Of a DNA stretch of 64,000 bases, positions 1 through 64,000 are shown in pieces. The position numbers and the translations under genes were made by a program. Within the stretch, counting starts at the first letter, position 1; each line of letters begins with the position of its first letter. The notes under the pieces are model-generated. The model was not told the DNA's origin. It made no database searches and saw only the letters and a list, made by a program, of their open reading frames with translations. Origin of the DNA: Phytoactinopolyspora alkaliphila (GTDB taxonomy: Bacteria > Actinomycetota > Actinomycetes > Jiangellales > Jiangellaceae); assembly GCF_010550695.1 (NCBI RefSeq), contig NZ_JAAGOB010000008.1, forward strand, positions 1 to 64,000, in the 5' to 3' direction.

Positions 1-732
1 CAGCGGGTCCAGCGCGGTGCGCACGATCGCCGCATCTTCTGCGCCCAACAAGCCGGAGACCCGCACCGTGCCGTCGCCGAGGTCGGCGAACCGTAGCCGC
101 CGCTTGCGCTGCGCGCGCTCCTCCCGGTCTTCCAAGCTCTCGCAGGACAGGACATGCAGCAGGTGATCGGCCAGCTTCTGCAACGTGGCTGGGTCATGCT
201 CACGAGCGAACGCGGCCAGATCTTCCTCGGCCCGCGCGGCGTCATCGTCTCCGAGGTCGGGCGGTAGCTGACGCATCGTCTTCGAGATCACCTGGGCGTG
301 GTCCAGCGAGATCTCTCCCTGAAGCATGCCATTTCTGGTAGCCGGCATGCTGCGTCCGCGGCCCGTGCTGCGCAGGTTGACGTTGTAGTCATCCGCCGCC
401 TCAGGCGGGGTAAGCCGGTGTGCCAGATCCACCATGCTCTTGGCCGTTCCGGGGCGCAGATTCAGGATGTCCCGCAGCCACGCCGCCGTGGAGGAAGCCC
501 CGAGCCGGCGGCCAAGGTCCCGGCCGTCGGCCTCCGCCAGTATCCGTACGAAGAACTCCACCTGCCGCGCAGCCAGGCCGTGCGCACGGGCCAGCACGTC
601 AGGAAGTTCGTCATCATGAATCGAGGCAGCGTCCACATCCAGGCTCTTGTCGAACACGGATTCGGCAGCCGAGAGCACGCTGAGGACCGGGTGTACCCCG
701 CCGCTAAGCCTGCTCTCGTCGTGTTCGAACAT
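1..732 (-). CDS. DUF222 / 13E12-repeat HNH endonuclease family protein, 3' end off the window
   Basis: Reads 244 codons on the minus strand from an ATG at 732 to the window edge without a stop, so only the N-terminal part is seen. It begins MFEHDESRL and is helical, with the DUF222 pattern of an alanine/leucine-rich N-terminus followed by blocks such as ARQVEFFVRILAEADGRD and AWLRDILNLRPG. The family is common in actinobacteria, where DUF222 usually precedes a C-terminal HNH nuclease domain; that domain would lie beyond base 1 and cannot be confirmed. These genes are often multicopy and sometimes carried by mobile elements, but no element boundary is visible here. Family call good, nuclease activity inferred. 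Confidence 0.8.
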   Translation of the reverse strand, partial: MFEHDESRLSGGVHPVLSVLSAAESVFDKSLDVDAASIHDDELPDVLARAHGLAARQVEFFVRILAEADGRDLGRRLGASSTAAWLRDILNLRPGTAKSMVDLAHRLTPPEAADDYNVNLRSTGRGRSMPATRNGMLQGEISLDHAQVISKTMRQLPPDLGDDDAARAEEDLAAFAREHDPATLQKLADHLLHVLSCESLEDREERAQRKRRLRFADLGDGTVRVSGLLGAEDAAIVRTALDPL

Positions 733-959
733 TCCACCACAATAGGCGCACCCACTGACAAACAGGCTTAAATAAAGGACAGTTGATCGAACATATCATC
801 ACGATTTTGTAACGTCATTAGGCCCGGGTAAGCGCTGACGCCGAGGCGGAGGAAACGCGGTGATCACCCAGGAAGTGATCCGGTCCACCCATTGCCACGC
901 ACACCCACCAGGTGTAGGCCAATACAGACCAGTGGCCACATCACCGCAGGGGGCGCGTC

Positions 960-1370
960 ATGGCATCCAAACTCAACCCCTACCTCAACTTCCCAGGCAA
1001 CGCGCGGGAGGCCATGGAGTACTACAGGAGCGTGTTCGGCGGTGACCTGACGTTGAACACGTACGGCGAGCTCGGGGCCCCAGACACGCCCAACGCCGAC
1101 AACATCATGCATGGCTCGCTCGAGACGCCAGACGGCTTCGTTCTGATGGGCGCCGACATTCCGCCCGGCACCGAGCACACCCCCGGCAACAGCATCATCA
1201 TCAGTCTGAGCGGGGACGACGACGATCTGCGCGATTACTGGGAGCGGCTCTCCAGCGAAGGCACCGTGACCGTTCCCTTCGAGAAGCAGATGTGGGGCGA
1301 CGAGTTCGGCCAGTGCACCGACAAGTTCGGCATCAACTGGATGGTCGACATCGGCCAGCCCCAGACTTGA
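960..1370 (+). CDS. VOC-superfamily (PhnB/glyoxalase-like) protein
   Basis: A 136-residue protein starting MASKLNPYLNFPGNAREAM, typical of PhnB-like members of the vicinal-oxygen-chelate superfamily, which are 130-150 residues long. The family hallmarks are the N-terminal NPYLNFPGNAREAMEYYRSV block, FGG near residue 28 and the C-terminal WGDEFGQCTDKFGINWMV block. The ATG follows a G-rich stretch (CAGGGGGCG) at suitable spacing. Substrate is unknown; such proteins range from metalloenzymes to resistance or binding proteins. The adenosine deaminase remnant starts directly after its TGA, so any former downstream operon structure has been disrupted. Confidence 0.85.
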   Translation: MASKLNPYLNFPGNAREAMEYYRSVFGGDLTLNTYGELGAPDTPNADNIMHGSLETPDGFVLMGADIPPGTEHTPGNSIIISLSGDDDDLRDYWERLSSEGTVTVPFEKQMWGDEFGQCTDKFGINWMVDIGQPQT

Positions 1371-1891
1371 TCATCGCGGAGTCACCGCCGAGCACCCTGA
1401 TGGAGTCTCTGCCCTACAAGGACTGGATCCTGGGCGTAGGCCTCGACTCCGATGAACGCGGCAACCCGCCGTCGAAGTTCGCCGCCGTTTTCGCCCGGGC
1501 GCGCCATGAGGGCTTTCTTCTGACCATGCACTGCGACATCGACCAGGAGAACATCCACGAGCACATCCGGCAGGTTCGAGCTGCTCCCATCCTTGACCGC
1601 GGTCTCGGGCTCACCTCCTGCCCGGTGTCCAACGCATGGGTGACGGACAGCATGAAGGCCCAGCAGATCGTCCAGCTCCTCGACGCCGGCGTGAAAGTCT
1701 GCGTGAACTCCGACGATCCTGCCTACTTCGGCGCCTACGTCACCGAGAACCTGCAGCGTCTCGCCGATGAAGCGGAGCTGTCGCGCGAACAGGTGATCCA
1801 GCTGGCCCGGAACTCGTTCGACATCTCGTGGCTCCCGGAGAACCTGCGCGCCACCTACGTCGCCGAGATCGACGACGTCGCCACTGGTTGA
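1371..1891 (+). pseudogene. add: adenosine deaminase remnant, N-terminus and an internal catalytic segment missing
   Basis: From about 1371 the reading frame encodes clear C-terminal adenosine deaminase sequence: the GVGLDSDERGNPPSKF block, a MHCDIDQENIHEHIRQ block, TSCPVSN, then VCVNSDDPAYFGAYV and QLARNSF. An intact enzyme is about 340-370 residues; here the first half with the metal-binding HxH motif is absent. The protein also jumps from ENIHEHIRQ almost directly to a GLGLTSCPVSN block, so the conserved segment holding the RIDHG motif is deleted. There is no plausible own start codon or ribosome site, and the homology begins right after the stop of the upstream VOC gene. The residual frame is open to a TGA at 1889-1891. 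A decayed fragment rather than a functional gene. Confidence 0.8.
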
Positions 1892-1966
1892 CCAGCCGCG
1901 ATCACCAAGTGGGTGCGGACACGCGCGTACGGTGTCGGCGGCGATGAGCCTGCCCGCGTTCACCGG

Positions 1967-2392
1967 TTACGGGCCAGGCCGGGCGTCGCCACGAAGGCGG
2001 ATCGATCTCCACACAGTCATCACCCAGACGATCAGGCCGACGACGCAGATCGCGCCGACCACGGTGATGATCAGCCAGTCGGACCCGCCATCCGCGGGGT
2101 AGATGCCGCGCTTGTTGCCCGTGTCGACGGCCAGGACCTGATCGCCTGGCTCCAGCCGGCCGCCCGTCACGAGTGCGACGTCCCGGAGCACCGGTGAACC
2201 GTCATCAGGAGCGAAGTCACCATGGGGAACCGGATGCCCACGGCCGCCGCGCACCACCTCGACGACGGTGAAGACCCCTTCCGTGCCTGACCCGAACTTC
2301 GCCTCGTAGGCCGGCCCGACCTCTCGGACCACGAGGAACAGCAAGAGGGCGGCCAACACGGGCGTGCCTAGCCACCACATCCACTTCAACAT
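1967..2392 (-). CDS. Membrane protein with two transmembrane helices and an external loop domain
   Basis: A 141-residue protein starting MLKWMWWLGTP. A hydrophobic segment at about residues 6-23 and another at about 103-126 flank a roughly 75-residue polar domain with GDxVLAVD-like strands, ending in a basic WRSIRLRGDARPGP tail. By the positive-inside rule the central domain would lie outside the membrane and both ends inside. The central LEPGDQVLAVDTG stretch resembles a small beta-fold but no family is recognised. It stands alone on the minus strand between the adenosine deaminase remnant and a plus-strand gene, with about 200 bases of non-coding DNA upstream. Confidence 0.6.
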   Translation of the reverse strand: MLKWMWWLGTPVLAALLLFLVVREVGPAYEAKFGSGTEGVFTVVEVVRGGRGHPVPHGDFAPDDGSPVLRDVALVTGGRLEPGDQVLAVDTGNKRGIYPADGGSDWLIITVVGAICVVGLIVWVMTVWRSIRLRGDARPGP

Positions 2393-2601
2393 GTGGGCCG
2401 ATCATAGCCATTCTTCAACGGTGGGGATTTCGTTCCCAGCGTTGGACGACGTCGCGCGCCAGAGCACACACAATCTTCCAATGCTGCTCCACAATCGTCC
2501 ACTGTTGAGCGGGCAGGCATGACCTTCTGCGATGTCCGATGAATTCCTCGTGCCGAGCCAGTCAACCTCACTAAACCGCCCCGCGCTTGGAGGGAACACT
2601 C

Positions 2602-3189
2602 ATGCTCGATCTGGAACCCGCGATTCGTGAGATGGCGAGCCTCGTGACGGAGACTCGCGACGACCAGCTGTCCGGACCGACCCCGTGCGTCGGAGTGACG
2701 CTGGGTGATCTGATCGACCACGTCGACGGCTTGGCCCTCGCCTTCACCCTCGCCGCGACCAAGACGACCCCGGTAGGCGGCAGCCAGCCGCCGTCCCCAG
2801 ATGCGTCGCGCCTGGGTCCGGATTGGCGTATCCGGATCCCCGAGCGCCTCGGCGCCCTTGCCCAGGTATGGAAGGACGTCGAGTCGTGGACGGGGATGAC
2901 AGTGGTCGGCGGAGTCCAGCTTCCCGGAGACGTCGCCGGCGTCGTGGCGCTGGATGAGCTCGTCGTCCACGGCTGGGACATGGCTGTCTCCAGCGGGCAG
3001 GCGTTCACCTGCGACCCGGATCTCCTCCAGGCGACGTACGAGTTCGTTCAGTCGTCAGTGGCACAGAATCCCGAGGGCAGTCCCGGACTGTTCGGGCCGC
3101 CGGTGCCGGTGCCGGACGATGCGCCGCTCCTCGATCGGCTGATCGGCCTCACCGGTCGCGACCCCGCTTGGCGGCCCGCGTCACGGTGA
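2602..3189 (+). CDS. TIGR03086-type (maleylpyruvate isomerase/DinB-like) protein
   Basis: A 195-residue protein starting MLDLEPAIREMASLVTETRDDQLSGPTPC in two pieces typical of the TIGR03086 subfamily of the mycothiol-dependent isomerase/DinB-like four-helix fold. The diagnostic metal-site blocks are present: DLIDHVDGL near residue 40 and LDELVVHGWDMA near residue 120, with histidines at the positions that hold the divalent metal in the wider fold. The ATG at 2602 has GGAGGG about eight bases upstream; an in-frame TTG at 2587 would place this site inside the gene and is less likely. Substrate unknown; mycothiol-linked chemistry is a family-level inference. Confidence 0.8.
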   Translation: MLDLEPAIREMASLVTETRDDQLSGPTPCVGVTLGDLIDHVDGLALAFTLAATKTTPVGGSQPPSPDASRLGPDWRIRIPERLGALAQVWKDVESWTGMTVVGGVQLPGDVAGVVALDELVVHGWDMAVSSGQAFTCDPDLLQATYEFVQSSVAQNPEGSPGLFGPPVPVPDDAPLLDRLIGLTGRDPAWRPASR

Positions 3190-3274
3190 GGCGCGCGGCC
3201 GCCGCCGAGCCTTCAACCAGACGGCGGGAGCGTCGACCTCCGGCGGCGGGTGCCGTCGCTCTGCCGGGGGTCGC

Positions 3275-3616
3275 CTACTGTGGAGCCCCGCCGTACCCGA
3301 TCTCGTTGCCGTCGGGGTCGCGATACGTCAACTTGCGCACACCGTTGGAGTAGGTCTCCCGCAGCGCCGGCTCGATCCCGCGGGCGGTGATCCCGGCGAC
3401 GATTTCGTCGAGATCGTCGACGAAGACCGTGTGCATGGCGTGCCCGGCGTGTTCGGGTTTCACTTCGATGAACACGTAACGGTGCTCGGCGAGTTCCCAG
3501 ACGGCCTCGACGTCGTTCGGGACGAACGCGGGTGGTGTTCCGAGAAGTTGCTCGTACCACTGAGCCGCTGTCGCGTAGTCACTGACTGGAATGCCAGCGA
3601 ACAGATCTACAGTCAT
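3275..3616 (-). CDS. VOC-superfamily (glyoxalase/bleomycin-resistance-like) protein
   Basis: A 113-residue protein from an ATG at 3616, starting MTVDLFAGIPVSDYATAAQW. It carries the single VOC module with paired beta-alpha-beta-beta-beta units: WYEQLLG near residue 21, a HAMHTVFVDDLD block in the middle and RDPDGNEIGYG at the C-terminus, where DPDGN is the usual family signature. The start overlaps the upstream dihydrofolate-reductase-like gene by four bases (ATGA), so the two are translationally coupled and probably function together. No substrate can be assigned. Confidence 0.85.
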   Translation of the reverse strand: MTVDLFAGIPVSDYATAAQWYEQLLGTPPAFVPNDVEAVWELAEHRYVFIEVKPEHAGHAMHTVFVDDLDEIVAGITARGIEPALRETYSNGVRKLTYRDPDGNEIGYGGAPQ

Positions 3617-4158
3617 CGGATCACCCGGTACCAGATGTTCACCGCGTGCGGGACGTGCGAAACGCTTCGCCGCTCCAGCTTGACGGCGCTCCCGCCCGGA
3701 TGGTCGAACAGGCGGACACCGTCGCCGAGCATGACGGGCGCGACGCACACCAGGACCTCGTCGAGCACCCCGGCCTCGTGGCACTGCCGGGCGATGCTGG
3801 CGCCGAGAATGTTGACGTACTTGTCACCGGCCGCCGCCTTGGCCGCGGAGACCGCCGAGCCGAGGTCCTCCATGAAGGTGACACCCGGAACCGGCGCGGC
3901 CGGAGGACGGTGGGTCACGACGAACTGGGGACCGCTCCAGCCGCCACCGAACGGCTCGCCCTCCTTCTCCTGGTCGCCCTGGTGCGGATCGTCGCCACCG
4001 AAGGTCCGGTTGCCGACGAGCAGTGCGCCGATGTCGCCGATCAGCTCGTCGATGGTGGGGTTGGGTCCCAGATGCTCGGTGAGCCACGACATGTCACCGC
4101 CCGGTCCCGCGATGAATCCGTCCAGGGACATCGTGGCCGAATACAGCATCGTGCCCAT
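3613..4158 (-). CDS. Dihydrofolate reductase-like (RibD C-terminal domain) protein
   Basis: A 181-residue protein starting MGTMLYSATMSLDGFIAGPGGD. This opening, the central LLVGNRTFGG block and the C-terminal VAPVMLGDGVRLFDH block are hallmarks of the actinobacterial dihydrofolate-reductase-like family related to the RibD reductase domain, which normally binds NADPH. The SLDGFIA block corresponds to the first strand and substrate loop. True folate reduction is unlikely, as most of these paralogs have unknown substrates. It is the first gene of a two-gene minus-strand operon with the VOC protein downstream (four-base overlap). Confidence 0.85.
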   Translation of the reverse strand: MGTMLYSATMSLDGFIAGPGGDMSWLTEHLGPNPTIDELIGDIGALLVGNRTFGGDDPHQGDQEKEGEPFGGGWSGPQFVVTHRPPAAPVPGVTFMEDLGSAVSAAKAAAGDKYVNILGASIARQCHEAGVLDEVLVCVAPVMLGDGVRLFDHPGGSAVKLERRSVSHVPHAVNIWYRVIR

Positions 4159-4289
4159 GAGCTACCTCCGCGTCGTCGATAAGCCTGACCCTAGAGAGAC
4201 TCCGACAGGCCTGAGAACTCATCGGTCGGCTAACTGGCAGGTAACGCGACATCCTGCCGGCTCAGCCGGCGACGCACGCGGATGACGGA

Positions 4290-4772
4290 TCAGCTGGCCA
4301 TCTCTTGCGGGCTGACCACCTTGATCATGTTGTTGGCCCAGCGGGCTTGCCGCAAGACATCCGGGTGGCACTTCTGCGTCAGTGCGAGTAACTCGTCGTC
4401 CTTGGCTCCTTGCGCCGTCTGGCCGAGGATCTCCCAGTCGACCGAAAGCCCGACCAGGTCCAGATGCAACTTGCGCAGATCACGCAGGAGCAGCAGGCCG
4501 GATTCCGGCCGGTGCCCGAGAAGCTCCGCGGTCCTCTCCCGCACCACACGCAACGGCCGAGACCTGCCCGTGGTGTCCCGGAGATTGATGCCCAGCCGGT
4601 CACCCTGCTCGGCCAGCAAACGGATGTGCCGGTGCGACCACCCGGCCATGTCGCGGGTGACGTGGTACACCTCGTGGTCGCTCTTGTGCCGCTCCCCGAT
4701 CACCAGCAGCTTCCTGGCGGCGATGCGTTCCGCATGGTGGAGGACGCGCAGCAACATGTGGATCTTGTTCAC
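4290..4772 (-). CDS. Helical histidine-rich protein coupled to the molybdopterin oxidoreductase
   Basis: A 160-residue, almost wholly helical protein starting MNKIHMLLRVLHHAERIAARKL. Histidines are concentrated in the first 70 residues, including HKSDHEVYHV and WSHRHIRLLAE, a spacing suggestive of a four-helix metal-binding or structural bundle, though no haemerythrin or ferritin signature is certain. There is no signal peptide or membrane helix. Its ATG overlaps the stop of the upstream molybdopterin oxidoreductase gene by four bases (ATGA), so the two are translated together. A role as accessory subunit or maturation partner of that enzyme is inferred from coupling only. Confidence 0.65.
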   Translation of the reverse strand: MNKIHMLLRVLHHAERIAARKLLVIGERHKSDHEVYHVTRDMAGWSHRHIRLLAEQGDRLGINLRDTTGRSRPLRVVRERTAELLGHRPESGLLLLRDLRKLHLDLVGLSVDWEILGQTAQGAKDDELLALTQKCHPDVLRQARWANNMIKVVSPQEMAS

Positions 4773-7153
4773 GACACAGCCTCCTCTTCGCGGGTACGCC
4801 CATCGACGACGGCGGCCTCCACCCGGCGGATGCGGGCTGCCGCCATCTTGAACAGCGGCTGCTTCGAGACTGGATCCCAGTCGGTAGAGGTCAGCTCGTT
4901 CGCCGCCCGACCATGGCCGTCAGGCCCGGAACCGGACTCGGTGTCCCAGTAGCCGTAGTGGAACGGCAGAAAGACGACGCCGTCGCGGATCCCGCTGATT
5001 CGCAACCGGGCGAACACGCTCATTCTTGGGGTGCCGATTTCGAGCATGTCGCCTTCCGTGAAGCCGCACGCCTGGGCGTCGCCGGCGGACATCTCCACCC
5101 ACACCTCGGGAGCGGCGTTCTGCAGCTGAGGGGCCCTCGCGGTCTTGGTCCGGGTGTGGAAGTGGTAGATCGTCCGGCCGGTGGTGAGGATGAACGGGAA
5201 CTCCCGGCTGGTCTGCTCGTGCGGCGGCTGATAGTGCGCGGCCCGGATCAGCGCCCGGCCCTTCGGATTCTGCGCCTGATACTCCACCTTCTCCACCGAC
5301 GCGCCGGTCAGCAGATCTTTCCCGAACGATTCGCAGTAGTCCGGCGTGGCGAAGAACTCGCCGTTCTCGTAGAGCCGCTCGGTACCCTCGGGATGTTCCT
5401 CGTTGCACGGCCACTGGATGCCGCTGCCGCCACGAAGCTTCTGATAGGTCAAGCCGGTGTAGTCGCACGGCCGCCCGGCGCTGCAGCGCTTCCATGCCTC
5501 GAACGCCGACTCCGGATTCGACCACGACACCAGTGGCATGCCGTCCTTGTCGCGGAAATCCATCCGGCGGGCAAAGTCGAGAAAAATGTCGAGGTCAGCG
5601 CGGGCTTCACCGGGCGGATCCACGGCCTTCTCGGACAGGTGCACCGTGCGGTCCGCGTTGGTGAACGTCCCGGTCTTCTCTCCCCAAGTCGCCGCAGGAA
5701 GGACGACGTCGGCGAGCTGCGCGGTCTCGGTCAGGAACAGATCCTGCACGACGACGAACAACCGCCGCTGACGCAGGATCTCCCGGATGCGAGCCAGTTC
5801 GGGCAGCGACACCGCCGGGTTGGTCCCGGTGATCCAGAGGAACTGGATCGAGCCCTCCTCGGCGTAGCGCATCATCTGCATGACGTGCGTGGGCGGAGCG
5901 TAGTGCGGAATCTGCCTGGTCTCGACATTCCAGACCTCGGCGAGCTCGGCCACGTGTGAATCGTTGGCCCAGTTCCGGAAGCCCGCGAGGTCGCCGTCGG
6001 CCCCCGCCTCACGCGTGTTCTGCGCTGTCGGCTGGCCGTTCATCTGCAGGATCCCCGCGCCCGGCTTGCCGAGCATGCCCCGGATGATGTTGATGTTGTT
6101 GACCTGCACCGCCGCGGCCGTGGCCTGATTGGATTGGTATATGCCTTGGAGCACCGTGGACAGCAGACGTTCGGCATTGCCGATGATCCTCGCCGCCTCC
6201 CGGATCCGTTCGGCCGGCACGTCGCAGATCTCCGCGGCGCGCTCCGGCGGGTACTGCTTGACGGTGGTCCTCAGCTCGTCGAACGCCACCGTGTGCGCGG
6301 ACACATACTCGTCGTCGTACCACCCGTGCTCGATGATCTCGTGCAGCAACACATTGAGAAGCGCGACGTTGGTTCCAGGTAGCGGCGCGAGATGGACGGT
6401 GGCCTCCTTGGCCACCGGTGTGAGCCGCGGGTCCACACACACCAACCGCGGCGGGTTCGGGCCGTGCAGTCGGTCCAGCACCCGCATCCACAACACCGAC
6501 TGCGTCTCGGCCATGTTGTGGCCGAACAGGGCGATCACGTCCGCATGGTCGACGTCGGTGTAGGAGCCAGGCTGGCCGTCGCAGGCGAACGACTCCTTCA
6601 GTGCGGCCGCCGCCGTCGCCGTGCACAGCCGGGTGTTGCCGTCCAGGTGTGAAGTGCCGATGCCGGCCCTCGCGATCACACCCAGCGTGTAGTACTCCTC
6701 CAGGAACAGCTGACCCGTGGTGTAGAAGCCGATGCCGCTGGGACCGTGTTTCTCCAGCTGCTCCCTGGCCTTCTCAGTGACCAGCGACATCGCCGTGTCC
6801 CAGCTCGCCTCTTCGAACCGGCCGTCGTCCTGCCTGATCAGTGGGCGTGTCAGCCGATCCGGCGACGAGTTCGCCTGCCACCCGTACAAGTCCTTCGGGC
6901 CCAGCCGTCCCTTGTTCACGCGGTCCGACGCGCGCCCGCGGACTCCAGCGATCCGGCCGCTCTTGACGGCGATGTCCATCGCGTCGCCGCTGGAATGCAG
7001 CAGCGACGCCGTCTGGACCCAGCGATCGACGTCGCCGTCGTCCAAGCCGTCGAGGAAGGTGTCCTGGCGTTCCGGCCACTCGTCTCCGGGGCCGTACGGT
7101 GTGCGTTCTCCCCACGGATCGGCGATCCGGTCCGGTGTTGACGTTTCAGCCAC
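4769..7153 (-). CDS. Molybdopterin oxidoreductase (NasC/FdhF-like) lacking its [4Fe-4S] ligands
   Basis: A 794-residue protein from a GTG at 7153 with GGGAGG upstream. It has the full architecture of prokaryotic molybdopterin oxidoreductases: RWVQTAS near residue 44, LGPKDLYGWQANSSPDRLTRPL near 84-106, NTRLC at 173-177 with Cys177 at the molybdenum-ligand position, GHNMAETQ, VVLPAATWGEKTGTFTNADR, and the C-terminal molydopterin-dinucleotide-binding domain (ILTTGRTIYHFHTRTKT, then NELTSTDWDP). The positions that normally hold the cysteine ligands of the N-terminal [4Fe-4S] cluster are Ser50, His53, Asp57 and Gly85. No Tat signal is seen, so it is cytoplasmic. The true substrate (nitrate, formate or other) cannot be assigned. 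It is coupled to the small helical protein downstream. Confidence 0.85.
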   Translation of the reverse strand: MAETSTPDRIADPWGERTPYGPGDEWPERQDTFLDGLDDGDVDRWVQTASLLHSSGDAMDIAVKSGRIAGVRGRASDRVNKGRLGPKDLYGWQANSSPDRLTRPLIRQDDGRFEEASWDTAMSLVTEKAREQLEKHGPSGIGFYTTGQLFLEEYYTLGVIARAGIGTSHLDGNTRLCTATAAAALKESFACDGQPGSYTDVDHADVIALFGHNMAETQSVLWMRVLDRLHGPNPPRLVCVDPRLTPVAKEATVHLAPLPGTNVALLNVLLHEIIEHGWYDDEYVSAHTVAFDELRTTVKQYPPERAAEICDVPAERIREAARIIGNAERLLSTVLQGIYQSNQATAAAVQVNNINIIRGMLGKPGAGILQMNGQPTAQNTREAGADGDLAGFRNWANDSHVAELAEVWNVETRQIPHYAPPTHVMQMMRYAEEGSIQFLWITGTNPAVSLPELARIREILRQRRLFVVVQDLFLTETAQLADVVLPAATWGEKTGTFTNADRTVHLSEKAVDPPGEARADLDIFLDFARRMDFRDKDGMPLVSWSNPESAFEAWKRCSAGRPCDYTGLTYQKLRGGSGIQWPCNEEHPEGTERLYENGEFFATPDYCESFGKDLLTGASVEKVEYQAQNPKGRALIRAAHYQPPHEQTSREFPFILTTGRTIYHFHTRTKTARAPQLQNAAPEVWVEMSAGDAQACGFTEGDMLEIGTPRMSVFARLRISGIRDGVVFLPFHYGYWDTESGSGPDGHGRAANELTSTDWDPVSKQPLFKMAAARIRRVEAAVVDGRTREEEAVS

Positions 7154-7337
7154 GGTTGCTCCCTCCCACGGCAGCGCCAGGCCTATTCACCTGTCGGGGG
7201 TCGATCACCGCTCGTTGCGGCGGTCATCATCACCCGGTGCGCTTCTACCCACGCAGAGCAACATCATTCGACGGCACACACGGGTACGCCACCGCGGATG
7301 CCCGGCAGGCCCAGCGATGGCGTTACCGTGGACGGCC

Positions 7338-8210
7338 TCAGCGGACTGCGGTGAGCACCTCACGCAAGGCCGCGGCGAAGGCGTCGGGCTGACCGGTCAT
7401 GCCGTACTCGCCGCCGAGGAATCCGCCGTGGTCGCTCGGGAAGGTCACACATCCGGTCCCGAGACGTTCTGCCACTCCCAGCGCACCACGGTGAGCCATC
7501 TCGCCCTCCGACTCCGCGCCGACGGCGAGAACGACACGAGTGGACGCGCCGCGGATGGCCTCGAAGTCGTGCTCGTGATGGGTGGACGTGATGATGTTCT
7601 GGCCCACGAGCGGGTCGTTGCGGGATCCGTCGTCCTCCGTGGGCAGCCCGAACACGGCCGGGTCCACGTCGAGCTGGTCGGCGAAGCCCTCCGGTAACGG
7701 CCCCTTGTGCCCGACGACGGCGATGAACTGCGCCATCGCCGGACCGAACCCGCGCTTCTGGTACGTCTCGTGGATCTTGCGGCATACGGCCAGCGCCTCC
7801 TCGCGATCCGGCAGCGTCTGGGCGGCCGGAGGCTCGTGCGCCACCAGCGTGCGCACCTGCTCCGGGTGCTGGGCCACCAGAACCAGCGCATTGACCGCTC
7901 CACCACTGCTGGCGAAGACGTCCACCGGGCCAGCGTCCAGCGCCGAGATGATGCGGTGCAGGTCATCCGCGTGCTCGTCGGGCGTGGACTGCTCCGCATC
8001 GTCCGTGCGCACGCTGCGCTCCACTCCGCGGGGATCGTAGGTCACCACGGTGCGGTCGGCGAAATGCCCGGACAGCGTACCGAATCCCGCGGCCCCCATA
8101 GGGGACCCCACGAGCAGGAGCACCGGCTCGGTGCTGGACTCGTTGCTCCGTACGTCGTAGTTGAGCACGGCGCCAGGAACGTCCAGGGTGTACGTCTTCG
8201 GTTCGGTCAT
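7338..8210 (-). CDS. Alpha/beta hydrolase
   Basis: A 290-residue protein starting MTEPKTYTLDVPGAVLNYDV. It shows the alpha/beta-hydrolase order of features: oxyanion strand LLLVGSPMGAAGFG near residue 31, YDPRG near 58, the nucleophile elbow ASSGGAVNA near 101 with the central serine as probable nucleophile, and a terminal DHGGF block near 259 supplying the catalytic histidine. The fold is that of esterases and lactonases; the substrate is not predictable. It lies alone on the minus strand with GGAGGAGACACTC just upstream of the ATG as ribosome site. The 184 bases between it and the oxidoreductase start hold nothing recognisable. Confidence 0.85.
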   Translation of the reverse strand: MTEPKTYTLDVPGAVLNYDVRSNESSTEPVLLLVGSPMGAAGFGTLSGHFADRTVVTYDPRGVERSVRTDDAEQSTPDEHADDLHRIISALDAGPVDVFASSGGAVNALVLVAQHPEQVRTLVAHEPPAAQTLPDREEALAVCRKIHETYQKRGFGPAMAQFIAVVGHKGPLPEGFADQLDVDPAVFGLPTEDDGSRNDPLVGQNIITSTHHEHDFEAIRGASTRVVLAVGAESEGEMAHRGALGVAERLGTGCVTFPSDHGGFLGGEYGMTGQPDAFAAALREVLTAVR

Positions 8211-8354
8211 GAGTGTCTCCTCCTCGGGGAGTTCGTCGAAGTCTCACCATGCAGACCCACCGGCCCGGTGAAACTCATCGCCCGAGCCAGAGCCGATCCG
8301 TGCGGCCGGCGTTCGTCCACACGGTGTGAGGGCCACGCCCCGAGGGATCACCCG

Positions 8355-8924
8355 TTACCGGCGGAGTGTGGATGCCTTCTCACCGAGACGTTCCATAAAA
8401 CCCCGGCGCACCTCACTGGCTCGCTGCTGTTCACCGGCGAACGCGTCGACGACGAGCATCGCGCCCGTCAACGCGGGCACCGCCCACTGAAGCATCGAGA
8501 GCTGTCGCTGTGCCTTGGCGATGTCCGGCGACGTCGAGGACTCCGGATCGGCGGCACTGTCCACCGGAACGTCGTCGATCTTCGACACCTTCTTCCCAAG
8601 CATTCTGCTGTACGCGGTCGCTCCGAGCGCGGCCATCATCAGCGACGTCTTCGTCGCAGCCATCGTCGCGACGCCCCGCTGCGCACGCATGCGCGGCATG
8701 TTCCCAATCAGCAGTCCAGTGCTCCCGGCCAGATGGACGCCGATGGCCGCGGCGTTGAGCGGTGTCCAGCGGTCCCAGCCGGCGTTGATCACATCAGCCG
8801 TGTTCTTCGCGTGCCCGGCCTCATGGCCGGCCTGGTTCAGCGCGACCGTGTTCGCCAGCGTTCCGCCGAACCAGGCGGCCAAGCCGACGTCGTTCATCGC
8901 GCGCGAAAGCGTGTTTCGAGCCAT
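8355..8924 (-). CDS. Conserved actinobacterial membrane protein, function unknown
   Basis: A 189-residue protein from the ATG at 8924, preceded by AGGGGGA. Several weakly hydrophobic alanine/glycine-rich helices are present: about residues 12-30, 55-75, 88-105 and 140-158. Sequence features include MARNTLSRAMNDVGLAAWFGG at the start, HLAGSTGLLIGNMPR in the middle and a polar C-terminus with REGF-like charged helices. It resembles proteins annotated only as hypothetical membrane proteins in actinomycetes. It is monocistronic. Confidence 0.65.
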   Translation of the reverse strand: MARNTLSRAMNDVGLAAWFGGTLANTVALNQAGHEAGHAKNTADVINAGWDRWTPLNAAAIGVHLAGSTGLLIGNMPRMRAQRGVATMAATKTSLMMAALGATAYSRMLGKKVSKIDDVPVDSAADPESSTSPDIAKAQRQLSMLQWAVPALTGAMLVVDAFAGEQQRASEVRRGFMERLGEKASTLRR

Positions 8925-9081
8925 GACATTTCCCCCTAAATCGGGCCTCCGAGTGAGCGGAGGGGGTACCCCTCGGGCGCGGCCCCAAACCGGTGTCGCT
9001 GACATGCCGGCAACTCACGTGAACGACGCCGCCGGCCCGGGTGCCGGCGGGGCGCTCAGGTGTGGCGCTCAGGTGTGGCCC

Positions 9082-9564
9082 TCAGGCGTGGCGCTCAGTG
9101 TTGGGATCGGCTGAGGAGAGCGCCCCGGGATGAGGCTCGTGACCCGGCAGGCCGGCCGTACGGCGACGGCGCTTCAGCTCCGCCTCATGGAGGTGGCGAT
9201 GGCCGCGTACCAGCTCACGCGCTTGCCGCTCCAATGCGCGGAAGACGTGGTAGTAGGTGTCTTCGTAGTCCTCGATCACCTGGTACGTCCATCGGCCCGG
9301 GAGGACGTTTCGCCCCAGCAGCTCAGTCGACAGCTGTTCGGCGACGCCGACATGGCCGGCATCGCGCAGTTTGCTGACGGCTTCCTCCAAGGTGAAGTCC
9401 GCGGAGCCTGTGAGCTGGTGAAACGCATACAGGTGTCCCCGTGCCACCTCCACCGTCTCCAGCGCTTCGGTCAGCTTCCCCACCGCGTCCACGGTTGCGC
9501 TGTCCAAACCCTCCGCGGCGGTGTCCGGATCCAGATATCCCGAGGCGTCGTGCGTATCTCCCAT
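9082..9564 (-). CDS. Conserved hypothetical actinobacterial protein (helical)
   Basis: A 160-residue protein from an ATG at 9564, chosen because CGGAG lies five bases upstream and because residues before it look non-coding. It starts MGDTHDASGYLDPDTAAEGL, is predicted helical and hydrophilic, and has the block ALETVEVARGHLYAFHQLTG and, later, WTYQVIEDYEDTYYHVFRAL, which I recall from small proteins of unknown function in mycobacteria and relatives. No catalytic motif, membrane helix or signal peptide is visible. Monocistronic on the minus strand, divergent from the DUF4383 gene. Confidence 0.65.
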   Translation of the reverse strand: MGDTHDASGYLDPDTAAEGLDSATVDAVGKLTEALETVEVARGHLYAFHQLTGSADFTLEEAVSKLRDAGHVGVAEQLSTELLGRNVLPGRWTYQVIEDYEDTYYHVFRALERQARELVRGHRHLHEAELKRRRRTAGLPGHEPHPGALSSADPNTERHA

Positions 9565-9765
9565 GATGCTCCGATACCCGGGGCAGAGCGATTGATGCGC
9601 AGCGCAAACACCGGTGCGCCGCTGCGGCACAGCGCCCGTCGGGCTGGTAGCGAGCCCTGGTCATGACCACGGCGGCACGCAGGAATGCGGCTACCGCCCA
9701 TGGGTATTCGTGAGGTTCACGAGCGGGACATGAAGGTCCGGCTCGAGAGGGAGAGGGGTATTCAC

Positions 9766-10227
9766 ATGGCTGCACCTGGTGGGAAGAGCATGACCGCAAC
9801 GCCGATCCAGACCGCCGCCACCGTGTTCGGCGCCGTGTTCCTGCTTGTCGGAATCCTGGGCTTCATTCCAGGCGTCACCACGGACTTCGACACGATGGAG
9901 TTCGCCGGCCACGAGTCGGAGGCAATGCTTCTAGGGATATTCCAGGTCTCGGTGCTGCACAACATCGTTCACCTGTTGTTCGGCGTCGCCGGCCTGGCGC
10001 TGGCACGATCGTTCTCGGGGGCACGCGCCTTCCTGATCGGCGGCGGGATCGTCTACGCCGTGCTGTGGATCTACGGGCTGATCATCGACCACGACCACGA
10101 GGCCAACTTCGTGCCGTTGAACGACGCGGACAACTGGCTGCACTTCGTCTTGGCCGCGGCGATGATCGTTCTGGGTCTGGTGCTGGGCCGCAGGCGGGTC
10201 GGCACGCGCGGCACCGCCGCACCGTGA
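9766..10227 (+). CDS. DUF4383 membrane protein
   Basis: A 153-residue integral membrane protein. The ATG at 9766 has GAGAGGGG upstream; in-frame starts further upstream would add a charged stretch. Four membrane helices at about residues 16-34, 55-80, 87-107 and 122-142, with the conserved HNIVHLLFGVAGLALAR and NWLHFVLAAAMIVLGLVLGRR blocks that define DUF4383. Histidines in VLHNIVHL and NWLHFVL fall within helices. Function unknown. It ends 24 bases before a family III repeat that lies between it and the convergent racemase gene. Confidence 0.8.
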   Translation: MAAPGGKSMTATPIQTAATVFGAVFLLVGILGFIPGVTTDFDTMEFAGHESEAMLLGIFQVSVLHNIVHLLFGVAGLALARSFSGARAFLIGGGIVYAVLWIYGLIIDHDHEANFVPLNDADNWLHFVLAAAMIVLGLVLGRRRVGTRGTAAP

Positions 10228-10250
10228 CGGCAGACGGCCGCACATCACGT

Positions 10251-10366
10251 CGTCCTGACGCCTTGGAATCGTCCTGACCCGGTGTAGTCGCGCCAAACCG
10301 GGGCCGAGCTCCGTTTGGCGCGACTCCGAGGCGCCAGGACGAACAAAAGGCGTCAGGACGAACAAA
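10251..10366. repeat. Palindromic intergenic repeat, family III copy 1 (likely bidirectional terminator)
   Basis: A nested inverted structure between two convergent genes. Outer arms CGTCCTGACGCCTT (10251-10264) and AAGGCGTCAGGACG (10347-10360) are perfect complements. The inner hairpin AGTCGCGCCAAAC (10286-10298) pairs with GTTTGGCGCGACT (10313-10325). Within the right half CAGGACGAACAAA occurs twice (10335-10347 and 10354-10366). The motif CGTCCTGACGC and the CGCGACTCC core recur in copy 2 at 17096-17186, also between convergent genes. The inner hairpin would serve as a terminator for both flanking genes. Confidence 0.7.
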
Positions 10367-10378
10367 GACGCCGGGGTA

Positions 10379-11104
10379 CTACGGTCTGTCTCCGCCTCTC
10401 CATGCCGGCAGTTCGCGCCTGCCGACCGCGACCTCGAACGCCGTGTGGGCCAGCAGGCGCGTGGAGTCGAGGGTGGGCAGCGGTGAACTGGCGTCGTCGA
10501 CCAGCAGCGGGATCTCGGTGCACACCAGGGCGACCGCGTCGCAGCCACGTGCGGCCAGCCCTTTGATGATCTCGACGTAGGTGTCGCGCGCCTCGTCAGT
10601 GAAGACGCCGTGCACGAGCTGGCTGAAGATGATGTCGTCGACCACGGCTCGCTCGTCGTCTTCGGGCACGGCCGAGTCGATACCTCGCCGGCGGAACGCG
10701 GCGGGATACATGTCGTTGTCCATCGTGTACTTGGTGGCCAGGATGCCGACCTTGCGGCGGCCGTCGCCAGCAGCGCGCTCGGCGACGACGTCGGCGATGT
10801 GCAGCCCGGGAAGGGCCAGCGGCTCGCCGGGAGTGCCCAGCGCGATGTGGGCGGTGTTGTCCGGGCAGACGAAGAACTCGGCACCGGCCGCTCGTAGACG
10901 CTCGGTGCTGGTGGCCAGCAGGGACCGGATCGGCGGGTAGTCGTCCGCGTCCCAGGCGGGCATGCTGTGCCCCATCGCGATGCAGTCCAAGGTCACGTCC
11001 GGATGCATGTGCGGCCCCAGCTCGCGGAATCCGTGCTGACAGAACGTCCGCAGACACAGCGCTGCGCCTTCGATGCTGTGAGCGAGAATCCCGAGATGTC
11101 TCAT
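10379..11104 (-). CDS. Aspartate/glutamate racemase family protein
   Basis: A 241-residue protein from an ATG at 11104 with GGAAGGGG eight bases upstream. It starts MRHLGILAHSIEG and has the two-cysteine architecture of cofactor-independent amino-acid racemases: the first Cys in EFFVCPDNTAHIA near residue 80, and the second in ALVCTEIPLLVDD near residue 195. In the family the two cysteines act as paired acid and base on an alpha-carbon proton. The exact substrate (aspartate, glutamate, hydantoin or another) is not determined. Members also act in catabolism rather than wall synthesis. Confidence 0.85.
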   Translation of the reverse strand: MRHLGILAHSIEGAALCLRTFCQHGFRELGPHMHPDVTLDCIAMGHSMPAWDADDYPPIRSLLATSTERLRAAGAEFFVCPDNTAHIALGTPGEPLALPGLHIADVVAERAAGDGRRKVGILATKYTMDNDMYPAAFRRRGIDSAVPEDDERAVVDDIIFSQLVHGVFTDEARDTYVEIIKGLAARGCDAVALVCTEIPLLVDDASSPLPTLDSTRLLAHTAFEVAVGRRELPAWRGGDRP

Positions 11105-11267
11105 GATGTGTCCCCTTCCGGTGAAGTCGTGACAGCGCGTCCAGCACAGGCCACAGTGTTGCCGGAGACATGTAGTTATGGACTCGACGTTGACATGAAC
11201 CACAGATGATGTTCGACGATTCTTCCACGACCTCGTACCACCCAAGCGAACGGACGATCACCCGGTG

Positions 11268-11696
11268 ATGGAGAACGAACTGGACGTGGACGCGTTCCTT
11301 GCCCGGCCGCTCACGGCCCGCGTGGCAACCAACGGCCCCACTGTTCGGCCCACCTGGTATCTGTGGGATGAACACGCATTCTGGATCCTGACAGGGCCGT
11401 GGGCGAAGCTGTTGGCTCATGTCCAGGCTGACCGGTCGATCGCGCTGGTAGTCGACGAATGCGACCTCTCCACCGGCACGGTGGTACAGGTGATCGCGCG
11501 GGCCGAAGCCGAGATCGTCGCCTTCGACGTTCCCCGCGGACGCCGCAAGCTCGCCCGTTACCTCGGAGCCGACGAGACGCGGTGGGACGCGCGCTTCCGT
11601 GCGTATCTCCATACCGATCCTGCGGAGAATGGAACCGTCTGGTTACGGGCGAAGCCGGCATCCCTCCACGTCAAAGACCTGAGTTATGCCGTCTGA
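11268..11696 (+). CDS. Pyridoxamine 5'-phosphate oxidase-like FMN-binding protein
   Basis: A 142-residue split-barrel protein starting MENELDVDAFLARPLTARVAT. The RPTWYLWDEHAFWILTG segment and the following WAKLLAHVQADRSIALVVD block match the flavin-binding core of the pyridoxamine-phosphate-oxidase-like family, in which many actinobacterial members use F420 or FMN or bind neither. A GTG three bases earlier (11265) is an alternative start; neither has a strong ribosome site. Its last 54 bases overlap the convergent 3' end of the XRE regulator gene. Confidence 0.75.
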   Translation: MENELDVDAFLARPLTARVATNGPTVRPTWYLWDEHAFWILTGPWAKLLAHVQADRSIALVVDECDLSTGTVVQVIARAEAEIVAFDVPRGRRKLARYLGADETRWDARFRAYLHTDPAENGTVWLRAKPASLHVKDLSYAV

Positions 11697-12533
11697 TCCC
11701 GGCGCGGCGAGCAGCCGCCGCATCCTGGCCGCCGTGTCAGTGTCCCGCAGCGGCACATAGACGACCACGTGCATGTCCGGGACGTCGGACGGGGTGAGCC
11801 GGTGGTGCTCGAAGGCAAGCTCGCCCACGTCCGCGTGGTGGAAGCGTCGTTCCCGGGAAGAGAACCTCTCGACCCGGTGCTGCACCCACGCCCGGGCGAA
11901 CTCCGGGCTCTCGTCGAGCAAGCGGGCGATCAGGGCGGCATGTGCGGCATGGCCGAGCAGCGGCCCGGTCTCGGCCCGGTACTCGGCGAGGAAATGCCGG
12001 CTGGTGGCATCCCAGTCGGGCAGCATGCGCCGGACGGACGGGTCGGTGAAGATCAGCAGGAGGAGGTTGCGGTCCTCGGCCGCGACCGTGGCCACGTTCG
12101 GGTACAGCGCCTGGTAGGCGAGGTTCCAGCCGGCGATTGCCCAGCCCGGCGAGACGGCGAAGGCCGGCGAGTGGCCCTGGGCGTCGAGCAGCCGCTGGAT
12201 GTGTGCCGGCACCGCCGCCGGCGTCACCTCGTGCGGCTGGTGTGGCGCGTAGCCCGCGAGGGAGAGCACGTAATCGTGTTCCGCCGCGGACAGGCGCATG
12301 GTGCGGGCGACCGAGTTCAGGACCTGCCGTGACGGGTTGATCTTCCTCCCCTGCTCCAGCCACGTGTACCAGGTGACGCTGACACCCGCCCGGTAGGCGA
12401 TCTCCTCGCGCCGCAGGCCGGTCAGGCGGCTTCGGCCCACCGGCGGAAGATCGAAGCCGGCCCGGACCAGTTCCTGGCGGCGCGTGCGCAGGAATCCGCC
12501 GAGCTCCCGGCGGCGTTCCTCGTCCTCACCCAC
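11643..12533 (-). CDS. MmyB-type helix-turn-helix regulator
   Basis: A 296-residue protein from a GTG at 12533. An N-terminal XRE-type HTH (about residues 10-80) includes RLTGLRREEIAYRAGVSVTWYTWLEQGR, split here as RLTGLRREEIA and GVSVTWYTWLEQGR, the signature of MmyB-like regulators. The C-terminal MmyB ligand-binding domain (about 105-270) has the WNLAYQALYP and RNLLLLIFTDP blocks. In the family this region binds a small ligand, reported as a fatty acid in one structure. It is divergent from ilvD with a perfect inverted repeat between them (12543-12561), a probable operator. It overlaps the convergent PPOx-like gene by 54 bases. MmyB regulators often control an adjacent oxidoreductase gene, so regulation of ilvD would be unusual. 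Confidence 0.85.
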   Translation of the reverse strand: MGEDEERRRELGGFLRTRRQELVRAGFDLPPVGRSRLTGLRREEIAYRAGVSVTWYTWLEQGRKINPSRQVLNSVARTMRLSAAEHDYVLSLAGYAPHQPHEVTPAAVPAHIQRLLDAQGHSPAFAVSPGWAIAGWNLAYQALYPNVATVAAEDRNLLLLIFTDPSVRRMLPDWDATSRHFLAEYRAETGPLLGHAAHAALIARLLDESPEFARAWVQHRVERFSSRERRFHHADVGELAFEHHRLTPSDVPDMHVVVYVPLRDTDTAARMRRLLAAPGSDGITQVFDVEGCRLRP

Positions 12534-12542
12534 GCGTCAACA

Positions 12543-12561
12543 CTAGTACTGGCAGTACTAG
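12543..12561. promoter_or_regulatory. Inverted-repeat operator between MmyB regulator and ilvD
   Basis: CTAGTACTGGCAGTACTAG is a perfect palindrome with 8-bp arms and a 3-bp spacer, ten bases upstream of the regulator's GTG and 49 bases upstream of ilvD. Position and symmetry fit a dimeric regulator site, probably autoregulation by the adjacent MmyB protein. Confidence 0.65.
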
Positions 12562-12609
12562 AAGCGACGGCGTCTTCCCAATCTGTGCATCCCGTGACGC
12601 AATTGGCCC

Positions 12610-14514
12610 ATGCCTCCACTTCGCTCCCGCACCGTCACGCACGGCCGGAACATGGCCGGCGCCCGCGCCCTCCTGCGCGCGGCGGGTGTCGCCTCTGAGG
12701 ACCTCGGCAAACCTATCGTCGCCGTGGCGAACAGCTTCGCCGAGTTCGTGCCCGGCCACACGCACCTGCAGCCCGTGGGCCGCATCGTCTCCGCGGCGGT
12801 GTCCGCGGCCGGCGGCGTGCCCCGGGAGTTCAACACGATCGCCGTGGACGACGGCATCGCGATGGGACACGGCGGCATGCTCTACTCACTGCCCTCCCGG
12901 GACCTGATCGCCGACTCGATCGAGTACATGGTCAACGCGCACTGCGCCGACGCCCTCGTGTGCATCTCCAACTGCGACAAGATCACGCCCGGCATGCTGA
13001 TGGCCGCACTGCGCCTGAACATCCCCACCGTGTTCGTGTCCGGCGGGCCGATGGAAGGCGGCACCGCCACACTCGTCGACGGGACGGTCCGCACGGGCCT
13101 CAATCTCGTCTCGGTGATGGCCGACGTCGCCTCCGACGCGGTCTCCGACGACGAGCTGTCCCGGATCGAGGAGAACGCCTGCCCCACCTGCGGCTCGTGC
13201 TCGGGCATGTTCACCGCGAACTCGATGAACTGTCTCACCGAGGCGCTGGGCTTGGCGCTTCCCGGTAACGGCACCACGCTGGCCACGCACACGGCCCGCC
13301 GCGACCTCTACGAACGCGCGGGACGCGTCGTCGTCGGACTGGCGCATCGCTACTACGAGCTGGACGACGCCGACGTCCTGCCCCGGGCCATCGCCTCCCG
13401 TGCGGCGTTCGAGAACGCGATGTGCCTGGACATCGCCATGGGCGGCTCCACCAACACTGTCCTCCACCTGCTCGCCGCGGCGCACGAAGCCGAGCTGGAC
13501 TTCACGCTCGATGACATCGACGCACTCTCCCGTCGGGTGCCGTGCCTGTGCAAGGTGGCCCCCAACGGGCGCTACCTCATCGAGGACGTGCACCGTGCCG
13601 GCGGCGTTCCCGCGCTGCTGGGCGAGCTGAACCGGGCGGGGCTGCTCGACACCGGCGTGCACAGCATCCACGCCCCTACGCTCGGAGCCTGGCTGGCGGA
13701 GTGGGACGTGCGGGGCGGCTCGTGCTCCGCCGAAGCTGTGGAGCTCTTCCACGCTGCTCCCGGATGCGAGCGCTCCGCACAGGCGTTCTCTCAATCCCGG
13801 CGCTGGCACGAGCTGGACCTCGACGCCGCATCCGGCTGCATCCGCGACGCCGCGCACGCCTACTCCAGCGACGGCGGCCTCGCGGTCCTGTGCGGCAATC
13901 TCGCCGAGGACGGCTGCATCGTCAAGACGGCTGGGGTCGACGCGTCCATCCTCGCGTTCACCGGACCCGCCGTCGTCGTGGAATCCCAGGAGGAAGCGAC
14001 GGAGGCGATCCTTACCGGCCAGGTCACCGCCGGCGACGTGCTGGTGGTCCGCTACGAGGGCCCCCGAGGCGGCCCGGGGATGCAGGAGATGCTGTACCCC
14101 ACCGCGTTCCTCAAGGGCCGGGGCCTTGGCGCCGCATGCGCCCTGATCACCGATGGCCGGTTCTCCGGCGGGACCTCCGGGCTGTCCGTCGGTCACGTCT
14201 CCCCCGAGGCGGCCGCGGGCGGTGCCATCGCCCTCGTGGAGGACGGCGACCGGATCAGCATCGACATCCCGCGGCGCTCAGTCGAACTCCACGTGCCCGG
14301 GGAGCAGCTCCGGTCCAGGCGTGAACGCCTAGAGGCCACCCACGGCTACCGCCCGCGCAAGCGCGAGCGCGCGGTGTCGGCCACGCTCCGTGCCTACGCG
14401 GCCATGGCGACGTCCGCCGACCGCGGAGCCGTCCGCGACGTAGAGATGCACACGGATTCCCGGCAGGCGGCGCTGGCGCTTGCTGGCCGTTCGATACCGT
14501 CGTCGGGTGCGTAA
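12610..14514 (+). CDS. ilvD: Dihydroxy-acid dehydratase
   Basis: A 634-residue enzyme that dehydrates 2,3-dihydroxyisovalerate and 2,3-dihydroxymethylvalerate to the 2-keto acids for valine, leucine and isoleucine. It starts [21 protein letters not shown], with the iron-sulfur and magnesium motifs in place: [13 protein letters not shown] at 78-90, [10 protein letters not shown] with Cys122 and Lys124, and [13 protein letters not shown] near 189-201, plus GPRGGPGM and [20 protein letters not shown] near the C-terminus. Length matches the family (about 615). It is separate from other ilv genes and may be a second copy, or act on a sugar acid; the motifs favour true IlvD. Its end overlaps the downstream methyltransferase gene by 8 bases. 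Confidence 0.9.
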
Positions 14515-15325
14515 GCTCACGATCACGTCGCGCAACGCGCGCTTCCAGCAGTGGCAGGCGTTGCTCGGCAATCGCTCGAAGCGGCAGCGCGCCGGCGAGT
14601 TCCTCGTCCAGGGTGTCCGGCCCATCACGCTCGCCGTCGAGCACGGCTGGACCGTTCGCGCGCTGGTCCATCCCACGACGGGAACCCGCTCGGCGTGGGC
14701 GGAACGCTTGCTGGCCACGCTGGACGCCGAGCAGGTCGCGATGGCGCCTGACCTGCTGAACGAGCTGGCCGAGAAGGCAGACGAGACACCCGAACTGCTC
14801 GCGGTGGTCGAGATGCCGCCGGACCGGCTGGACCGCATCCAGGCCGGCGACCACCTGCTCGTCGTCGTCTTCGACCGTCCCACGAGCCCGGGCAACATCG
14901 GCACCCTCGTCCGCTCCGCCGACGCCTTCAGCGCGCACGGTGTCGTCGTCACCGGGCACGCCGCCGACATCTACGACCCGAAGGCGGTGCGGGCCAGCAC
15001 CGGTTCGCTGTTCGCCGTACCCACCATTCGCGCAGGCGGACCGGTCGACCTGCTCAATTGGGCCCGGACCCATGCCGTCCAGGTGATCGGGACCGACGAG
15101 GCGGGTTCGGTCGACCTCGACGCCCACGACCTGACAGTGCCCACCATGTTCGTTATCGGCAATGAGACGGTCGGCATGAGCAGGGCGTGGCACGATGCCT
15201 GCGACACGATCGTCCGGATTCCCATCGGAGGCGCCGCGAGCTCTCTCAACGCAGCCGCTGCCGCCACCACGGTGCTGTACGAAACCGCCCGTCAGCGGCG
15301 CTCCGTCCGCGGCCCGGCGCGGTGA
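14507..15325 (+). CDS. TrmH/SpoU-family RNA 2'-O-methyltransferase
   Basis: A 272-residue protein from a GTG at 14507 that overlaps the end of ilvD by 8 bases. An N-terminal RNA-binding substrate domain ([18 protein letters not shown]) precedes a SPOUT methyltransferase domain with the three knot motifs: [19 protein letters not shown] (motif 1 region, near residue 126), [10 protein letters not shown] (motif 2, near 216), and [22 protein letters not shown] (motif 3 region, near 242), here given only as landmarks. These bind S-adenosylmethionine in the trefoil knot. The target (23S rRNA or tRNA position) cannot be inferred. Co-translation with ilvD is probably incidental. Confidence 0.88.
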
Positions 15326-15364
15326 TCGGCGGGCGCCTCCCGAGCAGACCCGCCTGGCGCTAGG

Positions 15365-15643
15365 TCAGCGGGTGTTGCGCCACCTCAGGCCGACCACCAC
15401 GGCATTCACCGCCGCGACGAGCGCGACCACGGTAAGGAAGAGCGCGCCGGCGAGTTCCGCCGAGCCACCGTCGCCGGCTGCGACGATGAACAAGACGATG
15501 ACGGCCAGGCCCGCGACCACGAACCCGAAGAGTGCGAACGCCAGGCGGATCCGGTACGGAGATCGTGCGTTCCTCGGCTCGGTGCCGGCCGGCTGCTCGC
15601 GGTTGAGCCATCCGGCGCCGTGTGGCTCCTCATGGTGCGACAT
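15365..15643 (-). CDS. DUF6343 small membrane protein
   Basis: A 92-residue protein from an ATG at 15643. The conserved stretch GTEPRNARSPYRIRLAFALF, then a helix at about residues 38-54 and a second at about 66-84, ending in RWRNTR, match the short DUF6343 family of actinobacteria, whose motif is a TEP.ARSP.R.RL block before the first helix. Function unknown. It is convergent with the RNA methyltransferase, leaving only 40 bases between the two stops. A region of 167 bases upstream before the next gene shows nothing specific. Confidence 0.75.
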   Translation of the reverse strand: MSHHEEPHGAGWLNREQPAGTEPRNARSPYRIRLAFALFGFVVAGLAVIVLFIVAAGDGGSAELAGALFLTVVALVAAVNAVVVGLRWRNTR

Positions 15644-15810
15644 GACATCGCCTCCTCACGCGGGCTTCTGCCCTTGATGTCCCCGTGCGCCGGACAGTCA
15701 AACGTCCGGCGTGCTGGCGCGGGCGTCATCGTTGCCGGCTTACTACCCCTACCGGGGGTGTAACTCGGCAATGATCGCGTCCCGCTGCCCGCGTGCTCGT
15801 GACACGGCAG

Positions 15811-16401
15811 CTAGCCCCGGGCAGCGGCGCTGTCTTTCGAACCGGTGCGGGAGCGGCCGCCTCCGACCGCCGTACTCACCGCCTCGATCACCGCGATCAC
15901 GCCGAACGCGGATGCCATGAGGTGGAACCAGTTGGTGCTCTCGATCATGGTGATGGGATCGGACCGGTCGATGCCCGGCCGGCTGAACCACCACAGGTCG
16001 CCGTCAACGGCGCTGAGCGCGACGAAGATGACGAAGGCCGAGACGTAGGTGATCTCACGCAGCACCAATCCGCGCCACTTGTCGACAGGGCGGCGATCCC
16101 ACTTGCTGATCAAGAACCTGCCGATGCCGATGGGCGTTGCGAAGTACGCCACAAGGGACAGCTGTATCAGCTCGGCACCACGGAGCGCGGTGTCGACGAA
16201 CGCGAGAATCAAGGAGACACAACCGAGGACGACGACGAGCCGCATCAGGCGCTCACTCGTCCCGATACGCCGGAGCCCGTAACGGGTCACCAAGGTGGAG
16301 ACGACGAGGGTCCAATAGGCCACCGTGAAGGCATACAGATGCGGCGCCCGCCGCACCATGTCGATTCCGTACTCCACCAGGCCACCGGTGCTGCCGTCCA
16401 T
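15811..16401 (-). CDS. Multi-spanning membrane protein under TetR control
   Basis: A 196-residue protein from an ATG at 16401 with CTAGGAG upstream. It has about five hydrophobic helices: near residues 24-42, 50-68, 75-95, 113-132 and 160-180, with a GRFLISKWDRRPVDKW cytoplasmic loop in the middle. No transporter family signature was recognised. Its promoter region is shared with the divergent TetR gene at 16491 and contains its operators, so it is the probable regulated target and may export or respond to a toxic compound. Confidence 0.65.
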   Translation of the reverse strand: MDGSTGGLVEYGIDMVRRAPHLYAFTVAYWTLVVSTLVTRYGLRRIGTSERLMRLVVVLGCVSLILAFVDTALRGAELIQLSLVAYFATPIGIGRFLISKWDRRPVDKWRGLVLREITYVSAFVIFVALSAVDGDLWWFSRPGIDRSDPITMIESTNWFHLMASAFGVIAVIEAVSTAVGGGRSRTGSKDSAAARG

Positions 16402-16413
16402 GCTCACCACTCC

Positions 16414-16470
16414 TAGTACACTGTGCTGAGAACTCGAATCTAGCACAGCGTGCCAGTACAGTGTGCTAAG
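16414..16470. promoter_or_regulatory. TetR operator cluster
   Basis: The intergenic region between the membrane protein and the divergent TetR gene has two near-identical sites, AGTACACTGTGCTGAG (16415-16430) and AGTACAGTGTGCTAAG (16455-16470). An inverted partner TAGCACA (16441-16447) faces TGTGCTA (16462-16468). The spacing of dyads over both start regions fits autoregulation and control of the membrane protein by the TetR protein. Confidence 0.65.
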
Positions 16471-16490
16471 CCGAAGCGAAGAGGCGGGAC

Positions 16491-17075
16491 ATGAGTGACC
16501 GGCGGGAACAAATCGTCGACGCGGCGGCGCACGTCGCGGCTGAGAACGGGCTCGCGTCGCTGAGTGTCCGCGTGGTCGCCGCCCGGGCGGGCCTCGGCGC
16601 CAGCACGCTGCGCCACTATTTCCCGACACAAGCGGATCTCTATCACGCCGTGGTCGGCAGGTTGCTCCACCCGCACCTAGACGACCTGCGCATTCAGGAT
16701 CGTGACGCCTCGGCCACCGAACGGCTGGCCGAATGCATGGGGCAGTTCCTGCCGCGGAAGGAGGACCACGCCGCGCAGCTGGAGAGCTGGCTGGCCGCAT
16801 ACGCCTTGGCCGTGGGGCCGGAGCGCACGGACAACGGCGCGCACCTCCTCGCGTCCATGGCGCAGCATGCCCGCGAGCGGGTCGACGGCTGGCTGGCCGT
16901 CCTCGAATCCGAGGGGTCGCTGCGCGGCACCGACCGTGGCCGCCATGTCACCACGCTTCTCGCCGTGGTCGACGGGCTCTGCCTCGAGCTGGTCACGCCT
17001 GGCTCACTCACCACCGTGGAGCTCGCGCACAGCATTCTCGACGAGGTGATCGAGAACGTCGTGGTGGTCAGCTGA
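16491..17075 (+). CDS. TetR-family regulator
   Basis: A 194-residue regulator starting MSDRREQIVDAAAHVAAENG. The N-terminal helix-turn-helix spans about residues 5-50, with the SVRVVAARAGLGASTLRHYFPTQADLYHAV region, in which LRHYFP replaces the usual LYYHF. The C-terminal half is the ligand and dimerisation domain with an acidic WLAAYALAVGPERTDNG helix. It is divergent from the multi-spanning membrane protein and shares the operator cluster at 16414-16470. The ligand is unknown. Confidence 0.85.
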   Translation: MSDRREQIVDAAAHVAAENGLASLSVRVVAARAGLGASTLRHYFPTQADLYHAVVGRLLHPHLDDLRIQDRDASATERLAECMGQFLPRKEDHAAQLESWLAAYALAVGPERTDNGAHLLASMAQHARERVDGWLAVLESEGSLRGTDRGRHVTTLLAVVDGLCLELVTPGSLTTVELAHSILDEVIENVVVVS

Positions 17076-17095
17076 GGTCCGTCGCATCATCGGGC

Positions 17096-17186
17096 CGTCC
17101 TGACGCGATCGCATCGTCCTGACGCCCCACAGCCGCGCTTCCCGTGCTCCTCCGGGCCGGTGCCGCGACTCCATGGCGTCAGGACG
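17096..17186. repeat. Palindromic intergenic repeat, family III copy 2
   Basis: Between convergent genes ending at 17075 and 17270. It holds CGTCCTGACGC at 17096-17106 and CGTCCTGACGCC at 17115-17126, and the exact complement GGCGTCAGGACG at 17175-17186. The right half shares CGCGACTCC followed by a GGCGYCAGGACG unit with copy 1 at 10251-10366, so the two elements are related although diverged. It probably acts as a terminator between the TetR and MmcQ-like genes. Confidence 0.65.
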
Positions 17187-17269
17187 ACAGAAGCGCGCCA
17201 GGTGCCTGGCCTACGGCGCACCCGACGATCGCGCTCGGGCACTGCCGGGCTGAAGCGCCCGGGCCGGCC

Positions 17270-17695
17270 TCAGGCGGGTGGGTTCTCGCTGAGCCATACC
17301 TTGGCACGACGAGCGGATGCCCGGCACAACCACGCGTCCTGCACCACTTCCCTCAGCTCCGCCAGGGAGAGTTCGCCGACACGGCCTCCCCGGACGAGCA
17401 CCGAGGAATGGCCGTCGAAATGCGCGGTGGTGAAGAACGGCGACGCGTCGTCCTGGACCAGGGCCTGCTTGTCCGCCTCGGATGCCACCCACAAGACGAT
17501 CACATCACGGTAGCGTTCACCCGTCTCGGGATCGACCGCGTCCGGCCGTGGGTTCCGGAAGAAGACGAACGACTTTCCACCCACCTGGTAGACGGGATTC
17601 TCGCCATCCCCGTACTCAACGGTGACGTGCGGCATGGCCAGCGCCAGCTCGTGCACGTCCTCGACCCGAGCGGGCCGACTCCCAGCATCGGACAC
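17270..17695 (-). CDS. MmcQ/YjbR-family protein
   Basis: A 141-residue protein from a GTG at 17695, starting VSDAGSRPARVEDVHELALAM in translation (first residue Met). The family's CyaY-like alpha/beta fold is seen in its VEDVHELALAMPHV opening, EYGDGENPVYQVGGKSFVFF strand region, DVIVLWVASEADKQALVQ helix and the terminal LREVVQDAWLCRASARRAK block. YjbR-like proteins bind DNA in some reports but their physiological role is unclear. Its ribosome site is weak (GAGG close to the start). It forms no operon. Confidence 0.8.
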   Translation of the reverse strand: MSDAGSRPARVEDVHELALAMPHVTVEYGDGENPVYQVGGKSFVFFRNPRPDAVDPETGERYRDVIVLWVASEADKQALVQDDASPFFTTAHFDGHSSVLVRGGRVGELSLAELREVVQDAWLCRASARRAKVWLSENPPA

Positions 17696-17765
17696 AGCCT
17701 CAACCTACGCCACATCGCCGCGCCCGGGTCAAGGCTCCGGGACGCCGGCCGGCGCGACGATACTT

Positions 17766-18929
17766 TCAGCGGGTGCGCAGGCGGTCGAGCAGGTCCGGGG
17801 CCAGGGACCCGTAACCGGTCGACGCCCACGGCTCGACACCGGAATCCATGTAGTGAACGACGGTGCTGCCGTGCGGCAGATCGAGGATGTCGGGTTCTCG
17901 ACTCTTGCGGACATCACGCCGGCAAGCGGCGCAACAAGGAACCTCACGCGTGCCGGCCGGCGTCGTCCAGACGGCAGTCGTCGTCGCCGTTCCGTGCAGC
18001 GGGTTGAAGAAGCACGCCGCCGACGGTTTCCATGGCTTGCCGGCGACCGCAAGGCTCAGGGCGTCCTCGCCACGCCTGGTGAGAACCAGCGCACCGATCG
18101 AGTCGGCCGCATCGGTGGAACGGTCCAGGACGGCCGTGCCGGCCTGATAGTGGTCGAGCGCCGCGCGCCATGCCTCGCCGTTCGCACGCTTCCCGATCTG
18201 CAGGGTCCTGATCCGCTCCCCCAGCGCGGCGCTCTCCGTCTCGGCGCGTCGTCGCCAGTCGTTGGTCTGCGCCGACGAAATCCGCTGCAGCGCCCGGTCC
18301 TTGACCTGCACCTCGCGTCGGTGCGCGCCGCGTGCCCGCAACTTGGGCAACACGGCGGCGAGAAGCACCGCGACTACCAGGACGACACCGCCGCCGATCA
18401 CCGCCGGCGGCTCCAGTCCGAAGATGCCGCCGGATCCGTCCCCGGCCGGCTCGACCTCGGAGGCCTCGGCGTTCCGCTCGGCAATGTGCTCTTCGTACAC
18501 CTCGCGCGCGGTGCCACCGGTGAACAGCTCCACGGCTTCGGACAGCTGCAGCCCCAGATCACTCGGGTAGAGATCGCGCGCCACATAGGTTGCCAGCGCG
18601 TCGTCGTTGCCGGTTCCGACCCCGTAGCGGGTGACCTCCAGGTTCCACGTTTCGGCTGCACCGACCCTGGAGACGAAGTAGACGCCGTCCTGGGGCAGCT
18701 CACGGTGTACCAGGGAAACCAGCTGGTTCGCGGAGACCTCGCTGTTGTAGGTCAACGGCACCGCGAGGACGAATACGGACGGATCCGCGCCGGCGATCGC
18801 GACGTTGATCGCTTCCAGGTTCTCGTCACTGATCGCGTCGGCGACCGCAGGATCGATGTGCACGGGTCCATCCGCCAGATCGGCGGCGATCGCCTGCGGA
18901 TCCGGCTGATAGGCCTCGTCGTCGCTCAT
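17766..18929 (-). CDS. Membrane protein with external paralogous domain and cytoplasmic Cys-pair domain (third gene of a paralogous trio)
   Basis: A 387-residue protein from an ATG at 18929, overlapping the upstream gene by 4 bases. Residues 11-95 are a domain shared with the other two members (HIDPAVAD near 24, LPQDGVYFVSRVG near 78). A single membrane helix at about 175-195 is followed by basic KLRARGAHRREVQVKDR, so the C-terminal half is predicted cytoplasmic and the N-terminus outside, although no signal peptide is present. The C-terminal domain carries CFFNPLHG (306-313), the VPCCAACRR pair (330-338, CxxC) and a WASTGYGSLAPDLLDRL end that closely match the first trio member. The CxxC suggests zinc or redox chemistry. 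No known family recognised. Confidence 0.65.
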   Translation of the reverse strand: MSDDEAYQPDPQAIAADLADGPVHIDPAVADAISDENLEAINVAIAGADPSVFVLAVPLTYNSEVSANQLVSLVHRELPQDGVYFVSRVGAAETWNLEVTRYGVGTGNDDALATYVARDLYPSDLGLQLSEAVELFTGGTAREVYEEHIAERNAEASEVEPAGDGSGGIFGLEPPAVIGGGVVLVVAVLLAAVLPKLRARGAHRREVQVKDRALQRISSAQTNDWRRRAETESAALGERIRTLQIGKRANGEAWRAALDHYQAGTAVLDRSTDAADSIGALVLTRRGEDALSLAVAGKPWKPSAACFFNPLHGTATTTAVWTTPAGTREVPCCAACRRDVRKSREPDILDLPHGSTVVHYMDSGVEPWASTGYGSLAPDLLDRLRTR

Positions 18930-19579
18930 CTCTTTCTCCCACCTCCCCTGACGCCCAGCCATCCGAGCGCCATCACCAGCGCCAGGCCCATGCCGGCCAG
19001 CACACCGAGAAGCGACGCCGCCGCGATCGTGCCGCCGGTGCCGCCCCAATAGTCGCTGCCGGACGTATCCGCCTCCCGGTACTCCCGCCCGTCGTTATCC
19101 GAGATCACGGACAGCAACGTCTCGGCAGGGCTGGCGGCCGGTTCGTCACCGTCACCGTCGAGGCGGGACGGGATCGACAGATAGTCGCCTTCGATCCCGA
19201 CTTCACGGCTGTCGATCTCGTTCGCGTCCAGCCGCAGGTACAGGCCAGGACGACCCAGCTCAGCCCCGATCTGTGCCAGCGCCTCGCCCTCCAGGTAGTA
19301 GCCCGCCTGGGCACTCGGCCGCCACACCACGACGTAGACGCCCGGGTCCGAGGCCGCTGCGGCGGCGTCGACCTGAGCGCGTTCCTCCGCCGTGAGCAGC
19401 TCGTCGACCGCTGGCTCGATGTAGACATGCGAATCCCGCAAACCCTCCACCGCTGCCTGCACGCGATCCCCCACCGGGATCGGGTCCGGAACCCCCGGCG
19501 TGGTGAGCGCCCACGCGCCGGCCCCGCCGGCCACGGCGGCCGCCACGGTGACCAGCATCCCGGTTCGCCACGTACTCAT
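18926..19579 (-). CDS. Membrane-anchored protein with external domain (middle gene of the trio)
   Basis: A 217-residue protein from an ATG at 19579, overlapping both neighbours by four bases. A hydrophobic N-terminus (residues 7-25, MSTWRTGMLVTVAAAVAGGAG as far as shown) is a signal anchor. The external domain (about 30-130) has VYIEPAVDELLTAEERAQV, VYVVVWRPSAQAGYYLEG and LGRPGLYLRLDANE, equivalent to blocks in the other two members. A second helix at about 182-208 precedes a basic RGGGRKR tail. It lacks the C-terminal cysteine domain of its neighbours. The order suggests a membrane complex of three related subunits. Confidence 0.65.
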   Translation of the reverse strand: MSTWRTGMLVTVAAAVAGGAGAWALTTPGVPDPIPVGDRVQAAVEGLRDSHVYIEPAVDELLTAEERAQVDAAAAASDPGVYVVVWRPSAQAGYYLEGEALAQIGAELGRPGLYLRLDANEIDSREVGIEGDYLSIPSRLDGDGDEPAASPAETLLSVISDNDGREYREADTSGSDYWGGTGGTIAAASLLGVLAGMGLALVMALGWLGVRGGGRKR

Positions 19580-20928
19580 CGGCGGTTCTCCAGGACGTGC
19601 CGCGCCAGATTGTCGACGAGCGCGCCATAACCGGTCCGGGCCCACACCGTGTTGGTCTCCACGTAGGGCCGCCTCCGCCACCGGGTCCTGACTACCATGA
19701 ACGACCCCTGCTCGCGCCGGCACTGGGGGCACACCGGCGCGTCGATGGTGGATCCGGCGATGCGCACCGTCTCGCGAGCCTCTGGGTGCATCGGGTTGAT
19801 GAAGCACGGCCGAAACCGCGGGACGTTGGCCTTGCCGATCCGGCGCAGTTCACGCTCGGCTTGAAGGGACAGCACATAGGCGCCCACCGCATCGAGTTCG
19901 TCGCGGGTCTCCAGCACCCGCTCAGCAGCGTCCAGCGCCTCCTCCGCAGCGCTCGCCGGCGGCAGTGCCAGCTCGCGGGCGTTGAGGTTCTCGAACCGGC
20001 GCCGGGCGCGTTCCCAACGGTTCCGGGCGACGTCCGCGATGTCCGCCGGGATATCGGCGTCGGCCTCCGGCCGCCGGGACGTCGTCTTCCCAGCGCCACC
20101 TCGCCCCGTGCCCCGGCCCGCGTGGGTCCTGCTGCCGTCTCGCCCTCCCGAGCCGCCCTGGCGCCGGGTGGTTCGCGACGTCACCGCATGCACGACACCG
20201 GTCATGATCGATCCGGCGACGAGGATCGCGATCCCCGTGCCCAAGGTCGCGACCCAGCGCCCGGCCAGCGCATCGGCCCGTTCATAGTGCTCCGTCGGGA
20301 TGAACGCCCACGGCTGTTCCGCGTACTCGTCGACGACCTCCACCGGCAGTGGCTCACCGGGCTCGGCGGCGGCACGGACGGTCAGCACGGCTTCGAGAAG
20401 GGTCGATGCCCGCGGGTACTCTCCAGGACCATTGGCGACGACGTACTGCAGGGCCTCCGCCGTAACTCGCTGATCGACATTTGCCGTTGGACCCCACGCG
20501 CCGACATAACGCGGACCGTCGATGAAGTCGACGAAATACAGCCCATCACCGAGTTCGGACCGCAGCAGCGCCGCCGCCTGCTCGCTCACGCCGTCCGTGG
20601 CCGCCAGATCCTCAGGGGTGTCGGCTAGAACCACATACACCGGCCCATCGACGTCCGCCGCGAGATCCACGAGGAGATCATGTGCCGCACGTGTATCGCC
20701 CATACCCATGGCTGGCTGGATCAGAACCGGGTCGGCGCGAAGGTGCTCGACGATGTCGTCGATGGTCCGGGGGAACGCCTCCTGGGCCGCGGCCGTCGGC
20801 GCGACGAGGGCGAGCAGCGCCGATCCGGCGAACGTCACGAAGAGCGCCGTCAGGACGCGTACGCTCAGGCGGCAGCCGTCAGCGACCCGGCGCCGCGACT
20901 CGGTCCGGACCGCGATCGCCACTGGCAC
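19576..20928 (-). CDS. Membrane protein with signal peptide, external domain and C-terminal CxxC domain (first gene of the trio)
   Basis: A 450-residue protein. A signal peptide at about residues 22-48 ends in PTAAAQEA. The external domain (about 52-210) carries IDDIVEHLRADPVLIQPAMG and the LLRSELGDGLYFVDF block. A membrane helix spans about 228-252, then a glycine/arginine-rich cytoplasmic stretch (255-288), a long charged helix (about 296-365) and a cysteine domain with PCFINPMHP (374-382), APVCPQC (397-403) and WARTGYGALVDNLARHVL. The latter three match the C-terminus of the third trio gene. No function known; the sequence suggests signal reception outside and a metal-binding or protein-interaction module inside. 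Confidence 0.65.
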   Translation of the reverse strand: MPVAIAVRTESRRRVADGCRLSVRVLTALFVTFAGSALLALVAPTAAAQEAFPRTIDDIVEHLRADPVLIQPAMGMGDTRAAHDLLVDLAADVDGPVYVVLADTPEDLAATDGVSEQAAALLRSELGDGLYFVDFIDGPRYVGAWGPTANVDQRVTAEALQYVVANGPGEYPRASTLLEAVLTVRAAAEPGEPLPVEVVDEYAEQPWAFIPTEHYERADALAGRWVATLGTGIAILVAGSIMTGVVHAVTSRTTRRQGGSGGRDGSRTHAGRGTGRGGAGKTTSRRPEADADIPADIADVARNRWERARRRFENLNARELALPPASAAEEALDAAERVLETRDELDAVGAYVLSLQAERELRRIGKANVPRFRPCFINPMHPEARETVRIAGSTIDAPVCPQCRREQGSFMVVRTRWRRRPYVETNTVWARTGYGALVDNLARHVLENRR

Positions 20929-20977
20929 TGCGACATCATAACCAGGCTCCGTTGTGACTCCGCCGCCCCACGTGCCG

Positions 20978-21114
20978 CTTTGCCACCTGATCGTCGATGT
21001 GTCGCCTGATCGTTTTCCGGGTCAAGATCAGATGCGCATCCTGCGCCTCAATGCGCGAGTTGCGCCATCTGATCACATCTCACGATATGGAACGGTGTGG
21101 ATCAGGTGGCAAAG
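20978..21114. repeat. Palindromic intergenic element, family IV
   Basis: A long inverted element between the trio's first gene (start 20928) and the phosphoesterase (end 21181). Arms CTTTGCCACCTGATC (20978-20992) and GATCAGGTGGCAAAG (21100-21114) are perfect complements. Within, variants CGCCTGATCG, GATCAGATGCGC, GCGCCATCTGATC and, just outside, GTCATCTGATCAG recur, so the core CCWCCTGATC-like motif appears at least five times in both orientations. It is not obviously a terminator. Confidence 0.6.
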
Positions 21115-21180
21115 TGCCGGGCACGACGCCACATGTGTCATCTGATCAGCCCGCGGCTCTGATCACCGTGTACCCAACCA

Positions 21181-21696
21181 TCACGTCGAACGCGGCGGCA
21201 ACCGGTGCAGGACCACGTCCTCGAGTCGTCCGTCCACGGCGACCGCCGTCAGATAGGTGCAATGCGGCTGCCGCCGCCGGTCTGTGGGTGAGCCCGGGTT
21301 CAGCAGCCGCAAACCGGTGGGAGCGATGGTGTCCCAGGGGATGTGGCTGTGCCCGAACACCAGCACGTCGTCGTCGGGAAACATCCGGGCGCAGCGGGCC
21401 TCCCGGCCCGTCGCCGCACCGGTCTCATGGATGACAGCCATCCGGATGCCGCCGACGATCGCGCGCGCGACCTCCGGGAGCCGGGCACGGAACTCAGGCC
21501 CGTCGTTGTTGCCGTACACGGCAATCAGCCGCCGGGCACGCGTCTCGATCTCGTCCAGCAGTGCGACGTCGACCCAGTCACCGGCGTGCACCACGACGTC
21601 GGCCGCCTCGACCGCCTCCCACACTTGAGCAGGCAGCTGGCGGGCGCGCTGCGGCACATGGGTGTCGGCGATGATCGCCAGGCGTTGCGCCTTCAT
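21181..21696 (-). CDS. YfcE/MJ0936-type metallophosphoesterase
   Basis: A 171-residue enzyme from an ATG at 21696. The calcineurin-like phosphoesterase metal motifs are all present in order: ADTHVP near residue 9, VHAGDWVD near 36, GNNDGPEF near 62, AVIHETG near 89, GHSHIPWD near 116 and LNPGSPTDRRRQPH near 132, the short-form layout of YfcE. These residues coordinate the dinuclear metal centre. Natural substrate (phosphodiester) is not determined. Monocistronic, minus strand, with the family IV element downstream. Confidence 0.9.
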   Translation of the reverse strand: MKAQRLAIIADTHVPQRARQLPAQVWEAVEAADVVVHAGDWVDVALLDEIETRARRLIAVYGNNDGPEFRARLPEVARAIVGGIRMAVIHETGAATGREARCARMFPDDDVLVFGHSHIPWDTIAPTGLRLLNPGSPTDRRRQPHCTYLTAVAVDGRLEDVVLHRLPPRST

Positions 21697-21737
21697 CCTG
21701 TGACCATATGCCGCGGCGCTGCCGGCCAGGAAGCTGC

Positions 21738-22193
21738 TCAGGTCTGGGGTGCCGCCTGGCTCGGGCGGGACGGCGCATCGCCGGAGGGCTCAAGATCCGG
21801 CAGCAACTCGATGAGTATGCGCTCGGTCTCGCGGCAGGCCTCCTCGCACACCCGGCAATGGTCATGGGCGTCCCGATGCTCCCCGCACGAGTCGGCGCAC
21901 GTCTTCGTGACCTGTGCCGCGGCCTTCACCTGGGCATGAGAGACACGAGCGTCGTACGCGGTCTGCCGGGACAGCACGGCGGCCGTGGCCGCACAGATGT
22001 CCGCGCAGTCGAGGTTGTCCCGGATGCAGCGCGTCAGCATGGGCAGCGCTTCCGCACCTTCGGAAAGGCAGGCGTCGGCGCACGCGGTACACGCCTGAGC
22101 GCACGCGCCGAGAGCGTCGATGGCCCGGGCTAGCTTGCCGCGATCCAGGTTCATCTCCGCTGGGTAGGTATCGAGCATCTGCTGCGTGTAGGT
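21738..22193 (-). CDS. Four-helix bundle copper-binding protein (Csp/DUF326 family)
   Basis: A 151-residue cysteine-rich helical protein. The GTG at 22193 has AGGGGG seven bases upstream; an upstream ATG at 22211 is an alternative. Cysteine-containing helices include CAQACTACADAC (near residue 36-47), CIRDNLDCADIC, and a CADSCGEHRDAHDHCRVCEEAC stretch, here as landmarks. In the family, cysteines line the core of a four-helix bundle and store multiple Cu(I) ions. No signal peptide, so a cytosolic Csp3-type store is likely. It is monocistronic; a copper-responsive regulator is not visible nearby. Confidence 0.88.
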   Translation of the reverse strand, partial: TYTQQMLDTYPAEMNLDRGKLARAIDALGACAQACTACADACLSEGAEALPMLTRCIRDNLDCADICAATAAVLSRQTAYDARVSHAQVKAAAQVTKTCADSCGEHRDAHDHCRVCEEACRETERILIELLPDLEPSGDAPSRPSQAAPQT

Positions 22194-22395
22194 CACGGCA
22201 ACCCCCTTCATAGAAGGCGATACGCCCGCGCCCTTACCCAGGTACCGACCGGCCACGCGGGCATATTCGGCTTGACCCGGTGCGCACTCCAGTTCGTAGC
22301 TTCATGCCCACGACCACTCGGCACAGCGGTGGAAGACTTCGCGTGCCCAGGGCCACAGAACCTTCCATCGCTAACACAATCATCCACCGTTGCTG

Positions 22396-23496
22396 TCACG
22401 GCGCTGAGCTCTCCAGCTCGTCGAGAATCCGGCACAACGCATCCCACGACCACGACGTGTCGGCCGTCTCCTCCGCCGCGTTCCGGAGCAGAGCCACGAA
22501 CTCGGCGATGTCGGTCAGCACCCAGGCAAGCTGGTACCGGGCGAGCAGCTCGGCCTGCAACGGCCGGCCGGTCCTGACGGCGTAGCGACGCGAGGCCTGC
22601 CCACCTGTGCGGGCGTCAGCCAGCCAGAGGTCACGCTCCGGAGGAGCGAGCAGCGCCGTGTCCCAGTCGATCAGCGCCAGGCCACTAGAGGTGCGAATGA
22701 GGTTCCCCGGGTGGGGTTCACCGTGCGTGAGGACCATCCGGTGGGACTGTTGACCACTTGCCGCAACCAGCTCGTCGTGCCGCTGGAGGGCGCGGTGGAT
22801 ATCGCCGGCGTGCCGGGCAAGCAGCCGGCGCAGCGGTCCGCCGTAGGGCCCGCGCCACGGTCCGTCGCTACCCGGCTCGCCGTCGCTACCCGGCTCGCCG
22901 TTGCCAGCCTCATCGAGCGCCGCGTCGTCGAGTGCCGCGTCGTCGAGCGCCACCTCGAGCCGATCTCGATCCGGCAGGTCGAACGATTCCGTGCTGATGC
23001 GCGTGCCGGCTCCAGGAGGTACCGGCACCGCGTGCAGGGAATACAGCATGTCGGTCAGCTCGATGCCGTCGGCCGGGCTGAGCTCGTCGTGGAAATCACC
23101 GGAACCACCGGCGACGAACGGGTACAGCGCGAGCGCATAGCCGCCGGTAAGCCTCCGCACAAGTTCGCCGTCCGACGTGCGCAATGGTGCCACGACAAAT
23201 CCGCGCCCGGCGTCGCGCGCCGTCACGGCCAGACGGAGTGCTGCACTGAGGCGAGCGAACGCAGCGTCAGCTCCGGCGTCAGCACCGGCCTCCACGTCGA
23301 CGCCGACGCCGGCCTCGTTGCCCGGGAGCGCATCGACCGAGGCGAACCACCGGTTCCCGTCCACGTCTGCCAGAACCCAATGGTGGCTGCCATATCCCAC
23401 GCTCACGTACGACGCCATGACCGCCGGGATCTTCCACCCTGCGCAGGCTGCCGCAGCGACGTCATGGTCACTGAGCTCAGGCGGACGGCTCTGCAC
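22396..23496 (-). CDS. Aminoglycoside/choline-type phosphotransferase-like protein with internal repeats
   Basis: A kinase-fold protein of about 366 residues from a GTG at 23496; an ATG at 23532 would add 12 arginine-rich residues. Key motifs are HGEPHPGN (catalytic loop region) and LIDWDTALLAPPERDLW (metal-binding DxD-type block), as in the APH family. A FVVAPLRTSDG nucleotide-region strand lies upstream. Two small tandem duplications make low-complexity stretches: DDAALDDAALDEAGN and GEPGSDGEPGSD, so the linker before the catalytic lobe is expanded. The acceptor could be a small molecule; resistance is possible but not supported. Monocistronic. Confidence 0.8.
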   Translation of the reverse strand: MQSRPPELSDHDVAAAACAGWKIPAVMASYVSVGYGSHHWVLADVDGNRWFASVDALPGNEAGVGVDVEAGADAGADAAFARLSAALRLAVTARDAGRGFVVAPLRTSDGELVRRLTGGYALALYPFVAGGSGDFHDELSPADGIELTDMLYSLHAVPVPPGAGTRISTESFDLPDRDRLEVALDDAALDDAALDEAGNGEPGSDGEPGSDGPWRGPYGGPLRRLLARHAGDIHRALQRHDELVAASGQQSHRMVLTHGEPHPGNLIRTSSGLALIDWDTALLAPPERDLWLADARTGGQASRRYAVRTGRPLQAELLARYQLAWVLTDIAEFVALLRNAAEETADTSWSWDALCRILDELESSAP

Positions 23497-23612
23497 ATCC
23501 GCGACCCTACGAAGACGTCCCGTCCGGCGCATCCCGATTTCCCGGCCTCATCGACCGACCTGCATGTTGGCCAATCCGACTCTGATCGACGCGGAGCACT
23601 ATGCTCGGCGGT

Positions 23613-23954
23613 ATGAGCCGGATCTTCACCACGAGCTTCGCGTCGGTGTATCCGCACTACGTGACCAAGGTGGAAAAGAAGGGACGCACGAAGGCCGAGC
23701 TGGATCAGGTGATCGAGTGGCTGACCGGTTTCGACGAGTCGGCGTTGGCAGCGCATCTGGCCGCGGGCACCACCTTTGAGGACTTCTTCGCCGACGCACG
23801 ACTCAATCCGCACGCCTCGTCGATCACTGGCGTGGTGTGCGGAGTGCGCGTCGAAGACATCGATGATCCGTTGATGCAGAAGATTCGCTACCTGGACAAG
23901 CTGGTCGACGAACTGGCCCGGGGCAAGGCAATGGTCAAAATCTTGCGGGCGTGA
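23613..23954 (+). CDS. DUF2200 protein
   Basis: A 113-residue protein from the ATG at 23613, starting [30 protein letters not shown] in pieces. The family signature is an opening [19 protein letters not shown] block, VIEWLTGF near residue 43, the [27 protein letters not shown] region, and a C-terminal [15 protein letters not shown]. It is a small alpha-helical protein of unknown function, found in many bacteria. The start has no clear ribosome site; an ATG 12 bases upstream is possible. Confidence 0.85.
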
Positions 23955-24176
23955 CATGTCAGCGGCAGCGCGAAGCCAGACACTGTGATGTGCTTGTCGC
24001 CGTTCCGAAACAGACGCAGCGCGAACTGAACACGGGCACCGCCAATGGCGTGGATCAGAGGCACAACACGGAGCACGGCCGCCCGCTGCGTCGTCCAATC
24101 GTCGTGTCTAGCGCGGATTGACGAAACCGCTGAGTGGGTACGTGCGCGAGCAGAACGTCCGGAGCCGGAGGTGCCC

Positions 24177-24683
24177 ATGGAAGTCCCGATCACGATACGC
24201 GTGGACGGTGCGGAGCGGTCGATGACCATCGATACCCGCACCACCCTGCTCGACGCGATGCGCGACCGGCTGTCCATCATGTCCCCGAAGAAGGGCTGTG
24301 ACCACGGTCAGTGTGGTTCCTGCACCGTGCTGCTCGACGGCCGGCGGGTGGTCAGCTGCCTGGCACTCGCCGTGGCACACGACGGCGCGGAGATCACCAC
24401 CGCGGCGGGCCTGGCCGACGGCGCGGAGCTGCACCCCGTACAGCAGGCGTTCGTCGACCGGGACGGCTTCCAGTGCGGCTACTGCACGCCCGGGCAGATC
24501 TGCTCTGCCGTCGGCATGCTCGAGGAGGCCAAGGCCGGCCACCCCAGTCACGTCACCGACGACCTCACCGGCCCGATCGATCTGGACGACGCGGAACTTC
24601 GCGAGCGGATGAGCGGCAACCTGTGCCGGTGCGGGGCCTACGTCAACATCGTGGCCGCGCTGCGGGAGGGGACGGCGTCGTGA
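24177..24683 (+). CDS. paoA: Aldehyde/xanthine oxidoreductase iron-sulfur subunit
   Basis: A 168-residue [2Fe-2S] protein from an ATG at 24177 with GGAGG six bases upstream. The N-terminal plant-ferredoxin-type cluster has GCDHGQCGSCTVLLDG, and the C-terminal alpha-helical cluster has FQCGYCTPGQ and GNLCRCGAY, giving all eight cysteines for two clusters. In the XDH/aldehyde oxidase family these pass electrons from the molybdenum site to FAD. Unlike PaoA there is no Tat signal, so the enzyme is cytoplasmic. It starts a three-gene operon with 4-base overlaps (A-B-C). Symbol is by analogy. Confidence 0.88.
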   Translation: MEVPITIRVDGAERSMTIDTRTTLLDAMRDRLSIMSPKKGCDHGQCGSCTVLLDGRRVVSCLALAVAHDGAEITTAAGLADGAELHPVQQAFVDRDGFQCGYCTPGQICSAVGMLEEAKAGHPSHVTDDLTGPIDLDDAELRERMSGNLCRCGAYVNIVAALREGTAS

Positions 24684-25687
24684 TTCCGTTCGATTACCGC
24701 CGCGCTCAGGATCCCGCTGACGCCGTCACGGCGGTCGCCGAACGGCCTGGCGCGGCGTTCCTGGCCGGAGGCACCAACCTGGTCGATCACCTCAAGCTCG
24801 GCGTCACCGCGCCCGACCTCCTGGTGGACGTCTCGCGCCTCCCGCTCGACGGGGTGGAGAGCCTTCCCGGCGGAGGACTGCGGATTGGCGCCGCCGTACG
24901 CAACAGCGACCTGGCCGCACATCCCGTCGTCCGCGAGCGCTATCCGATGCTCTCCCGGGCGCTGCTGTCCGGCGCCTCGGGTCAGCTGCGCAACGCCGCC
25001 ACGACGGCTGGCAACCTCCTGCAGCGCACCCGGTGTGTGTACTTCCAGGACGTCACCACTCCCTGCAACAAGCGGGATCCGGGATCGGGCTGCTCGGCGA
25101 TCGGCGGCTATACCCGGTACCACGCCATCCTCGGCGCGTCGGAGCACTGTATCGCCGTGCACCCCTCCGACATGGCCGTGGCGATGCGCGCCCTCGACGC
25201 CGACGTGATCGTCCTCTCGCAGGATGGAGAACGACGAGTCCCACTGGCCGATCTTCACCGGCTTCCGGGCGACGCGCCGCACCGGGACACCGTCCTGGAC
25301 CACGCCGATCTGATCACCGCCGTGGAACTGCCCGCGCTGCCCATGGCGCGCCGGTCCACGTATCGCAAGGTCCGCGACCGCGCGTCGTACGCCTTCGCGC
25401 TCGTCTCGGTCGCGGCGGCACTTGAGCTCGACGACGGCATGGTCGGGGACGTCCGGCTGGCGCTCGGCGGCGTCGCGCACAAGCCCTGGAGGGCGAGCAC
25501 CGCGGAAGAACATCTCCGGGGCGCGCCCGCCACGGTCGAGACGTTCCGCCGTGCGGCCGACGCCGAACTGGCCGCCGCCCAGCCGCAGCCGGGCAACGAG
25601 TTCAAGGTGCGCATGGCGCGCAACACGATCGTCGCGGTGCTCCGGGAACTCGCCGGAGCCCACGGTATGGGTGGTGAGCATCGATGA
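24680..25687 (+). CDS. paoB: Aldehyde/xanthine oxidoreductase FAD-binding subunit
   Basis: A 335-residue protein from a GTG at 24680 overlapping the iron-sulfur subunit stop. It is a CO-dehydrogenase-type flavoprotein: FLAGGTNLVDHLKLG near residue 28 binds the FAD diphosphate, and NAATTAGNLLQRTRCVYFQDV (109-129 region) continues it. A cysteine-rich insert follows, CVYFQDVTTPCNKRDPGSGC in outline and then SAIGGYTRYHAILG, which corresponds to the loop that in E. coli PaoB holds an additional [4Fe-4S] cluster. The C-terminal half (about 215-325) is the CODH FAD C-terminal domain. Electrons would go to the acceptor via FAD. Confidence 0.88.
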   Translation: MIPFDYRRAQDPADAVTAVAERPGAAFLAGGTNLVDHLKLGVTAPDLLVDVSRLPLDGVESLPGGGLRIGAAVRNSDLAAHPVVRERYPMLSRALLSGASGQLRNAATTAGNLLQRTRCVYFQDVTTPCNKRDPGSGCSAIGGYTRYHAILGASEHCIAVHPSDMAVAMRALDADVIVLSQDGERRVPLADLHRLPGDAPHRDTVLDHADLITAVELPALPMARRSTYRKVRDRASYAFALVSVAAALELDDGMVGDVRLALGGVAHKPWRASTAEEHLRGAPATVETFRRAADAELAAAQPQPGNEFKVRMARNTIVAVLRELAGAHGMGGEHR

Positions 25688-27759
25688 CGCTGCAGGCCAA
25701 CGCCATGGGTACGCCTACCCGGCGGCTCGACGGCGCACCGAAGGTGACCGGGACCGCCCCCTACGCCTACGAGCAGCCGGTGAAGAATCCGGTCTACGTG
25801 CACGCGGTCCAATCCGGCGTGGCCCGCGGCACGATTCGCTCGATCGAGACCGTCGCGGCGGAGGCGGTGGACGGCGTCGTCGCCGTGCTGACGCACCGGA
25901 ACGCGACCCGCCTGGCGGATGTCGGCGACGACGAGCTGGCCGTCCTCCAGTCGGACTCCGTGGCTTTCCGCGGCCAGCTGATCGCCGCCGTGCTGGCCGA
26001 GACGCCGGAGGCGGCCCGGCATGCGGCGCGCCTGATCCAGGTGACGTACGACGACGAGCCGGCCGACACCGAACTGCGCGCCGACCGGGAAGATCTGCAT
26101 GCGCCCGAGGGCGAGGACCCGCCGGACGACCGCTCCCGCGACGAATTCGCCGCCGCGTTCTCCAGCGCCGACGTCCGGGTCGATCAGACCTACACGACGC
26201 CGATGCTGCACAACAATCCGATGGAACCGCATACCACGGTCGCCGTCTGGGATGAGGAGTCCGAGGTCCGGCTTACCATGTTCGACTCCACGCAGGGTGT
26301 GCACGTGGTGCGCTCGACGCTCGCTCCCCTGTTCGGGCTGCGGCCGGAACAGATGCGCGTCGTCGCGCCCCACGTGGGCGGCGGGTTCGGCTCGAAGGGG
26401 ATGCCACACGCGCACAACGTGCTGGCCGGTCTCGCCGCCAGGGCGGTCCCTGGCCGGCCGGTGAAGTACGCGGTGCCGCGGCAGCAGATGTACGCGCTCA
26501 CCGGCCACCGCTCCCCCACCATCCAGCGGATCCGCCTGGGCGCGGAGCGGGACGGCCGGCTCGCGGCCATCTCGCACGATTCGGTGGAGCACTCGTCCAC
26601 GGTCAAGGAGTTCGCCGAGGAGTGCGGCAAGCCCACCCGGTCGCTGTACGCGGGCGCGCACCGCCTGATCACCCAGCGCCTGGCGACCCTCGACGTTCCC
26701 GTCCCCTCGTGGATGCGCGCGCCGGGTGAATGCCCAGGCGCCTTCGCGCTCGAGGTGGCGATGGACGAACTCGCCGAGGCGTGCGGCGTCGACCCGATCG
26801 ATCTGCGCATCGTCAACGACCCCGAGCTGGATCCGAAGACCGGGCACCCGTGGTCCAGCCGCCGTCTGGTGGAGTGCCTGCAAGAGGGTGCCGAGCGCTT
26901 CGGCTGGGCGGCTCGTGACCCCGAGCCCGGCCGGCGGCAGACGGGCGGCACGCTGGTGGGCATGGGGGTCGCCGCTTCGACCTACCCGTGCTTCCGCTCG
27001 CCGGGTTCGGTGGCCCGTATCGAGGTCACGGACGACGGCCGCTACAGCGTGCGGATCGGCGCGGTGGACATCGGCACCGGCGCGTGGACGGCTCTGACCC
27101 AGATCGCCGCCGACGCGCTCGGATGTGACATGGAGCTGGTGAAACTGGAGATCGGCGACACCGACCTGCCGCACGCCACCGTGGCCGGCGGCTCGTCCGG
27201 CCTCACGTCCTGGGGGTCTGCCATCGTGGAGGCCGCCCGCATACTCCGCCACGAGCACGGAGCGTCGCCACGTGTCGGCACCACAGTCGAGGCCGAGACA
27301 CCGGACAAGCCCCGCGGTGTCGCCGTGCACTCTTTCGGGGCACAGTTCGCCGAGGTGCACGTGGACCCGGACACCGGCGAAATCCGGGTTCCGCGGATGC
27401 TCGGCGTGTTCGCGGTGGGTCGCGTCATCAACGCCGCCACCGCGCGATCACAGCTGATCGGCGGGATGACCATGGGGCTGTCGATGGCGCTGCACGAGGT
27501 GGGCGTCATGGATCACCGCACCGGACACGTCGTCAACCATGACCTGGCCGAATACCACATCGTCACCAACGCCGACGTCGGCGATGTCGAGGCCACCTGG
27601 CTCGACGACGTCGACCCCCAAGCCAACCCCATGGGGTCGAAGGGCATCGGCGAGATCGGCATCGTCGGCGCGCCGGCCGCCGTCGCCAACGCCGTCTACA
27701 ACGCCACCGGCGTTCGCGTGCGCGACCTGCCGATCACCGCGGACCTCCTGTTGAGGTAG
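25684..27759 (+). CDS. paoC: Aldehyde/xanthine oxidoreductase molybdopterin-binding subunit
   Basis: A 691-residue protein overlapping the FAD subunit by four bases. It has the aldehyde-oxidase hammerhead domain (about residues 15-110), then the molybdenum-binding domain with VGGGFGSKGMPHAHNV near residue 232, VAGGSSGLTSWGSA near 499, and the C-terminal GSKGIGEIGIVGAPAAVANA block whose Glu is the catalytic base. Length and blocks match PaoC/YagR (about 730). Substrate is an aldehyde or N-heterocycle; the set lacks neighbouring molybdenum-cofactor insertion (PaoD/XdhC) or regulator genes, so the chaperone must be elsewhere. Confidence 0.9.
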   Translation: MTLQANAMGTPTRRLDGAPKVTGTAPYAYEQPVKNPVYVHAVQSGVARGTIRSIETVAAEAVDGVVAVLTHRNATRLADVGDDELAVLQSDSVAFRGQLIAAVLAETPEAARHAARLIQVTYDDEPADTELRADREDLHAPEGEDPPDDRSRDEFAAAFSSADVRVDQTYTTPMLHNNPMEPHTTVAVWDEESEVRLTMFDSTQGVHVVRSTLAPLFGLRPEQMRVVAPHVGGGFGSKGMPHAHNVLAGLAARAVPGRPVKYAVPRQQMYALTGHRSPTIQRIRLGAERDGRLAAISHDSVEHSSTVKEFAEECGKPTRSLYAGAHRLITQRLATLDVPVPSWMRAPGECPGAFALEVAMDELAEACGVDPIDLRIVNDPELDPKTGHPWSSRRLVECLQEGAERFGWAARDPEPGRRQTGGTLVGMGVAASTYPCFRSPGSVARIEVTDDGRYSVRIGAVDIGTGAWTALTQIAADALGCDMELVKLEIGDTDLPHATVAGGSSGLTSWGSAIVEAARILRHEHGASPRVGTTVEAETPDKPRGVAVHSFGAQFAEVHVDPDTGEIRVPRMLGVFAVGRVINAATARSQLIGGMTMGLSMALHEVGVMDHRTGHVVNHDLAEYHIVTNADVGDVEATWLDDVDPQANPMGSKGIGEIGIVGAPAAVANAVYNATGVRVRDLPITADLLLR

Positions 27760-27769
27760 TTCCCGGCCA

Positions 27770-29593
27770 TCAGGCGCCGGCGCGTTCCAGCGGCTGATCC
27801 CCGGCTTCCTCGGTGGCGATCCGCAGCGCTGCCACCAGCTCCCGGTAAAGGTCGTCGGTGCGCAGCAACTCGTCGTGAGTGCCGACGGCTCGAACCCGGC
27901 CGCCGTCGAGGACGACGATCTGGTCGGCGTCCATGACCGTGGAAAGCCGGTGGGCGATGGTCACGACGGCGCCGCGTTCGGCCTGCCGGCGAATGCCCTC
28001 GGCGACGGCGGCCTCCGTGCGGCCGTCGAGCTGCGCCGTGACCTCGTCGAGGAGGAGCAGTTCGGGATCGGCGACGAGCGCACGGGCGAGAGCGAGCCGT
28101 TGCCGTTCCCCGCCGGAGAGCGTGGCGCCGGTGATCTCGGTCTGCAGACCAGCAGGAAGCGCCCGCACGCGCTCGTCCATGCGGACGACGGCGAGCGCCC
28201 GCCAGAGGTCGTCGTCGGCGGCGTCGGGCGAGGCATATGTGAGGTTCTCGGCCACGGTGCCGGGCACGAGGGGCGTGTCCTGTTCCACGTAGGCGATGCG
28301 ACCGCGCAGATCACCCAATGTCCACTCGTCGAGCGGGCGCCCGTCGAGGCGGATCTCGCCGTGCTCGGGACGATGAAACTTCAGCAGCAGAGAGAAGATG
28401 GTGGTCTTGCCCGCTCCGGAGGGGCCGACTATGGCCGTGTGCCCGTGCCGGGGAATGGTGACCGACACTCCGTCGAGCGCAGGTTCGGCGTCCGGCGCAT
28501 ATCTGAAGCGGACGTCGTCGAGCACCAGTGTCTCGGTAGCGTCTGCGCCGGTCCGGGCGTCCAGCGGACGGCTTGTGACGTCGTCGGCTTCCAGCCCCAT
28601 CCCGTTGATCTCGGCGATGCGCGCCGCGGCCGCCAGCCCGGACTGAATAGCCGTCATGCTCATGGTCAGCAGCATGACCGGCATCATGAGCTGGAAGGTG
28701 TAGAGCAGGAAGGCGATGAGGGCGCTCACCTCCAGTGCGCCCGTGGACACCCGCCAGGCACCGAAACCGAGCACCAGCATGATGGCGAGGTTGATTCCGC
28801 CGCCCGTGATGGTCCACGCCACTGCCTCGATCTTCACGGCGCGGATGCCCTTCAGCGAGGACCGCCGGGCGAAGTCGCTGATCCGTTGCGTCTCGCGCTC
28901 CTCGGCGCGGCTCGCTTTCACGGTGCGCAGTGCCCGGAGGATGCCTTCCAGCCGGCCACCCATCGACCCGACCTCGGCCTGGGCCTCCTGCTGTGCCTTG
29001 GCCAGGCTCGGCATGAGAAGTGCTGCCGCCACGCCGACGATCACGATGACGACGACAGTGGCCACCAGCAGCGGCAGATCGAGCACCGCCATGAGCACCA
29101 GTGCGCCCACCAAGCCGACGACACCGTTCACCCCGTTGACGATGCTGGATGTCGTGGCCTCGCGGATCAGCAGGGTGTCCGACGTGACCCGGGCGACCAT
29201 CTCCCCGCTCGGGCGGCTGGCCAGTTCCGGGATCCGCGCCCCGAGGAGGTGTCTGATCATCCCCGTGCGCGTGGCCAGGATGATCCGCTCCGCCAGCGTG
29301 CCCAGCATGATCGCCTGGATCAGCCCGACAACCGTTCCGGCCACCAGCAAGACGGCCAGCACCGTGACCGGCCCTCGAAGGGAGGCGGAGACGGCCAGGC
29401 CGTCGAGCACCGACTTCGTGACCATGGGGGTGGCCAGTTCGGCACCGGTGCCCAGGAGCCCAAGGAACACACCGAGAAAGAGCATCGAGCGGTGCGGGCG
29501 GGCGTAGGACCAGAGCAGCGCGATCTTGGATCGCATCGGCAGGTCGGGGGTCTCGCCGGCATCCGGCGTACTGGCGGGAATGGCGTAGGACAT
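27770..29593 (-). CDS. ABC exporter, fused permease-ATPase
   Basis: A 607-residue half-transporter from an ATG at 29593. Six membrane helices lie within residues about 25-330. The ATPase domain has Walker A GPSGAGKTT near 400, the ABC signature LSGGERQR near 500, Walker B LLLLDEVTAQLD and the IAHRLSTV H-loop. Architecture matches MsbA/LmrA-like exporters acting as homodimers. Its 3' end lies 11 bases beyond the paoC stop (convergent). The divergent TetR at 29721 is the likely regulator, and the exporter would be induced by the compound it pumps. Multidrug specificity is inferred. Confidence 0.9.
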   Translation of the reverse strand: MSYAIPASTPDAGETPDLPMRSKIALLWSYARPHRSMLFLGVFLGLLGTGAELATPMVTKSVLDGLAVSASLRGPVTVLAVLLVAGTVVGLIQAIMLGTLAERIILATRTGMIRHLLGARIPELASRPSGEMVARVTSDTLLIREATTSSIVNGVNGVVGLVGALVLMAVLDLPLLVATVVVIVIVGVAAALLMPSLAKAQQEAQAEVGSMGGRLEGILRALRTVKASRAEERETQRISDFARRSSLKGIRAVKIEAVAWTITGGGINLAIMLVLGFGAWRVSTGALEVSALIAFLLYTFQLMMPVMLLTMSMTAIQSGLAAAARIAEINGMGLEADDVTSRPLDARTGADATETLVLDDVRFRYAPDAEPALDGVSVTIPRHGHTAIVGPSGAGKTTIFSLLLKFHRPEHGEIRLDGRPLDEWTLGDLRGRIAYVEQDTPLVPGTVAENLTYASPDAADDDLWRALAVVRMDERVRALPAGLQTEITGATLSGGERQRLALARALVADPELLLLDEVTAQLDGRTEAAVAEGIRRQAERGAVVTIAHRLSTVMDADQIVVLDGGRVRAVGTHDELLRTDDLYRELVAALRIATEEAGDQPLERAGA

Positions 29594-29720
29594 GGCTGCT
29601 CTCTTCGGACTGATGCGACGATCCACGCATGCAACGTGTGATTGGCATAGTGACGCATTGCTGTCTCATTCTCAACCTTAGACGTCTTATACTGCGTCAT
29701 CCCTGGTAGACTCACGTGCC

Positions 29721-30302
29721 GTGACGCCGGAACCGCAGGACACTCCCGAGACAGGCGTGCGACAGCGAACCCGCCGAGCCATCGTCGACGCCGCCATTGG
29801 CGTCTGGGCCCGCGAGTTCAACGCGTCTCTGAGCGACATCGCCGAGCGCGCCAATGTCAGCAGGAGCACCCTGCACCGCTACTTTCCCGACAGAAAGACA
29901 CTGGTCGACGCCGCCCTGCGGGCATCCGTGGAGATCCTGACCGAGGAGTCGGAGAAGGCGACCGCTGGCTGCGAGACGGCCGCCGAGGAACTTGAAGCCC
30001 TCATGCGCGCCATGATCGATGTCGGTGACGCGATCATCTTCCTGTTCGCGGATCCGGACCGCTTCTCCGACAGTTCACATTGGCGCGAGGATGAGGACGA
30101 GGAACTGCCCGTTCTCATACAGCGCGCGCAGGCCGACGGTGCCTTGCGAGCCGACGTCGATCCCTCGTGGATTGTCGGCATCTTCTATTCGATCATCTAC
30201 GTGGCGGCAGAGTCGATCAACACCGGGCATATGGCCCGCCACCGAGCCGGCGACGTCGCGGTGCAGACGTTCCTGCACGGCCTGGCCGGCACCGGCAACT
30301 GA
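29721..30302 (+). CDS. TetR-family regulator of the ABC exporter
   Basis: A 193-residue regulator from a GTG at 29721, starting MTPEPQDTPETGVRQRTRRAIVD as translated in pieces. The HTH is at about residues 16-62, with ASLSDIAERANVSRSTLHRYFPDRKTL landmarks. The C-terminal domain is acidic with WREDEDEELPVL. It diverges from the exporter gene (127-base gap). Weak dyads occur in between (TGACGCA at 29651-29657 facing TGCGTCA at 29693-29699, and AGACGTCT near 29680-29687), which may be its operator. The ligand is not known. Confidence 0.85.
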   Translation: MTPEPQDTPETGVRQRTRRAIVDAAIGVWAREFNASLSDIAERANVSRSTLHRYFPDRKTLVDAALRASVEILTEESEKATAGCETAAEELEALMRAMIDVGDAIIFLFADPDRFSDSSHWREDEDEELPVLIQRAQADGALRADVDPSWIVGIFYSIIYVAAESINTGHMARHRAGDVAVQTFLHGLAGTGN

Positions 30303-30414
30303 CCACGCTCCACCGGCCGGCGCCGTGCGCCGGTGGCCGTGGCCGGCACCTCGTGGGTCGCCCGGTACGAAACTCGTTTCGCCTGGGCAGCCACGGTGTG
30401 GCACTCTGCTGATT

Positions 30415-31095
30415 ATGCTCGGCATCACCGATCTGTCCACCTACCTGGTGGGGCTTGCGCTCGTCATCCTCATGCCCGGACCCAACTCGCTCTATGTGCT
30501 GTCCGTGGCGGCTCGCCGTGGAACCCGTCCCGGCTATCAGGCCGCGGGCGGTGTGTTCTGCGGCGACACCGTCCTGATGGTGCTCTCCGCCGCCGGTGTG
30601 GCGTCGTTGCTGCAAGCCAGCGCGGCGGCGTTCTCCGTCGTGAAGTTCCTCGGCGCCGGGTACCTGACCTGGCTGGCCATCGGGATGCTGCGTGGCGCCT
30701 GGTCGGTGTGGCGTCGCCCCTCGGTGCCCGCGCGCGGCTCGGTCGCCGAGGCCTCCGTCGTCACTGCCGGCGACGCGTCCGCTCGCCCTGCAGAGCGTCC
30801 CTACCGCCGCGCGCTGGTGGCGAGCCTCCTCAACCCGAAGGCCATCCTGTTCTTCGTGGCGTTCTTCGTGCAGTTCGTCGACCCCACGTACCCCTACCCG
30901 GCCTTGTCTTTCCTCGTCCTGGGCGCCTGGGTGCAGCTTTTCAGCCTCACGTACCTGAGCATCCTGATCTTCAGCGGCGCGCGGCTCGCCTCGGCATTCC
31001 GCCGGCGACGACGCCTCCAGGCCGGTTCCCTGGCCACCGCGGGCGGCGCGTTCCTCGGCTTCGCGATCAAACTCTCGCTGGCCACCGCATCCTGA
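30415..31095 (+). CDS. LysE-family amino-acid exporter (LeuE-like)
   Basis: A 226-residue membrane protein from an ATG at 30415, starting MLGITDLSTYLVGLALVILMPGPN. The LMPGPNSLYVLS block at residues 19-30 is the LysE/RhtB signature. Six helices are predicted, and the ASLLNPKAILFFVAFFVQFV block (about 140-159) matches the family's second conserved NPK motif. These export amino acids such as leucine, homoserine or threonine. An arginine-rich loop at about 96-130 separates the halves. It ends 8 bases before the first family I repeat. Confidence 0.88.
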   Translation: MLGITDLSTYLVGLALVILMPGPNSLYVLSVAARRGTRPGYQAAGGVFCGDTVLMVLSAAGVASLLQASAAAFSVVKFLGAGYLTWLAIGMLRGAWSVWRRPSVPARGSVAEASVVTAGDASARPAERPYRRALVASLLNPKAILFFVAFFVQFVDPTYPYPALSFLVLGAWVQLFSLTYLSILIFSGARLASAFRRRRRLQAGSLATAGGAFLGFAIKLSLATAS

Positions 31096-31102
31096 CCCGA
31101 CG

Positions 31103-31170
31103 TAACCCATGCCATGGGTTAGGGTCGTTGAATTCGGATATTTCGGGCGCTGCAGCGACCCTAACCCATG
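31103..31170. repeat. Palindromic intergenic repeat, family I copy 1
   Basis: Main hairpin arms CATGGGTTAGGGTCG (31113-31127) and CGACCCTAACCCATG (31156-31170) are perfect complements, with a T-G pair and two more base pairs extending the stem inward. An additional palindrome TAACCCATGCCATGGGTTA sits at 31103-31121, so the TAACCCATG unit occurs three times. The loop contains AATTCGGATATTTC, shared with copy 2 at 32039-32096 in the same orientation. It lies between convergent LysE and metallo-hydrolase genes. Confidence 0.75.
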
Positions 31171-31202
31171 CGAAGGGCTCAGCTGTCGCTCAGCGGTATG
31201 AA

Positions 31203-31991
31203 TCACCCTTCGGCAGCGAGCGCAACGTTGGCGGCGTGTTCCTGAAGCAGCCAGCCCTCTGCGCCCACGAGCCGCTGGTCCTCGACAGGCTGCCCCTCCC
31301 GAACAGCTGCGATGTACCGGCGATCCGCTGCAATCCGGCGCCCCAGCTCAACCTGGTCGCCCACCGCACCATGGCCGGGGATCACGAGGTCGGCCCGCCC
31401 GGAGTCGAGGAGCTCCGCGAAGACGTCCAGTGCGGCGTCGTAATCGTCGAGCGGACGCTCGCCCATACGGTCAGGCAACGGGATCTCTGTATCGGAGAGC
31501 ATGTCTCCGGCAATGAGCACGTTTGCATCAGAGACAAGCAGGGCGGCATGGCCCGGGGCATGTGCCCGATGCTCGATGACCTCCACCTTCGGCCCTGCCC
31601 ACGCGATCGTGGTCGCACCCTCCTCGAGTGCCGTAACCCTCGCCATGGCGCTGACGTCCACCCCGGGGACAGAGTTCTGTGCGTGCATGACATTGCCCGC
31701 CTGATGCTCGACGGCGGTTCTGGCGCCGAGCGCCGTCGCGTAGCGGGGTGCGTCACCCAGCGAATCTCGCCACAGCATATGGTCCCAATGCGGGTGGGTG
31801 GAGAAGCCCACCGTGACGCGACGGCCCATCGTCGCGATCTCCGCCGCGACGACGTCGATCTCATCGGCCGTGACCGCAGGATCCACGATCAGGCATCCAC
31901 CGTCGCTGCCGAGTACGACGGTGGTGGTCGTGGTGCAGAACGAGTGCGTCGCCACGAGAACGCCGCCGGCCACCGGAACGAGGGCTCCCAT
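31203..31991 (-). CDS. Metallo-beta-lactamase-fold hydrolase
   Basis: A 262-residue protein from an ATG at 31991. The metallo-beta-lactamase signature THPHWDHMLWR near residue 65 gives the HxHxDH zinc motif, followed by HAPGHAALLV near 141, IAGDMLSD near 160 and VIPGHGAVG near 204, the remaining zinc ligands. The family covers lactonases, glyoxalase II and similar enzymes; no specific substrate is indicated. The gene is bracketed by two copies of the family I repeat in direct orientation, and is convergent with LysE downstream while the DeoR gene ends just upstream on the same strand. Confidence 0.85.
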   Translation of the reverse strand: MGALVPVAGGVLVATHSFCTTTTTVVLGSDGGCLIVDPAVTADEIDVVAAEIATMGRRVTVGFSTHPHWDHMLWRDSLGDAPRYATALGARTAVEHQAGNVMHAQNSVPGVDVSAMARVTALEEGATTIAWAGPKVEVIEHRAHAPGHAALLVSDANVLIAGDMLSDTEIPLPDRMGERPLDDYDAALDVFAELLDSGRADLVIPGHGAVGDQVELGRRIAADRRYIAAVREGQPVEDQRLVGAEGWLLQEHAANVALAAEG

Positions 31992-32038
31992 GCGACGCGA
32001 TCCTACAGATCGAGTCACGCCGGCCCAGCCACGCTTCG

Positions 32039-32096
32039 CATGGGTTACGGTCGCTGAATTCGGATATTTCCGGCGTCCCAGCGACCCTAACCCATG
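32039..32096. repeat. Palindromic intergenic repeat, family I copy 2
   Basis: A 58-bp element with left arm CATGGGTTACGGTCGCTG (32039-32056) and right arm CAGCGACCCTAACCCATG (32079-32096), one mismatch between them. It aligns end to end with copy 1 at 31113-31170 with 6 differences in 58 positions, and both copies have the loop AATTCGGATATTTC. The right arm includes the last codons and stop (TAG) of the DeoR gene. Confidence 0.75.
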
Positions 32097-32887
32097 CCAA
32101 GGTTTGGAGTGGGGGCGAGCACGAGGTCGACGCCGCGGTCGCGGAGGCCGTGTACGGCAGTGATCGGGAGACCGTCGTCGGTGATCACCCTGGCGAAATC
32201 CTCCAGCCAGGCGACCCGGTACAGGCTGAACGTGCCGTACTTCGAGCTCCCAGCAACGAGTACCGACGTCGAAGCGACGGACATGGCCGCTTGCTTGACC
32301 GCCACCTTGTCCTCCGAGGGAGTGGTGACACCTCGGGCCAGGTCCCAGGAGCTCGCGCTGACGAACGACACGTCGATACTCACCGCCCGCAAGGTGGCCG
32401 CGGCGAGCCGCCCGACGGCGGACCGGTTGCGGTGTTCCACCCGGCCGCCCACGTGGATCAGGTCCACGTCGGTGCCGACCAGCGCGTCGAGCGTGGTGAA
32501 GTCGTTGGTCAGCACGGTCAGGCCACGGAACGCCCGCAATAGCGGCGCCACATGGTGCAGCGTGGTGCCGGCGTCGAGGTAGATAGTCATGTCGTCGCGG
32601 ATCATCTCCGCAACGCAATTGGCCATTGCGGCTTTGTGGGCGCGCTCGGTCACCGATTTGTCGGCACGGCTCGGCTCGGTGCGCACACTGGCAATGCGCG
32701 CCCCGCCCGGAACGGAGAACACCCGGCCCTCGCGTTCCAGCGCCGCGATGTCTCGTCGTACCGTCATGTGGGACACGCCGAGCAGCTCGGTCAGCTGATG
32801 CACGCTCAGGACGGTCTGCTGCCGGAGCATCGCGACCAGCTGTTCACGCCGCTGGTCGGGGATCAGCGGCGGCTGGGTGGTGGACAT
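32087..32887 (-). CDS. DeoR/GlpR-family regulator of the otn genes
   Basis: A 266-residue regulator from an ATG at 32887. The N-terminal DeoR HTH (about 12-60) has LLGVSHMTVRRDIAALEREGRV, given here as the family's recognition block in part. The C-terminal sugar-phosphate sensor domain shows TIYLDAGTTLHHVAPLL near 101, LTVLTNDF near 122 and GGRVEHRN near 147. It diverges from otnK, matching the usual arrangement for repressors of sugar-acid catabolism, so the ligand may be a phosphorylated four-carbon acid. The final codons LGMG and the stop are supplied by the family I repeat. Confidence 0.88.
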   Translation of the reverse strand: MSTTQPPLIPDQRREQLVAMLRQQTVLSVHQLTELLGVSHMTVRRDIAALEREGRVFSVPGGARIASVRTEPSRADKSVTERAHKAAMANCVAEMIRDDMTIYLDAGTTLHHVAPLLRAFRGLTVLTNDFTTLDALVGTDVDLIHVGGRVEHRNRSAVGRLAAATLRAVSIDVSFVSASSWDLARGVTTPSEDKVAVKQAAMSVASTSVLVAGSSKYGTFSLYRVAWLEDFARVITDDGLPITAVHGLRDRGVDLVLAPTPNLGMG

Positions 32888-33005
32888 CGGTCACCTTCTC
32901 GCATCCAAACGCCGAGCGCCCTGGCCCGGCCTGCGCCCTGATCAGACGCTATGCTCTGCTCACACCACCGTCAAGTTTCTTCACATCGATTCACACGAGG
33001 TGTCT

Positions 33006-34256
33006 ATGACGCTCGGCGCAGTCGCCGACGACCTGACCGGCGCGATCGATCTCGCCACCAACCTCGCGGGGCGGGGCTTTCGAACCGTCGTCGCCATCGG
33101 TGTTCCCGCCGACGAGCCCGAGCCCGGCACCGACGCCATCGTCGCCGCGCTGAAGACCCGCTCCGTCGCCGCCGACGACGCGGTGGCCGAAAGCCTGAAC
33201 GCCGTCGACGCACTGGCCCGGTTGGGCTGCCGGCGCTACTACGTCAAGTATTGCTCCACGTTCGACTCCACTGCGGAGGGAAACATCGGCCCGGTGAGCG
33301 AGGCGATCTGTGACCGGCTGGGAGTGGACTCGGCCGTCGTCGTGCCGTCCTTCCCGGCCGCCGGCCGTACGGTCTACCAGGGCAGACTCTTCGTGCACGA
33401 CAAATTGCTGCACGAGAGCCACATGAAAGACCACCCGCTGAATCCGATGCGGGAGTCCGACGTCGTCAGCCTGCTCCGGCCGCAGACCAGGCATCCCGTG
33501 GGCGCGGTGCGGTACGAGCAGGTGCACGCCGGGCCGGACCGGATCCGCGCGGCACTCGACGCCGAGACCGCTGGCGGCGCCCGCCTGGTGGTGGTCGACG
33601 CCGTCACCAACGAGGACCTCGTCGCCATCGCGGCGGCCACCGAGAAGGACGCCGTCGTGACCGGCGGGTCAGGACTGGCCGCGGGCTTCATCGGACCACG
33701 CGCGGATGATCCTGACAGTGTCCGCTCCGGTGGCCGGGCCGCACCCCCACGCGCCGTGATCGTGGGCAGTGTCTCCGCCGCCAGCCAGGGCCAGGTCGAG
33801 CACGCCCGCGCGCATCTGCCGTTCCGCGAGCTTGACGTCACCGCCGCCAGGGATGATCTCGGCCGGCACGTGGAAGCCCTTGGTCAATGGGCGCAGAAGC
33901 AGTGGAACGACGAGCCGGAGCGGCCCGTCCTCATCTCCTCCGGCCAGGTGCGGGGCCACGATCCTGAACTGAGCCGCGTCGTCGAGCACGCCAACGCGGC
34001 GCTCGCCGTCGAGCTGGCTCGACGCGGCGCCCGGCAGTTCGTCATCGGCGGCGGCGAGACATCCGGGGCCGTCATCAACGCTCTGGGCATCCGTCAGCTC
34101 ACGATCGGCCGGGAGCTGGCGCCGGGGGTCGCGTGGGCCTCCGGTACCGCGCCTCGAGGCGGCCCGCCCGGCGAGGTCACGTACGACGTCATCCTCAAGT
34201 CCGGCAACTTCGGTGCGCCGGATCTGTTCACCGCGGCGTGGAAGGAACTCGCGTGA
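33006..34256 (+). CDS. otnK: 3-oxo-tetronate kinase (four-carbon acid sugar kinase)
   Basis: A 416-residue kinase from an ATG at 33006 with GAGGTG upstream. The GAVADDLTGAIDLA opening is the diagnostic N-terminal motif of DUF1537/OtnK kinases. Further landmarks are YYVKYCSTFDSTAEGNIG near 81, VVPSFPAAGRTVYQGRLF near 117, VTGGSGLA near 222 and GGGETSGAV near 346, the nucleotide-binding C-lobe. In the described pathway it phosphorylates 3-oxo-tetronate derived from erythronate or threonate. It is coupled to otnC by a GTGA overlap. The dehydrogenase (denD/ltnD) and isomerase (otnI) are not present in the window. Confidence 0.9.
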   Translation: MTLGAVADDLTGAIDLATNLAGRGFRTVVAIGVPADEPEPGTDAIVAALKTRSVAADDAVAESLNAVDALARLGCRRYYVKYCSTFDSTAEGNIGPVSEAICDRLGVDSAVVVPSFPAAGRTVYQGRLFVHDKLLHESHMKDHPLNPMRESDVVSLLRPQTRHPVGAVRYEQVHAGPDRIRAALDAETAGGARLVVVDAVTNEDLVAIAAATEKDAVVTGGSGLAAGFIGPRADDPDSVRSGGRAAPPRAVIVGSVSAASQGQVEHARAHLPFRELDVTAARDDLGRHVEALGQWAQKQWNDEPERPVLISSGQVRGHDPELSRVVEHANAALAVELARRGARQFVIGGGETSGAVINALGIRQLTIGRELAPGVAWASGTAPRGGPPGEVTYDVILKSGNFGAPDLFTAAWKELA

Positions 34257-34927
34257 CGCTCCCCTCCCCTGGCCACACCGAGATGGCTCACACGCCGGCG
34301 CCGGAGGCCATCGCCACCGCCGGCCGTCAGCTCGCGGAGTTGGGCCTGAGCCGTGGGTCCGCCGGCAACATCAGCGTGCGCGAGGGGGAGACGATCTACA
34401 TGTCCCCCACCGGAGCTGTACTGGGAGACCTCGATCCGGGCGACCTCGCCGTGCTCGACGTCGACGGTGCTCACCGTGCCGGTCCGCGGCCGTCCAAGGA
34501 GTATCCGCTGCACCGCGCGCTGTACCGGCGTGATCCGGAGATACGCGCCGTCGTGCATCTGCATTCCCGCGACGCCGCCGCGGTCTCGTGCCTGCCGCCG
34601 TGGTCGCCCAGAAGCGCGATCCCGCCGATCACGCCGTACTTCGTCATGCGTGTCGGGCAGACTCCCCTCATTCCCTACGCTCCGCCCGGCGATGCGCGGC
34701 AGGCCGACGACATCGAAGCCCTTGACTTCCCGTTCCGGGCGGTACTGCTGCAGAACCACGGTCCCGTGACGGCGGGAACGACGATGGCCGGTGCGGTCGA
34801 CGCGGCGATCGAACTGGAAGAGGCCAGCGCGATTCTGCTCAGCATCGGGGACCGCCGCCCTGTGCTGCTGCCTGCCGAGGCGGTCGACGAGCTGACTCGG
34901 GCATACGGGTCCCCCTGGTCGCGCTGA
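34253..34927 (+). CDS. otnC: 3-oxo-tetronate 4-phosphate decarboxylase (class II aldolase fold)
   Basis: A 224-residue protein from a GTG overlapping the otnK stop. The class II aldolase/adducin fold is shown by AGNISVREGETIYMSPTG near 34, HLHSRDAAAVSC near 102 with metal-binding histidines, and LLQNHGPVTAG near 164. In the described pathway it decarboxylates the product of OtnK to dihydroxyacetone phosphate. The context (otnK and DeoR) supports this over fuculose-phosphate aldolase. Pair is coexpressed from the promoter between it and DeoR. Confidence 0.88.
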   Translation: MTLPSPGHTEMAHTPAPEAIATAGRQLAELGLSRGSAGNISVREGETIYMSPTGAVLGDLDPGDLAVLDVDGAHRAGPRPSKEYPLHRALYRRDPEIRAVVHLHSRDAAAVSCLPPWSPRSAIPPITPYFVMRVGQTPLIPYAPPGDARQADDIEALDFPFRAVLLQNHGPVTAGTTMAGAVDAAIELEEASAILLSIGDRRPVLLPAEAVDELTRAYGSPWSR

Positions 34928-34996
34928 GTCGCGCTGACTCGCGTGCCAGCGGCCTGAGAGAATGCCCGGACGCCCAAATCCGAGGAGACGCCACCG

Positions 34997-35599
34997 GTGA
35001 CTACGGTACTGCTGGCGTGCGGGGCCGCCGGTGCGGCGCTGTTCGTCGTGACCTTCCTGGTTGACGGTGCGACGCGTCCCGGCTACCGGCCTGTATACCA
35101 CCCGGTCAGCGCCCTCGCGCTCGGATCCCGCGGATGGGTCCAAACGGCGAACTTCGTGGTGTCGGGCCTGCTCATCACCGCTGGGGCCGTGGGCACGTGG
35201 GACGCCACCCGCTCGTGGCTCGGCCCGCTGGCGCTCGCTGTCTTCTCCGTCTCGCTGATCGCGTCCGGGGTGTTTCGTATGGACCCGATGCGCGGCTACC
35301 CAGCCGGGACGCCAATGGGCACACCCGAGGACACCAGCCGACCACACGCACTGCACGACGCGTTCGGTGCCGCCGTCTTCACCGCCCTTCCGGCTGCGGC
35401 CCTCGTGTTCGCTTTTGCCCTACCCGGCCCGGGATGGACGATCTACTCCCTGGCCACCGGCATCGCCTGCCTTGTCCTGCTGTTCGCCTTCAGCGCCGCC
35501 TGGGAACGCGACGAGCCGCGTACGGGGCTGATCCAGCGCGCCACCATCATCGTGGGCTGGAGCTGGGTGGCGCTGCTCTGCCTACACCTGTCCGGCTGA
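34997..35599 (+). CDS. DUF998 membrane protein
   Basis: A 200-residue protein from a GTG at 34997. Six helices are predicted, with the VDGATRPGYRPVYHPVSALALGSRGW landmarks (RPGY..HPVS.L.LG) typical of DUF998, then FRMDPMRGYP and HALHDAFGAAVF blocks. The family is of unknown function. The last 18 bases overlap the convergent DUF3054 gene. It is separated from otnC by 69 bases and may or may not be co-transcribed. Confidence 0.8.
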   Translation: MTTVLLACGAAGAALFVVTFLVDGATRPGYRPVYHPVSALALGSRGWVQTANFVVSGLLITAGAVGTWDATRSWLGPLALAVFSVSLIASGVFRMDPMRGYPAGTPMGTPEDTSRPHALHDAFGAAVFTALPAAALVFAFALPGPGWTIYSLATGIACLVLLFAFSAAWERDEPRTGLIQRATIIVGWSWVALLCLHLSG

Positions 35600-36052
35600 C
35601 CCGGCGGACTGCAGGTAGAAGGCGATCGCCCGCCAGCCCACGAGTAACAACGCCAAGGTGGCTGCCGCGACGACGACGAACGCCGGGTCGGTGCCCTGAC
35701 CTGACACGGCGCGCAACAGCATCCCGCCGACCACCGAGGCAAGCCAGATGCCGACGCCGGAGCGCAGAGGGCGCAGCGGACTGGTCCACGCTCGCGTGAT
35801 GAGCCAGCCGACGGCAGCGCCGGCCAGGAAAGGCCAGGCAGTCGTCGCCAGTCCGAGCCCGTAATCCCCCAGCACCCCTCGCTCGTGAGTGCGCCGTCCG
35901 AGCGCCGCGAAGGCACCGATCAGCGCGGCATCGGCGACGACAGCGACAATCACCGCGCGCGGGTCCCACATGCGCGTGGCGTCGGACGAAGGCTCTCGCG
36001 GCGGGCGCGATTCCGGCGTCCGGCCTCCGCGGGCCCGGTACTCGCTACTCAT
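35582..36052 (-). CDS. DUF3054 membrane protein
   Basis: A 156-residue protein from an ATG at 36052. The conserved RTHERGVLGDYGLGLATTAWPFLAG block at about 53-77 is typical of DUF3054, with four helices: about 34-51, 70-87, 99-115 and 124-147. A 28-residue polar arginine-rich N-terminus precedes. Function unknown. It overlaps the end of the convergent DUF998 gene by 18 bases. Confidence 0.78.
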   Translation of the reverse strand: MSSEYRARGGRTPESRPPREPSSDATRMWDPRAVIVAVVADAALIGAFAALGRRTHERGVLGDYGLGLATTAWPFLAGAAVGWLITRAWTSPLRPLRSGVGIWLASVVGGMLLRAVSGQGTDPAFVVVAAATLALLLVGWRAIAFYLQSAGSAGQV

Positions 36053-36182
36053 CTCGATCTCCTTGCGCGCTACATCGGTGACCGCTCCCGAGAGGGAACA
36101 GACATTGTCCAGGCTATTGGTCCGATGATGTCGGTTCGCCTACCCCGGAGCCGGCGTGGGCGGATCCTCGGCGCGAAGCGCC

Positions 36183-36422
36183 TCACGGATGCCTCTTGCC
36201 GGCATAGTCGTAGTAGACCGTCATGCCCAACCACTCGCCGTGCTCGTTCCAATCCGTGTGAAGAACGGCGTCCAGGACTATGAGCGATTTCCTTTTCGGC
36301 AACGTGTCGACGGAATCCGCGACTCGGCGCAGCAACGTGGCCAAGTCGTTCTGCCCTTTTCCGGCCGGCAGGCTCTGTGAGAAGTGGAGACACCGGTACT
36401 CTCCGACGGGCTTCTTCGGCAT
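36183..36422 (-). CDS. Small hypothetical protein
   Basis: A 79-residue protein from an ATG at 36422 with AAGGAG eight bases upstream. It starts MPKKPVGEYRCLHFSQSLPAG and ends WLGMTVYYDYAGKRHP. It has an alpha/beta composition with a NEHGEWLGMTVYYDY strand near the C-terminus and no membrane or signal segment. No family was recognised. About 265 bases upstream, before the DUF1801 gene, show nothing beyond AT-richer promoter-like DNA. Confidence 0.55.
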   Translation of the reverse strand: MPKKPVGEYRCLHFSQSLPAGKGQNDLATLLRRVADSVDTLPKRKSLIVLDAVLHTDWNEHGEWLGMTVYYDYAGKRHP

Positions 36423-36687
36423 CTTCAGTCTCCTTGACCGTGCGCGGTACCGCTCGACGTGATGTCCAGTGTCCAGCGTGAGACGTCCTATGTCACCGTC
36501 ACGCGAGACACTGGATTGGTGATCGAAAGTCTTACTATCGCGTGGCCGGGACGTTGCCGATTGAACGTGGCACAAGCACGACGACGGTGATGTGATCGGC
36601 GGCGTCCCTCAGGAACACGGCAGGCACATGGGGCCCTTGCCTCGGCACGCGCCCAAACAGCCGGGTCCGGAGTTATGGTGGGTCACC

Positions 36688-37083
36688 ATGTCCTATGTTG
36701 CCGACCCGCGGGTCGACGCCTACATCCATGCCCTGCCGGAATGGCAGCAAGACATCTGCCGTGAAGTGCGCGAACTGGTCCACTCGGCGGACCCTGAGGT
36801 CGCCGAGACCATCAAACGGACCGTCCAGCCGTATTTCGTGCTGCAGGGCAATATCTGCGCCCTTCTGGCAGCCAAGAATCACGTCAACATCTTTCTGTAT
36901 GACGGCGCCATCGTCCCCGATCCCGAGGGCATCATCACCGGTGGCCACGACAACAAGACTGCCCGCACCGTGGCCGTCAGGCGAGGCGAGACGATTAACG
37001 CACCCGCCTTGTTGGCGATGTTCCGCCAGATCATCGCCAACAACCGCGCCGGAGGCTGGCGCGCGCTGAAACGGCAGGGATAG
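36688..37083 (+). CDS. DUF1801 protein
   Basis: A 131-residue protein from an ATG at 36688. It has the YdhG/DUF1801 fold signature: VDAYIHALPEWQQDICREVRELVHS near the start, ADPEVAETIKRTVQPYFVLQGNICALLAAKNHVNIFLYDG in the middle (cited only as landmarks PEVAETIK and NHVNIFLYDGA), and a C-terminal basic helix with IANNRAGGWRALKRQG. The family is related to iron-binding frataxin-like folds, but function is unknown. The start has GGTGGG upstream. Confidence 0.8.
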   Translation: MSYVADPRVDAYIHALPEWQQDICREVRELVHSADPEVAETIKRTVQPYFVLQGNICALLAAKNHVNIFLYDGAIVPDPEGIITGGHDNKTARTVAVRRGETINAPALLAMFRQIIANNRAGGWRALKRQG

Positions 37084-37197
37084 GAATGTCTCGGCACAAC
37101 GGACGAATGTCCGCCTAGTCTCCCGTCATCCAGGTCAAGGAACGTGGTTTACGGGACACTAGATCACGAACGCACAGCATGGGTACCGTTGTCGAGG

Positions 37198-37668
37198 ATG
37201 AACGGCAGCTCGGCAGATTATCGTGCGCATCCGGAGCGCTACCGGGTGGGCCGCGGTGAACAGGGCGTGCTCACCGTAGAGCCCTACAAGAGCGAACTGT
37301 TGCCCTTGTGGCAGTTCGCCACCGTCGAGAAGGCGCGCACCAGCAGCGACGCCCTGTACGCACGGTTCGAGCAGTACCTTGCCGACGGTGACTTCGTCGG
37401 CGCCGACATGGCCCGCAAATACCTGCAGATGGGCTATACCCGCGCCCGCCGCTATGCGCGGCACCCGGGGGGACGCAAGTACGACGGCCCCGTGCCCCCG
37501 GACAAGAAGGGACACAGTGGTGCGCACGGCCGCGCGGAACTGCCCCTCGGCCCCGAGGACGAGGTGAAAGCCGAATCCGCGCGGATCTTCGAACGACGCT
37601 GGAAGCAGGCCGAGGCGAACCCAACCTACACCCGGTGGAAGGCCGAGCACCGCAGCCGCTGGGGGTGA
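37198..37668 (+). CDS. DUF4385 protein
   Basis: A 156-residue protein, with landmarks [19 protein letters not shown] near residue 7, [12 protein letters not shown] near 30, [16 protein letters not shown] near 66, and [14 protein letters not shown] near 83, which define DUF4385. The start could also be the GTG at 37144, which adds 18 residues, but homologs normally begin close to the DYRAHPE block. It is often found in association with DNA or phage-related contexts, but no function is known. It is followed closely by the nitroreductase-family gene. Confidence 0.78.
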
Positions 37669-37739
37669 CCACTCCGACGAGCCGAGCCCCCGTCTCACGC
37701 CGCGGGAACAAGCGCGGCACTCGCGCGGGTTGGACGACT

Positions 37740-38177
37740 ATGCCATTGAGTGGAGACTACGAGCCCAGTACCTCGGACTGGGCCCGCAAGCAGGCCGAGT
37801 TGTACGAGCGCACGGGAGGTGCGCAGGGTGGAACCCTGCAGGGGCGGCCGGTCATCGTGCTTACGTCGGTCGGGGCCAAGACCGGCAGGCTGCGCAAGAC
37901 TGCCCTGATGCGGGTGGAGCACGAGGGCGAGTATGCCGTCGTCGCGTCGCTGGGCGGAGCACCCAAGCACCCCGTCTGGTATCACAATCTCGTCGCCAAC
38001 CCGCACGTCGAACTCCAGGACGGCCCCAACCGCCGGGACTACATAGCCCGCGAGGTGACCGGTGACGAGCGGAACGCCTGGTGGGAGCGCGCCGTCGAGG
38101 TCTGGCCCGACTACGCCGCATACCAGGAGAAGACCAGCCGGGTGATTCCCGTCTTCTTCCTCACCCCCACGGACTGA
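37740..38177 (+). CDS. Deazaflavin (F420)-dependent nitroreductase-family protein
   Basis: A 145-residue protein from an ATG at 37740. The block [18 protein letters not shown], then [22 protein letters not shown] and [15 protein letters not shown] landmarks, match the Ddn/Rv1155-like TIGR00026 family, which reduces substrates with F420H2. F420 use is a marker of actinobacteria. Substrate unknown; the family includes quinone reductases and nitroimidazole activators. No neighbour suggests a pathway. Confidence 0.85.
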
Positions 38178-38221
38178 CCACCAGCGGCCGGGAGCTACGC
38201 CACTCCCGGCCGATCGAATTG

Positions 38222-38239
38222 ATACAGCCAACGCTGTAT
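38222..38239. promoter_or_regulatory. CmtR-type operator
   Basis: ATACAGC (38222-38228) and GCTGTAT (38233-38239) form a perfect dyad with a 4-base spacer, 10 bases upstream of the ArsR/CmtR-type gene. ArsR-family repressors bind such dyads over their own promoters. Confidence 0.65.
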
Positions 38240-38249
38240 AGTTCAGCCC

Positions 38250-38609
38250 ATGCTGACCATTGCTTCGCGTCTCGACGCCATGAACCGGCTGGGCCGGGCG
38301 CTTGCCGACCCGACGCGGTGCCGGATTCTCCTGGCGCTGCTGGACGGCCCCGGCTATCCAGCTCAGCTGGCCGAGAACCTGCAGTTGACCAGAAGCAACG
38401 TCTCCAACCACCTGAGTTGCCTGCGTGGGTGCGGACTGATCGTCGGAACACCCCGCGGCCGGCAGATGCGCTACGAGATCGCCGACGCACACCTGACCCG
38501 GGCGATCTCCGAGTTGCTCTCTATGGTGCTGGCCATCGACGCCGGCGAACCCTGCGTCGACGACGCGGACCGCACGCTGCCGCCGAGCCGGGCGGTGGCC
38601 ACGCCGTGA
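38250..38609 (+). CDS. cmtR: ArsR-family cadmium/lead sensor (CmtR-like)
   Basis: A 119-residue winged-helix repressor starting MLTIASRLDAMNRLGRALADPTRC. The DNA-binding helix includes LQLTRSNVSNHLSCLRGCGL. Cysteines at residues 57, 61 and 102 match the Cd/Pb ligand positions that I recall for mycobacterial CmtR (Cys57, Cys61, Cys102), which is the best evidence. It is translationally coupled (GTGA overlap) to a cation transporter, giving a self-contained metal efflux operon behind the operator at 38222-38239. Confidence 0.9.
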   Translation: MLTIASRLDAMNRLGRALADPTRCRILLALLDGPGYPAQLAENLQLTRSNVSNHLSCLRGCGLIVGTPRGRQMRYEIADAHLTRAISELLSMVLAIDAGEPCVDDADRTLPPSRAVATP

Positions 38610-39316
38610 CACCCGCCCCACCCATCGTCAGCCGGCGCACCGCCATCCTGCGCCGGCGGGTACGGCTGATCGTGGCGGCAACCATCACCTACAACGTCAT
38701 CGAGGCCGTCATCGCCATCGCTGCCGGTACCGCGGCATCGTCGGCCGCTCTGGTGGGGTTTGGCCTCGACTCCACCGTCGAGGTGATCTCCGCCGCCGCG
38801 ATCGCCTGGCAGTTCTCCGCACGTGACCCCGAGTCCCGGGAGCCGGTCGCCCTGCGGATCGTCGCGTGCTCGTTCTTCGCGCTGGCCGCCTACGTCACGT
38901 TCGACGCTGTACGAGCGTTCGCCGGTGTCTCCGAGCCCGAACACAGCAGCGTGGGCATCACTCTCGCCGCCGTCAGCCTCGTGGTCATGCCGGCCCTGTC
39001 CTGGATCGAGCGCCGCACCGGACGCGAGCTGGGCTCGGCGAGCGTCGTGGCCGACTCCAAGCAGACGCTGATCTGCGCCTACCTTTCCGGCGTCGTTCTT
39101 GCCGGACTCGTGGTGAACTCACTCCTCGGATGGTGGTGGGCCGATCCGATCGCCGCGCTCGCCATCGCCGGCTTCGCCATCCGGGAAGGACTGGAGGCGT
39201 GGAAGGGCGACGCATGCTCCGTTCCCGCGAGTGCGCTACTGACCTCCCCAGAAGCCGAAACGGATCGAGCATGCGGTGCCGGCTGCGCAGATGAATGCTG
39301 CGCATCGCACTCCTGA
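38606..39316 (+). CDS. CDF-like cation transporter, probable heavy-metal exporter
   Basis: A 236-residue membrane protein from a GTG overlapping the cmtR stop. It has the cation diffusion facilitator layout with five or six helices: TYNVIEAVIAIAAG, LVGFGLDSTVEVISA with the metal-site Asp, then VADSKQTLICAYLSGVVLAG and WWWADPIAALAIAGF. The ASVVADSKQT and ADPIAALAI blocks are the second metal-site motifs. A short cysteine-rich tail (CGAGCADECC) replaces the normal cytoplasmic domain and probably binds soft metals. Cd/Pb/Zn efflux is inferred from coupling with CmtR. Confidence 0.85.
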   Translation: MTPAPPIVSRRTAILRRRVRLIVAATITYNVIEAVIAIAAGTAASSAALVGFGLDSTVEVISAAAIAWQFSARDPESREPVALRIVACSFFALAAYVTFDAVRAFAGVSEPEHSSVGITLAAVSLVVMPALSWIERRTGRELGSASVVADSKQTLICAYLSGVVLAGLVVNSLLGWWWADPIAALAIAGFAIREGLEAWKGDACSVPASALLTSPEAETDRACGAGCADECCASHS

Positions 39317-39448
39317 CGCTGCTCGGTGTCATGTCGCCTCTCCAGGCTGCTCCCGGCACAGCCGGGCCACTCGGCACATCAGCGGTCAATAATGCACGAA
39401 CGGAGGCAAACCCGCGGTCTTCCGCCCTTCTCGGAGTACGCTAAGTTC

Positions 39449-39703
39449 ATGACGCGGAAACTGCTGACGCTCAAGGAAACCGCCGAGATTCTTAGCGCGT
39501 CACACGCTCAGGTCTACGCACTTGTGCGCAGTGGTGATCTCCCCGCCATGAAGATGGGAGGGCGCGGCCAGTGGCGTATCGACCCGGATCGGCTCTCCGA
39601 GTACATCGAACGGTCGCATCAGCTCACCGATGCCTGGGTCCGGCAGCATCCGATGTCGCGTGCCACCAGCGACGACACCGGCGCGGAACCGCAGCCACAC
39701 TGA
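39449..39703 (+). CDS. Excisionase-type helix-turn-helix protein
   Basis: An 84-residue protein from an ATG at 39449, starting MTRKLLTLKETAEILSASHAQVY. The winged HTH of the MerR/excisionase class is complete: LTLKETAEILSASHAQVYALVRSGDLPAMKMGGRGQWRIDPDRLSEYIE as landmarks LKETAEIL, GDLPAMK and WRIDPDRL. Such proteins regulate transcription or act as excisionases. No integrase lies nearby. It converges on the 422-residue unknown protein with only 18 bases between stops, an association worth noting. Confidence 0.8.
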   Translation: MTRKLLTLKETAEILSASHAQVYALVRSGDLPAMKMGGRGQWRIDPDRLSEYIERSHQLTDAWVRQHPMSRATSDDTGAEPQPH

Positions 39704-39721
39704 GAGCCGGGCGGGGCGGCG

Positions 39722-40990
39722 TCAGAGCCCGTTCAGGTGCTGCCGCCCATCGGCCGGCTCATCGTCGAGACTCGCCCTCAGCGCTGCCATCTCCACGCCC
39801 AGCCCCTGCACGGTGCCGAGGATCGAGGCCTCGAAGCGCTGATATGTCCGCACCATGGCCGCCAGCACTTCCCGCTCGTGGTGAAGCCTCGCGTTCTCCA
39901 GTCTGAGCTCCTCGGCCGACGCCGCTCGCTCGGACCAGGCGGCCGAAGCCAGGCTCAGCAGGCGCGACGACGCGAGCGTCACATCGGATGCAGGCGTCAG
40001 GCCGCCGGTGCCTACTGCCGTGAACTCACGCTGCTCAGGCACGCCCACGGATGTCCCGTCGTCATCCACCGGATGGACGAGCCGGATGCCCGGCCGCACC
40101 GGACGGCCCACCAGCTCCGCCGCGCGCGCATCGAGAAACTCGGCGATGTCGGCGACATCCTGCGTTAGCGGCAGCTCGGCGACTCGGTGCCGCTGGGCGA
40201 AGCCGAGAATCTGAGCGAGCCGCCTGACCTGACTGTCGTCGATGCGTTCCCGGCTCAGCGTCCGGTGCCGGTGGGAATCCATGGGCGCGTCGAGGTCGAC
40301 GCCGGGCGAGTATGTGCGCACGGTGCCCGGCGGCACGGCGTGACGGTCGCCGAGCATCTCGGTGAACTCTCGCTCGGCGGCGGCGTCGAGCAGATATATC
40401 ACCCCGAGGCCGGCGAGTTCCCAGGTGACCCGGCTGGCCCAGGTGTACAGCTCCGCCAACGGCCGCACGGTGTGGCTCGCGACGAGCACGGCGCCGCGCC
40501 TCGACTCGTCCGCGAGGTAGTCCATCAGATCAGGCAATCCACTGGGCTGGATCCAGGTGGGCTCCACGGACGCCGGTGTCCTGCCGTCGTAGCACGTCAG
40601 TTCACCCATCACGGCCCGCTGAAAGCTCGGCACCGACATGAAGCTCTGGAATCCGTACGGGTTGACGCGGCTCGCCTCGGAAAGTTCGATCTCCGTCCAC
40701 AACCAGCCAGCGTGACCGGGGTACTCGGCTGCGGTCACCGTGGTGCGCCACATGGTGGTGGTGGTCTGCGGCTGCGGGTGCTCCCGCCGCCAGCGAAAGA
40801 GACGCCCGTCGCCGTGTGGTTCATGGAGCACGCTGATGACGTCGTTCTCCTTGAGCAGGTGCTTGCCCGGCTCGAGGGTCGAAGCGTCGATGCCCTTCGC
40901 CTCGGTCCAAAGGGTCAGGTGCCTCACGACGGTCTCGACGAGTGGTTCGCCTTCCGCGACGTTGAGGTACGACCGGTATCCGACGCCCAT
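39722..40990 (-). CDS. Unrecognised 422-residue protein with C-terminal coiled coil
   Basis: From an ATG at 40990 with GAGAGGTGGGG upstream. It starts MGVGYRSYLNVAEGEPLVE. Visible segments: an N-terminal alpha/beta region (residues 1-130), WIQPSGLPDLMDYLADESRRG near 160, a Rossmann-like LGVIYLLDAAAEREFTEMLG block near 202, a PGTVRTYSPGVD motif near 227, HRHRTLSRERI near 244, and a heptad-like C-terminus (about 355-410) rich in A, L, E and R. The GVIYLL...GTVRTYSPG arrangement reminds me of domains in predicted anti-phage proteins, from memory only. No signal peptide or membrane helix. A standalone minus-strand gene. Confidence 0.6.
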   Translation of the reverse strand: MGVGYRSYLNVAEGEPLVETVVRHLTLWTEAKGIDASTLEPGKHLLKENDVISVLHEPHGDGRLFRWRREHPQPQTTTTMWRTTVTAAEYPGHAGWLWTEIELSEASRVNPYGFQSFMSVPSFQRAVMGELTCYDGRTPASVEPTWIQPSGLPDLMDYLADESRRGAVLVASHTVRPLAELYTWASRVTWELAGLGVIYLLDAAAEREFTEMLGDRHAVPPGTVRTYSPGVDLDAPMDSHRHRTLSRERIDDSQVRRLAQILGFAQRHRVAELPLTQDVADIAEFLDARAAELVGRPVRPGIRLVHPVDDDGTSVGVPEQREFTAVGTGGLTPASDVTLASSRLLSLASAAWSERAASAEELRLENARLHHEREVLAAMVRTYQRFEASILGTVQGLGVEMAALRASLDDEPADGRQHLNGL

Positions 40991-41088
40991 GACCCCACCT
41001 CTCGAAGTTTCGTTTACTGATACGATAACTTCATACAGCGCAAGAAGGGATCCCGTCAACCGTTGATGTATTCGGGGCCGCTAGCCGA

Positions 41089-42150
41089 TCACCACTGTCC
41101 CCGGGCCTGAGCCAGCTCTGCCGGACGCCCGATGTCCTGCCACTGATCGCGCACCGACCACAATCCGACGGATTCGCCGCGGTCCAGGCACTCGTCGAAC
41201 AGCTTGGTCACCGGGAACATCTCACCCCTCGGCACCCGGCTGACCAGATCGGGGTCGAGCACGTAGATGCCCGCGTTGACCGGCCAGGATGGCGTCGGTT
41301 TCTCTACGATCCGGCGCAAGCGCTCATCCTCGGCCTCGATCACCCCGAACGGGACCTGGTGCTGGTACCGCGTCATAGCGATGGTCGCGATCACGTTCCG
41401 ATCGCGATGACACCTCAGTAAATCCTGCACGGAGAAGGCGGTCACCAGGTCGCCGTTCATCAGGAGGACTGGAGCTGTCGGACCGTCCCCGAACTCGCCG
41501 AGCAGCCCCAGCGCGCCTCCGGTTCCCAGCGGGCGATCCCGGTCCTCCCGCAGGTATTCGATGGTGCAGCCGTACGTGGAGCCATCCCCGAAGTAATCCT
41601 CGATCTGGCTGCCCAGATAATTCACCGAGAGAAATATCTGGCGTATTCCCGCGCCCACCAAATGTAAAACTATGCGTTCCAGTATCGGCCGGCCAGCAAC
41701 TGGCAGCATCGGCTTGGGAATATCATCCGTCAACGGCGCCAGCCGTGTTCCACGGCCACCGGCCATCACCACGGCCCAGTTGTCCAGAGGTTCCGGACCG
41801 ATTATTTCATTGTCTATGTGGACACCGACAATGCGACCGTCACGGTCCACCACCGGAATCTCAGCCAGTCGAAGGGCGCGCATGACATCCAGTACTTCCG
41901 CACGGCCTTGTCCCGGTGTCACGGTCGTCGTCGGACAGCCGGCCAGCTCACGTACCGAACCGTCGAGATCGGTCCCGCTGACCAGCGCACGGCGGATTTC
42001 GCGCTCTCCGACCAGGCCCACCAGCCTCCCGTCGCCGTCGATGACGAACACGGTACTGACCTCGTGCCTGTCTATGACCGCCAGACAATCACGGATGCTC
42101 GCGTGCAAGGTTACCAGCATGTCCGTAAGGGAAATCTCTTGCCTTGTCAT
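41089..42150 (-). CDS. CBS-domain nucleotidyltransferase (sugar-1-phosphate type)
   Basis: A 353-residue protein from an ATG at 42150 with GGGGAG upstream. Residues about 5-115 are a tandem CBS pair (IRDCLAVIDRHEVSTVFVID, VGEREIRRALVSG, LRLAEIPVVDRDGRIVGV). Residues about 125-350 are a sugar nucleotidyltransferase: AVVMAGGRGTRLAPLTDDIPKPMLPVAGRPILERI in outline, with the GGxGTRL and KPM signature, GTGGALG near 207, and MNGDLVTAF near 230. This CBS-fused form (PtmE/LgiE-like family) usually belongs to surface-glycan or nonulosonate pathways, but no glycan gene is nearby. Allosteric adenylate control is inferred from the CBS pair. Confidence 0.82.
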   Translation of the reverse strand: MTRQEISLTDMLVTLHASIRDCLAVIDRHEVSTVFVIDGDGRLVGLVGEREIRRALVSGTDLDGSVRELAGCPTTTVTPGQGRAEVLDVMRALRLAEIPVVDRDGRIVGVHIDNEIIGPEPLDNWAVVMAGGRGTRLAPLTDDIPKPMLPVAGRPILERIVLHLVGAGIRQIFLSVNYLGSQIEDYFGDGSTYGCTIEYLREDRDRPLGTGGALGLLGEFGDGPTAPVLLMNGDLVTAFSVQDLLRCHRDRNVIATIAMTRYQHQVPFGVIEAEDERLRRIVEKPTPSWPVNAGIYVLDPDLVSRVPRGEMFPVTKLFDECLDRGESVGLWSVRDQWQDIGRPAELAQARGQW

Positions 42151-42382
42151 CGACCACTCCCCTGAATTCTCGCCATGCGAATCCAAGCTAACCGGGCCCA
42201 CTCGGCAATCCCCAGGGGACGCCTTCTATTTTGCTCGACACATAGTTTTCACCCGCCTTCGCCTAATGGACGAACAGCGTCGCGTATCACACACTTCGCC
42301 CAGACAATTTCGCCATAGCCTTTGTTCCGGAGGGTCCGCCCCCACCTACCTATTTCTCGGGCGGGCCGGAAGGGGCGGGAAC

Positions 42383-43798
42383 GTGAACACAACCGAAGCC
42401 CAGACCATCGGGCAGATTATTCGGCGAACAAGGCTCGAACTCGGCATGAGCCAGTACGTCCTCGCGGACCGGCTCGCGGCTGTCTCGGGCAAGCCGACGA
42501 TGGGGCGAGACCGGGTGGCCCGATGGGAGCGCGGGAGCCAGGTGCCCCGCAACGAATGGCGGCAGTGGCTCTCGGCGGTGCTGGACGTCCCCACCGACAG
42601 GCTCGATCGGGGCGCGGAGGTGGCGAGACGGCAGAACCGCCTCGGCCATGCCCTGGTCACGGGCAGCACCACGGCATCGACCGGGACCGCACGGCGCGCA
42701 CAAGGCACGCCGGCCCTTCTGCCGGTGTTCCGGTCGCGGGTCCAGGCGGGCATACTGGCGGCCACCTTGCTGAATCCGAGCCGTGCTTTCAGCCTGTCCG
42801 AGCTGGCCGAAGAGGCCGGCGGCTCACTCGCCTCGGTGTCGAAGGAGAGCAAGATCCTGGAAGAGGCCGGGATCCTCTACACCCGCTACGAGGGCGCGAT
42901 CCGGCTGATCCGCGCCGCCACCGACAAGCCGATGCTCAGTCCACTGACGGAGCTGATCCGGGTGACCTATGGCGTTCCGCAGGTGATCGGAGAGGAGTTC
43001 GGCAGGGCCGCGGGTGTCGCGCAGATCGCCCTCACGGGCACCTGGGCGGAACGATTCGCGGGCGTGGCAGGTCCCGAGCCGGAGAGCATCCAGGTCCGCC
43101 TGATTCCCGTCGCCGACGAACACCCGGACGTTCGCGAGCTTCGCGCCGCCGCGCACCGGGCCGAAGCCCGCTTGCACCGGCCGGTGGTGTTCTCCGTGGC
43201 CACGAAGCGCCCGCCCGCTGGCCAAAGGGGCCGGCGCGCGCCGCGTACCGCCACGGCCGCACGGGTACCCCGCCAGCGCAGCCACGGCCCGGTGGTGCAT
43301 ATCGCCCCGCAGTCGACGCCGGACGCGATGCCGCCCACGGCGGAGGCGTGGGCTACCGGAGCCGACGTCATCGCCCGGCTGAACGGAGGCGGCCACCTCG
43401 AACTGTTCAGCGGCCCCTCCGCGGACAGCCGGCCACACTTCGAGGTGGCGGCTCACCATCTCGAATCGGCCGAGAGGGTCCTCGCGTCATCGCCGGAATC
43501 GGCGTTCGTCCTGATGTACCAGGCAGCACAAGCGATCGGCACCGGCTTGCTGGCGGCGCAGGGCCTGCGCGTCGCCGCCGGAAGCCCCGGGGACGTGCTC
43601 GGCCAGGCCGCCGTCGCGCAGTTCGGCCCACAGTTCCGTCAGCTCGAGCTGCTCCGTCAGCGGCACCTGGCCATGACCGACCCGAGCTGGCGTGACAACC
43701 GGGTCGCCGACATCGACGTCGACGGAGCCCTTCCGGCGATCCGCGCACTGCTGAAATCGGCGCAGGATCTGACCATCGAACTCAACCTCTTCGCCTGA
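42383..43798 (+). CDS. XRE HTH, winged-helix, NTase-like and HEPN-like fusion protein
   Basis: A 471-residue protein from a GTG at 42383 with GGGGCGGG upstream. Residues 9-70 are an XRE HTH (IRRTRLELGMSQYVLADRLA, VARWERGSQVP). Residues about 118-178 form a winged helix (FSLSELAEEAGGSLASVSKE). Residues about 205-270 align with the NTase-like block usually read as GSWAxRxxGxxGxxPxDIDVL, but here GTWAERFAG (219-227) and ESIQVRL (234-240) lack the Gly-Ser and Asp-x-Asp catalytic residues. Residues about 350-465 form an all-helical HEPN-like domain (HFEVAAHHLESAERVLAS, FVLMYQAAQAIGTGLLAAQGL) ending with LELLRQRHLAM. A basic linker sits at 275-310. A regulator or toxin-like sensor; precise activity unknown. 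Confidence 0.7.
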   Translation: MNTTEAQTIGQIIRRTRLELGMSQYVLADRLAAVSGKPTMGRDRVARWERGSQVPRNEWRQWLSAVLDVPTDRLDRGAEVARRQNRLGHALVTGSTTASTGTARRAQGTPALLPVFRSRVQAGILAATLLNPSRAFSLSELAEEAGGSLASVSKESKILEEAGILYTRYEGAIRLIRAATDKPMLSPLTELIRVTYGVPQVIGEEFGRAAGVAQIALTGTWAERFAGVAGPEPESIQVRLIPVADEHPDVRELRAAAHRAEARLHRPVVFSVATKRPPAGQRGRRAPRTATAARVPRQRSHGPVVHIAPQSTPDAMPPTAEAWATGADVIARLNGGGHLELFSGPSADSRPHFEVAAHHLESAERVLASSPESAFVLMYQAAQAIGTGLLAAQGLRVAAGSPGDVLGQAAVAQFGPQFRQLELLRQRHLAMTDPSWRDNRVADIDVDGALPAIRALLKSAQDLTIELNLFA

Positions 43799-43918
43799 TC
43801 CGTCTGAGCTCAGCCGCCTCTGGCCGACGCGTCGTCGCGCAGGCGCGTCCCGGGCGCTGTTCTCTCTCGCGTCGCTTCCGGCTCGTCTCGACACGTCGCG
43901 GCCGCGTCATCCTGGCGA

Positions 43919-44899
43919 TCAGTTCTCCAGCGTTTCGGACGGCAACTCGCCGAAGCGCCTCTGGTACTCCGCGGCAAAGCGGCCCGGGTGACCGAGCCCC
44001 CACTTCGCTACGACCTGCCCGACCGTGATCGCGTCGCGTTGCGCCGCCCGAAGCTCTTCACGGGCGCGCTGCATCCGCACGGCAGTCAGATAGCGTCTGG
44101 GCGACATGCCCAGGTGCTTGGCGAAGCCGTGCTGCAGCGCCCGAACGCTCACGTTGGCCTCCTTGGCGAGCATGTTCACCGTGTGCCGCCACTCGGGGTG
44201 ATTCTCGATCAGCTCCCGGGCGATACTCACCGCCCGGCTCGGCACCGGGCACAGCGTGGAGTCGTCCAGCAGATCCGAGTAATTGTGGCGCTGAGACAAC
44301 AGAAGCCCGGTGAGGAGCCCGTTCTCGAGCTCGGTCGCCGCTAGCTGATTGTTGACCAGGCTGTCGTCGGAGCGGTCGAGTTCATGCACCATGTATCGCA
44401 CACCGTTCGCCCAGCTCAACCCGAATCCTGACCCGACGTCCATCCCCAGGGAGAACCGGACCGGACGCGGAAGCGGGGCACCGAGCAGATCACGCAGGTG
44501 TGCCTCAAGCGCAGGCCGTTCTATCCGCAGGATCAGCATTGTGCAATCTCTGGACCAGCGCATGCTCAGGGGCTCGGTGGGCGACACGACCGAGGCGAAC
44601 CCTGGCTTGGAGTAGATGACCTCATTGCCGCAACTGACCGTGCAATGCCCGGAGAGCGGTATCTGAACGACGAAGAACGAGCCTAACTCTCCCGGCTCGA
44701 TGAGGACGTCGCCGCCGTACTCCACGTAGTTGGCGGCGACCCGCCCGATCCGGCGGGTGTGCATCCGTGCGTCCAGCGTCTTCGACTTTCCCACCAGATC
44801 GAGCCGATGCGGTACGAACACCCTGCCGACGATGTCACGTGCTTCATCGAGATCGGTCGAATGGAAGAGCTCGAAACGCTCAAGTGGCAAGCCCGTCAT
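43919..44899 (-). CDS. AraC-family regulator
   Basis: A 326-residue regulator from an ATG at 44899. Residues about 30-215 are the AraC-binding-like N-terminal domain (FHSTDLDEAR, FVVQIPLSGHCTV). Residues about 225-325 are two HTHs of the AraC type: ELIENHPEWRHTVNMLAKEANVSVRALQHGFAKHLGMSPRRYL landmarks and VVAKWGLGHPGRFAAEYQRRFGELP. It is divergent from tnaA with 189 bases between starts and is the obvious candidate regulator of tryptophanase. The inducer is unknown, though similar activators respond to aromatic acids. Confidence 0.88.
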   Translation of the reverse strand: MTGLPLERFELFHSTDLDEARDIVGRVFVPHRLDLVGKSKTLDARMHTRRIGRVAANYVEYGGDVLIEPGELGSFFVVQIPLSGHCTVSCGNEVIYSKPGFASVVSPTEPLSMRWSRDCTMLILRIERPALEAHLRDLLGAPLPRPVRFSLGMDVGSGFGLSWANGVRYMVHELDRSDDSLVNNQLAATELENGLLTGLLLSQRHNYSDLLDDSTLCPVPSRAVSIARELIENHPEWRHTVNMLAKEANVSVRALQHGFAKHLGMSPRRYLTAVRMQRAREELRAAQRDAITVGQVVAKWGLGHPGRFAAEYQRRFGELPSETLEN

Positions 44900-45088
44900 G
44901 ACCTTTCCGATCAGAGCGGCGAAGAGAACTAGACAAGGGTAGTCTCCTCCTCACTCAGAGTCACCCCCCGTGACTTACTGTTACCAAGCGGGACCGCGCA
45001 ACCTTCGCATGCCGCCGTGCCGGGGAGTCCTCCTCAGGTGAACTGGCCCCTGCCCCCGCGTGCATGATCACCAGCACACTTGGGGTTC

Positions 45089-46489
45089 ATGGAGACAGAT
45101 CGACCGCCCGCGGAGGCACAGCCGGCTCCCCCGTTCATGGAGCCGTTCCGGATCAAGTCAGTGGAACCCATCCCCTTCCCGACCCGAGACCAGCGCCAGG
45201 CCACGCTCGCCCATGCCGGATACAACCTGTTCCGAGTGCCGGCAAGGCAGGTCACGATTGACCTGCTCACCGACTCTGGCACGAGCGCAATGTCGGCGGC
45301 GCAGTGGTCCGCCCTGATGTCCGGGGATGAATCATACGCCGGAGCGGAGTCGTTCGAAAGGTTCGAGTCGGTGGTGCGTGATCTCACCGGCTACGACGAG
45401 GTCCTGCCGGTGCATCAGGGCCGCGCCGCTGAACGCATCCTGCTCGGAGCCGTCCTGCGTCCCGGAGACGTGTCCATCAGCAACACCCATTTCGACACCA
45501 CCCGGGCCAGCGTGGAGGCGGCCGGTGCGCACGCCGTCGATCTTCCCGTCGACCACGCCACTCCAGTGCCGTTCGGCGGCGACATGGACCTGAACGCGCT
45601 GGCGACCCGGCTCCGCGGAGCAGACGGTCCGGACGCGCGCTGCGTGGTTCTGACCATTACCAACAACGCCGGCGGCGGGCAGCCCGTCGGGATGACCAAC
45701 GTCGAAGCCGTGCGCCGCCTGTGCGACGAGCACGACGTTCTCCTTCTGCTCGATGCTTCCCGCTTCGCGGAGAATGCCTACCTGATCACGCAGCGCGACC
45801 CCGACTACGCCCACCACAGTCCGCGAGACATCGCCCGGGTGGTCTTCTCGATGGCTGACGGGTGCTGGGCGAGCCTGAAGAAGGACGGCATCGGCAACAT
45901 CGGCGGGCTGATCGCACTGCGCGATCCTGATCTGGCCCGGCGCTGCCGCGAACTGCTCGTGGCCACCGAGGGCTTTCCTACCTACGGCGGGCTGGCCGGG
46001 CGAGATCTCGACGTTCTGGCGCAGGGGCTCATCGAGGTGACCGATCCCCGCTACCTGCGCTACCGAGCCGAGGCCGCGCACTGGTTCGGCAGTCAACTTG
46101 CCCAAGCCGGCCTGCCGATACTCCGGCCCACCGGGTGTCACGCCGTTTATGTCGACGCGGCCGCCCTGCTGCCGCAGCTCGAAGCACACGAGCTCCCCGC
46201 CACGTCGCTCGCGAACGAGATCTATCTCGCCGGCGCGATCCGGGTCACGGACCTGGGCACCTTGGTGTTCGGCCGTGCCGATCCCGACACCGGCCACGAG
46301 GAGCCCGCGCCTCGCGAGCTGGTGCGCTTCGCCCTCCCCCGGCGTGTCTACACGAAGAGCCACCTGGAATACGTCGTGCAGCACGCCGGCGGGGTGGCCG
46401 CCCGCGCTCAACGCCTGCCGGGGTACCGGATCAGCGAGCAGAGCCCGACCCTTCGCCACTTCACCGCCGTGCTGAAGCCGTGGGGGTGA
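45089..46489 (+). CDS. tnaA: Tryptophanase (tryptophan indole-lyase)
   Basis: A 466-residue PLP enzyme that splits tryptophan to indole, pyruvate and ammonia. Family landmarks: EPFRIKSVEP at 18-27, DLLTDSGTSAMSAAQWSALM at 58-77 region, HQGRAAERIL near 109, NNAGGGQPVGMTN near 192, DASRFAENAYL near 222, and SLKKDGIGNIGG with Lys265 as the probable PLP lysine. Residues that separate tryptophanase from tyrosine phenol-lyase favour tryptophanase: Asp136 (E. coli Asp137), Leu389 (Ile396; Arg381 in the lyase) and His457 in LRHFTA (His463; Phe in the lyase). Start chosen as the ATG after TTGGGGTTC. It overlaps the convergent XRE gene by 29 bases. A substituted tryptophan may be the true substrate. 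Confidence 0.88.
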   Translation: METDRPPAEAQPAPPFMEPFRIKSVEPIPFPTRDQRQATLAHAGYNLFRVPARQVTIDLLTDSGTSAMSAAQWSALMSGDESYAGAESFERFESVVRDLTGYDEVLPVHQGRAAERILLGAVLRPGDVSISNTHFDTTRASVEAAGAHAVDLPVDHATPVPFGGDMDLNALATRLRGADGPDARCVVLTITNNAGGGQPVGMTNVEAVRRLCDEHDVLLLLDASRFAENAYLITQRDPDYAHHSPRDIARVVFSMADGCWASLKKDGIGNIGGLIALRDPDLARRCRELLVATEGFPTYGGLAGRDLDVLAQGLIEVTDPRYLRYRAEAAHWFGSQLAQAGLPILRPTGCHAVYVDAAALLPQLEAHELPATSLANEIYLAGAIRVTDLGTLVFGRADPDTGHEEPAPRELVRFALPRRVYTKSHLEYVVQHAGGVAARAQRLPGYRISEQSPTLRHFTAVLKPWG

Positions 46490-46775
46490 GCCGGGTGACC
46501 CGGGCAACCCGCGCGGCCACCTCGACCTCGCGCTGTGGCACGTCGAGCACGCTGCTGAGCCACTCTCGCCAGTACGGACCCGGTATCCGTTTGCCGCGTT
46601 CCCACCTCGCGACCTCCTCCCGGGTCAGGGAACTGTTCCCCGACGCATCCGCGAGCTGTTCAGCGATCTTGTGTTGGCTATATCCCAGGCTGCTTCTGAC
46701 CCGCCGGATCATGATCCCCACCGGCTCGTTCCCTTGCGCCACCTGCGTCGTCCTCCACCGTTCGGTCACCATCAA
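46461..46775 (-). CDS. Small XRE-family regulator related to the N-terminus of the HEPN fusion
   Basis: A 104-residue protein from an ATG at 46775. An XRE HTH spans about residues 20-75 (IRRVRSSLGYSQHKIAEQLADASG, VARWERGKRIPGPYWREWLSSVLDVP as landmarks). The helix order and the ARWERG...WLSxVLDVP end match the N-terminal domain of the 42383-43798 protein closely enough to suggest common ancestry. It lacks the winged-helix, NTase-like and HEPN-like parts. It lies head-to-head with the radical SAM gene across 240 bases and overlaps the tnaA 3' end, so it may control the radical SAM gene. Confidence 0.8.
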   Translation of the reverse strand: MMVTERWRTTQVAQGNEPVGIMIRRVRSSLGYSQHKIAEQLADASGNSSLTREEVARWERGKRIPGPYWREWLSSVLDVPQREVEVAARVARVTRLTPTASARR

Positions 46776-47017
46776 CCTCTCTCCGCCCCACTGAAAGCCT
46801 AGGAGTGGAGGCAGGCATGGCTAGTCCGATTCGCGAAGGATGCTGTCCAAATCGCGATGGATCAAAGACGGTGTGCACCGACCGGTTCGTAGCACCTCTC
46901 ACCTGCGCACACGGCATGTATCGGCCCCTGCCGCAGCCGACCGTGGCGATGCCAGGATCGGCCATACCCCGTGGCGTGGCCATCGGGCTCAGCAGGCGGC
47001 ACTGACAAGGAGCCAAC

Positions 47018-48688
47018 GTGCGCGGACCACTCGTCACTCTGGTCAACCCGAACCTGGTACATCCACCCATCACGCCCTACGCGCTGGACATCCTCACCAC
47101 GTCGCTGGAGGCGGTCGGGTTCGACGTCGAGGTGCTCGATCTCTGCCTGATGCGGCACGCCTGGCGCCGCGGCGTGGTCGAGTACTTCACCCGACGGCAG
47201 CCCTCCCTGGTGGGCGTGACCTTCCGCAACACCGACACGATCTATCCCCAGGAACAGCGCGTCTTCCTGGATTCGCACCGGGACGTCGTCCGCGAGATAC
47301 GGCGGCACTCAGCCGCACCCATCGTCGGCGGTGGCGTCGGCTTCTCCTCCATGCCGTTCGCCCTCGTCGACTACCTCGGTATCGACTACGGCGTGAAAGG
47401 GCCCGGTGAGACCACACTGGTCGCCCTGGCCGGGGCGCTGGCCGAGGACCGGCCCGTGGACACCGTCGGCGGGCTGATCGTCAACCATGGTGACGGTGTC
47501 GTCCGCCAGGTTCCGCACGCCAGCCGGCTGATCGCCCTCGGCCGGGCGTCGCTGGTGAATCGGACCACGCCGTACACCCGCAGGTCCGGCACGCCGAACC
47601 TGGTGGACAACCTCGCCTACTACCGCCGCGGCGGCCTCGGCAACATCCTCACCAAGAACGGCTGCGCATTCGCCTGCACCCACTGCGTCGAACCCGACGC
47701 GAAGGGCAACCAGTTCGCCCGCAGGGCCGAGACGGCCGTCGTCGACGAGATGGAGTCGCTCACCGCACAAGGCGTGTACCACCTGCACACCACCGACAGC
47801 GAGTTCAACCTGAACATCGCCCACAGCAAGGCGATCCTGCGGGAGATCGTCCAGCGCAAGCGGGCCGACGCGTCGTCGTCGCTGCATCGGCTGCGGCTGT
47901 GGATCTACATCCAGCCGGCACCGTTCGACGAGGAGTACGCCGCGCTGCTGGCCGAGGCCGGCTGCGCCGGCGTCAACGTGGCGCCGGACCATGTCCGCGA
48001 CGAGGTCCTGGACGGCTGGAAGGTCACCGGGAAGGGATCGCGGTTCTACACCTTCGACGACGTCCGCACGGTCTGCGAGCTGTCTCACCGGTACGGCATG
48101 CTGACCATGGTCGAGGCGTTGCTCGGCATGCCAGGCGAGACGGAGTCGACGATGCGCGCATGCGTGGACGGGCTGATGTCCCTAAACGCGACCGTCGTCG
48201 GATTCACCCTGGGCATCCGCGCGTTCCCCTATTCGCCGCTGGGAATCCGCCTCGCGGAGGCGAGCCGCGGCATCCGGCCGGTACGCGGTGTCCAGTCCAA
48301 CACCGCGGCCGCTGCGATCCTCCTCGCCCCACGAGCTCAATGCGCCAGCGCGGTCGAATACGAGCGGCAGTTCATGTTCGGCCCGGACGGCGGCTTCCGG
48401 CCGGTCTACTACTTCTCCCCGGCGCTTCCGGACGGGCCAGCCAGCACGGATCCCGCAGCCCGGTGGATGCGTAGCCTGGAGCTGCTGTGGGAATGGGTGC
48501 CGCCGCAGGACCGGCACCGCGTCATGCTTCCCACGGGACCGGGGCTGAGCGCCGAGGACAACAACTACGCCGACAACCCGTTCCTGATACGGCTCACCGA
48601 ACTCGGGCACAAGGGCGCGTACTGGGCGTACTGGCCGCGGCGCGAGGAGATCATGTCGACGGCGGACACCTCGGCCGGCCGCCGTTGA
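47018..48688 (+). CDS. Cobalamin-binding radical SAM protein, TsrM (tryptophan C2-methyltransferase)-like
   Basis: A 556-residue protein from a GTG at 47018 with AAGGAG upstream. Residues 1-140 are a B12-binding Rossmann domain (VTLVNPNLVHPPITPYALDIL, VGVTFRNTDTIYPQE). Residues about 205-430 are a radical SAM barrel with Cys216, Cys220 and Cys223 in CAFACTHC (CxxxCxxC). Landmarks HTTDSEFNLN near 257 and LWIYIQP near 294. Arg70, Glu262 and Tyr297 fall where residues reported for the TsrM structure (Arg69, Glu273, Tyr308, from memory) would align, with a constant offset for the latter two. TsrM methylates tryptophan C2 by a non-radical mechanism. Proximity to tryptophanase supports a tryptophan-related substrate. 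Other B12 radical SAM methylases remain possible. Confidence 0.8.
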   Translation: MRGPLVTLVNPNLVHPPITPYALDILTTSLEAVGFDVEVLDLCLMRHAWRRGVVEYFTRRQPSLVGVTFRNTDTIYPQEQRVFLDSHRDVVREIRRHSAAPIVGGGVGFSSMPFALVDYLGIDYGVKGPGETTLVALAGALAEDRPVDTVGGLIVNHGDGVVRQVPHASRLIALGRASLVNRTTPYTRRSGTPNLVDNLAYYRRGGLGNILTKNGCAFACTHCVEPDAKGNQFARRAETAVVDEMESLTAQGVYHLHTTDSEFNLNIAHSKAILREIVQRKRADASSSLHRLRLWIYIQPAPFDEEYAALLAEAGCAGVNVAPDHVRDEVLDGWKVTGKGSRFYTFDDVRTVCELSHRYGMLTMVEALLGMPGETESTMRACVDGLMSLNATVVGFTLGIRAFPYSPLGIRLAEASRGIRPVRGVQSNTAAAAILLAPRAQCASAVEYERQFMFGPDGGFRPVYYFSPALPDGPASTDPAARWMRSLELLWEWVPPQDRHRVMLPTGPGLSAEDNNYADNPFLIRLTELGHKGAYWAYWPRREEIMSTADTSAGRR

Positions 48689-48757
48689 CAACGCTGCGGT
48701 AACCATCGCACCGTCACAGCCGTGACGGCCCCGGCCGGCGTCGGATAGGTTTTGCTG

Positions 48758-50800
48758 ATGGTTGACAACCCCCTTCTCATCGCCAGCGACCTGCCGTACC
48801 AGCTACCGCGGTTCGAGCAGATCGAGCAGTCGCACTACCGGCCCGCTTTCGACCATTGCATGGCCAAGCATCGTGCGGAGATCGACGCCATCGCGGCCAA
48901 CCCCGAGCCACCGACGTTCGAGAACACCATCGTCGCCCTGGAACGCAGCGGCCAGCAGCTCATGCGGGTGTTTCTCGTCTTCTTCAACCAGGCCAGCGCC
49001 AACACCAATGCCGAGATCCAGGAGCTGCATGGTGAGCTCTCGCCGCAGATAGCGGCACACCAAGACGCCATTCTGCTCAACCCGGAGCTGTTCGCCCGGG
49101 TGAGAGCGGTGCACGACGCGAGCCCCGAGCTCGACCCGGAGTCGCGCCGGCTCCTGGACCGCACCTATCTGGAGTTCACCCGAGCCGGTGCCGGTCTCAC
49201 CGCAGACCAGCAGGCCAGGCTGCGCGAGATCAACGGGGAGCTGTCCGGGCTGTCCACCGCGTTCGGGAATAAGCTTCTCGACGACACCAACGCCACGGCC
49301 GTCGTGGTCGACGACGTCGCGGACCTGGATGGGCTATCCGCGGACGCCATTGCCGCCGCGGCTGAGACCGCACGTCAACGGGGGCTGGACGGCAAGTACG
49401 TCATCACCCTCGGCCTGCCTAGCAACCAGCCGGTTCTCGCGTCACTGAGCAACCGTGACCTGCGCGAGCGGATCCACCGCGCCTCGATTCAGCGGGGCGC
49501 CAACGGCAACGAGCACGACACCGCGGCCACCGTCGCCCGCATCGTCGCCTTGCGGGCCGAACGCGCAGCGCTGTTCGGACACCACAGCCATGCCGCGTAC
49601 ACGCTGGAGGACTCCACCGCCGGCTCACCCGCCGCCGTGCACGAGATGCTCGACAAGCTGGTGCCGGCCGCCGTCGCCAACGCCCAGGCTGAGGCGGAGG
49701 CGCTGCAGGAGGCTGTGGGTGGCGAGTTCACCCTGCAAGCGTGGGACTGGGCGTTCTACTCCGAACAGGTGCGCCGCACCAAGTACCAGGTCGACGAGGC
49801 GGAACTGCGTCCCTACTTCGAGCTGGAACGCGTGCTGCACGACGGCGTATTCTTCGCCGCCCACCGTCTCTACGGCGTGAACTTCACCGAGCGGCACGAC
49901 CTCACCGCCTACCATCCGCAGGCGCGGGTCTTCGAGGTCACCGAAGAGGACGGCTCCCCCCTGGGGCTATTCGTCGGCGACTTCTTCGCCCGCGAATCCA
50001 AGCGCGGTGGCGCGTGGATGAACTCCTTCGTCGAGCAGTCGTCGCTGCTGGGCACGCAGCCCGTGGTGATCAACAATCTGAACGTCACCCAGCCGCCCGC
50101 GGGCGAGCCGGCGCTGATGACCTTCGACGAGGTCAACACCATGTTTCACGAGTTCGGCCACGCCCTGCACGGCTTGTTCTCCGACGTCCGGTACCCGAAA
50201 TTCTCCGGTACCAGCGTCCGCCGGGACTTCGTCGAGTTTCCGTCCCAGGTCAACGAGATGTGGTCCACCTGGCCGGAGGTCCTGGCCAACTATGCGCGTC
50301 ACTACCGCACGGGGGAGCAGCTTTCGCCGGAGGTGGTGCAGCGCCTGCTCGACTCACAGATCTGGGGCGAAGGCTTCAAGACCACCGAGTACCTGGCGGC
50401 GTCGCTACTGGATCTGGCCTGGCATGAGCTCAGCGCCGACGACGCCGGCACCATCACCGCCGACGACATCCCCGGCTTCGAGACCGCCGCGCTGGAAGCC
50501 GCAGGTATCGCCCTCGACACCATCCCGCCGAGGTACCGCACCACGTACTTCGCGCACATCTTCGGCGGCGGCTACAGCGCCGGATACTACTCCTACATCT
50601 GGAGCGAGGTCCTCGACGCCGAGACCGTCGAGTGGTTCAAGGAGAACGGCGGGCTGACCCGGGAGAACGGCGAGCACTTCCGCCGTACCCTGCTGTCCCG
50701 CGGCGGCAGCGTCCCGGAGATGGACGCGTTCCGCGAGTTCCGCGGCCGCGACCCGCAGATCGAACCCCTGCTGGAACGACGCGGCCTCAACCGCAGCTGA
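48758..50800 (+). CDS. dcp: M3-family peptidyl-dipeptidase Dcp
   Basis: A 680-residue zinc metallopeptidase starting MVDNPLLIASDLPYQLPRFEQI, an ATG at 48758. The active site MFHEFGHALHG gives His464, Glu465 and His468, and GYSAGYYSYIWSEVLDAE near 612 is the conserved C-terminal block. Length matches Dcp (about 681), which removes C-terminal dipeptides in the cytoplasm and in some species contributes to peptide recycling. The ribosome site is weak (a G-rich stretch further upstream). Its 70-base distance to the radical SAM gene leaves co-transcription possible. It converges on a TetR gene across the family II repeat. Confidence 0.9.
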   Translation: MVDNPLLIASDLPYQLPRFEQIEQSHYRPAFDHCMAKHRAEIDAIAANPEPPTFENTIVALERSGQQLMRVFLVFFNQASANTNAEIQELHGELSPQIAAHQDAILLNPELFARVRAVHDASPELDPESRRLLDRTYLEFTRAGAGLTADQQARLREINGELSGLSTAFGNKLLDDTNATAVVVDDVADLDGLSADAIAAAAETARQRGLDGKYVITLGLPSNQPVLASLSNRDLRERIHRASIQRGANGNEHDTAATVARIVALRAERAALFGHHSHAAYTLEDSTAGSPAAVHEMLDKLVPAAVANAQAEAEALQEAVGGEFTLQAWDWAFYSEQVRRTKYQVDEAELRPYFELERVLHDGVFFAAHRLYGVNFTERHDLTAYHPQARVFEVTEEDGSPLGLFVGDFFARESKRGGAWMNSFVEQSSLLGTQPVVINNLNVTQPPAGEPALMTFDEVNTMFHEFGHALHGLFSDVRYPKFSGTSVRRDFVEFPSQVNEMWSTWPEVLANYARHYRTGEQLSPEVVQRLLDSQIWGEGFKTTEYLAASLLDLAWHELSADDAGTITADDIPGFETAALEAAGIALDTIPPRYRTTYFAHIFGGGYSAGYYSYIWSEVLDAETVEWFKENGGLTRENGEHFRRTLLSRGGSVPEMDAFREFRGRDPQIEPLLERRGLNRS

Positions 50801-50809
50801 CCGATCTCG

Positions 50810-50869
50810 CCCCATGATCATTGGCGTGTCCCCACACCATGAGGTAGCCGACCGCCAATGATCATGGGG
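50810..50869. repeat. Palindromic intergenic repeat, family II copy 1
   Basis: A 60-bp element with perfect 17-bp arms: CCCCATGATCATTGGCG (50810-50826) and CGCCAATGATCATGGGG (50853-50869). The loop of 26 bases is not conserved. Equivalent elements occur at 56028-56087 and 63194-63253. It lies between convergent dcp and TetR genes; the TetR stop codon (TGA, 50862-50864 in complement) and last codon Pro derive from it. Could act as a terminator. Confidence 0.75.
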
Positions 50870-51425
50870 AGGGGGGATCGTAGCGGCTGATGAACAGTTC
50901 CATGGCGTCGTCGGCTGCGGCACGGTCTCCGGTGGCCAGCAGGTCGAGCAGCAGGCCCCGGGCCACGGCCAGCCCCAGCCTGGCGTGGACACGGGCATCC
51001 TCGACGGTGAAGCCGGCTCGCGCCAGGGACGCGGCAAGGGGCTCTATCCACGGATCGATGAGACCGTCCAGGATGGCCGCGGCTCCAGGATCGCCCTGAA
51101 CGGCACGGCCGTACATCTCGAAGAACAACCGTTCATGCGGCCACAGGTCGGGATGGGCCAGGCGCCGCCAGAACGCGCGCGCCACCTCGGCCGGTGCGGC
51201 GTCGTCGTCGGCCAGTTCGTCGAAGACCGCCCGCTGCTGCGACTCCATCGCCCGGACCACTTCGGTGAGCAGTCCTTCCTTGGAGCCGAAGTGGTAGATG
51301 AGCATCCGGTGGCTGGTGCCCAATGCCGACGCGATCTCACGCAGACTGCGCTCCCGGATGCCGTGCTGGGCCACGTATTCGATCGCCGCGACGAGCAGAC
51401 GGTCACGGGCGACACCCTGCTTCAT
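50862..51425 (-). CDS. TetR-family regulator
   Basis: A 187-residue regulator from an ATG at 51425. The HTH spans about residues 8-52 (LLVAAIEYVAQHGIRERSLREIASALGTSHRMLIYHFGSKEGL as landmarks RSLREIAS and MLIYHFGSKEGLL). The C-terminal domain has helices with WRRLAHPDLWPHERLFFEMYG, the TetR_C group often seen near SRPBCC or aromatic-resistance genes. Its gene ends inside the family II repeat. It diverges from the SRPBCC gene with a perfect operator between (51433-51448). Confidence 0.86.
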   Translation of the reverse strand: MKQGVARDRLLVAAIEYVAQHGIRERSLREIASALGTSHRMLIYHFGSKEGLLTEVVRAMESQQRAVFDELADDDAAPAEVARAFWRRLAHPDLWPHERLFFEMYGRAVQGDPGAAAILDGLIDPWIEPLAASLARAGFTVEDARVHARLGLAVARGLLLDLLATGDRAAADDAMELFISRYDPPSP

Positions 51426-51432
51426 GTTCCAT

Positions 51433-51448
51433 ATGGTACATGTACCAT
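51433..51448. promoter_or_regulatory. TetR operator
   Basis: ATGGTACATGTACCAT is a perfect 16-bp palindrome, followed by a further TTTGGTACA half-site to 51456. It lies between the TetR start (51425) and the SRPBCC start (51476), overlapping the probable promoters of both. It is the most likely site of autoregulation. Confidence 0.75.
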
Positions 51449-51475
51449 TTGGTACAACTGTCAAGGAGGTCTTCC

Positions 51476-51919
51476 ATGCCCAAACACCACATCGATGTCT
51501 CCGTCACCACGCCCGCGCCGGCCGGCGTTGTGTACGGCTTCCTGCGCGACGGCGCAAGCTGGCCACAATGGTCGCCGATCGAGGCGTTCGAGCTGACCAG
51601 GAAGAGCGACGACGGCGACGAGGGCGTCGGCGCCGTCCGGGTCTTCCGCACCGGACGGATCCGCAGCCAGGAACGGATCGTCGAGCTGATCCCGGACCGC
51701 AGATTTTCCTACGTCCTCGAAAAGGGCCTCGCCATCCGCGGCTACCGCGCCGACGTCGACCTCTCCGAGGGACCGGACGGCACCACTATCCGGTGGCGCT
51801 CGTCGTTCGACGCCAAGGTTCCGGGCACCGGTGGACTCTACCGGCGCACCCTGACCCGGTTCATCACGCAGTGCGCCCACGGTCTTGCCGCCCACGCCAC
51901 CACACCGTCGTCACCCTGA
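51476..51919 (+). CDS. SRPBCC-family (START-like) protein
   Basis: A 147-residue protein from an ATG at 51476 with a strong AAGGAGGT. It starts MPKHHIDVSVTTPAPAGVVYGF. The SRPBCC helix-grip fold is indicated by ASWPQWSPIEAFEL near 27, VGAVRVFRTGRIRSQERIVELIPDRRFSYV near 50, and a long C-terminal helix (RRTLTRFITQCAHGLAAH). The hydrophobic cavity would bind a lipid or aromatic compound. It is the probable target of the divergent TetR gene. Confidence 0.85.
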   Translation: MPKHHIDVSVTTPAPAGVVYGFLRDGASWPQWSPIEAFELTRKSDDGDEGVGAVRVFRTGRIRSQERIVELIPDRRFSYVLEKGLAIRGYRADVDLSEGPDGTTIRWRSSFDAKVPGTGGLYRRTLTRFITQCAHGLAAHATTPSSP

Positions 51920-51931
51920 GACAGCGGCGCG

Positions 51932-52405
51932 CTAGGTGAGCATCCGGCGCAAGGCGTCCGCGAGATCTGCGCGCTCCGGGCCCGGCACCGCTCCCAGCAC
52001 CCTGGACTCTGCCTCCGCCACCCGCGGGCGCAGTTCGGTCACCAGCGCCCGGCCCCTCGGTGCGAGCTGCACGAGGACTCGACGACGGTCACCCGGGTCG
52101 ATATTGCGGTGCGCGAGGGCAGCCGTGGTCAGCCGGTCCACCACCCGGGTCAGGGTGGGGCCGGTGACGGAAAGGACGCCGGACAGCTCCGACATGGTCG
52201 CGCCGTCATGGCCTCTCAAGTAGGTGAGCACCCGCCACTGGTCGAGCGTGAGGCCCGCTTCTACCAGGACTGAATCGACGGCAGCCGCTAGCCGAGCAGT
52301 GACTCGGGCCATCAGCTCGAAACCAGGCTCGAGCACGCCGGTGTCCGCCGGCGGGGCCGGAACAACCACCGCCTCAGTCGCATCCGTCACGTCAGCCCTT
52401 CCCAT
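51932..52405 (-). CDS. MarR-family regulator of the amide cluster
   Basis: A 157-residue regulator from an ATG at 52405. The winged-helix MarR domain (about 30-130) shows LDQWRVLTYLRGHDGATMSELSGVLSVTGPTLTRVVDRLTTAALAHRNIDPGDRRRVLVQLAPRG as landmarks LDQWRVLTYL, TGPTLTRVVDRL and DPGDRRRVLV. The last is the wing with the conserved DxRR. It is divergent from the AmiC-like gene and may respond to amides or aromatics. Ends 13 bases from the convergent SRPBCC gene. Confidence 0.85.
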   Translation of the reverse strand: MGRADVTDATEAVVVPAPPADTGVLEPGFELMARVTARLAAAVDSVLVEAGLTLDQWRVLTYLRGHDGATMSELSGVLSVTGPTLTRVVDRLTTAALAHRNIDPGDRRRVLVQLAPRGRALVTELRPRVAEAESRVLGAVPGPERADLADALRRMLT

Positions 52406-52480
52406 CGGCGTCGTTCTCGACCATAGTAAGTACTTTCAGATGGAACCAATCGTGCCATGGTCCTAACCTTGGGGGCAGCG

Positions 52481-53611
52481 ATGACCACGGCCAAGCCCGA
52501 GAACCGGCGTGACCCTCCCCCGCGCCCAAGCCGTCGCCGGACGCCGGGGCATCGCTGCAGCAGCCGTCCTCCGGCGCTGCGAGTCGGGCTCGCCATACCG
52601 CTGCAGGGGCCGGCCGGCCTCTTCGGCCCATCCTGTGAGGCCGTCGCCGAACTCGCCGTCGCCACCATGAACACCGCCGGCTCCGTCAGTCCTGAGGTCC
52701 AGGTGGAGGTGATCGACGCCGGAGCACCCGGGCACGTCGTGGCCAGACAGGTGGATCGGCTGGTGTCGGCAGGCCGGATCCACGCCCTCACCGGCTGGCA
52801 CATCTCCGCGGTCCGGGAACACGTCGCCCCCGTGACCGTTGGCCGCATCCCCTACGTCTACACGTCCCTGTACGAAGGCGGCGAGTCCCGCCCCGGTGTG
52901 TTCTGCTCGGGCGAGGTACCTGACGGGCAGGTCGCGCCGGCGCTGACGTGGCTACGCGATCAGCTGGGCCTGCGCCGATGGTGCGTTGTCGGCGACGACT
53001 ATGTCTGGCCACGGGCCTCGGCGCGGCATACCCGAGACTTCGCCCACCAGCTCGGCCTCGACATCACCGCCGAGATCTTCGTCCGGCTCGGCACCCGCGC
53101 CTTCGAACCCGTCATCCGCGCCGTGCGCGAGAGCGCGGCCCAAGGCGTCTTGCTCTATCTCGTCGGCCAGGACGCCGTGGAGTTCAACCGGGCGTTCGCC
53201 GCGGCGGGACTCGACGACACCATGGTGCGGTTCAGTCCTCTCATGGAGGAGAACATGCTGCTGGCGTCCGGACCGCAGGCCACAGCCAACCTGTACGTCG
53301 CCGCGGCCTACTTCCGCAATCTCGCCACCGCGGGCGCCCTTGACCTGGTCGCCGACTACGTGTCGCTGCACGGCCCGGGCGCGCCGGCCCTGAACAACGC
53401 CGCGGAGTCCTGCTATGAGGGCATCATGACGCTGGCCACCCTCATGCGCCGCACCGGATGTGCCGATGTGCGGTGCCTGACCGCACATGCGGAGGGCGCC
53501 GGGTTCGACGGCCCTCGGGGACCCGTCCAGCTCGTCGGAAACCATCTTCGCCAGCGTGTGCACCTGGCCCGTGCCGACGGCCTCGACTTCGAGGTACTCG
53601 GCACGCTCTGA
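52481..53611 (+). CDS. AmiC/FmdD-like amide- or urea-binding protein, cytosolic form
   Basis: A 376-residue periplasmic-binding-fold protein (Peripla_BP_5 type) from an ATG at 52481 with GGGGG upstream. It contains LRVGLAIPLQGPAGLFGPSC near 43, IPYVYTSLYEGGESRPGVF near 127, CVVGDDYVWPRASARHT near 168 and a hydrophobic C-terminus. No signal peptide is seen: the first 40 residues are proline/arginine-rich, so the protein is cytoplasmic like AmiC of Pseudomonas, a sensor of amides rather than a transporter component. An AmiR partner is absent, so the MarR gene next door may take the output. Likely senses formamide or short-chain amides. Confidence 0.8.
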   Translation: MTTAKPENRRDPPPRPSRRRTPGHRCSSRPPALRVGLAIPLQGPAGLFGPSCEAVAELAVATMNTAGSVSPEVQVEVIDAGAPGHVVARQVDRLVSAGRIHALTGWHISAVREHVAPVTVGRIPYVYTSLYEGGESRPGVFCSGEVPDGQVAPALTWLRDQLGLRRWCVVGDDYVWPRASARHTRDFAHQLGLDITAEIFVRLGTRAFEPVIRAVRESAAQGVLLYLVGQDAVEFNRAFAAAGLDDTMVRFSPLMEENMLLASGPQATANLYVAAAYFRNLATAGALDLVADYVSLHGPGAPALNNAAESCYEGIMTLATLMRRTGCADVRCLTAHAEGAGFDGPRGPVQLVGNHLRQRVHLARADGLDFEVLGTL

Positions 53612-53701
53612 CCGGCACCGTAGCGGTGATTCGCGGGCACTGCCCTCAGCCGTGACCCGCGCGTCCTGCGCGTTTCCCCGGCACGCATCCGCCGTCACCC
53701 C

Positions 53702-53729
53702 TTGACTAATATTTTCATTTGAATATATT
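53702..53729 (+). promoter_or_regulatory. Promoter of the formamidase operon
   Basis: An AT-rich island has -35 TTGACT (53702-53707) and -10 TATATT (53724-53729), separated by 16 bases, followed by AAGGAGGTG and the zinc-ribbon start at 53754. The sequence also holds repeats ATTTTCATTTG and ATTTCATCTG that could be operator half-sites. The island stands out strongly in this GC-rich DNA. Confidence 0.6.
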
Positions 53730-53753
53730 TCATCTGGAGACAAGGAGGTGCCG

Positions 53754-54029
53754 ATGCCCACGTACACCTACCGATGCCAGCCGTGCCAGGACTTCGACGT
53801 CATCACAGCGATGAGCCGGCGGACCGACCACTGGGAGTGCCCCCGCTGTGGTCAGCCCGCTCGCCGGATCATCACCGCGCCGCGCCTGCAGACCACCCCC
53901 ACGACGGCGCGCCGGATCGCCGACGCCGCTGCGGCCAGCGCGGAAGCGCCACGGGTGATGCGCCGCGACGGCGAGCGTCACGCTCCACCACTGCGCGATC
54001 CCCGCCACGCCGCTCTGCCGAGGTGGTGA
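53754..54029 (+). CDS. fmdB: FmdB-type zinc-ribbon protein
   Basis: A 91-residue protein from an ATG at 53754 with AAGGAGGTG. The first 45 residues are a CxxC...CxxC zinc ribbon: CQPCQDFDVITAM near 8-20 and CPRCGQPARRI near 29-39, the FmdB_CxxC signature. A positively charged alanine-rich tail follows. In methylotrophs FmdB is a putative regulatory protein in the formamidase operon. It is separated from the AmiS gene by four bases, so it belongs to the same operon. Confidence 0.85.
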   Translation: MPTYTYRCQPCQDFDVITAMSRRTDHWECPRCGQPARRIITAPRLQTTPTTARRIADAAAASAEAPRVMRRDGERHAPPLRDPRHAALPRW

Positions 54030-54033
54030 CGCG

Positions 54034-54663
54034 ATGTCCGCCGTGGGGCTCTTCTACGTCGGAGCAGTGCTGTTCATCAACGCTGTGATGCTGCTCGGGC
54101 GGATGACGCCGCGGGAGAGCGCCCCGCTGAACCTGTTCGTGGGCGCGCTGCAGGTGATCACCCCCACCATCCTGATCATCACCGCCGACGGGGACCCGGC
54201 GCTGATCTTCGCCGCATCCGGCCTCTACTTGTTCGGCTTCACCTATCTCTGGGTCGGCGTCAACGGCGCTACCGGCTGGCCGGGTCGCGGACTGGGCTGG
54301 TTCTCCCTGTTCGTCTCGGCCTCTGCCATCGGCTTCGCCGCCGAGGCGTTCCGCGCCGACGATCCGGCCTTCGGCGTCATCTGGCTGCTCTGGTCGGTGC
54401 TGTGGTTCCTCTTCTTCCTGGTGCTAGGGCTGGAGCGGGTAGAACTCGGCCCGTTCACCGGAATCGTCGCCGGCGTCGAAGCATTCCTGACGGCCGCGGT
54501 GCCGGCCTTCCTCATCCTCACCGGCCGATGGGAGAGCACCACCACGTCGGCCCTGGTCATCGCGGCTATCGGCTTGCTCATGCTGGCCAGTGCCGGACCT
54601 CTGGCCCGCCAGTTCGTCGTCGTACCGGCCCAGCCGGCCCAGCCGGCCCAGCCGTCCCCGTGA
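54034..54663 (+). CDS. amiS: AmiS/UreI-family acid amide or urea channel
   Basis: A 209-residue membrane protein from an ATG at 54034. Six helices are predicted, with the AmiS/UreI motif FVGALQVITPTILIITADGDP near 35, LFGFTYLWVGVNGATGWPGRGLGWF near 68 and LWLLWSVLWFLFFLVLG-like landmarks near 114-130. The family forms proton-gated or passive channels for urea and short amides. Located between FmdB and formamidase, it likely imports formamide. The C-terminus carries the repeat PAQPAQPAQP from a tandem CAGCCGGCC duplication. Confidence 0.88.
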   Translation: MSAVGLFYVGAVLFINAVMLLGRMTPRESAPLNLFVGALQVITPTILIITADGDPALIFAASGLYLFGFTYLWVGVNGATGWPGRGLGWFSLFVSASAIGFAAEAFRADDPAFGVIWLLWSVLWFLFFLVLGLERVELGPFTGIVAGVEAFLTAAVPAFLILTGRWESTTTSALVIAAIGLLMLASAGPLARQFVVVPAQPAQPAQPSP

Positions 54664-54755
54664 GCCCTTCACGTCCCGACCACGTCCGCCTCCCCCGACC
54701 CGCCCACCGCCTGATCCGTTCAACTCAGACCCGTCCACCGACAAAGGAGCCCACC

Positions 54756-56003
54756 ATGCCCGACGTCGTCTTCAGCATCGACCAGTCCACCCCCATGGCC
54801 CAGCAGCGCGTGCCCGGTCACAACCGCTGGCATCCCGACGTGCCTCCGGCCGCCACGGTCAAGCCCGGCGACGTGTTCCGGGTGGAGTGCAAAGAGTGGA
54901 CCGACGGCCAGATCGGCAACAACGACTCGGCCAACGACGTCCGTGACGTCGATCTGTCCCGGTGTCACATGCTCTCCGGCCCCATCGCCGTGGAAGGCGC
55001 CGAACCAGGTGACCTCCTCGTCATCGACATCCTCGACCTGGGCCCGGTGCCCCAGACCCAGGGGCCCAACTGCGGGGAGGGCTGGGGATACTCGGGCATC
55101 TTCGCGAAGGTCAACGGCGGCGGCTTCCTGACCGACTACTTCCCCGACGCGTACAAGGCAATTTGGGACTTCCAGGGTCAGCAGTGCACCTCCCGGCATG
55201 TCCCCGGAGTGCGTTACACCGGCATCACTCACCCTGGCCTCTTCGGCACCGCTCCTTCGGCCGATCTGCTGGACCGGTGGAACCGGCGGGAGCGTGCGCT
55301 GATCGCCACCGATCCGGACCGGGTGCCGCCGCTCGCCTTGCCGCCGCTGGTCGACGGGACGCTGGCCGGGACCGCGTCGGGCGACATCGCCGACGCGATC
55401 GCTCGCGACGGAGCCCGCACCGTGCCCGCCCGGGAGAACGGCGGCAACCACGACATCAAGAACTTCACCCGCGGCAGCCGGATCTTCTACCCGGTGTTCG
55501 TCGACGACGCCAGGTTCTCCGGGGGTGACCTTCATTTCAGCCAGGGCGACGGGGAGATCAACTTCTGTGGCGCCATCGAGATGGGTGGCTATATCGATTT
55601 CCACGTGGACCTCATCAAGGGCGGCATGGAGACCTACGGCATCCACAACAATCCGGTGTTCATGCCGGGGCGGGTCGCGCCGCTGTACTCGGAGTTCCTC
55701 ACCTTCATCGGCGTCTCCGTCGACCACCGCGACGACACCAACCTGTACATGGACGCCACGCAGGCATACCGCAACGCCTGCCTGAACGCGATCGAGTACC
55801 TGAAGAAGTGGGGCTACACCGGCGAGCAGGCCTACCTGATCCTGGGGACGTCGCCGATCGAGGGCAGGATCGGCGGCGTGGTGGACATCCCGAACGCGTG
55901 CTGCTCAGTGTTCCTGCCTACCGAGATCTTCGACTTCGACATCCGGCCCGGTGGAGACGGCCCGGTACGCGCCGACCGAGGTCAGGTGGCGGTGACCTCC
56001 TGA
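54756..56003 (+). CDS. fmdA: Formamidase
   Basis: A 415-residue enzyme from an ATG at 54756 with AAAGGAG. It belongs to the FmdA/AmdA acetamidase-formamidase family, which hydrolyses formamide to formate and ammonia. Landmarks: VFSIDQSTPMAQQRVPGHNRWHPD near 4, VRDVDLSRCHMLSGPI near 62, GNHDIKNFTRGSRIFYPVFV near 234, GDGEINFCGAIEMGG near 268 and LGTSPIEGRIGGVVDIPNAC near 363. Length matches M. methylotrophus FmdA (about 407). The formate and ammonia may feed one-carbon metabolism and nitrogen assimilation. Confidence 0.9.
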   Translation: MPDVVFSIDQSTPMAQQRVPGHNRWHPDVPPAATVKPGDVFRVECKEWTDGQIGNNDSANDVRDVDLSRCHMLSGPIAVEGAEPGDLLVIDILDLGPVPQTQGPNCGEGWGYSGIFAKVNGGGFLTDYFPDAYKAIWDFQGQQCTSRHVPGVRYTGITHPGLFGTAPSADLLDRWNRRERALIATDPDRVPPLALPPLVDGTLAGTASGDIADAIARDGARTVPARENGGNHDIKNFTRGSRIFYPVFVDDARFSGGDLHFSQGDGEINFCGAIEMGGYIDFHVDLIKGGMETYGIHNNPVFMPGRVAPLYSEFLTFIGVSVDHRDDTNLYMDATQAYRNACLNAIEYLKKWGYTGEQAYLILGTSPIEGRIGGVVDIPNACCSVFLPTEIFDFDIRPGGDGPVRADRGQVAVTS

Positions 56004-56027
56004 CCGGAAGCGCCGGCTCCCGCCCCG

Positions 56028-56087
56028 CTCCATGATCATCGATGATTCGTCGCGCTCGGACCCGTCGAATCATCGATGATCATGGGG
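56028..56087. repeat. Palindromic intergenic repeat, family II copy 2
   Basis: A 60-bp element with perfect 20-bp arms: CCATGATCATCGATGATTCG (56030-56049) and its complement at 56066-56085; flanking CT/GG extend it to 56028-56087. It shares the outer CCATGATCAT core and the total length with copies 1 and 3. It lies 25 bases after the formamidase stop and may terminate that operon; it may also supply the GGGGAG for the following start. Confidence 0.75.
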
Positions 56088-56097
56088 AGAGCCTAGG

Positions 56098-56955
56098 GTG
56101 GAGCACATGGAGAGTGTGCGGCAGATCGAGCAATGGCCGGTGGAGAATGCGGCGACGGCCGTGGTGGGCAGTTCGGGAGACATCCTCGGCCAGCACGGGG
56201 ACGTCAACCGAGTGTTCCCCCTCGCGTCGGTCACGAAGCTGCTGACGGCCTACGCGGCGCTGATCGCGGTCGAGGAAGGCGTCGCCGAGCTGGACCACCC
56301 GGCCGGCCCGGAAGGCTCTACCATCCGGCACCTGCTCGCGCACACATCAGGGCTCAACCTCAGCGAGCACAGCATCGTGTCACCAGCCGGCAAACGGCGG
56401 GTCTACTCGAGCGCCGGCTTCGAGCAGCTCGCCGACGAGCTGGAGAAGCGCTCCGGCATCGCGTTCGCCGCCTACGTCCGGGAGGGTTTGCTCGCGCCCC
56501 TCGGGATGGCCGCCACGGTCTTCGAGGGCTCGCCCGGCCACGGAGCGTCGTCGTCGGTGGCGGATCTCGCCACCTTCGCGGCTGAGCTCCAGCAGCCCAC
56601 GCTGCTTGATCCCAGCACCGTACGGACGGCGACCCAGGTCGCCTTCCCCGGACTGGCCGGCGTGCTGCCCGGCTACGGACGCCAGGAACCCAACGACTGG
56701 GGCCTCGGATTCGAGATCCGGGACCAGAAGAAGCCGCACTGGACGGGCTCTGCCAACTCCCCCGTTACGTTCGGCCACTTCGGCCAGACCGGCACCTTCC
56801 TCTGGGTCGATCCCGAGGCTGCCTACCAGGTGGGCGAGGCGTCCGGCACCGGCCTGGCCTGCATCATCCTCACCGACCGCGACTTCGGCGACTGGGCCAT
56901 CGAGGCATGGCCGGCCTACTCCGACGACATCCTCGCCGAGCTCCGCCCCCAATAG
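56098..56955 (+). CDS. Beta-lactamase-fold serine hydrolase
   Basis: A 285-residue protein; the GTG at 56098 has GGGGAG eight bases upstream, and an ATG at 56107 is an alternative. It has the serine beta-lactamase/PBP signature SVTK (near residue 44, catalytic Ser and Lys), YSSAG (near 103, YxN-like motif) and a terminal FGHFGQTGTFLWVD (near 222, HxG replacing the KTG). Also LLAHTSGLNLSEH near 79. It lacks a signal peptide, so a cytoplasmic esterase or peptidase role is more likely than a penicillinase. Convergent with the GntR gene. Confidence 0.86.
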   Translation: MEHMESVRQIEQWPVENAATAVVGSSGDILGQHGDVNRVFPLASVTKLLTAYAALIAVEEGVAELDHPAGPEGSTIRHLLAHTSGLNLSEHSIVSPAGKRRVYSSAGFEQLADELEKRSGIAFAAYVREGLLAPLGMAATVFEGSPGHGASSSVADLATFAAELQQPTLLDPSTVRTATQVAFPGLAGVLPGYGRQEPNDWGLGFEIRDQKKPHWTGSANSPVTFGHFGQTGTFLWVDPEAAYQVGEASGTGLACIILTDRDFGDWAIEAWPAYSDDILAELRPQ

Positions 56956-56971
56956 CCTGGAGTGCTGCGTC

Positions 56972-57715
56972 CTACTGGGTGGTCAGCGTGAGCTCGAACG
57001 TGTACCGCGACGCCCGGTAGATGTGTGACCCGTACTCGATGGCACGGCCGGCGTCGTCGTAGGCCACCCGGGTCATGGTGAGCAGCGGCGCGCCCGGCTT
57101 CTCGTCCAGCAGGCGCGCCTCCGCCGCGCGTGCGGCACGGCCACCGATCGATTGCGTGGCGATCTTCAAGTTCACTCCGGCCGCCCGGATCAGGTCATAC
57201 AGTCCCTGCCTGGCCAGGGCCTCCTGACTGAGCTTCAGCACGGTGGCGGGGATGTAGTTGCGCATGATCGACAACGGCTCGTCGCCGGTGTAGCGCAGCC
57301 GCTCGATCACATAGACCTCGTCGGCCACGCCGATGCCGAGCGCCTCCGCCACCGCCTCGGCCGGATGCTGAACGTCGAAGCCGAGTACCTCGGTGCGCGG
57401 CTCACGCCCCGACGCCCGGAGGTCGTCGAACAGGCTCGACAGCTCGACCGGCCGGCGCACCTTCGGCTGCACCACCTGGGTGCCGACTCCGCGCTTGCGC
57501 ACGAGCAGGCCGCGGTCGACGAGATACTCGATCGCTCTGCGCATGGTCGGCCGGGACAGCCCCAGCTGGTCGGCGAGGAGGATCTCGTTGTCCAGCCGCG
57601 TGCCGGGCGGGTAGACGCCGGATTCGATCAGATTCTCCAGGTACTGAGCCACTTGGAAGTACAGCGGCACCGGGCTGGCGCGGTCGACCACCAGTTGCGG
57701 AACGCCTTCAGCCAT
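56972..57715 (-). CDS. GntR/HutC-family regulator of the carbohydrate transporter
   Basis: A 247-residue regulator from an ATG at 57715. The N-terminal GntR HTH (about 12-80) includes RLDNEILLADQLGLSRPTMRRAIEYLVDRGLLVRKRGVGTQV as landmarks LADQLGLSRPT and GLLVRKRGVGTQVV. The C-terminal UTRA sugar-binding domain (about 95-240) includes DEVYVIERLRYTGDEPLSIMRNYI and IEYGSHIYRASRY landmarks. It diverges from the ABC transporter operon and is its probable repressor, with a TGTTA-N5-TAACA site at 57755-57769. Effector likely a phosphorylated sugar. Confidence 0.88.
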   Translation of the reverse strand: MAEGVPQLVVDRASPVPLYFQVAQYLENLIESGVYPPGTRLDNEILLADQLGLSRPTMRRAIEYLVDRGLLVRKRGVGTQVVQPKVRRPVELSSLFDDLRASGREPRTEVLGFDVQHPAEAVAEALGIGVADEVYVIERLRYTGDEPLSIMRNYIPATVLKLSQEALARQGLYDLIRAAGVNLKIATQSIGGRAARAAEARLLDEKPGAPLLTMTRVAYDDAGRAIEYGSHIYRASRYTFELTLTTQ

Positions 57716-57754
57716 CCGAACCCCTCAACCGTCGCGTGCAGGCAGACATCAGCA

Positions 57755-57769
57755 TGTTAAGACATAACA
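57755..57769. promoter_or_regulatory. GntR/HutC-type operator
   Basis: TGTTAAGACATAACA is a TGTTA-N5-TAACA dyad, 40 bases upstream of the GntR start. An additional TGTTAT half-site lies near 57845 and GTTAAGAG near 57868. It fits the site of a HutC-type regulator controlling itself and the ABC importer. Confidence 0.6.
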
Positions 57770-57953
57770 GACCAGCCTGGGGAGGTGCCGCTCCGGCGCT
57801 GCCGACGACACAGCCGCATCAATGGCCCATCACAGTTAGGCCATTGTTATGCGGAGGTCTAGCCAAAGTTAAGAGGTCGTGACATTCTGACAGCCGAACT
57901 TCAACAGCAACGCCTCACTCTGATTCGACTTCACAGTGGCCTTTGGAGGACGC

Positions 57954-59369
57954 ATGAGGATTCATCTACGGCGTAGCCATGCTGCGGCACTACTCATCGC
58001 CCCGCTGCTCGTCCTCGCCGCATGTGGCGGCGACGACGACGGTTCCGGCGGCGACGGCGACAACGGTCAGGAGGCGCCGGAGCCCTCGGATGAGCCGGTA
58101 CACCTGACGATTTCTCACAACGCCACCCGGCCGCAGATCGAGGCGGTGTGGATCGAGGACTACGTCATCCCCGAGTTCGAAGCGCTGATGGCCGAGCAGG
58201 GCCGGGAGGTGACCGTCGAGCACATCGAGGGCGGCGTCGATGACTACAAGACCCAGCTCGCGCTGGACCTTTCCGTCGGCGAAGGGCCGGACATCACCTC
58301 GTTCGACCAGTTCTGGACGGCCGAGTTCGCCGCAGCCGGGCTGATCGAGCCGCTGCGCACGCTCGTCGGCGACCAGGTCGACGAGTGGGAAGGCTGGGAG
58401 CAGATCCCGGACGCGGTGGTCGGGTCGCTGGCGGTGGACGACGAGCCCTACGGTCTCCCACTGGGAACCGACGGACGCGTGATCTTCTACCGTACCGACC
58501 TGTTCGAGGACGCCGGGCTGCCCACGGACTGGCAGCCGACGTCGTGGGACGAGATCCTCGACGCCGCCCGCACCCTGCAGTCCGAACTCCCTGACATCAT
58601 CCCCATGCAGCTGAACGCCGGCATCAACATGGAGGAGGCGACCACCCTCCAGGGCTACATCCCGCTCCTGCTCGGAGCCGGGGGCGACCTTCACGTGGAC
58701 GGCATGTGGCAGGGAGACACCCCCGCCGTGCGGCAGGCCCTCGAGTTCTACGACACGATCTACAGCGAGGGCCTGGCCGACACGGACATGCAGTTGCTGA
58801 CCGACGGCCGCGACCGCTCCTTCGAGGCATTCTCCCAGGGCAACCTCGGCATGCTGATCGAGGGTGACTACCTCTGGCGCGGCGTGATCAACCCCGAGGG
58901 CAACTTCCCGCTCGAGGACCGCGAGGACCTCGTCGGGTGGGCGCTCATCCCGGCGCAGGAACCGGGCGCCGGCATCCGCGGACAGGACTTCGTCTCCGCG
59001 TCCGGTGGCACCGGACGGGTGATCAACCCGAACACCGAGCACCCGCACGAAGCGTGGGAGCTGCTGACCTTCATGTCCAGCTACGAGTCCCAGCTCGACT
59101 ACGTCGAGCGCGAGCCTCGTATCACCGCACGTGAGGACGTCAACGAGGACGGCATCGCCCACGACCCGATGCTGACCTTCGTCGCCGAAGAGGTGCTTCC
59201 CCTGACCTGGTACCGACCCGGCTTCGAGGAGTACCCGCAGGTCTCCGAAGCGATCCAGTTCATGGTCGAGAACGTCGTGTCCGGGCGCTCCGACGTCGAA
59301 TCCGCCGCCCAGGAGTTCCACTCCACCCTGGAAGGCATCGTCGGCCCGGACAACGTCGCGGGCGGGTGA
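57954..59369 (+). CDS. Carbohydrate ABC transporter substrate-binding lipoprotein
   Basis: A 471-residue protein from an ATG at 57954 with TTTGGAGGA. It starts MRIHLRRSHAAALLIAPLLV and has a lipobox LAAC ending at Cys25, so it is a lipid-anchored binding protein. The glycine/aspartate-rich linker follows, then the SBP_bac_1/MalE fold (VHLTISHNATRPQIEAVWIEDYVIPEFEAL, FDQFWTAEFAAAGLIEPL as landmarks VIPEFEAL and WTAEFAAAGLIEPL). It is the first gene of an operon with two permeases and an ATPase. The sugar is not identifiable. Confidence 0.9.
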   Translation: MRIHLRRSHAAALLIAPLLVLAACGGDDDGSGGDGDNGQEAPEPSDEPVHLTISHNATRPQIEAVWIEDYVIPEFEALMAEQGREVTVEHIEGGVDDYKTQLALDLSVGEGPDITSFDQFWTAEFAAAGLIEPLRTLVGDQVDEWEGWEQIPDAVVGSLAVDDEPYGLPLGTDGRVIFYRTDLFEDAGLPTDWQPTSWDEILDAARTLQSELPDIIPMQLNAGINMEEATTLQGYIPLLLGAGGDLHVDGMWQGDTPAVRQALEFYDTIYSEGLADTDMQLLTDGRDRSFEAFSQGNLGMLIEGDYLWRGVINPEGNFPLEDREDLVGWALIPAQEPGAGIRGQDFVSASGGTGRVINPNTEHPHEAWELLTFMSSYESQLDYVEREPRITAREDVNEDGIAHDPMLTFVAEEVLPLTWYRPGFEEYPQVSEAIQFMVENVVSGRSDVESAAQEFHSTLEGIVGPDNVAGG

Positions 59370-59436
59370 GCCGGCACAATCCGACGATCATGAATCTGCA
59401 TGTCAGTGATCCGGCCTTCTGCATGAGGTCTCCCTT

Positions 59437-60471
59437 ATGACCAACGACGACGGGCGCCACCGCGACGAGGCGGTGGCGCCCGACAACACCACCGATGATC
59501 AACGTCAGGTAGCGCCCACCGGTGAAGGCGCCGTCCAGGCAGCCCCGGCCGATCAAGGCACCGTGACACCTGAACCGGTCAGGGACGACGCCGCTGAGGT
59601 AGCGGTGATCAGTAAGCCCGCCGCAATCGGGTTTGTGGCGCCGGCGATCGGCCTGATCGGCCTCTTCATGATGTTCCCGGCTGTCTGGGCGCTGTATCTC
59701 GGATTCACCAATTACCGGCTCACCGGCACGGCGGCACGGGAACCAGAGTTCGTCGGCACGGACAACTTCACCCGGGCCTTGGACGATCCGCTGTTCACCA
59801 GCTCGCTGTGGGTCACGCTGATCTTCGTCGCGGCATCCGGTGTCCTCGGCCAGATGGGGCTCGGCTTCACCCTCGCGTGGCTGTTCCGGCGCTGGCGCGG
59901 GTGGACCCGCCGCACCATCGAAGTGTTGGTGATCATCTCCTGGATCATCCCCGGCTCGGTGGTCGCCTTCCTCTGGCGAGCCTTCCTGGACGGCAGCGAC
60001 GGCACCCTCAACGCGATGATCCCCGGTGACGTCACCACCGAATGGCTGCTGCGGCAACCCTTGTTGGCGATCATCATCTTCAACATCTGGCGCGGCACAG
60101 CGTTCTCCATGCTGCTGTTCGACGCGGCGCTGAACACGATCCCGCCATCTCATCTGGAGACGGCGAAGGTTTCCGGCGCATCCGCGTGGCAGACCCTGCG
60201 TGACATCGTTCTGCCGTCCGTGCGCGGGCACATTCTCACCACCGTGCTCCTGGTGAGCATGTGGACGTTCAACCTGTTCACCCCGTTCCTTCTCACCGGA
60301 GGTGGCCCGAACTTCCAGACCGAGGTGATGGCCATATACGTCTACCGGGTCGCGTTCGGGCAGGGTCAGCTCGGCTTCGGCTCCGCGGTCTCGGCGATCA
60401 TGCTGCTGATCAACCTGATCATCGCGCTCGTCTACTTCCGCATGCTGCGCGAGAGGAGGAAGAAGGCGTGA
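59437..60471 (+). CDS. Carbohydrate ABC transporter permease (MalF-like)
   Basis: A 344-residue permease from an ATG at 59437. A 60-residue polar N-terminus precedes six helices, the first at about 64-88 (PAIGLIGLFMMFPAVWALYLGF). The EAA-loop motif near 239 reads LETAKVSGASAWQTLRDIVLP. It overlaps the second permease gene by 4 bases and pairs with it as the heterodimeric membrane channel of the transporter. Confidence 0.9.
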   Translation: MTNDDGRHRDEAVAPDNTTDDQRQVAPTGEGAVQAAPADQGTVTPEPVRDDAAEVAVISKPAAIGFVAPAIGLIGLFMMFPAVWALYLGFTNYRLTGTAAREPEFVGTDNFTRALDDPLFTSSLWVTLIFVAASGVLGQMGLGFTLAWLFRRWRGWTRRTIEVLVIISWIIPGSVVAFLWRAFLDGSDGTLNAMIPGDVTTEWLLRQPLLAIIIFNIWRGTAFSMLLFDAALNTIPPSHLETAKVSGASAWQTLRDIVLPSVRGHILTTVLLVSMWTFNLFTPFLLTGGGPNFQTEVMAIYVYRVAFGQGQLGFGSAVSAIMLLINLIIALVYFRMLRERRKKA

Positions 60472-61330
60472 AGGTCACATCTGCGGTCCGGGTCGAGGAC
60501 AACGATCCCGCGGGCACCATCAAGGCGGTGCTGTCCCGCGTCGGCCTGTACGTCTTCACGGTGTTCATCGGCCTGTTCTTCGCCGTGCCGATGCTCTGGC
60601 TGCTCTCCGCCCCGTTTGACGCGTCCCCCGGCCTGGGCGTGTCGTGGCCGTCGTTCACCCTGGACAACTTCCGTGGCGTGTTCGAGAATCCCCGCGCCGT
60701 GACGTCGCTGTGGAACTCGCTTTTCCTCTCTGTTGTCTCCACCGTTCTGGTCGTCATCGCGTGCGCGTTCGCCGGCTATGCGCTCTCCCGGGTACGTATA
60801 CCGGGGCGGAACCTCATCCTCTACAGCCTGATGCTGTTCTCCGCCGTGGTGAGCGGCACAGCGACCATGGTGCCGACATTCCTCCTCATCTACGAGCTCG
60901 GTCTCATCAACACGCACACCGGCGTGATTCTGATCCTCACCGGCGGGATGCTGCCGACGGCGCTGTTCATCCTCAAGGACTTCATGGATTCGGTGCCGCG
61001 CAGTTATGAGGAGTCCGCGCAGGTGGCCGGCGCGTCGTCGTTCCAGATCCTCAAAGACATCGTGGTGCCCGTGGTCCGGCCAGGTCTGGCGGTGATCGCC
61101 GTGTGGGCGCTGGTCAACATCTGGGGTGACTTCCTGACCCCGTTCATCCTGCTGCGCAGTGCGGAGCTCTACCCTGCGGCAGTGGTGATCTACAACTTCT
61201 ACAACGAGGCCGGCGATCCCAACCTCAGCCTGGTGTCGGCCTTCGCCTTCCTGTACTCGATCCCGGTGGTGCTGATGTACCTGTTCGTGAATGCCCGCTA
61301 CGGCTTCCGCTTCCACGGAGGAATCAAACG

Positions 61331-61334
<4 letters not shown>
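60468..61334 (+). CDS. Carbohydrate ABC transporter permease (MalG-like)
   Basis: A 288-residue permease from a GTG at 60468 (overlapping the previous stop). Six helices start at about residue 26 (YVFTVFIGLFFAVPMLWLL). The EAA motif near 183 is YEESAQVAGASSFQILKDIVVPVV, and the C-terminus NARYGFRFHGGIKR is the usual MalG end. It overlaps the ATPase gene by four bases. Confidence 0.9.
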
Positions 61335-62440
<1,106 letters not shown>

Positions 62441-62483
62441 GCATCAGGGCTGCGGCGGCAGATCGTCGTCGATACCACCCGCG

Positions 62484-63245
62484 ATGATCTTGGGAGCAGG
62501 CACGACGCGAGCGGTGTTCTTCGACTCCGGAGGCACCCTGGCCACGCCCACCCACGCGAGCTGGTGGCCGAAGCCCCGCTTCGCGGAGCTGGTGACCGCA
62601 GCCGGGCTTTCCACGCCGGCGGACGACGACGCCTCTCGCGCGGCGCTTGCGGCTGGCACCGCGTATCTGGCCGAACGCTGGAGGGTGACGACTCTGGAGG
62701 AGGAGCACGGCGTCTATGTCGGGTTCTATGACGTCGTGCTCCGCCGCCTCTACGGCGTTGCCCCGGCCGAACTCCTTCGAGCGCTGGCCGACGCGGCTGT
62801 CTACGAGCTGGACCAGGAGCCGTACGCCGACACGATGCTGGTACTCGACGGGCTGGCCGAGGCCGGTGTACGGCTCGGCGTGATCACCAATGCGGGTCCA
62901 TCGATCGAGCTGCGGCACCGCGACATGGGACTGCGGGACTATTTCGAGCCGTTCGTGATCTCCGCCGTCGTGGGCCACGAGAAGCCTGGTGCCCGGATCT
63001 ACCAGATCGCCCTCGAACAAGCGTCACTCGCTCCGTCTGATGTGGCCTTCGTCGACGACGTCGCCGAGAACGTGCGGACCGCGCTGGACCTCGGAATGCA
63101 GGCGTTCCTCATCGACCGTACCGGCCACGCCGCGGGAGATCAGCCCGGCGGTGGACATTCCCTGCCCACCATGACCGCCCTCGACGAACTCCTCTCCATG
63201 ATCATTGGAGATCCCGCACAGCCCCGGGTGGCGGATTTTCAATGA
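62484..63245 (+). CDS. HAD-family hydrolase
   Basis: A 253-residue protein from an ATG at 62484, 44 bases after the ATPase stop. HAD motifs: FFDSGGTLATPT near 11 (motif I, DxG in place of DxD), TNAG near 137 (motif II), and VVGHEKPGARIY and FVDDVAENVRTA near 164-200 (motifs III and IV). The first motif FFDSGGT differs from the usual FDxDGT. Substrate possibly a sugar phosphate given the neighbouring importer. The last 15 residues and the stop are supplied by the family II repeat. Confidence 0.85.
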   Translation: MILGAGTTRAVFFDSGGTLATPTHASWWPKPRFAELVTAAGLSTPADDDASRAALAAGTAYLAERWRVTTLEEEHGVYVGFYDVVLRRLYGVAPAELLRALADAAVYELDQEPYADTMLVLDGLAEAGVRLGVITNAGPSIELRHRDMGLRDYFEPFVISAVVGHEKPGARIYQIALEQASLAPSDVAFVDDVAENVRTALDLGMQAFLIDRTGHAAGDQPGGGHSLPTMTALDELLSMIIGDPAQPRVADFQ

Positions 63246-63255
63246 CCATGGGGAG
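63192..63255. repeat. Palindromic repeat, family II copy 3, overlapping HAD and PHP genes
   Basis: Left arm CTCTCCATGATCATTG (63192-63207) and right arm CAATGACCATGGGGAG (63240-63255) are complementary with two mismatches. The core 63194-63253 is 60 bases as in copies 1 and 2. The HAD stop (TGA 63243-63245) and the ATG of the following gene (63242) both lie in the right arm, so this copy is translated. Confidence 0.65.
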
Positions 63256-64000
63256 GCGCGTCACCCGCACTCTGACGCCCGAGGACCGGGCGGTGTCCCC
63301 GTACCTGGAGATACCGTTCGAGGTGGCTCCTGGCACACCGTCGATCGAGGTCCGGCTGACGTTCGACCGGGACCGCGGCGTCGTAGACCTCGGTTGCGCA
63401 GGCGCGGGGGCGTTCCGAGGCTGGTCCGGAGGGGCTCGGTCACGCTTCGTGATCGGCGCCGACGCCGCCACGCCCGGATACCTGCCCGGCGAGCTGGAGC
63501 CGGGCCGCTGGGCCGTGGTGCTGGGCCTGCACCGGATCCCGGCCGACGGCCTGGACGTCGTCGTCGAGATCGACACGCCCGCATCCGGACCAGCGGAGAT
63601 CGAGCCTCCTCCCCCGCCGCGCCCGCAGCGCCGGCCCCGCCGCCGGCTACCGTCGGATGCCGGCTTCACCTGGGTGGCAGGCGACTTCCACGCGCACACC
63701 GTACACTCCGACGGCACGCTGGGCCGGGCACAGCTTGCCGCCCTGGCGGTCGAGGAAGGTCTCGACGTCCTGGCCGTCACGGACCACAACACGGTCAGCC
63801 ACCACGCCGGGCTGGGCGCGATCGGTGACCAGTACGGCGTCACACTGGTGCCCGGGCAGGAGGTGACCACCGATCGCGGCCACGCGAACGCGTTCGGCGC
63901 CGTCCGCTGGGTGGACTTCCGCCAGCACCCTGACGCATGGGTGTCTCAGGTGGCCGACGACGGTGGCCTGCTGTCGGTCAACCACCCCCTGGCCGCCGAC
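63242..64000 (+). CDS. PHP-domain metallohydrolase (CehA/McbA-like), 3' end off the window
   Basis: 253 codons read from an ATG at 63242 to the window edge without stop, so the C-terminus is missing. A 140-residue N-terminal beta-rich domain (TLTPEDRAVSPYLEIPF, VVLGLHRIPADGLDVVVEID) is followed by the PHP metal motif DFHAHTVHSDGTLGRAQLA near 150 and VTDHNTVSHHAG near 180, giving HxH and DH metal ligands. The CehA/McbA group hydrolyses carbamate or phosphoesters, but substrate is unknown. It starts in the family II repeat and overlaps the HAD stop by 4 bases, consistent with the transporter operon continuing. An ATG at 63248 is an alternative. Confidence 0.85.
   Translation, partial: MTMGRRVTRTLTPEDRAVSPYLEIPFEVAPGTPSIEVRLTFDRDRGVVDLGCAGAGAFRGWSGGARSRFVIGADAATPGYLPGELEPGRWAVVLGLHRIPADGLDVVVEIDTPASGPAEIEPPPPPRPQRRPRRRLPSDAGFTWVAGDFHAHTVHSDGTLGRAQLAALAVEEGLDVLAVTDHNTVSHHAGLGAIGDQYGVTLVPGQEVTTDRGHANAFGAVRWVDFRQHPDAWVSQVADDGGLLSVNHPLAAD

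Follow-up and report, generated by a model that had tools for sequence, protein, structure and literature searches.

The window analysed here, bases 1-64000 of one contig in the 5.5-Mb draft genome of Phytoactinopolyspora alkaliphila, contains two palindromic elements placed on either side of a gene for a metallo-beta-lactamase-fold hydrolase (Table 1). Direct reading of both 58-bp cores reproduced the coordinates and the identity given in a preliminary description of this DNA: the cores differ at 6 of 58 positions (52 identical), have the same orientation and leave a single gene between them. A repeat search found the copies to be 89% identical over 64 nt and 926 bp apart. The arms of the elements base-pair along 23-25 nt and leave a 22-nt loop, in agreement with the loop and complementary arms described before, and the loop pattern (three mismatches or fewer) occurs twice in the window, where shuffles predict 0.21 matches. 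The elements lie where they had been placed, but 58 bp is too short for the unit, which measures ~76 nt and includes copy-specific complementary flanks. Likewise, one gene is indeed enclosed, but copy 2 also reaches into the 3' end of the DeoR-type gene. The gene upstream of copy 1 is taken, from its sequence, to encode a LysE/RhtB-like transporter. A search of Rfam with window positions 29000-34000 returned matches only far below the gathering scores.

Table 1 Palindromic elements and neighbouring genes, in window positions
Feature	Position	Strand	Details
Palindromic element copy 1	31104..31177	+	core 31113-31170; loop AATTCGGATATTTCGGGCG; R2 model 31110-31173
Palindromic element copy 2	32034..32105	+	core 32039-32096; R2 model 32036-32099
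Metallo-beta-lactamase-fold hydrolase gene	31203..31991	-	between both copies; Pfam PF00753, E 2e-15
DeoR-type regulator gene	32087..32887	-	PF00455, E 4.7e-43; stop codon inside element copy 2
Gene upstream of copy 1	30415..31095	+	3' end 8 nt before copy 1

A dispersed family in the P. alkaliphila genome

A BLASTN search of the P. alkaliphila genome gave 62 matches at E ≤ 10, a count that can include each palindrome once per strand. With a covariance model built from 32 full copies (R1), which likewise matches both strands, the family was found at no fewer than 45 distinct places, on many contigs. Copy 1 (88% to the family consensus over 74 nt) and copy 2 match this model with E 7.5e-19 and 1.3e-18, respectively. 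The 32 full copies align nearly gap-free over 76 nt (one column was added by the aligner), with the consensus AACCCCTGGCATGGGTT-RN-GGTCG-YTRRAAW-CGGACATTTCGGGCG-CNNTAR-CGACC-NY-AACCCATGCCAGGGGTT, in which the arms are nearly invariant and the asymmetric core CGGACATTTCGGGCG is conserved. Across the element, pairing exceeds permutation in two stretches only: at the outer edge (positions 1-6) with z 3.5, and in the first six flank positions, which pair flank-to-flank with z 2.9 (7 of 2000 permutations as high). The complementary flanks are thus specific to each copy. Inspection by eye gave no target-site duplication, the flanks being copy-specific inverted rather than direct repeats. A BIME-like fold with two small hairpins, one per arm, was rejected, with pairing between flank and inner arm at the permuted level (z 0.1 and 0.4).

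None of 36 copies lies inside a gene called by a codon-usage gene caller made for this analysis; the neighbouring genes are convergent for 17 copies, tandem for 16 and divergent for 3. The copies are scattered and not arrayed, as opposed to an integron attC array or gene cassette, which was considered for the bracketed single gene. The earlier likening to REP/BIME-type non-autonomous repeats is borne out by elements that are dispersed, extragenic, palindromic, biased towards 3' ends and missing at orthologous sites of sister species. An exact composite pattern had 0 matches in the sampled genome contigs, among which the P. alkaliphila genome was perhaps not included. Separated half-element pairs were not seen among the BLASTN and covariance matches, one isolated half excepted. 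This half (G000:C12:91854; L057 ~2049) is the self-palindromic CGACCATAACCCCTGGCATGGGTTGTGGTCG and resembles a REP singlet.

At least one pair less than 1 kb apart is expected with P = 0.33 among 48 randomly placed copies, and the metallo-hydrolase gene is mildly atypical only (GC3 rank 4 and codon score rank 8 among 63 called genes). The idea that this gene was acquired with the elements, as their cargo, is unsupported on both counts. The bracket may be a chance close pair of copies, and the gene is most likely an ordinary neighbour outside the repeat system.

Sister species and a bracketed AbiEi-DUF559 gene

With the P. alkaliphila element as query, BLASTN gave nothing at E ≤ 0.001 among 59 relatives. 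Orthologous sites were compared using the genes beside ten copies as query; seven sites were comparable, in up to four sister genomes, and the element is missing from 21 of 21 sister intergenic stretches compared (L118 and L119 not among them). At one of the P. alkaliphila sites, presumably between cydA and cydB, the sister stretches are likewise without the element. On this sequence comparison, the family entered the genome recently or turns over fast, and is not an ancestral terminator. At the site of one copy (L143), the genomes G003 and G004 (L133, L136) were seen by eye to carry other, species-specific palindromes; three species hold three different palindromes at one orthologous intergenic site, as if it were a preferred target.

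When applied to sister genomes, the R1 model retrieved palindromes with different arms, several of which share the core. A 64-nt model (R2) was built from 13 elements of three genomes. Both sides vary in 12 of the 16 arm pairs of its alignment, and 0 of 500 shuffles reach the covariation score. The sampled bacterial family, Jiangellaceae, comprises 22 genomes including Phytoactinopolyspora and Jiangella; R2 matches occur in 20 of these at E ≤ 0.01, nearly all of them 64 or 65 nt in length, with some of 86. At E ≤ 1e-5, matches are confined to 18 of the 246 genomes of the class, i.e. 17/22 Jiangellaceae and 1/224 outside. The single outside match is L194 (G087:C196:7181-7243), with E 5.3e-8, which may reflect transfer or chance. 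A looser scan of the sampled stretches for the core motif was discarded as it gave mostly chance matches.

A RAYT-like partner had been proposed for the repeats, but the RAYT transposase domain (PF01797) has 0 matches in 5/5 genomes of the genus, that of P. alkaliphila included, with 5 of 14 controls positive. Another kind of gene emerged as the partner. Homologous genes in G009 and G018 are each enclosed by two R2 elements that lie ~1.1 kb apart in the same orientation, and the products of these genes match AbiEi_4 (E 1.1e-7 and 5.6e-6); one of the two also has a C-terminal DUF559 match (E 5.6e-4) just under the cut-off. The G018 protein as query yielded 79 matches at E ≤ 1e-15 in 21/22 Jiangellaceae genomes. 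We define the 14 closest (E ≤ 1e-34) as the close subfamily, using a cut that was chosen after viewing the list and just includes a gene remnant of P. alkaliphila (next match 2.8e-34). R2 elements are present in the fetched stretch at 11 of these 14 loci, on both sides in 6, versus 0/16 other paralog loci with an R2 element at E < 0.1 (Fisher 7e-6).

The close-subfamily gene occurs about once per genome, with two in G012. Its P. alkaliphila remnant retains ~115 residues from the C-terminal half (DUF559 score 22.7 bits, cut-off 20.6) and is enclosed by the element copies C12:619571 and C12:620302. P. alkaliphila thus carries both the repeat family of the window and, in broken form, its partner gene; with only this truncated remnant left, the family is probably no longer active there. 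Gene and repeat do not always coincide: G010 has 22 R2 matches (both strands counted) and no close-subfamily gene, and G005 has the gene and no R2 match. The comparison of R2 match counts between genomes with and without the gene (Mann-Whitney p 0.02) carries little weight because R2 was built from the genus itself and both strands were counted. Among the neighbourhoods of the 14 close loci, G001-G005 share one (G002 by one side only), G012, G013 and G018 have another in common, and G012, G015, G019 and G021 a third; the neighbours of the G009 locus and of the P. alkaliphila remnant are common to no other locus at E ≤ 1e-10. Within genus groups, the gene thus stays at a fixed locus, and it is the repeats that would move.

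Palindromes of other gene lineages

Of the 79 loci matched, 70 were fetched and, with one flank too short, 69 were scored for a repeat shared between the 420-bp left and right flanks at a score >28. Mismatched flanks served as the null (mean 14.7, 99th percentile 27, maximum 44 in 1500). Flank pairs were detected at 28/69 AbiEi-DUF559 loci versus 2/180 control genes (Fisher 6e-16). The controls had been 181 ordinary genes from the window and 20 sampled stretches, of which three exceeded 28. One of these (L097) proved to be an AbiEi-DUF559 gene itself and was taken out; the two still counted are the metallo-hydrolase gene of the window and L108, an FAD oxidoreductase gene with a non-palindromic match. 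The pairs are distributed over 19/22 loci of the genus, 3/35 of Jiangella and 6/12 of the rest, and the 41/69 loci that have none are chiefly from Jiangella (32/35).

Outside Jiangellaceae, 4/8 loci have a flank pair (a Rhodococcus MAG, an Actinomycetales MAG, Aldersonia and a Williamsia MAG); Tessaracoccus is borderline and three have none. Combining these four with the 28 gives 32 pairs for analysis. By a shuffle test 23/32 are palindromic and 9/32 not clearly so, and the direct match is the better one in 24/32, with the inverted match equal or better in 8/32. The sequences compared show palindromes that differ between gene lineages, most lineages having a palindrome of their own.

If the pairing is general, a genome should contain, for each of its AbiEi-DUF559 genes, a repeat family whose sequence can be read from the gene flanks; this held twice and weakly once. 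In P. limicola (G004), the flank palindrome of an unrelated paralog gave 80 matches of 69-70 nt, and with 40 of 59 candidates scored these represent 40 or more places. The flank palindrome of the Rhodococcus MAG occupies two gene-flanking and 4 further places. That of Aldersonia has 1 further place only, a weak dispersal. When flank elements were ranked against the dispersed elements by likeness, they were the most similar to those of their own genome in 4/8 genomes, with rank 3 in two genomes, 6 in G012 with its two gene lineages, and 10/13 in G004. In this last genome, the similarity among dispersed copies of the L264 palindrome (L286-L294) resumes ~20 nt beyond the 70-nt unit, in partly complementary sequence, so that the complete element probably measures close to 110 nt.

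The partner protein and possible roles of the palindromes

An AlphaFold2 model of the P. limicola protein, calculated with 13 relatives in the alignment, has a mean pLDDT of 90.8. Foldseek searches with this model found AbiEi of S. agalactiae (E 4e-5) and Rv2827c (E 4e-4), and for the C-terminal part a weak match to the homing endonuclease I-Bth0305I (E 0.12). VIA-align superposed AbiEi (6y8q) on model residues 3-193 (Z 11.9, 171 residues), and I-Bth0305I (3r3p, Z 11.9) and Vsr (1cw0, Z 9.8) on residues ~196-308; a TnsA row with Z 6.0 was too low to use. The PADLOC models for AbiEi also match (E 9.8e-11), and none of the 4 proteins tested has a match in NCBIfam. E208, E212, D243, E254, D256 and K260 (L219 numbering) are invariant in 20 diverse paralogs, giving the nuclease part a conserved motif of invariant E, D and E-x-D-G-x-x-K-Y, as would be expected for a PD-(D/E)XK-type site. 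The protein is hence predicted to combine an N-terminal AbiEi-type winged helix with a C-terminal Vsr/I-Bth0305I-like putative nuclease (DUF559) in one chain.

Scattered palindromes and the AbiEi-DUF559 gene, associated in the architecture and distribution described above, suggest a repeat-enzyme pairing that is as yet undescribed and may serve to spread or maintain the repeats. We consider it somewhat probable (about 0.55) that the ~64-76-nt palindromes spread as non-autonomous elements in a REPIN-like manner, with the AbiEi-DUF559 protein rather than a RAYT as partner. The protein would bind its own palindrome, beside its gene and elsewhere, the nuclease would nick or cut the palindrome in its hairpin or cruciform form, and the element would then be copied to new extragenic places by repair or replication. 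Palindrome binding, cleavage and a causal part of the nuclease in mobilisation are what we infer from the association, and these sequence data did not capture any event of binding, cleavage, excision or insertion.

According to excerpts of PMC3985639, S. agalactiae AbiEi represses its own promoter by binding an inverted repeat (11 bp-N27-11 bp). Such binding is compatible with an N-terminal half that recognises the palindrome; it also lends itself to an alternative in which the palindromes are operators, the dispersed copies form a regulon or decoys of AbiEi-type regulators and the nuclease domain acts elsewhere. An element copy close beside most close-subfamily genes would suit such operators as well. 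We nevertheless regard this alternative as unlikely, given the second copy across the gene at many loci, in the same orientation in 24/32, and dispersed copies that mostly follow the 3' ends of genes in convergent or tandem arrangement, where operators are unexpected (only 3/36 lie between divergent genes).

Non-autonomous palindromic elements usually rely on a transposon elsewhere in the genome. The elements might accordingly be MITEs of some other transposase, with AbiEi-DUF559 genes as frequent neighbours or as cargo, e.g. a defence gene, in line with the PADLOC matches to defence-related AbiEi proteins. The flank test makes this improbable, as the palindromes differ per gene lineage, in several genera and also outside Jiangellaceae, while among the 180 controls only the metallo-hydrolase locus and one non-palindromic chance match scored. 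Furthermore, no longer element with the same ends is present among the P. alkaliphila BLASTN and covariance matches listed.

That copies are extragenic, lie near stop codons and are depleted between divergent genes would also agree with transcription terminators or 3'-end mRNA stabilisers that are immobile and kept alike by gene conversion, and the copy-specific complementary flanks (z 2.9 and 3.5) lengthen the stem. However, loop and arms are conserved in sequence beyond what pairing alone would require, the family is absent from orthologous sister sites and brackets nuclease genes, and one copy separates the presumed cydA and cydB, all of which leaves such a role with a low probability. Finally, a local duplication around the metallo-hydrolase gene, which the closeness and likeness of the two copies (926 bp, 89%) would suggest and which had been the outcome foreseen if copies were absent elsewhere, is refuted by the 62 BLASTN matches and the many family places, and has practically no probability left.

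Comparison with known repeat systems

The proposed spread of palindromes by an AbiEi-DUF559 partner can be compared with several known systems. Excerpts of PMC3116915 describe REPINs as dispersed extragenic imperfect palindromes whose inverted arms enclose a spacer and whose neighbouring genes are mostly convergent or tandem, and as several unrelated families per genome, each beside its own single non-mobile gene. The present palindromes are similarly dispersed and extragenic, and here too a single-copy non-mobile gene, AbiEi-DUF559, sits beside its own repeats (cf. the same part of PMC3116915). In contrast to REP/REPIN-RAYT systems, no Y1/HUH transposase match exists in the genus and the bracketed gene is AbiEi-DUF559. 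The elements are also longer, at 64-76 nt, and have a conserved spacer, and inspection by eye of the 32-copy column composition revealed no GTAG/GGAG tag at the hairpin foot. The system works like REP/REPIN but lacks what defines that system, the RAYT.

CGTC REPs, as covered in sections of a 2013 survey (PMC3733652), are short dispersed palindromes apparently without a dedicated transposase. They resemble the present elements in this respect, but CGTC-tagged REPs are known mainly from other phyla.

MITEs (e.g. ERIC, Correia and nemis) are small, non-autonomous and fixed in length, and have inverted ends. The present elements share all of these properties, but neither a parent transposon nor a target-site duplication was found for them.

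The folds of the two protein halves are those of AbiEi antitoxins/Rv2827c and of the Vsr-like I-Bth0305I. The AbiEi winged-helix fold of the AbiE type IV toxin-antitoxin system is common to the N-terminal half, and the PD-(D/E)XK-like fold and conserved acidic residues of Vsr/EDxHD-type nucleases recur in the predicted nuclease half. AbiEi-DUF559 differs from both in having the two folds in one chain, and the portions of the literature consulted describe no comparable repeat association for AbiEi/Rv2827c or I-Bth0305I. Within open-licence PubMed Central, no literature linking DUF559 or AbiEi to REP-like repeats was found.

Dispersed palindromes are common in bacteria, and a dedicated enzyme is tied to the RAYT-linked class. 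It is conceivable, at a little under even odds, that AbiEi-DUF559 proteins constitute an undescribed class of repeat-spreading nucleases, independent of RAYTs in origin, in which each lineage has a cognate palindrome family. Each lineage would then keep two palindrome copies around its gene and disperse others over the chromosome, and relatives of the nuclease could be the missing enzyme of orphan palindromes such as CGTC REPs. If a second, structurally unrelated enzyme class were bracketed by palindromes of its own, pairs of repeat and enzyme would have to have arisen more than once. Such a class would also give a role to DUF559, a nuclease family of 'unknown function', here joined to an antitoxin-like domain.

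Two further palindromic repeats were observed in the window. A second family (CCATGATCAT ... ATGATCATGGGGAG) is located at positions 50812-50872, 56030-56090 and 63196-63256 and has relatives in the sister-genome samples; some of the sister copies carry GTTTTCTCGTGC, which also flanks the AbiEi-type genes L226, L221, L250 and L218. A third repeat (CGTCCTGACGC ... GCGTCAGGACG) is present in two copies, at 10250-10361 and 17096-17202.

Follow-up and report, generated by a model that had tools for sequence, protein, structure and literature searches.

We suggest that Phytoactinopolyspora alkaliphila carries, within the window (the whole 64,000-nucleotide stretch analysed here), a compact, co-regulated two-enzyme pathway that probably leads from tryptophan through 2-methyltryptophan to 2-methylindole, both the product and the order of the steps being read from sequence. 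In the first step, TsrM would make 2-methyl-L-tryptophan by passing a methyl group from SAM, via cobalamin, to C2 of L-tryptophan; in the second, a tryptophanase from a clade devoted to TsrM would beta-eliminate 2-methyltryptophan to yield 2-methylindole, pyruvate and ammonia. The module has no other conserved enzyme, so its end product is probably 2-methylindole itself, a volatile or membrane-permeant indole that may perhaps serve as a signal or antagonist. We know of no dedicated biosynthetic route to this small scent-like molecule. Some soil bacteria keep a predicted B12-dependent tryptophan methylase beside a private tryptophan-splitting enzyme, probably for making 2-methylindole. If true, TsrM, the model non-radical radical-SAM methylase, would gain a physiological function beyond thiopeptides; the locus would also define a 2-methyltryptophan indole-lyase usable for making substituted indoles and tryptophans, and point to a methylated counterpart of the signalling molecule indole, produced under dedicated regulation.

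The tsrM gene (47018..48688, forward strand; GTG start preceded by AAGGAG) encodes a 556-aa predicted cobalamin-dependent tryptophan C2-methyltransferase of the radical-SAM fold. The original prediction had called this protein TsrM-like from its B12 domain, a CxxxCxxC at residues 216-223, and Arg70, Glu262 and Tyr297 at the places of Arg69, Glu273 and Tyr308 of TsrM, and each of these points is borne out. The protein scores 918.5 bits against NCBIfam TIGR04428 (TsrM, tryptophan 2-C-methyltransferase; cut-off 500), its nearest solved structure is 6wte (E 9.5e-213), and a profile search detects B12-binding and Radical_SAM domains. The cysteines of the CX3CX2C motif (Cys216/220/223) are invariant in 61/61 aligned homologues, as are Arg70, Glu262 and Tyr297, which align with R69, E273 and Y308. 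In TsrM, Arg69 lies below the cobalt and Glu273 on the cluster, an arrangement held to explain its non-radical catalysis (PMC8992657). Membership in other B12 radical SAM families, against which the prediction was to be checked, was rejected, the next best model, TIGR04072, reaching 172 of the 360 bits set as its cut-off. There is strong support, at equivalog level, for the protein being a TsrM, from which C2 methylation of L-tryptophan would be expected at the family level.

Upstream lies tnaA (45089..46489, forward strand; a conserved Met at 45137 offers an alternative start), whose product is a PLP-dependent tryptophanase of a TsrM-linked clade. It matches PF01212 with 230 bits in a profile search and the tryptophanase subfamily model NF009709 with 564 bits (cut-off 285), stays below the tyrosine phenol-lyase (TPL) equivalog cut-offs in the NCBIfam-type model search, and misses those of the TnaA equivalogs TIGR02617 and NF053783 (395 and 445 bits vs 826 and 750). 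Since only the broad subfamily model was passed, we file it as a tryptophanase-family enzyme and not as a TnaA equivalog. The closest solved structure is 1ax4, the Proteus vulgaris tryptophanase. Asp136, Leu389 and His457 had been taken as the residues marking a tryptophanase: this holds for Asp136 (P. vulgaris Asp133, E. coli Asp137 in the alignment) and His457 (P. vulgaris His458, E. coli His463), while Leu389, aligned with E. coli Ile396 and TPL Arg381, excludes TPL but is not the canonical residue, that position being Ile in 19/19 canonical tryptophanases and Leu in 22/23 TsrM-linked ones. TPL identity is ruled out by the absence of its Thr124/Arg381/Phe448 signature (D136, L389 and H457 in the window). 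The PLP-site and fold residues Lys266, Asp223, Asn194, Arg414, Tyr72 and Ser52 are identical in 27/27 linked sequences. With the enzymes of E. coli tnaCAB and Proteus (TIL) the linked enzymes share the PLP chemistry and the catalytic set Lys266, Asp133, Tyr72, Arg414 and, mostly, His458; compared with canonical TnaA operons, however, identity is about 35-54%, indole-lining positions are altered, and AraC and XRE genes adjoin.

The linkage of the two genes, for which the original prediction had proposed a survey, is conserved through families and four gene orders: 21/63 fetched loci, from Jiangellaceae, Pseudonocardiaceae and one Streptomyces (Streptomyces tauricus), have a tnaA no more than about 5 kb from tsrM. 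In the Jiangellaceae sample, tnaA adjoins tsrM in 15/15 genomes with a full-length TsrM and is absent from the sampled genomes without TsrM; this adjacency therefore cannot be put down to chance. Distances among the TnaA proteins track those among the TsrM proteins (Mantel r 0.85), a correlation that partly reflects shared species history, and the linked TsrMs, Streptomyces tauricus excepted, form their own subclade. Open-access papers, outside which most subscription journals lie, yielded neither a TsrM-tryptophanase pair nor a report joining 2-methylindole to tryptophanase in actinomycetes.

The AraC and XRE regulators that had been noted on the flanks of both genes were found again and are kept beside the pair in relatives. 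An AraC-family gene (43919..44899, reverse strand; AraC_binding_2 and HTH_18 domains, nearest named model AndR, below cut-off) is divergent from tnaA, and the gene for a short XRE-type DNA-binding protein (46461..46775, reverse strand), which shares about 29 bp at its 3' end with the end of tnaA, is divergent from tsrM. The two promoters have an 11-bp motif in common, present as TGGCCCCTGCC 35 bp before the tnaA ATG (45044..45054, forward strand) and as CGGCCCCTGCC 86 bp before the tsrM start (46922..46932, forward strand); a 14-bp form of it has a single exact match in the genome. A -10-like CACACT (45075..45080, forward strand), 20 bp after the shared motif and within a conserved tnaA promoter element, may be part of the promoter. 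The AraC-type and short XRE-type regulators probably control the pair, the shared motif being operator-like. A 480-aa XRE/HTH regulator (42356..43798, forward strand), conserved next to the module in Haloechinothrix, in Actinophytocola and in most of the Jiangellaceae loci, is a possible third regulator. A cobalamin riboswitch or other Rfam element was matched at the locus at chance level only. The M3 peptidase gene at 48752-50800 was rejected as part of the system; in relatives it lies 3-5 kb further away or is absent from view.

It may be asked whether the locus really serves to make 2-methyltryptophan, as a building block or antimetabolite, with the linked TnaA breaking it down or recycling it for self-protection or salvage. 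TsrM products do serve as building blocks in thiopeptides, and probably also in other TsrM clusters, and some linked-clade TsrM loci lack tnaA: three loci have the AraC, XRE and TsrM genes without it (L012, L014 and L015), and the metagenome-assembled genome of L015 contains no tnaA anywhere, so TsrM can do without tnaA. Against this, no conserved peptide, ligase or export gene was found around the linked loci, and the promoter motif common to both genes argues for joint production. The window TsrM belongs to the same family as KsTsrM (6wte/6wtf) and the TsrM of thiostrepton/siomycin-type thiopeptides, with all known catalytic residues; there, however, 2-methyltryptophan is turned into quinaldic acid, whereas here the partner is a tryptophanase. 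The thiostrepton TsrM occurs in a genome with a thiopeptide/lanthipeptide dehydratase domain, though the TsrM family as such does not require one. Lant_dehydr_C (PF14028) is absent from the genome and matched in three positive-control genomes, S. actuosus (L040), S. sioyaensis (L052) and A. thermalba (L023), which rules out a thiopeptide context, in agreement with the earlier reading of the locus. Taken together, we consider 2-methyltryptophan unlikely to be the true product.

Methylation before cleavage has a parallel. The sister of the TsrM-linked TnaA clade (joint clade, 99% support) is formed by tryptophanases of IptA 'Type A' indole-prenyltransferase clusters, whose members adjoin a Trp_DMAT prenyltransferase (PF11991) and a conservon; this relationship gives the modify-then-cleave order an evolutionary precedent. 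In the Type A cluster of Streptomyces sp. SN-593, the tryptophanase was proposed, from the genes that the cluster contains, to act on modified tryptophan, a prenylated tryptophan probably being split to a prenylated indole (Ozaki et al. 2013, PMC3617294). The design of our locus would mirror this arrangement, a dedicated tryptophan-modifying enzyme beside a sister-clade tryptophanase that cleaves the modified tryptophan to a modified indole, with a B12 methyltransferase in place of the aromatic prenyltransferase. The window differs in having AraC and XRE regulators where IptA clusters have a conservon, in having no P450 or other tailoring oxidase, and in pocket positions 394, 400 and 357 (E. 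coli numbering) of the tryptophanase. IptA elsewhere in the genome was ruled out, as no protein matched PF11991 and the positive controls (G111, G250, G398, G397 and G403) did. On balance, we favour a dedicated 2-methylindole pathway in rare actinomycetes, made up of TsrM, a specialised 2-methyltryptophan indole-lyase and their own regulators, with actinomycete tryptophanases repeatedly paired with a tryptophan-tailoring enzyme to give substituted indoles. We offer a genome rule: a private tryptophanase adjoining a tryptophan-tailoring enzyme predicts a substituted indole.

The same end product would arise in reverse order, with TnaA freeing indole from tryptophan and TsrM then methylating indole or a derivative at C2. 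As all residues for tryptophan cleavage are kept, the window TnaA may simply make indole from plain tryptophan, and TsrM tolerates variation in the indole part of its substrate, with some activity (under 20%) left on 3-methylindole (PMC4632189). However, the amino and carboxyl groups matter to TsrM, and the thiostrepton enzyme loses most of its activity on substrates without the amino-acid part of tryptophan, such as 3-methylindole, making methylation of indole itself, which the original prediction had also allowed, less likely (PMC4632189). The catalytic residues of TsrM are unchanged in the linked clade, and the reverse order, which we find doubtful, leaves the divergent pocket and separate clade of TnaA unexplained.

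That clade also bears on whether the locus might represent mere co-regulated tryptophan catabolism, TnaA making indole and TsrM independently making 2-methyltryptophan. In the TnaA tree, a single branch (98% SH-aLRT) separates all 23 TsrM-linked sequences from the 30 unlinked ones. Indole-lining residues differ among TsrM-linked, IptA-type and canonical tryptophanases, the linked clade changing C/V to T/S at E. coli 394 and I to L at 396. Although canonical tryptophanase residues are kept, we regard such catabolism as improbable: in the sample, this clade is found next to TsrM only, and the Trp-specific His463 is replaced by Gln in 9/23 members (the window TnaA keeps His457). The tryptophanase reaction is reversible, and in the P. 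vulgaris enzyme H458A keeps 1.6% of kcat on tryptophan (PMC11301627). Genomes with another tryptophanase, moreover, keep the linked one separate, two Amycolatopsis genomes (A. deserti and A. jejuensis) carrying both the TsrM and the prenyltransferase pair, each with a separate paralogue. That reversibility might let TnaA run in the synthetic direction, joining indole or 2-methylindole to pyruvate and ammonia, or to serine, to supply TsrM with tryptophan analogues, but this is highly improbable, as it requires high pyruvate and ammonia and the module has no source of an indole analogue.

At the Streptomyces tauricus locus, the genes overlap by 4 bp (GTGA) and an amino-acid permease gene lies upstream; among the loci seen, and in contrast to canonical TnaA operons, a permease adjoins this member only.

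Both genes of the original prediction are present as described between 45089 and 48688. The first (tnaA, 45089-46489, + strand) encodes a beta-eliminating lyase (PF01212) whose 564 bits on NF009709, the tryptophanase subfamily model, exceed the cut-off of 285. It stays far below the equivalog cut-offs of both TnaA and tyrosine phenol-lyase, and its closest solved relative is the P. vulgaris tryptophanase 1ax4. The product of the second (tsrM, 47018-48688, + strand; B12-binding and Radical_SAM domains) reaches 918 bits (cut-off 500) against TIGR04428, the model named "tryptophan 2-C-methyltransferase", matches crystallised TsrM (6wte) over almost its full length (E = 9.5e-213), and is the only TsrM of the 5.5 Mb genome. 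The CX3CX2C motif (Cys216/220/223), Arg70, Glu262 and Tyr297 are invariant in an alignment of 61 sequences, where the last three correspond to Arg69, Glu273 and Tyr308 of the crystallised KsTsrM; Arg69 and Glu273 are held to account for the non-radical chemistry of TsrM (PMC8992657). That no thiopeptide cluster lies in the window was likewise borne out by the absence of PF14028 from the whole genome in a search with positive controls. Upstream of the pair, a 445-aa ORF (39722-41059, − strand) has no match in Pfam or NCBIfam.

A survey of genome contigs for TsrM yielded 63 loci, and the predicted linkage recurs in 21 of these, with tnaA within ~5 kb of tsrM, from Jiangella, Phytoactinopolyspora, Amycolatopsis, Haloechinothrix, Actinophytocola, Prauserella, Sciscionella and Streptomyces tauricus. 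All 15 Jiangellaceae whole genomes with a full-length TsrM have tnaA adjoining it on the same contig; G002, G004, G007, G008, G009 and G011 of this family have neither gene, and G012 lacks tnaA but carries a fragment of TsrM. Across a class-wide sample of 394 genomes, above-cut-off TsrM was restricted to Jiangellaceae and tnaA was found in 40. The pair is kept in four gene orders. Jiangellaceae have araC< tnaA> xre< tsrM>, most Pseudonocardiaceae have tnaA> araC> xre> tsrM>, A. jejuensis has araC< tsrM> tnaA>, and S. tauricus has permease> tnaA> tsrM>, with genes that overlap by 4 bp. Except in S. tauricus, an AraC regulator and mostly an XRE protein accompany tsrM in the linked loci, which as a group have no further biosynthetic gene in common. 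Three loci (L012, L014 and L015) carry TsrM and the regulators without tnaA; the genomes of L012 and L014 hold a complete pair at another place, and that of L015, a MAG, has no tnaA. TnaA and TsrM distances correlate with a Mantel r of 0.85, a value that includes shared ancestry. In Phytoactinopolyspora halophila, another tnaA, of the canonical type (G005:C16:58236-59603), lies ~43 kb from the TsrM-linked copy on the same contig.

The tryptophanases beside tsrM form a clade of their own: in a tree of 53 family members, all 23 TsrM-linked proteins, including that of S. tauricus, are separated from the 30 unlinked ones by a branch with an SH-aLRT of 98. Their sister group is another actinobacterial tryptophanase clade, whose members (loci L150-L157) each lie beside a conservon (genes for a histidine kinase, a roadblock protein, DUF742 and a GTPase) and a gene for a protein of 340-370 aa, by Pfam a tryptophan dimethylallyltransferase in the cases tested. 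This neighbourhood is the cluster that Ozaki et al. published as 'Type A', in which Trp is prenylated by IptA and the tryptophanase is proposed to free the prenylated indole (PMC3617294). Cleavage of a modified tryptophan has thus already been proposed for the nearest relatives of the window TnaA, and both systems place a Trp-modifying enzyme beside a tryptophanase. A. deserti and A. jejuensis possess both pairs, with a separate tryptophanase for each; a PF11991 protein is absent from the window genome.

Residues lining the indole ring are changed in the linked clade. Of those near the ring in the E. coli enzyme (Asp137, Phe304, Val394, Ile396 and His463; PMC5805759), Asp137 and Phe304 are retained, whereas position 394 is Thr/Ser in 21 of 23 (Cys/Val in canonical tryptophanases, Ala in 7 of 8 IptA-type enzymes) and Leu takes the place of the canonical Ile at position 396 in 22. 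Position 400 is Met/Leu in canonical, Tyr in IptA-type and Val/Thr in linked proteins. The canonical His463 is replaced by Gln in nine of the 23, all from Pseudonocardiaceae. Since the P. vulgaris H458A mutant, acting on Trp, retains just 1.6% of kcat (PMC11301627), this Gln may mean that the substrate is not unmodified Trp. No general catalytic residue is altered, so the chemistry should be intact. A 2-methyl group on indole would also be expected to ease protonation of C3, the step on which elimination depends.

We propose that TsrM would convert Trp to 2-methyltryptophan, which the dedicated TnaA would split to 2-methylindole. Two arguments favour methylation before cleavage: the IptA precedent, and the loss of most TsrM activity on substrates that lack the amino-acid portion of Trp (PMC4632189). 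It is our guess that 2-methylindole acts as a volatile signal or antagonist.

The two genes also share a promoter motif, YGGCCCCTNCC, which precedes tnaA (45044) and tsrM (46922); close variants included, the 64 kb window holds four copies. Most Jiangellaceae loci have the motif at these two promoters and at no other site close by. Most Pseudonocardiaceae, with their four genes codirectional, have it or a variant ahead of the first gene, tnaA. An extended version that includes a -10-like box stands before tnaA in 15 linked loci, with one match in 822 kb of other loci. The exact 14-mer AAYTGGCCCCTRCC is unique in the window genome, where it lies at the tnaA promoter; one-mismatch counts equal background, and so no wider regulon is claimed. 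The -10-like box (45075-45080) is so near the tnaA ATG (45089) that the gene could be leaderless or begin at a conserved Met at 45137. The tnaA-lacking TsrM loci of A. deserti and A. tucumanensis hold a second motif copy upstream (L012, ~6556; L014, 3.4 kb before tsrM), in a region with no obvious gene, perhaps a relic of a lost tnaA or a different target. The closest model to the AraC protein (43919-44899, − strand), well under cut-off, is AndR, an anthranilate-pathway regulator. In Jiangella (L004, 2486-3121; L005, L006, L007 and L029) the full AraC is adjoined by another AraC-like protein (~211 aa), which matches AndR in its ligand-binding and not in its DNA-binding part.

A different TsrM subclade, from Streptomyces, Lentzea and Actinacidiphila and with the crystallised KsTsrM as a neighbour in the tree, shows another context. 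Upstream and downstream of tsrM, loci of this subclade (L031, L034, L035, L036, L037, L043, L046, L047, L048, L053 and L056) share a conserved non-thiopeptide cluster with two ATP-grasp/L-amino-acid ligases, a lysine/ornithine N-hydroxylase, two acyl-CoA-dehydrogenase-like flavoproteins, a DAO, a BBE oxidase, an MFS protein and a cupin. This looks like the cluster of an uncharacterised ligase-made natural product, which may contain 2-methyl-Trp.
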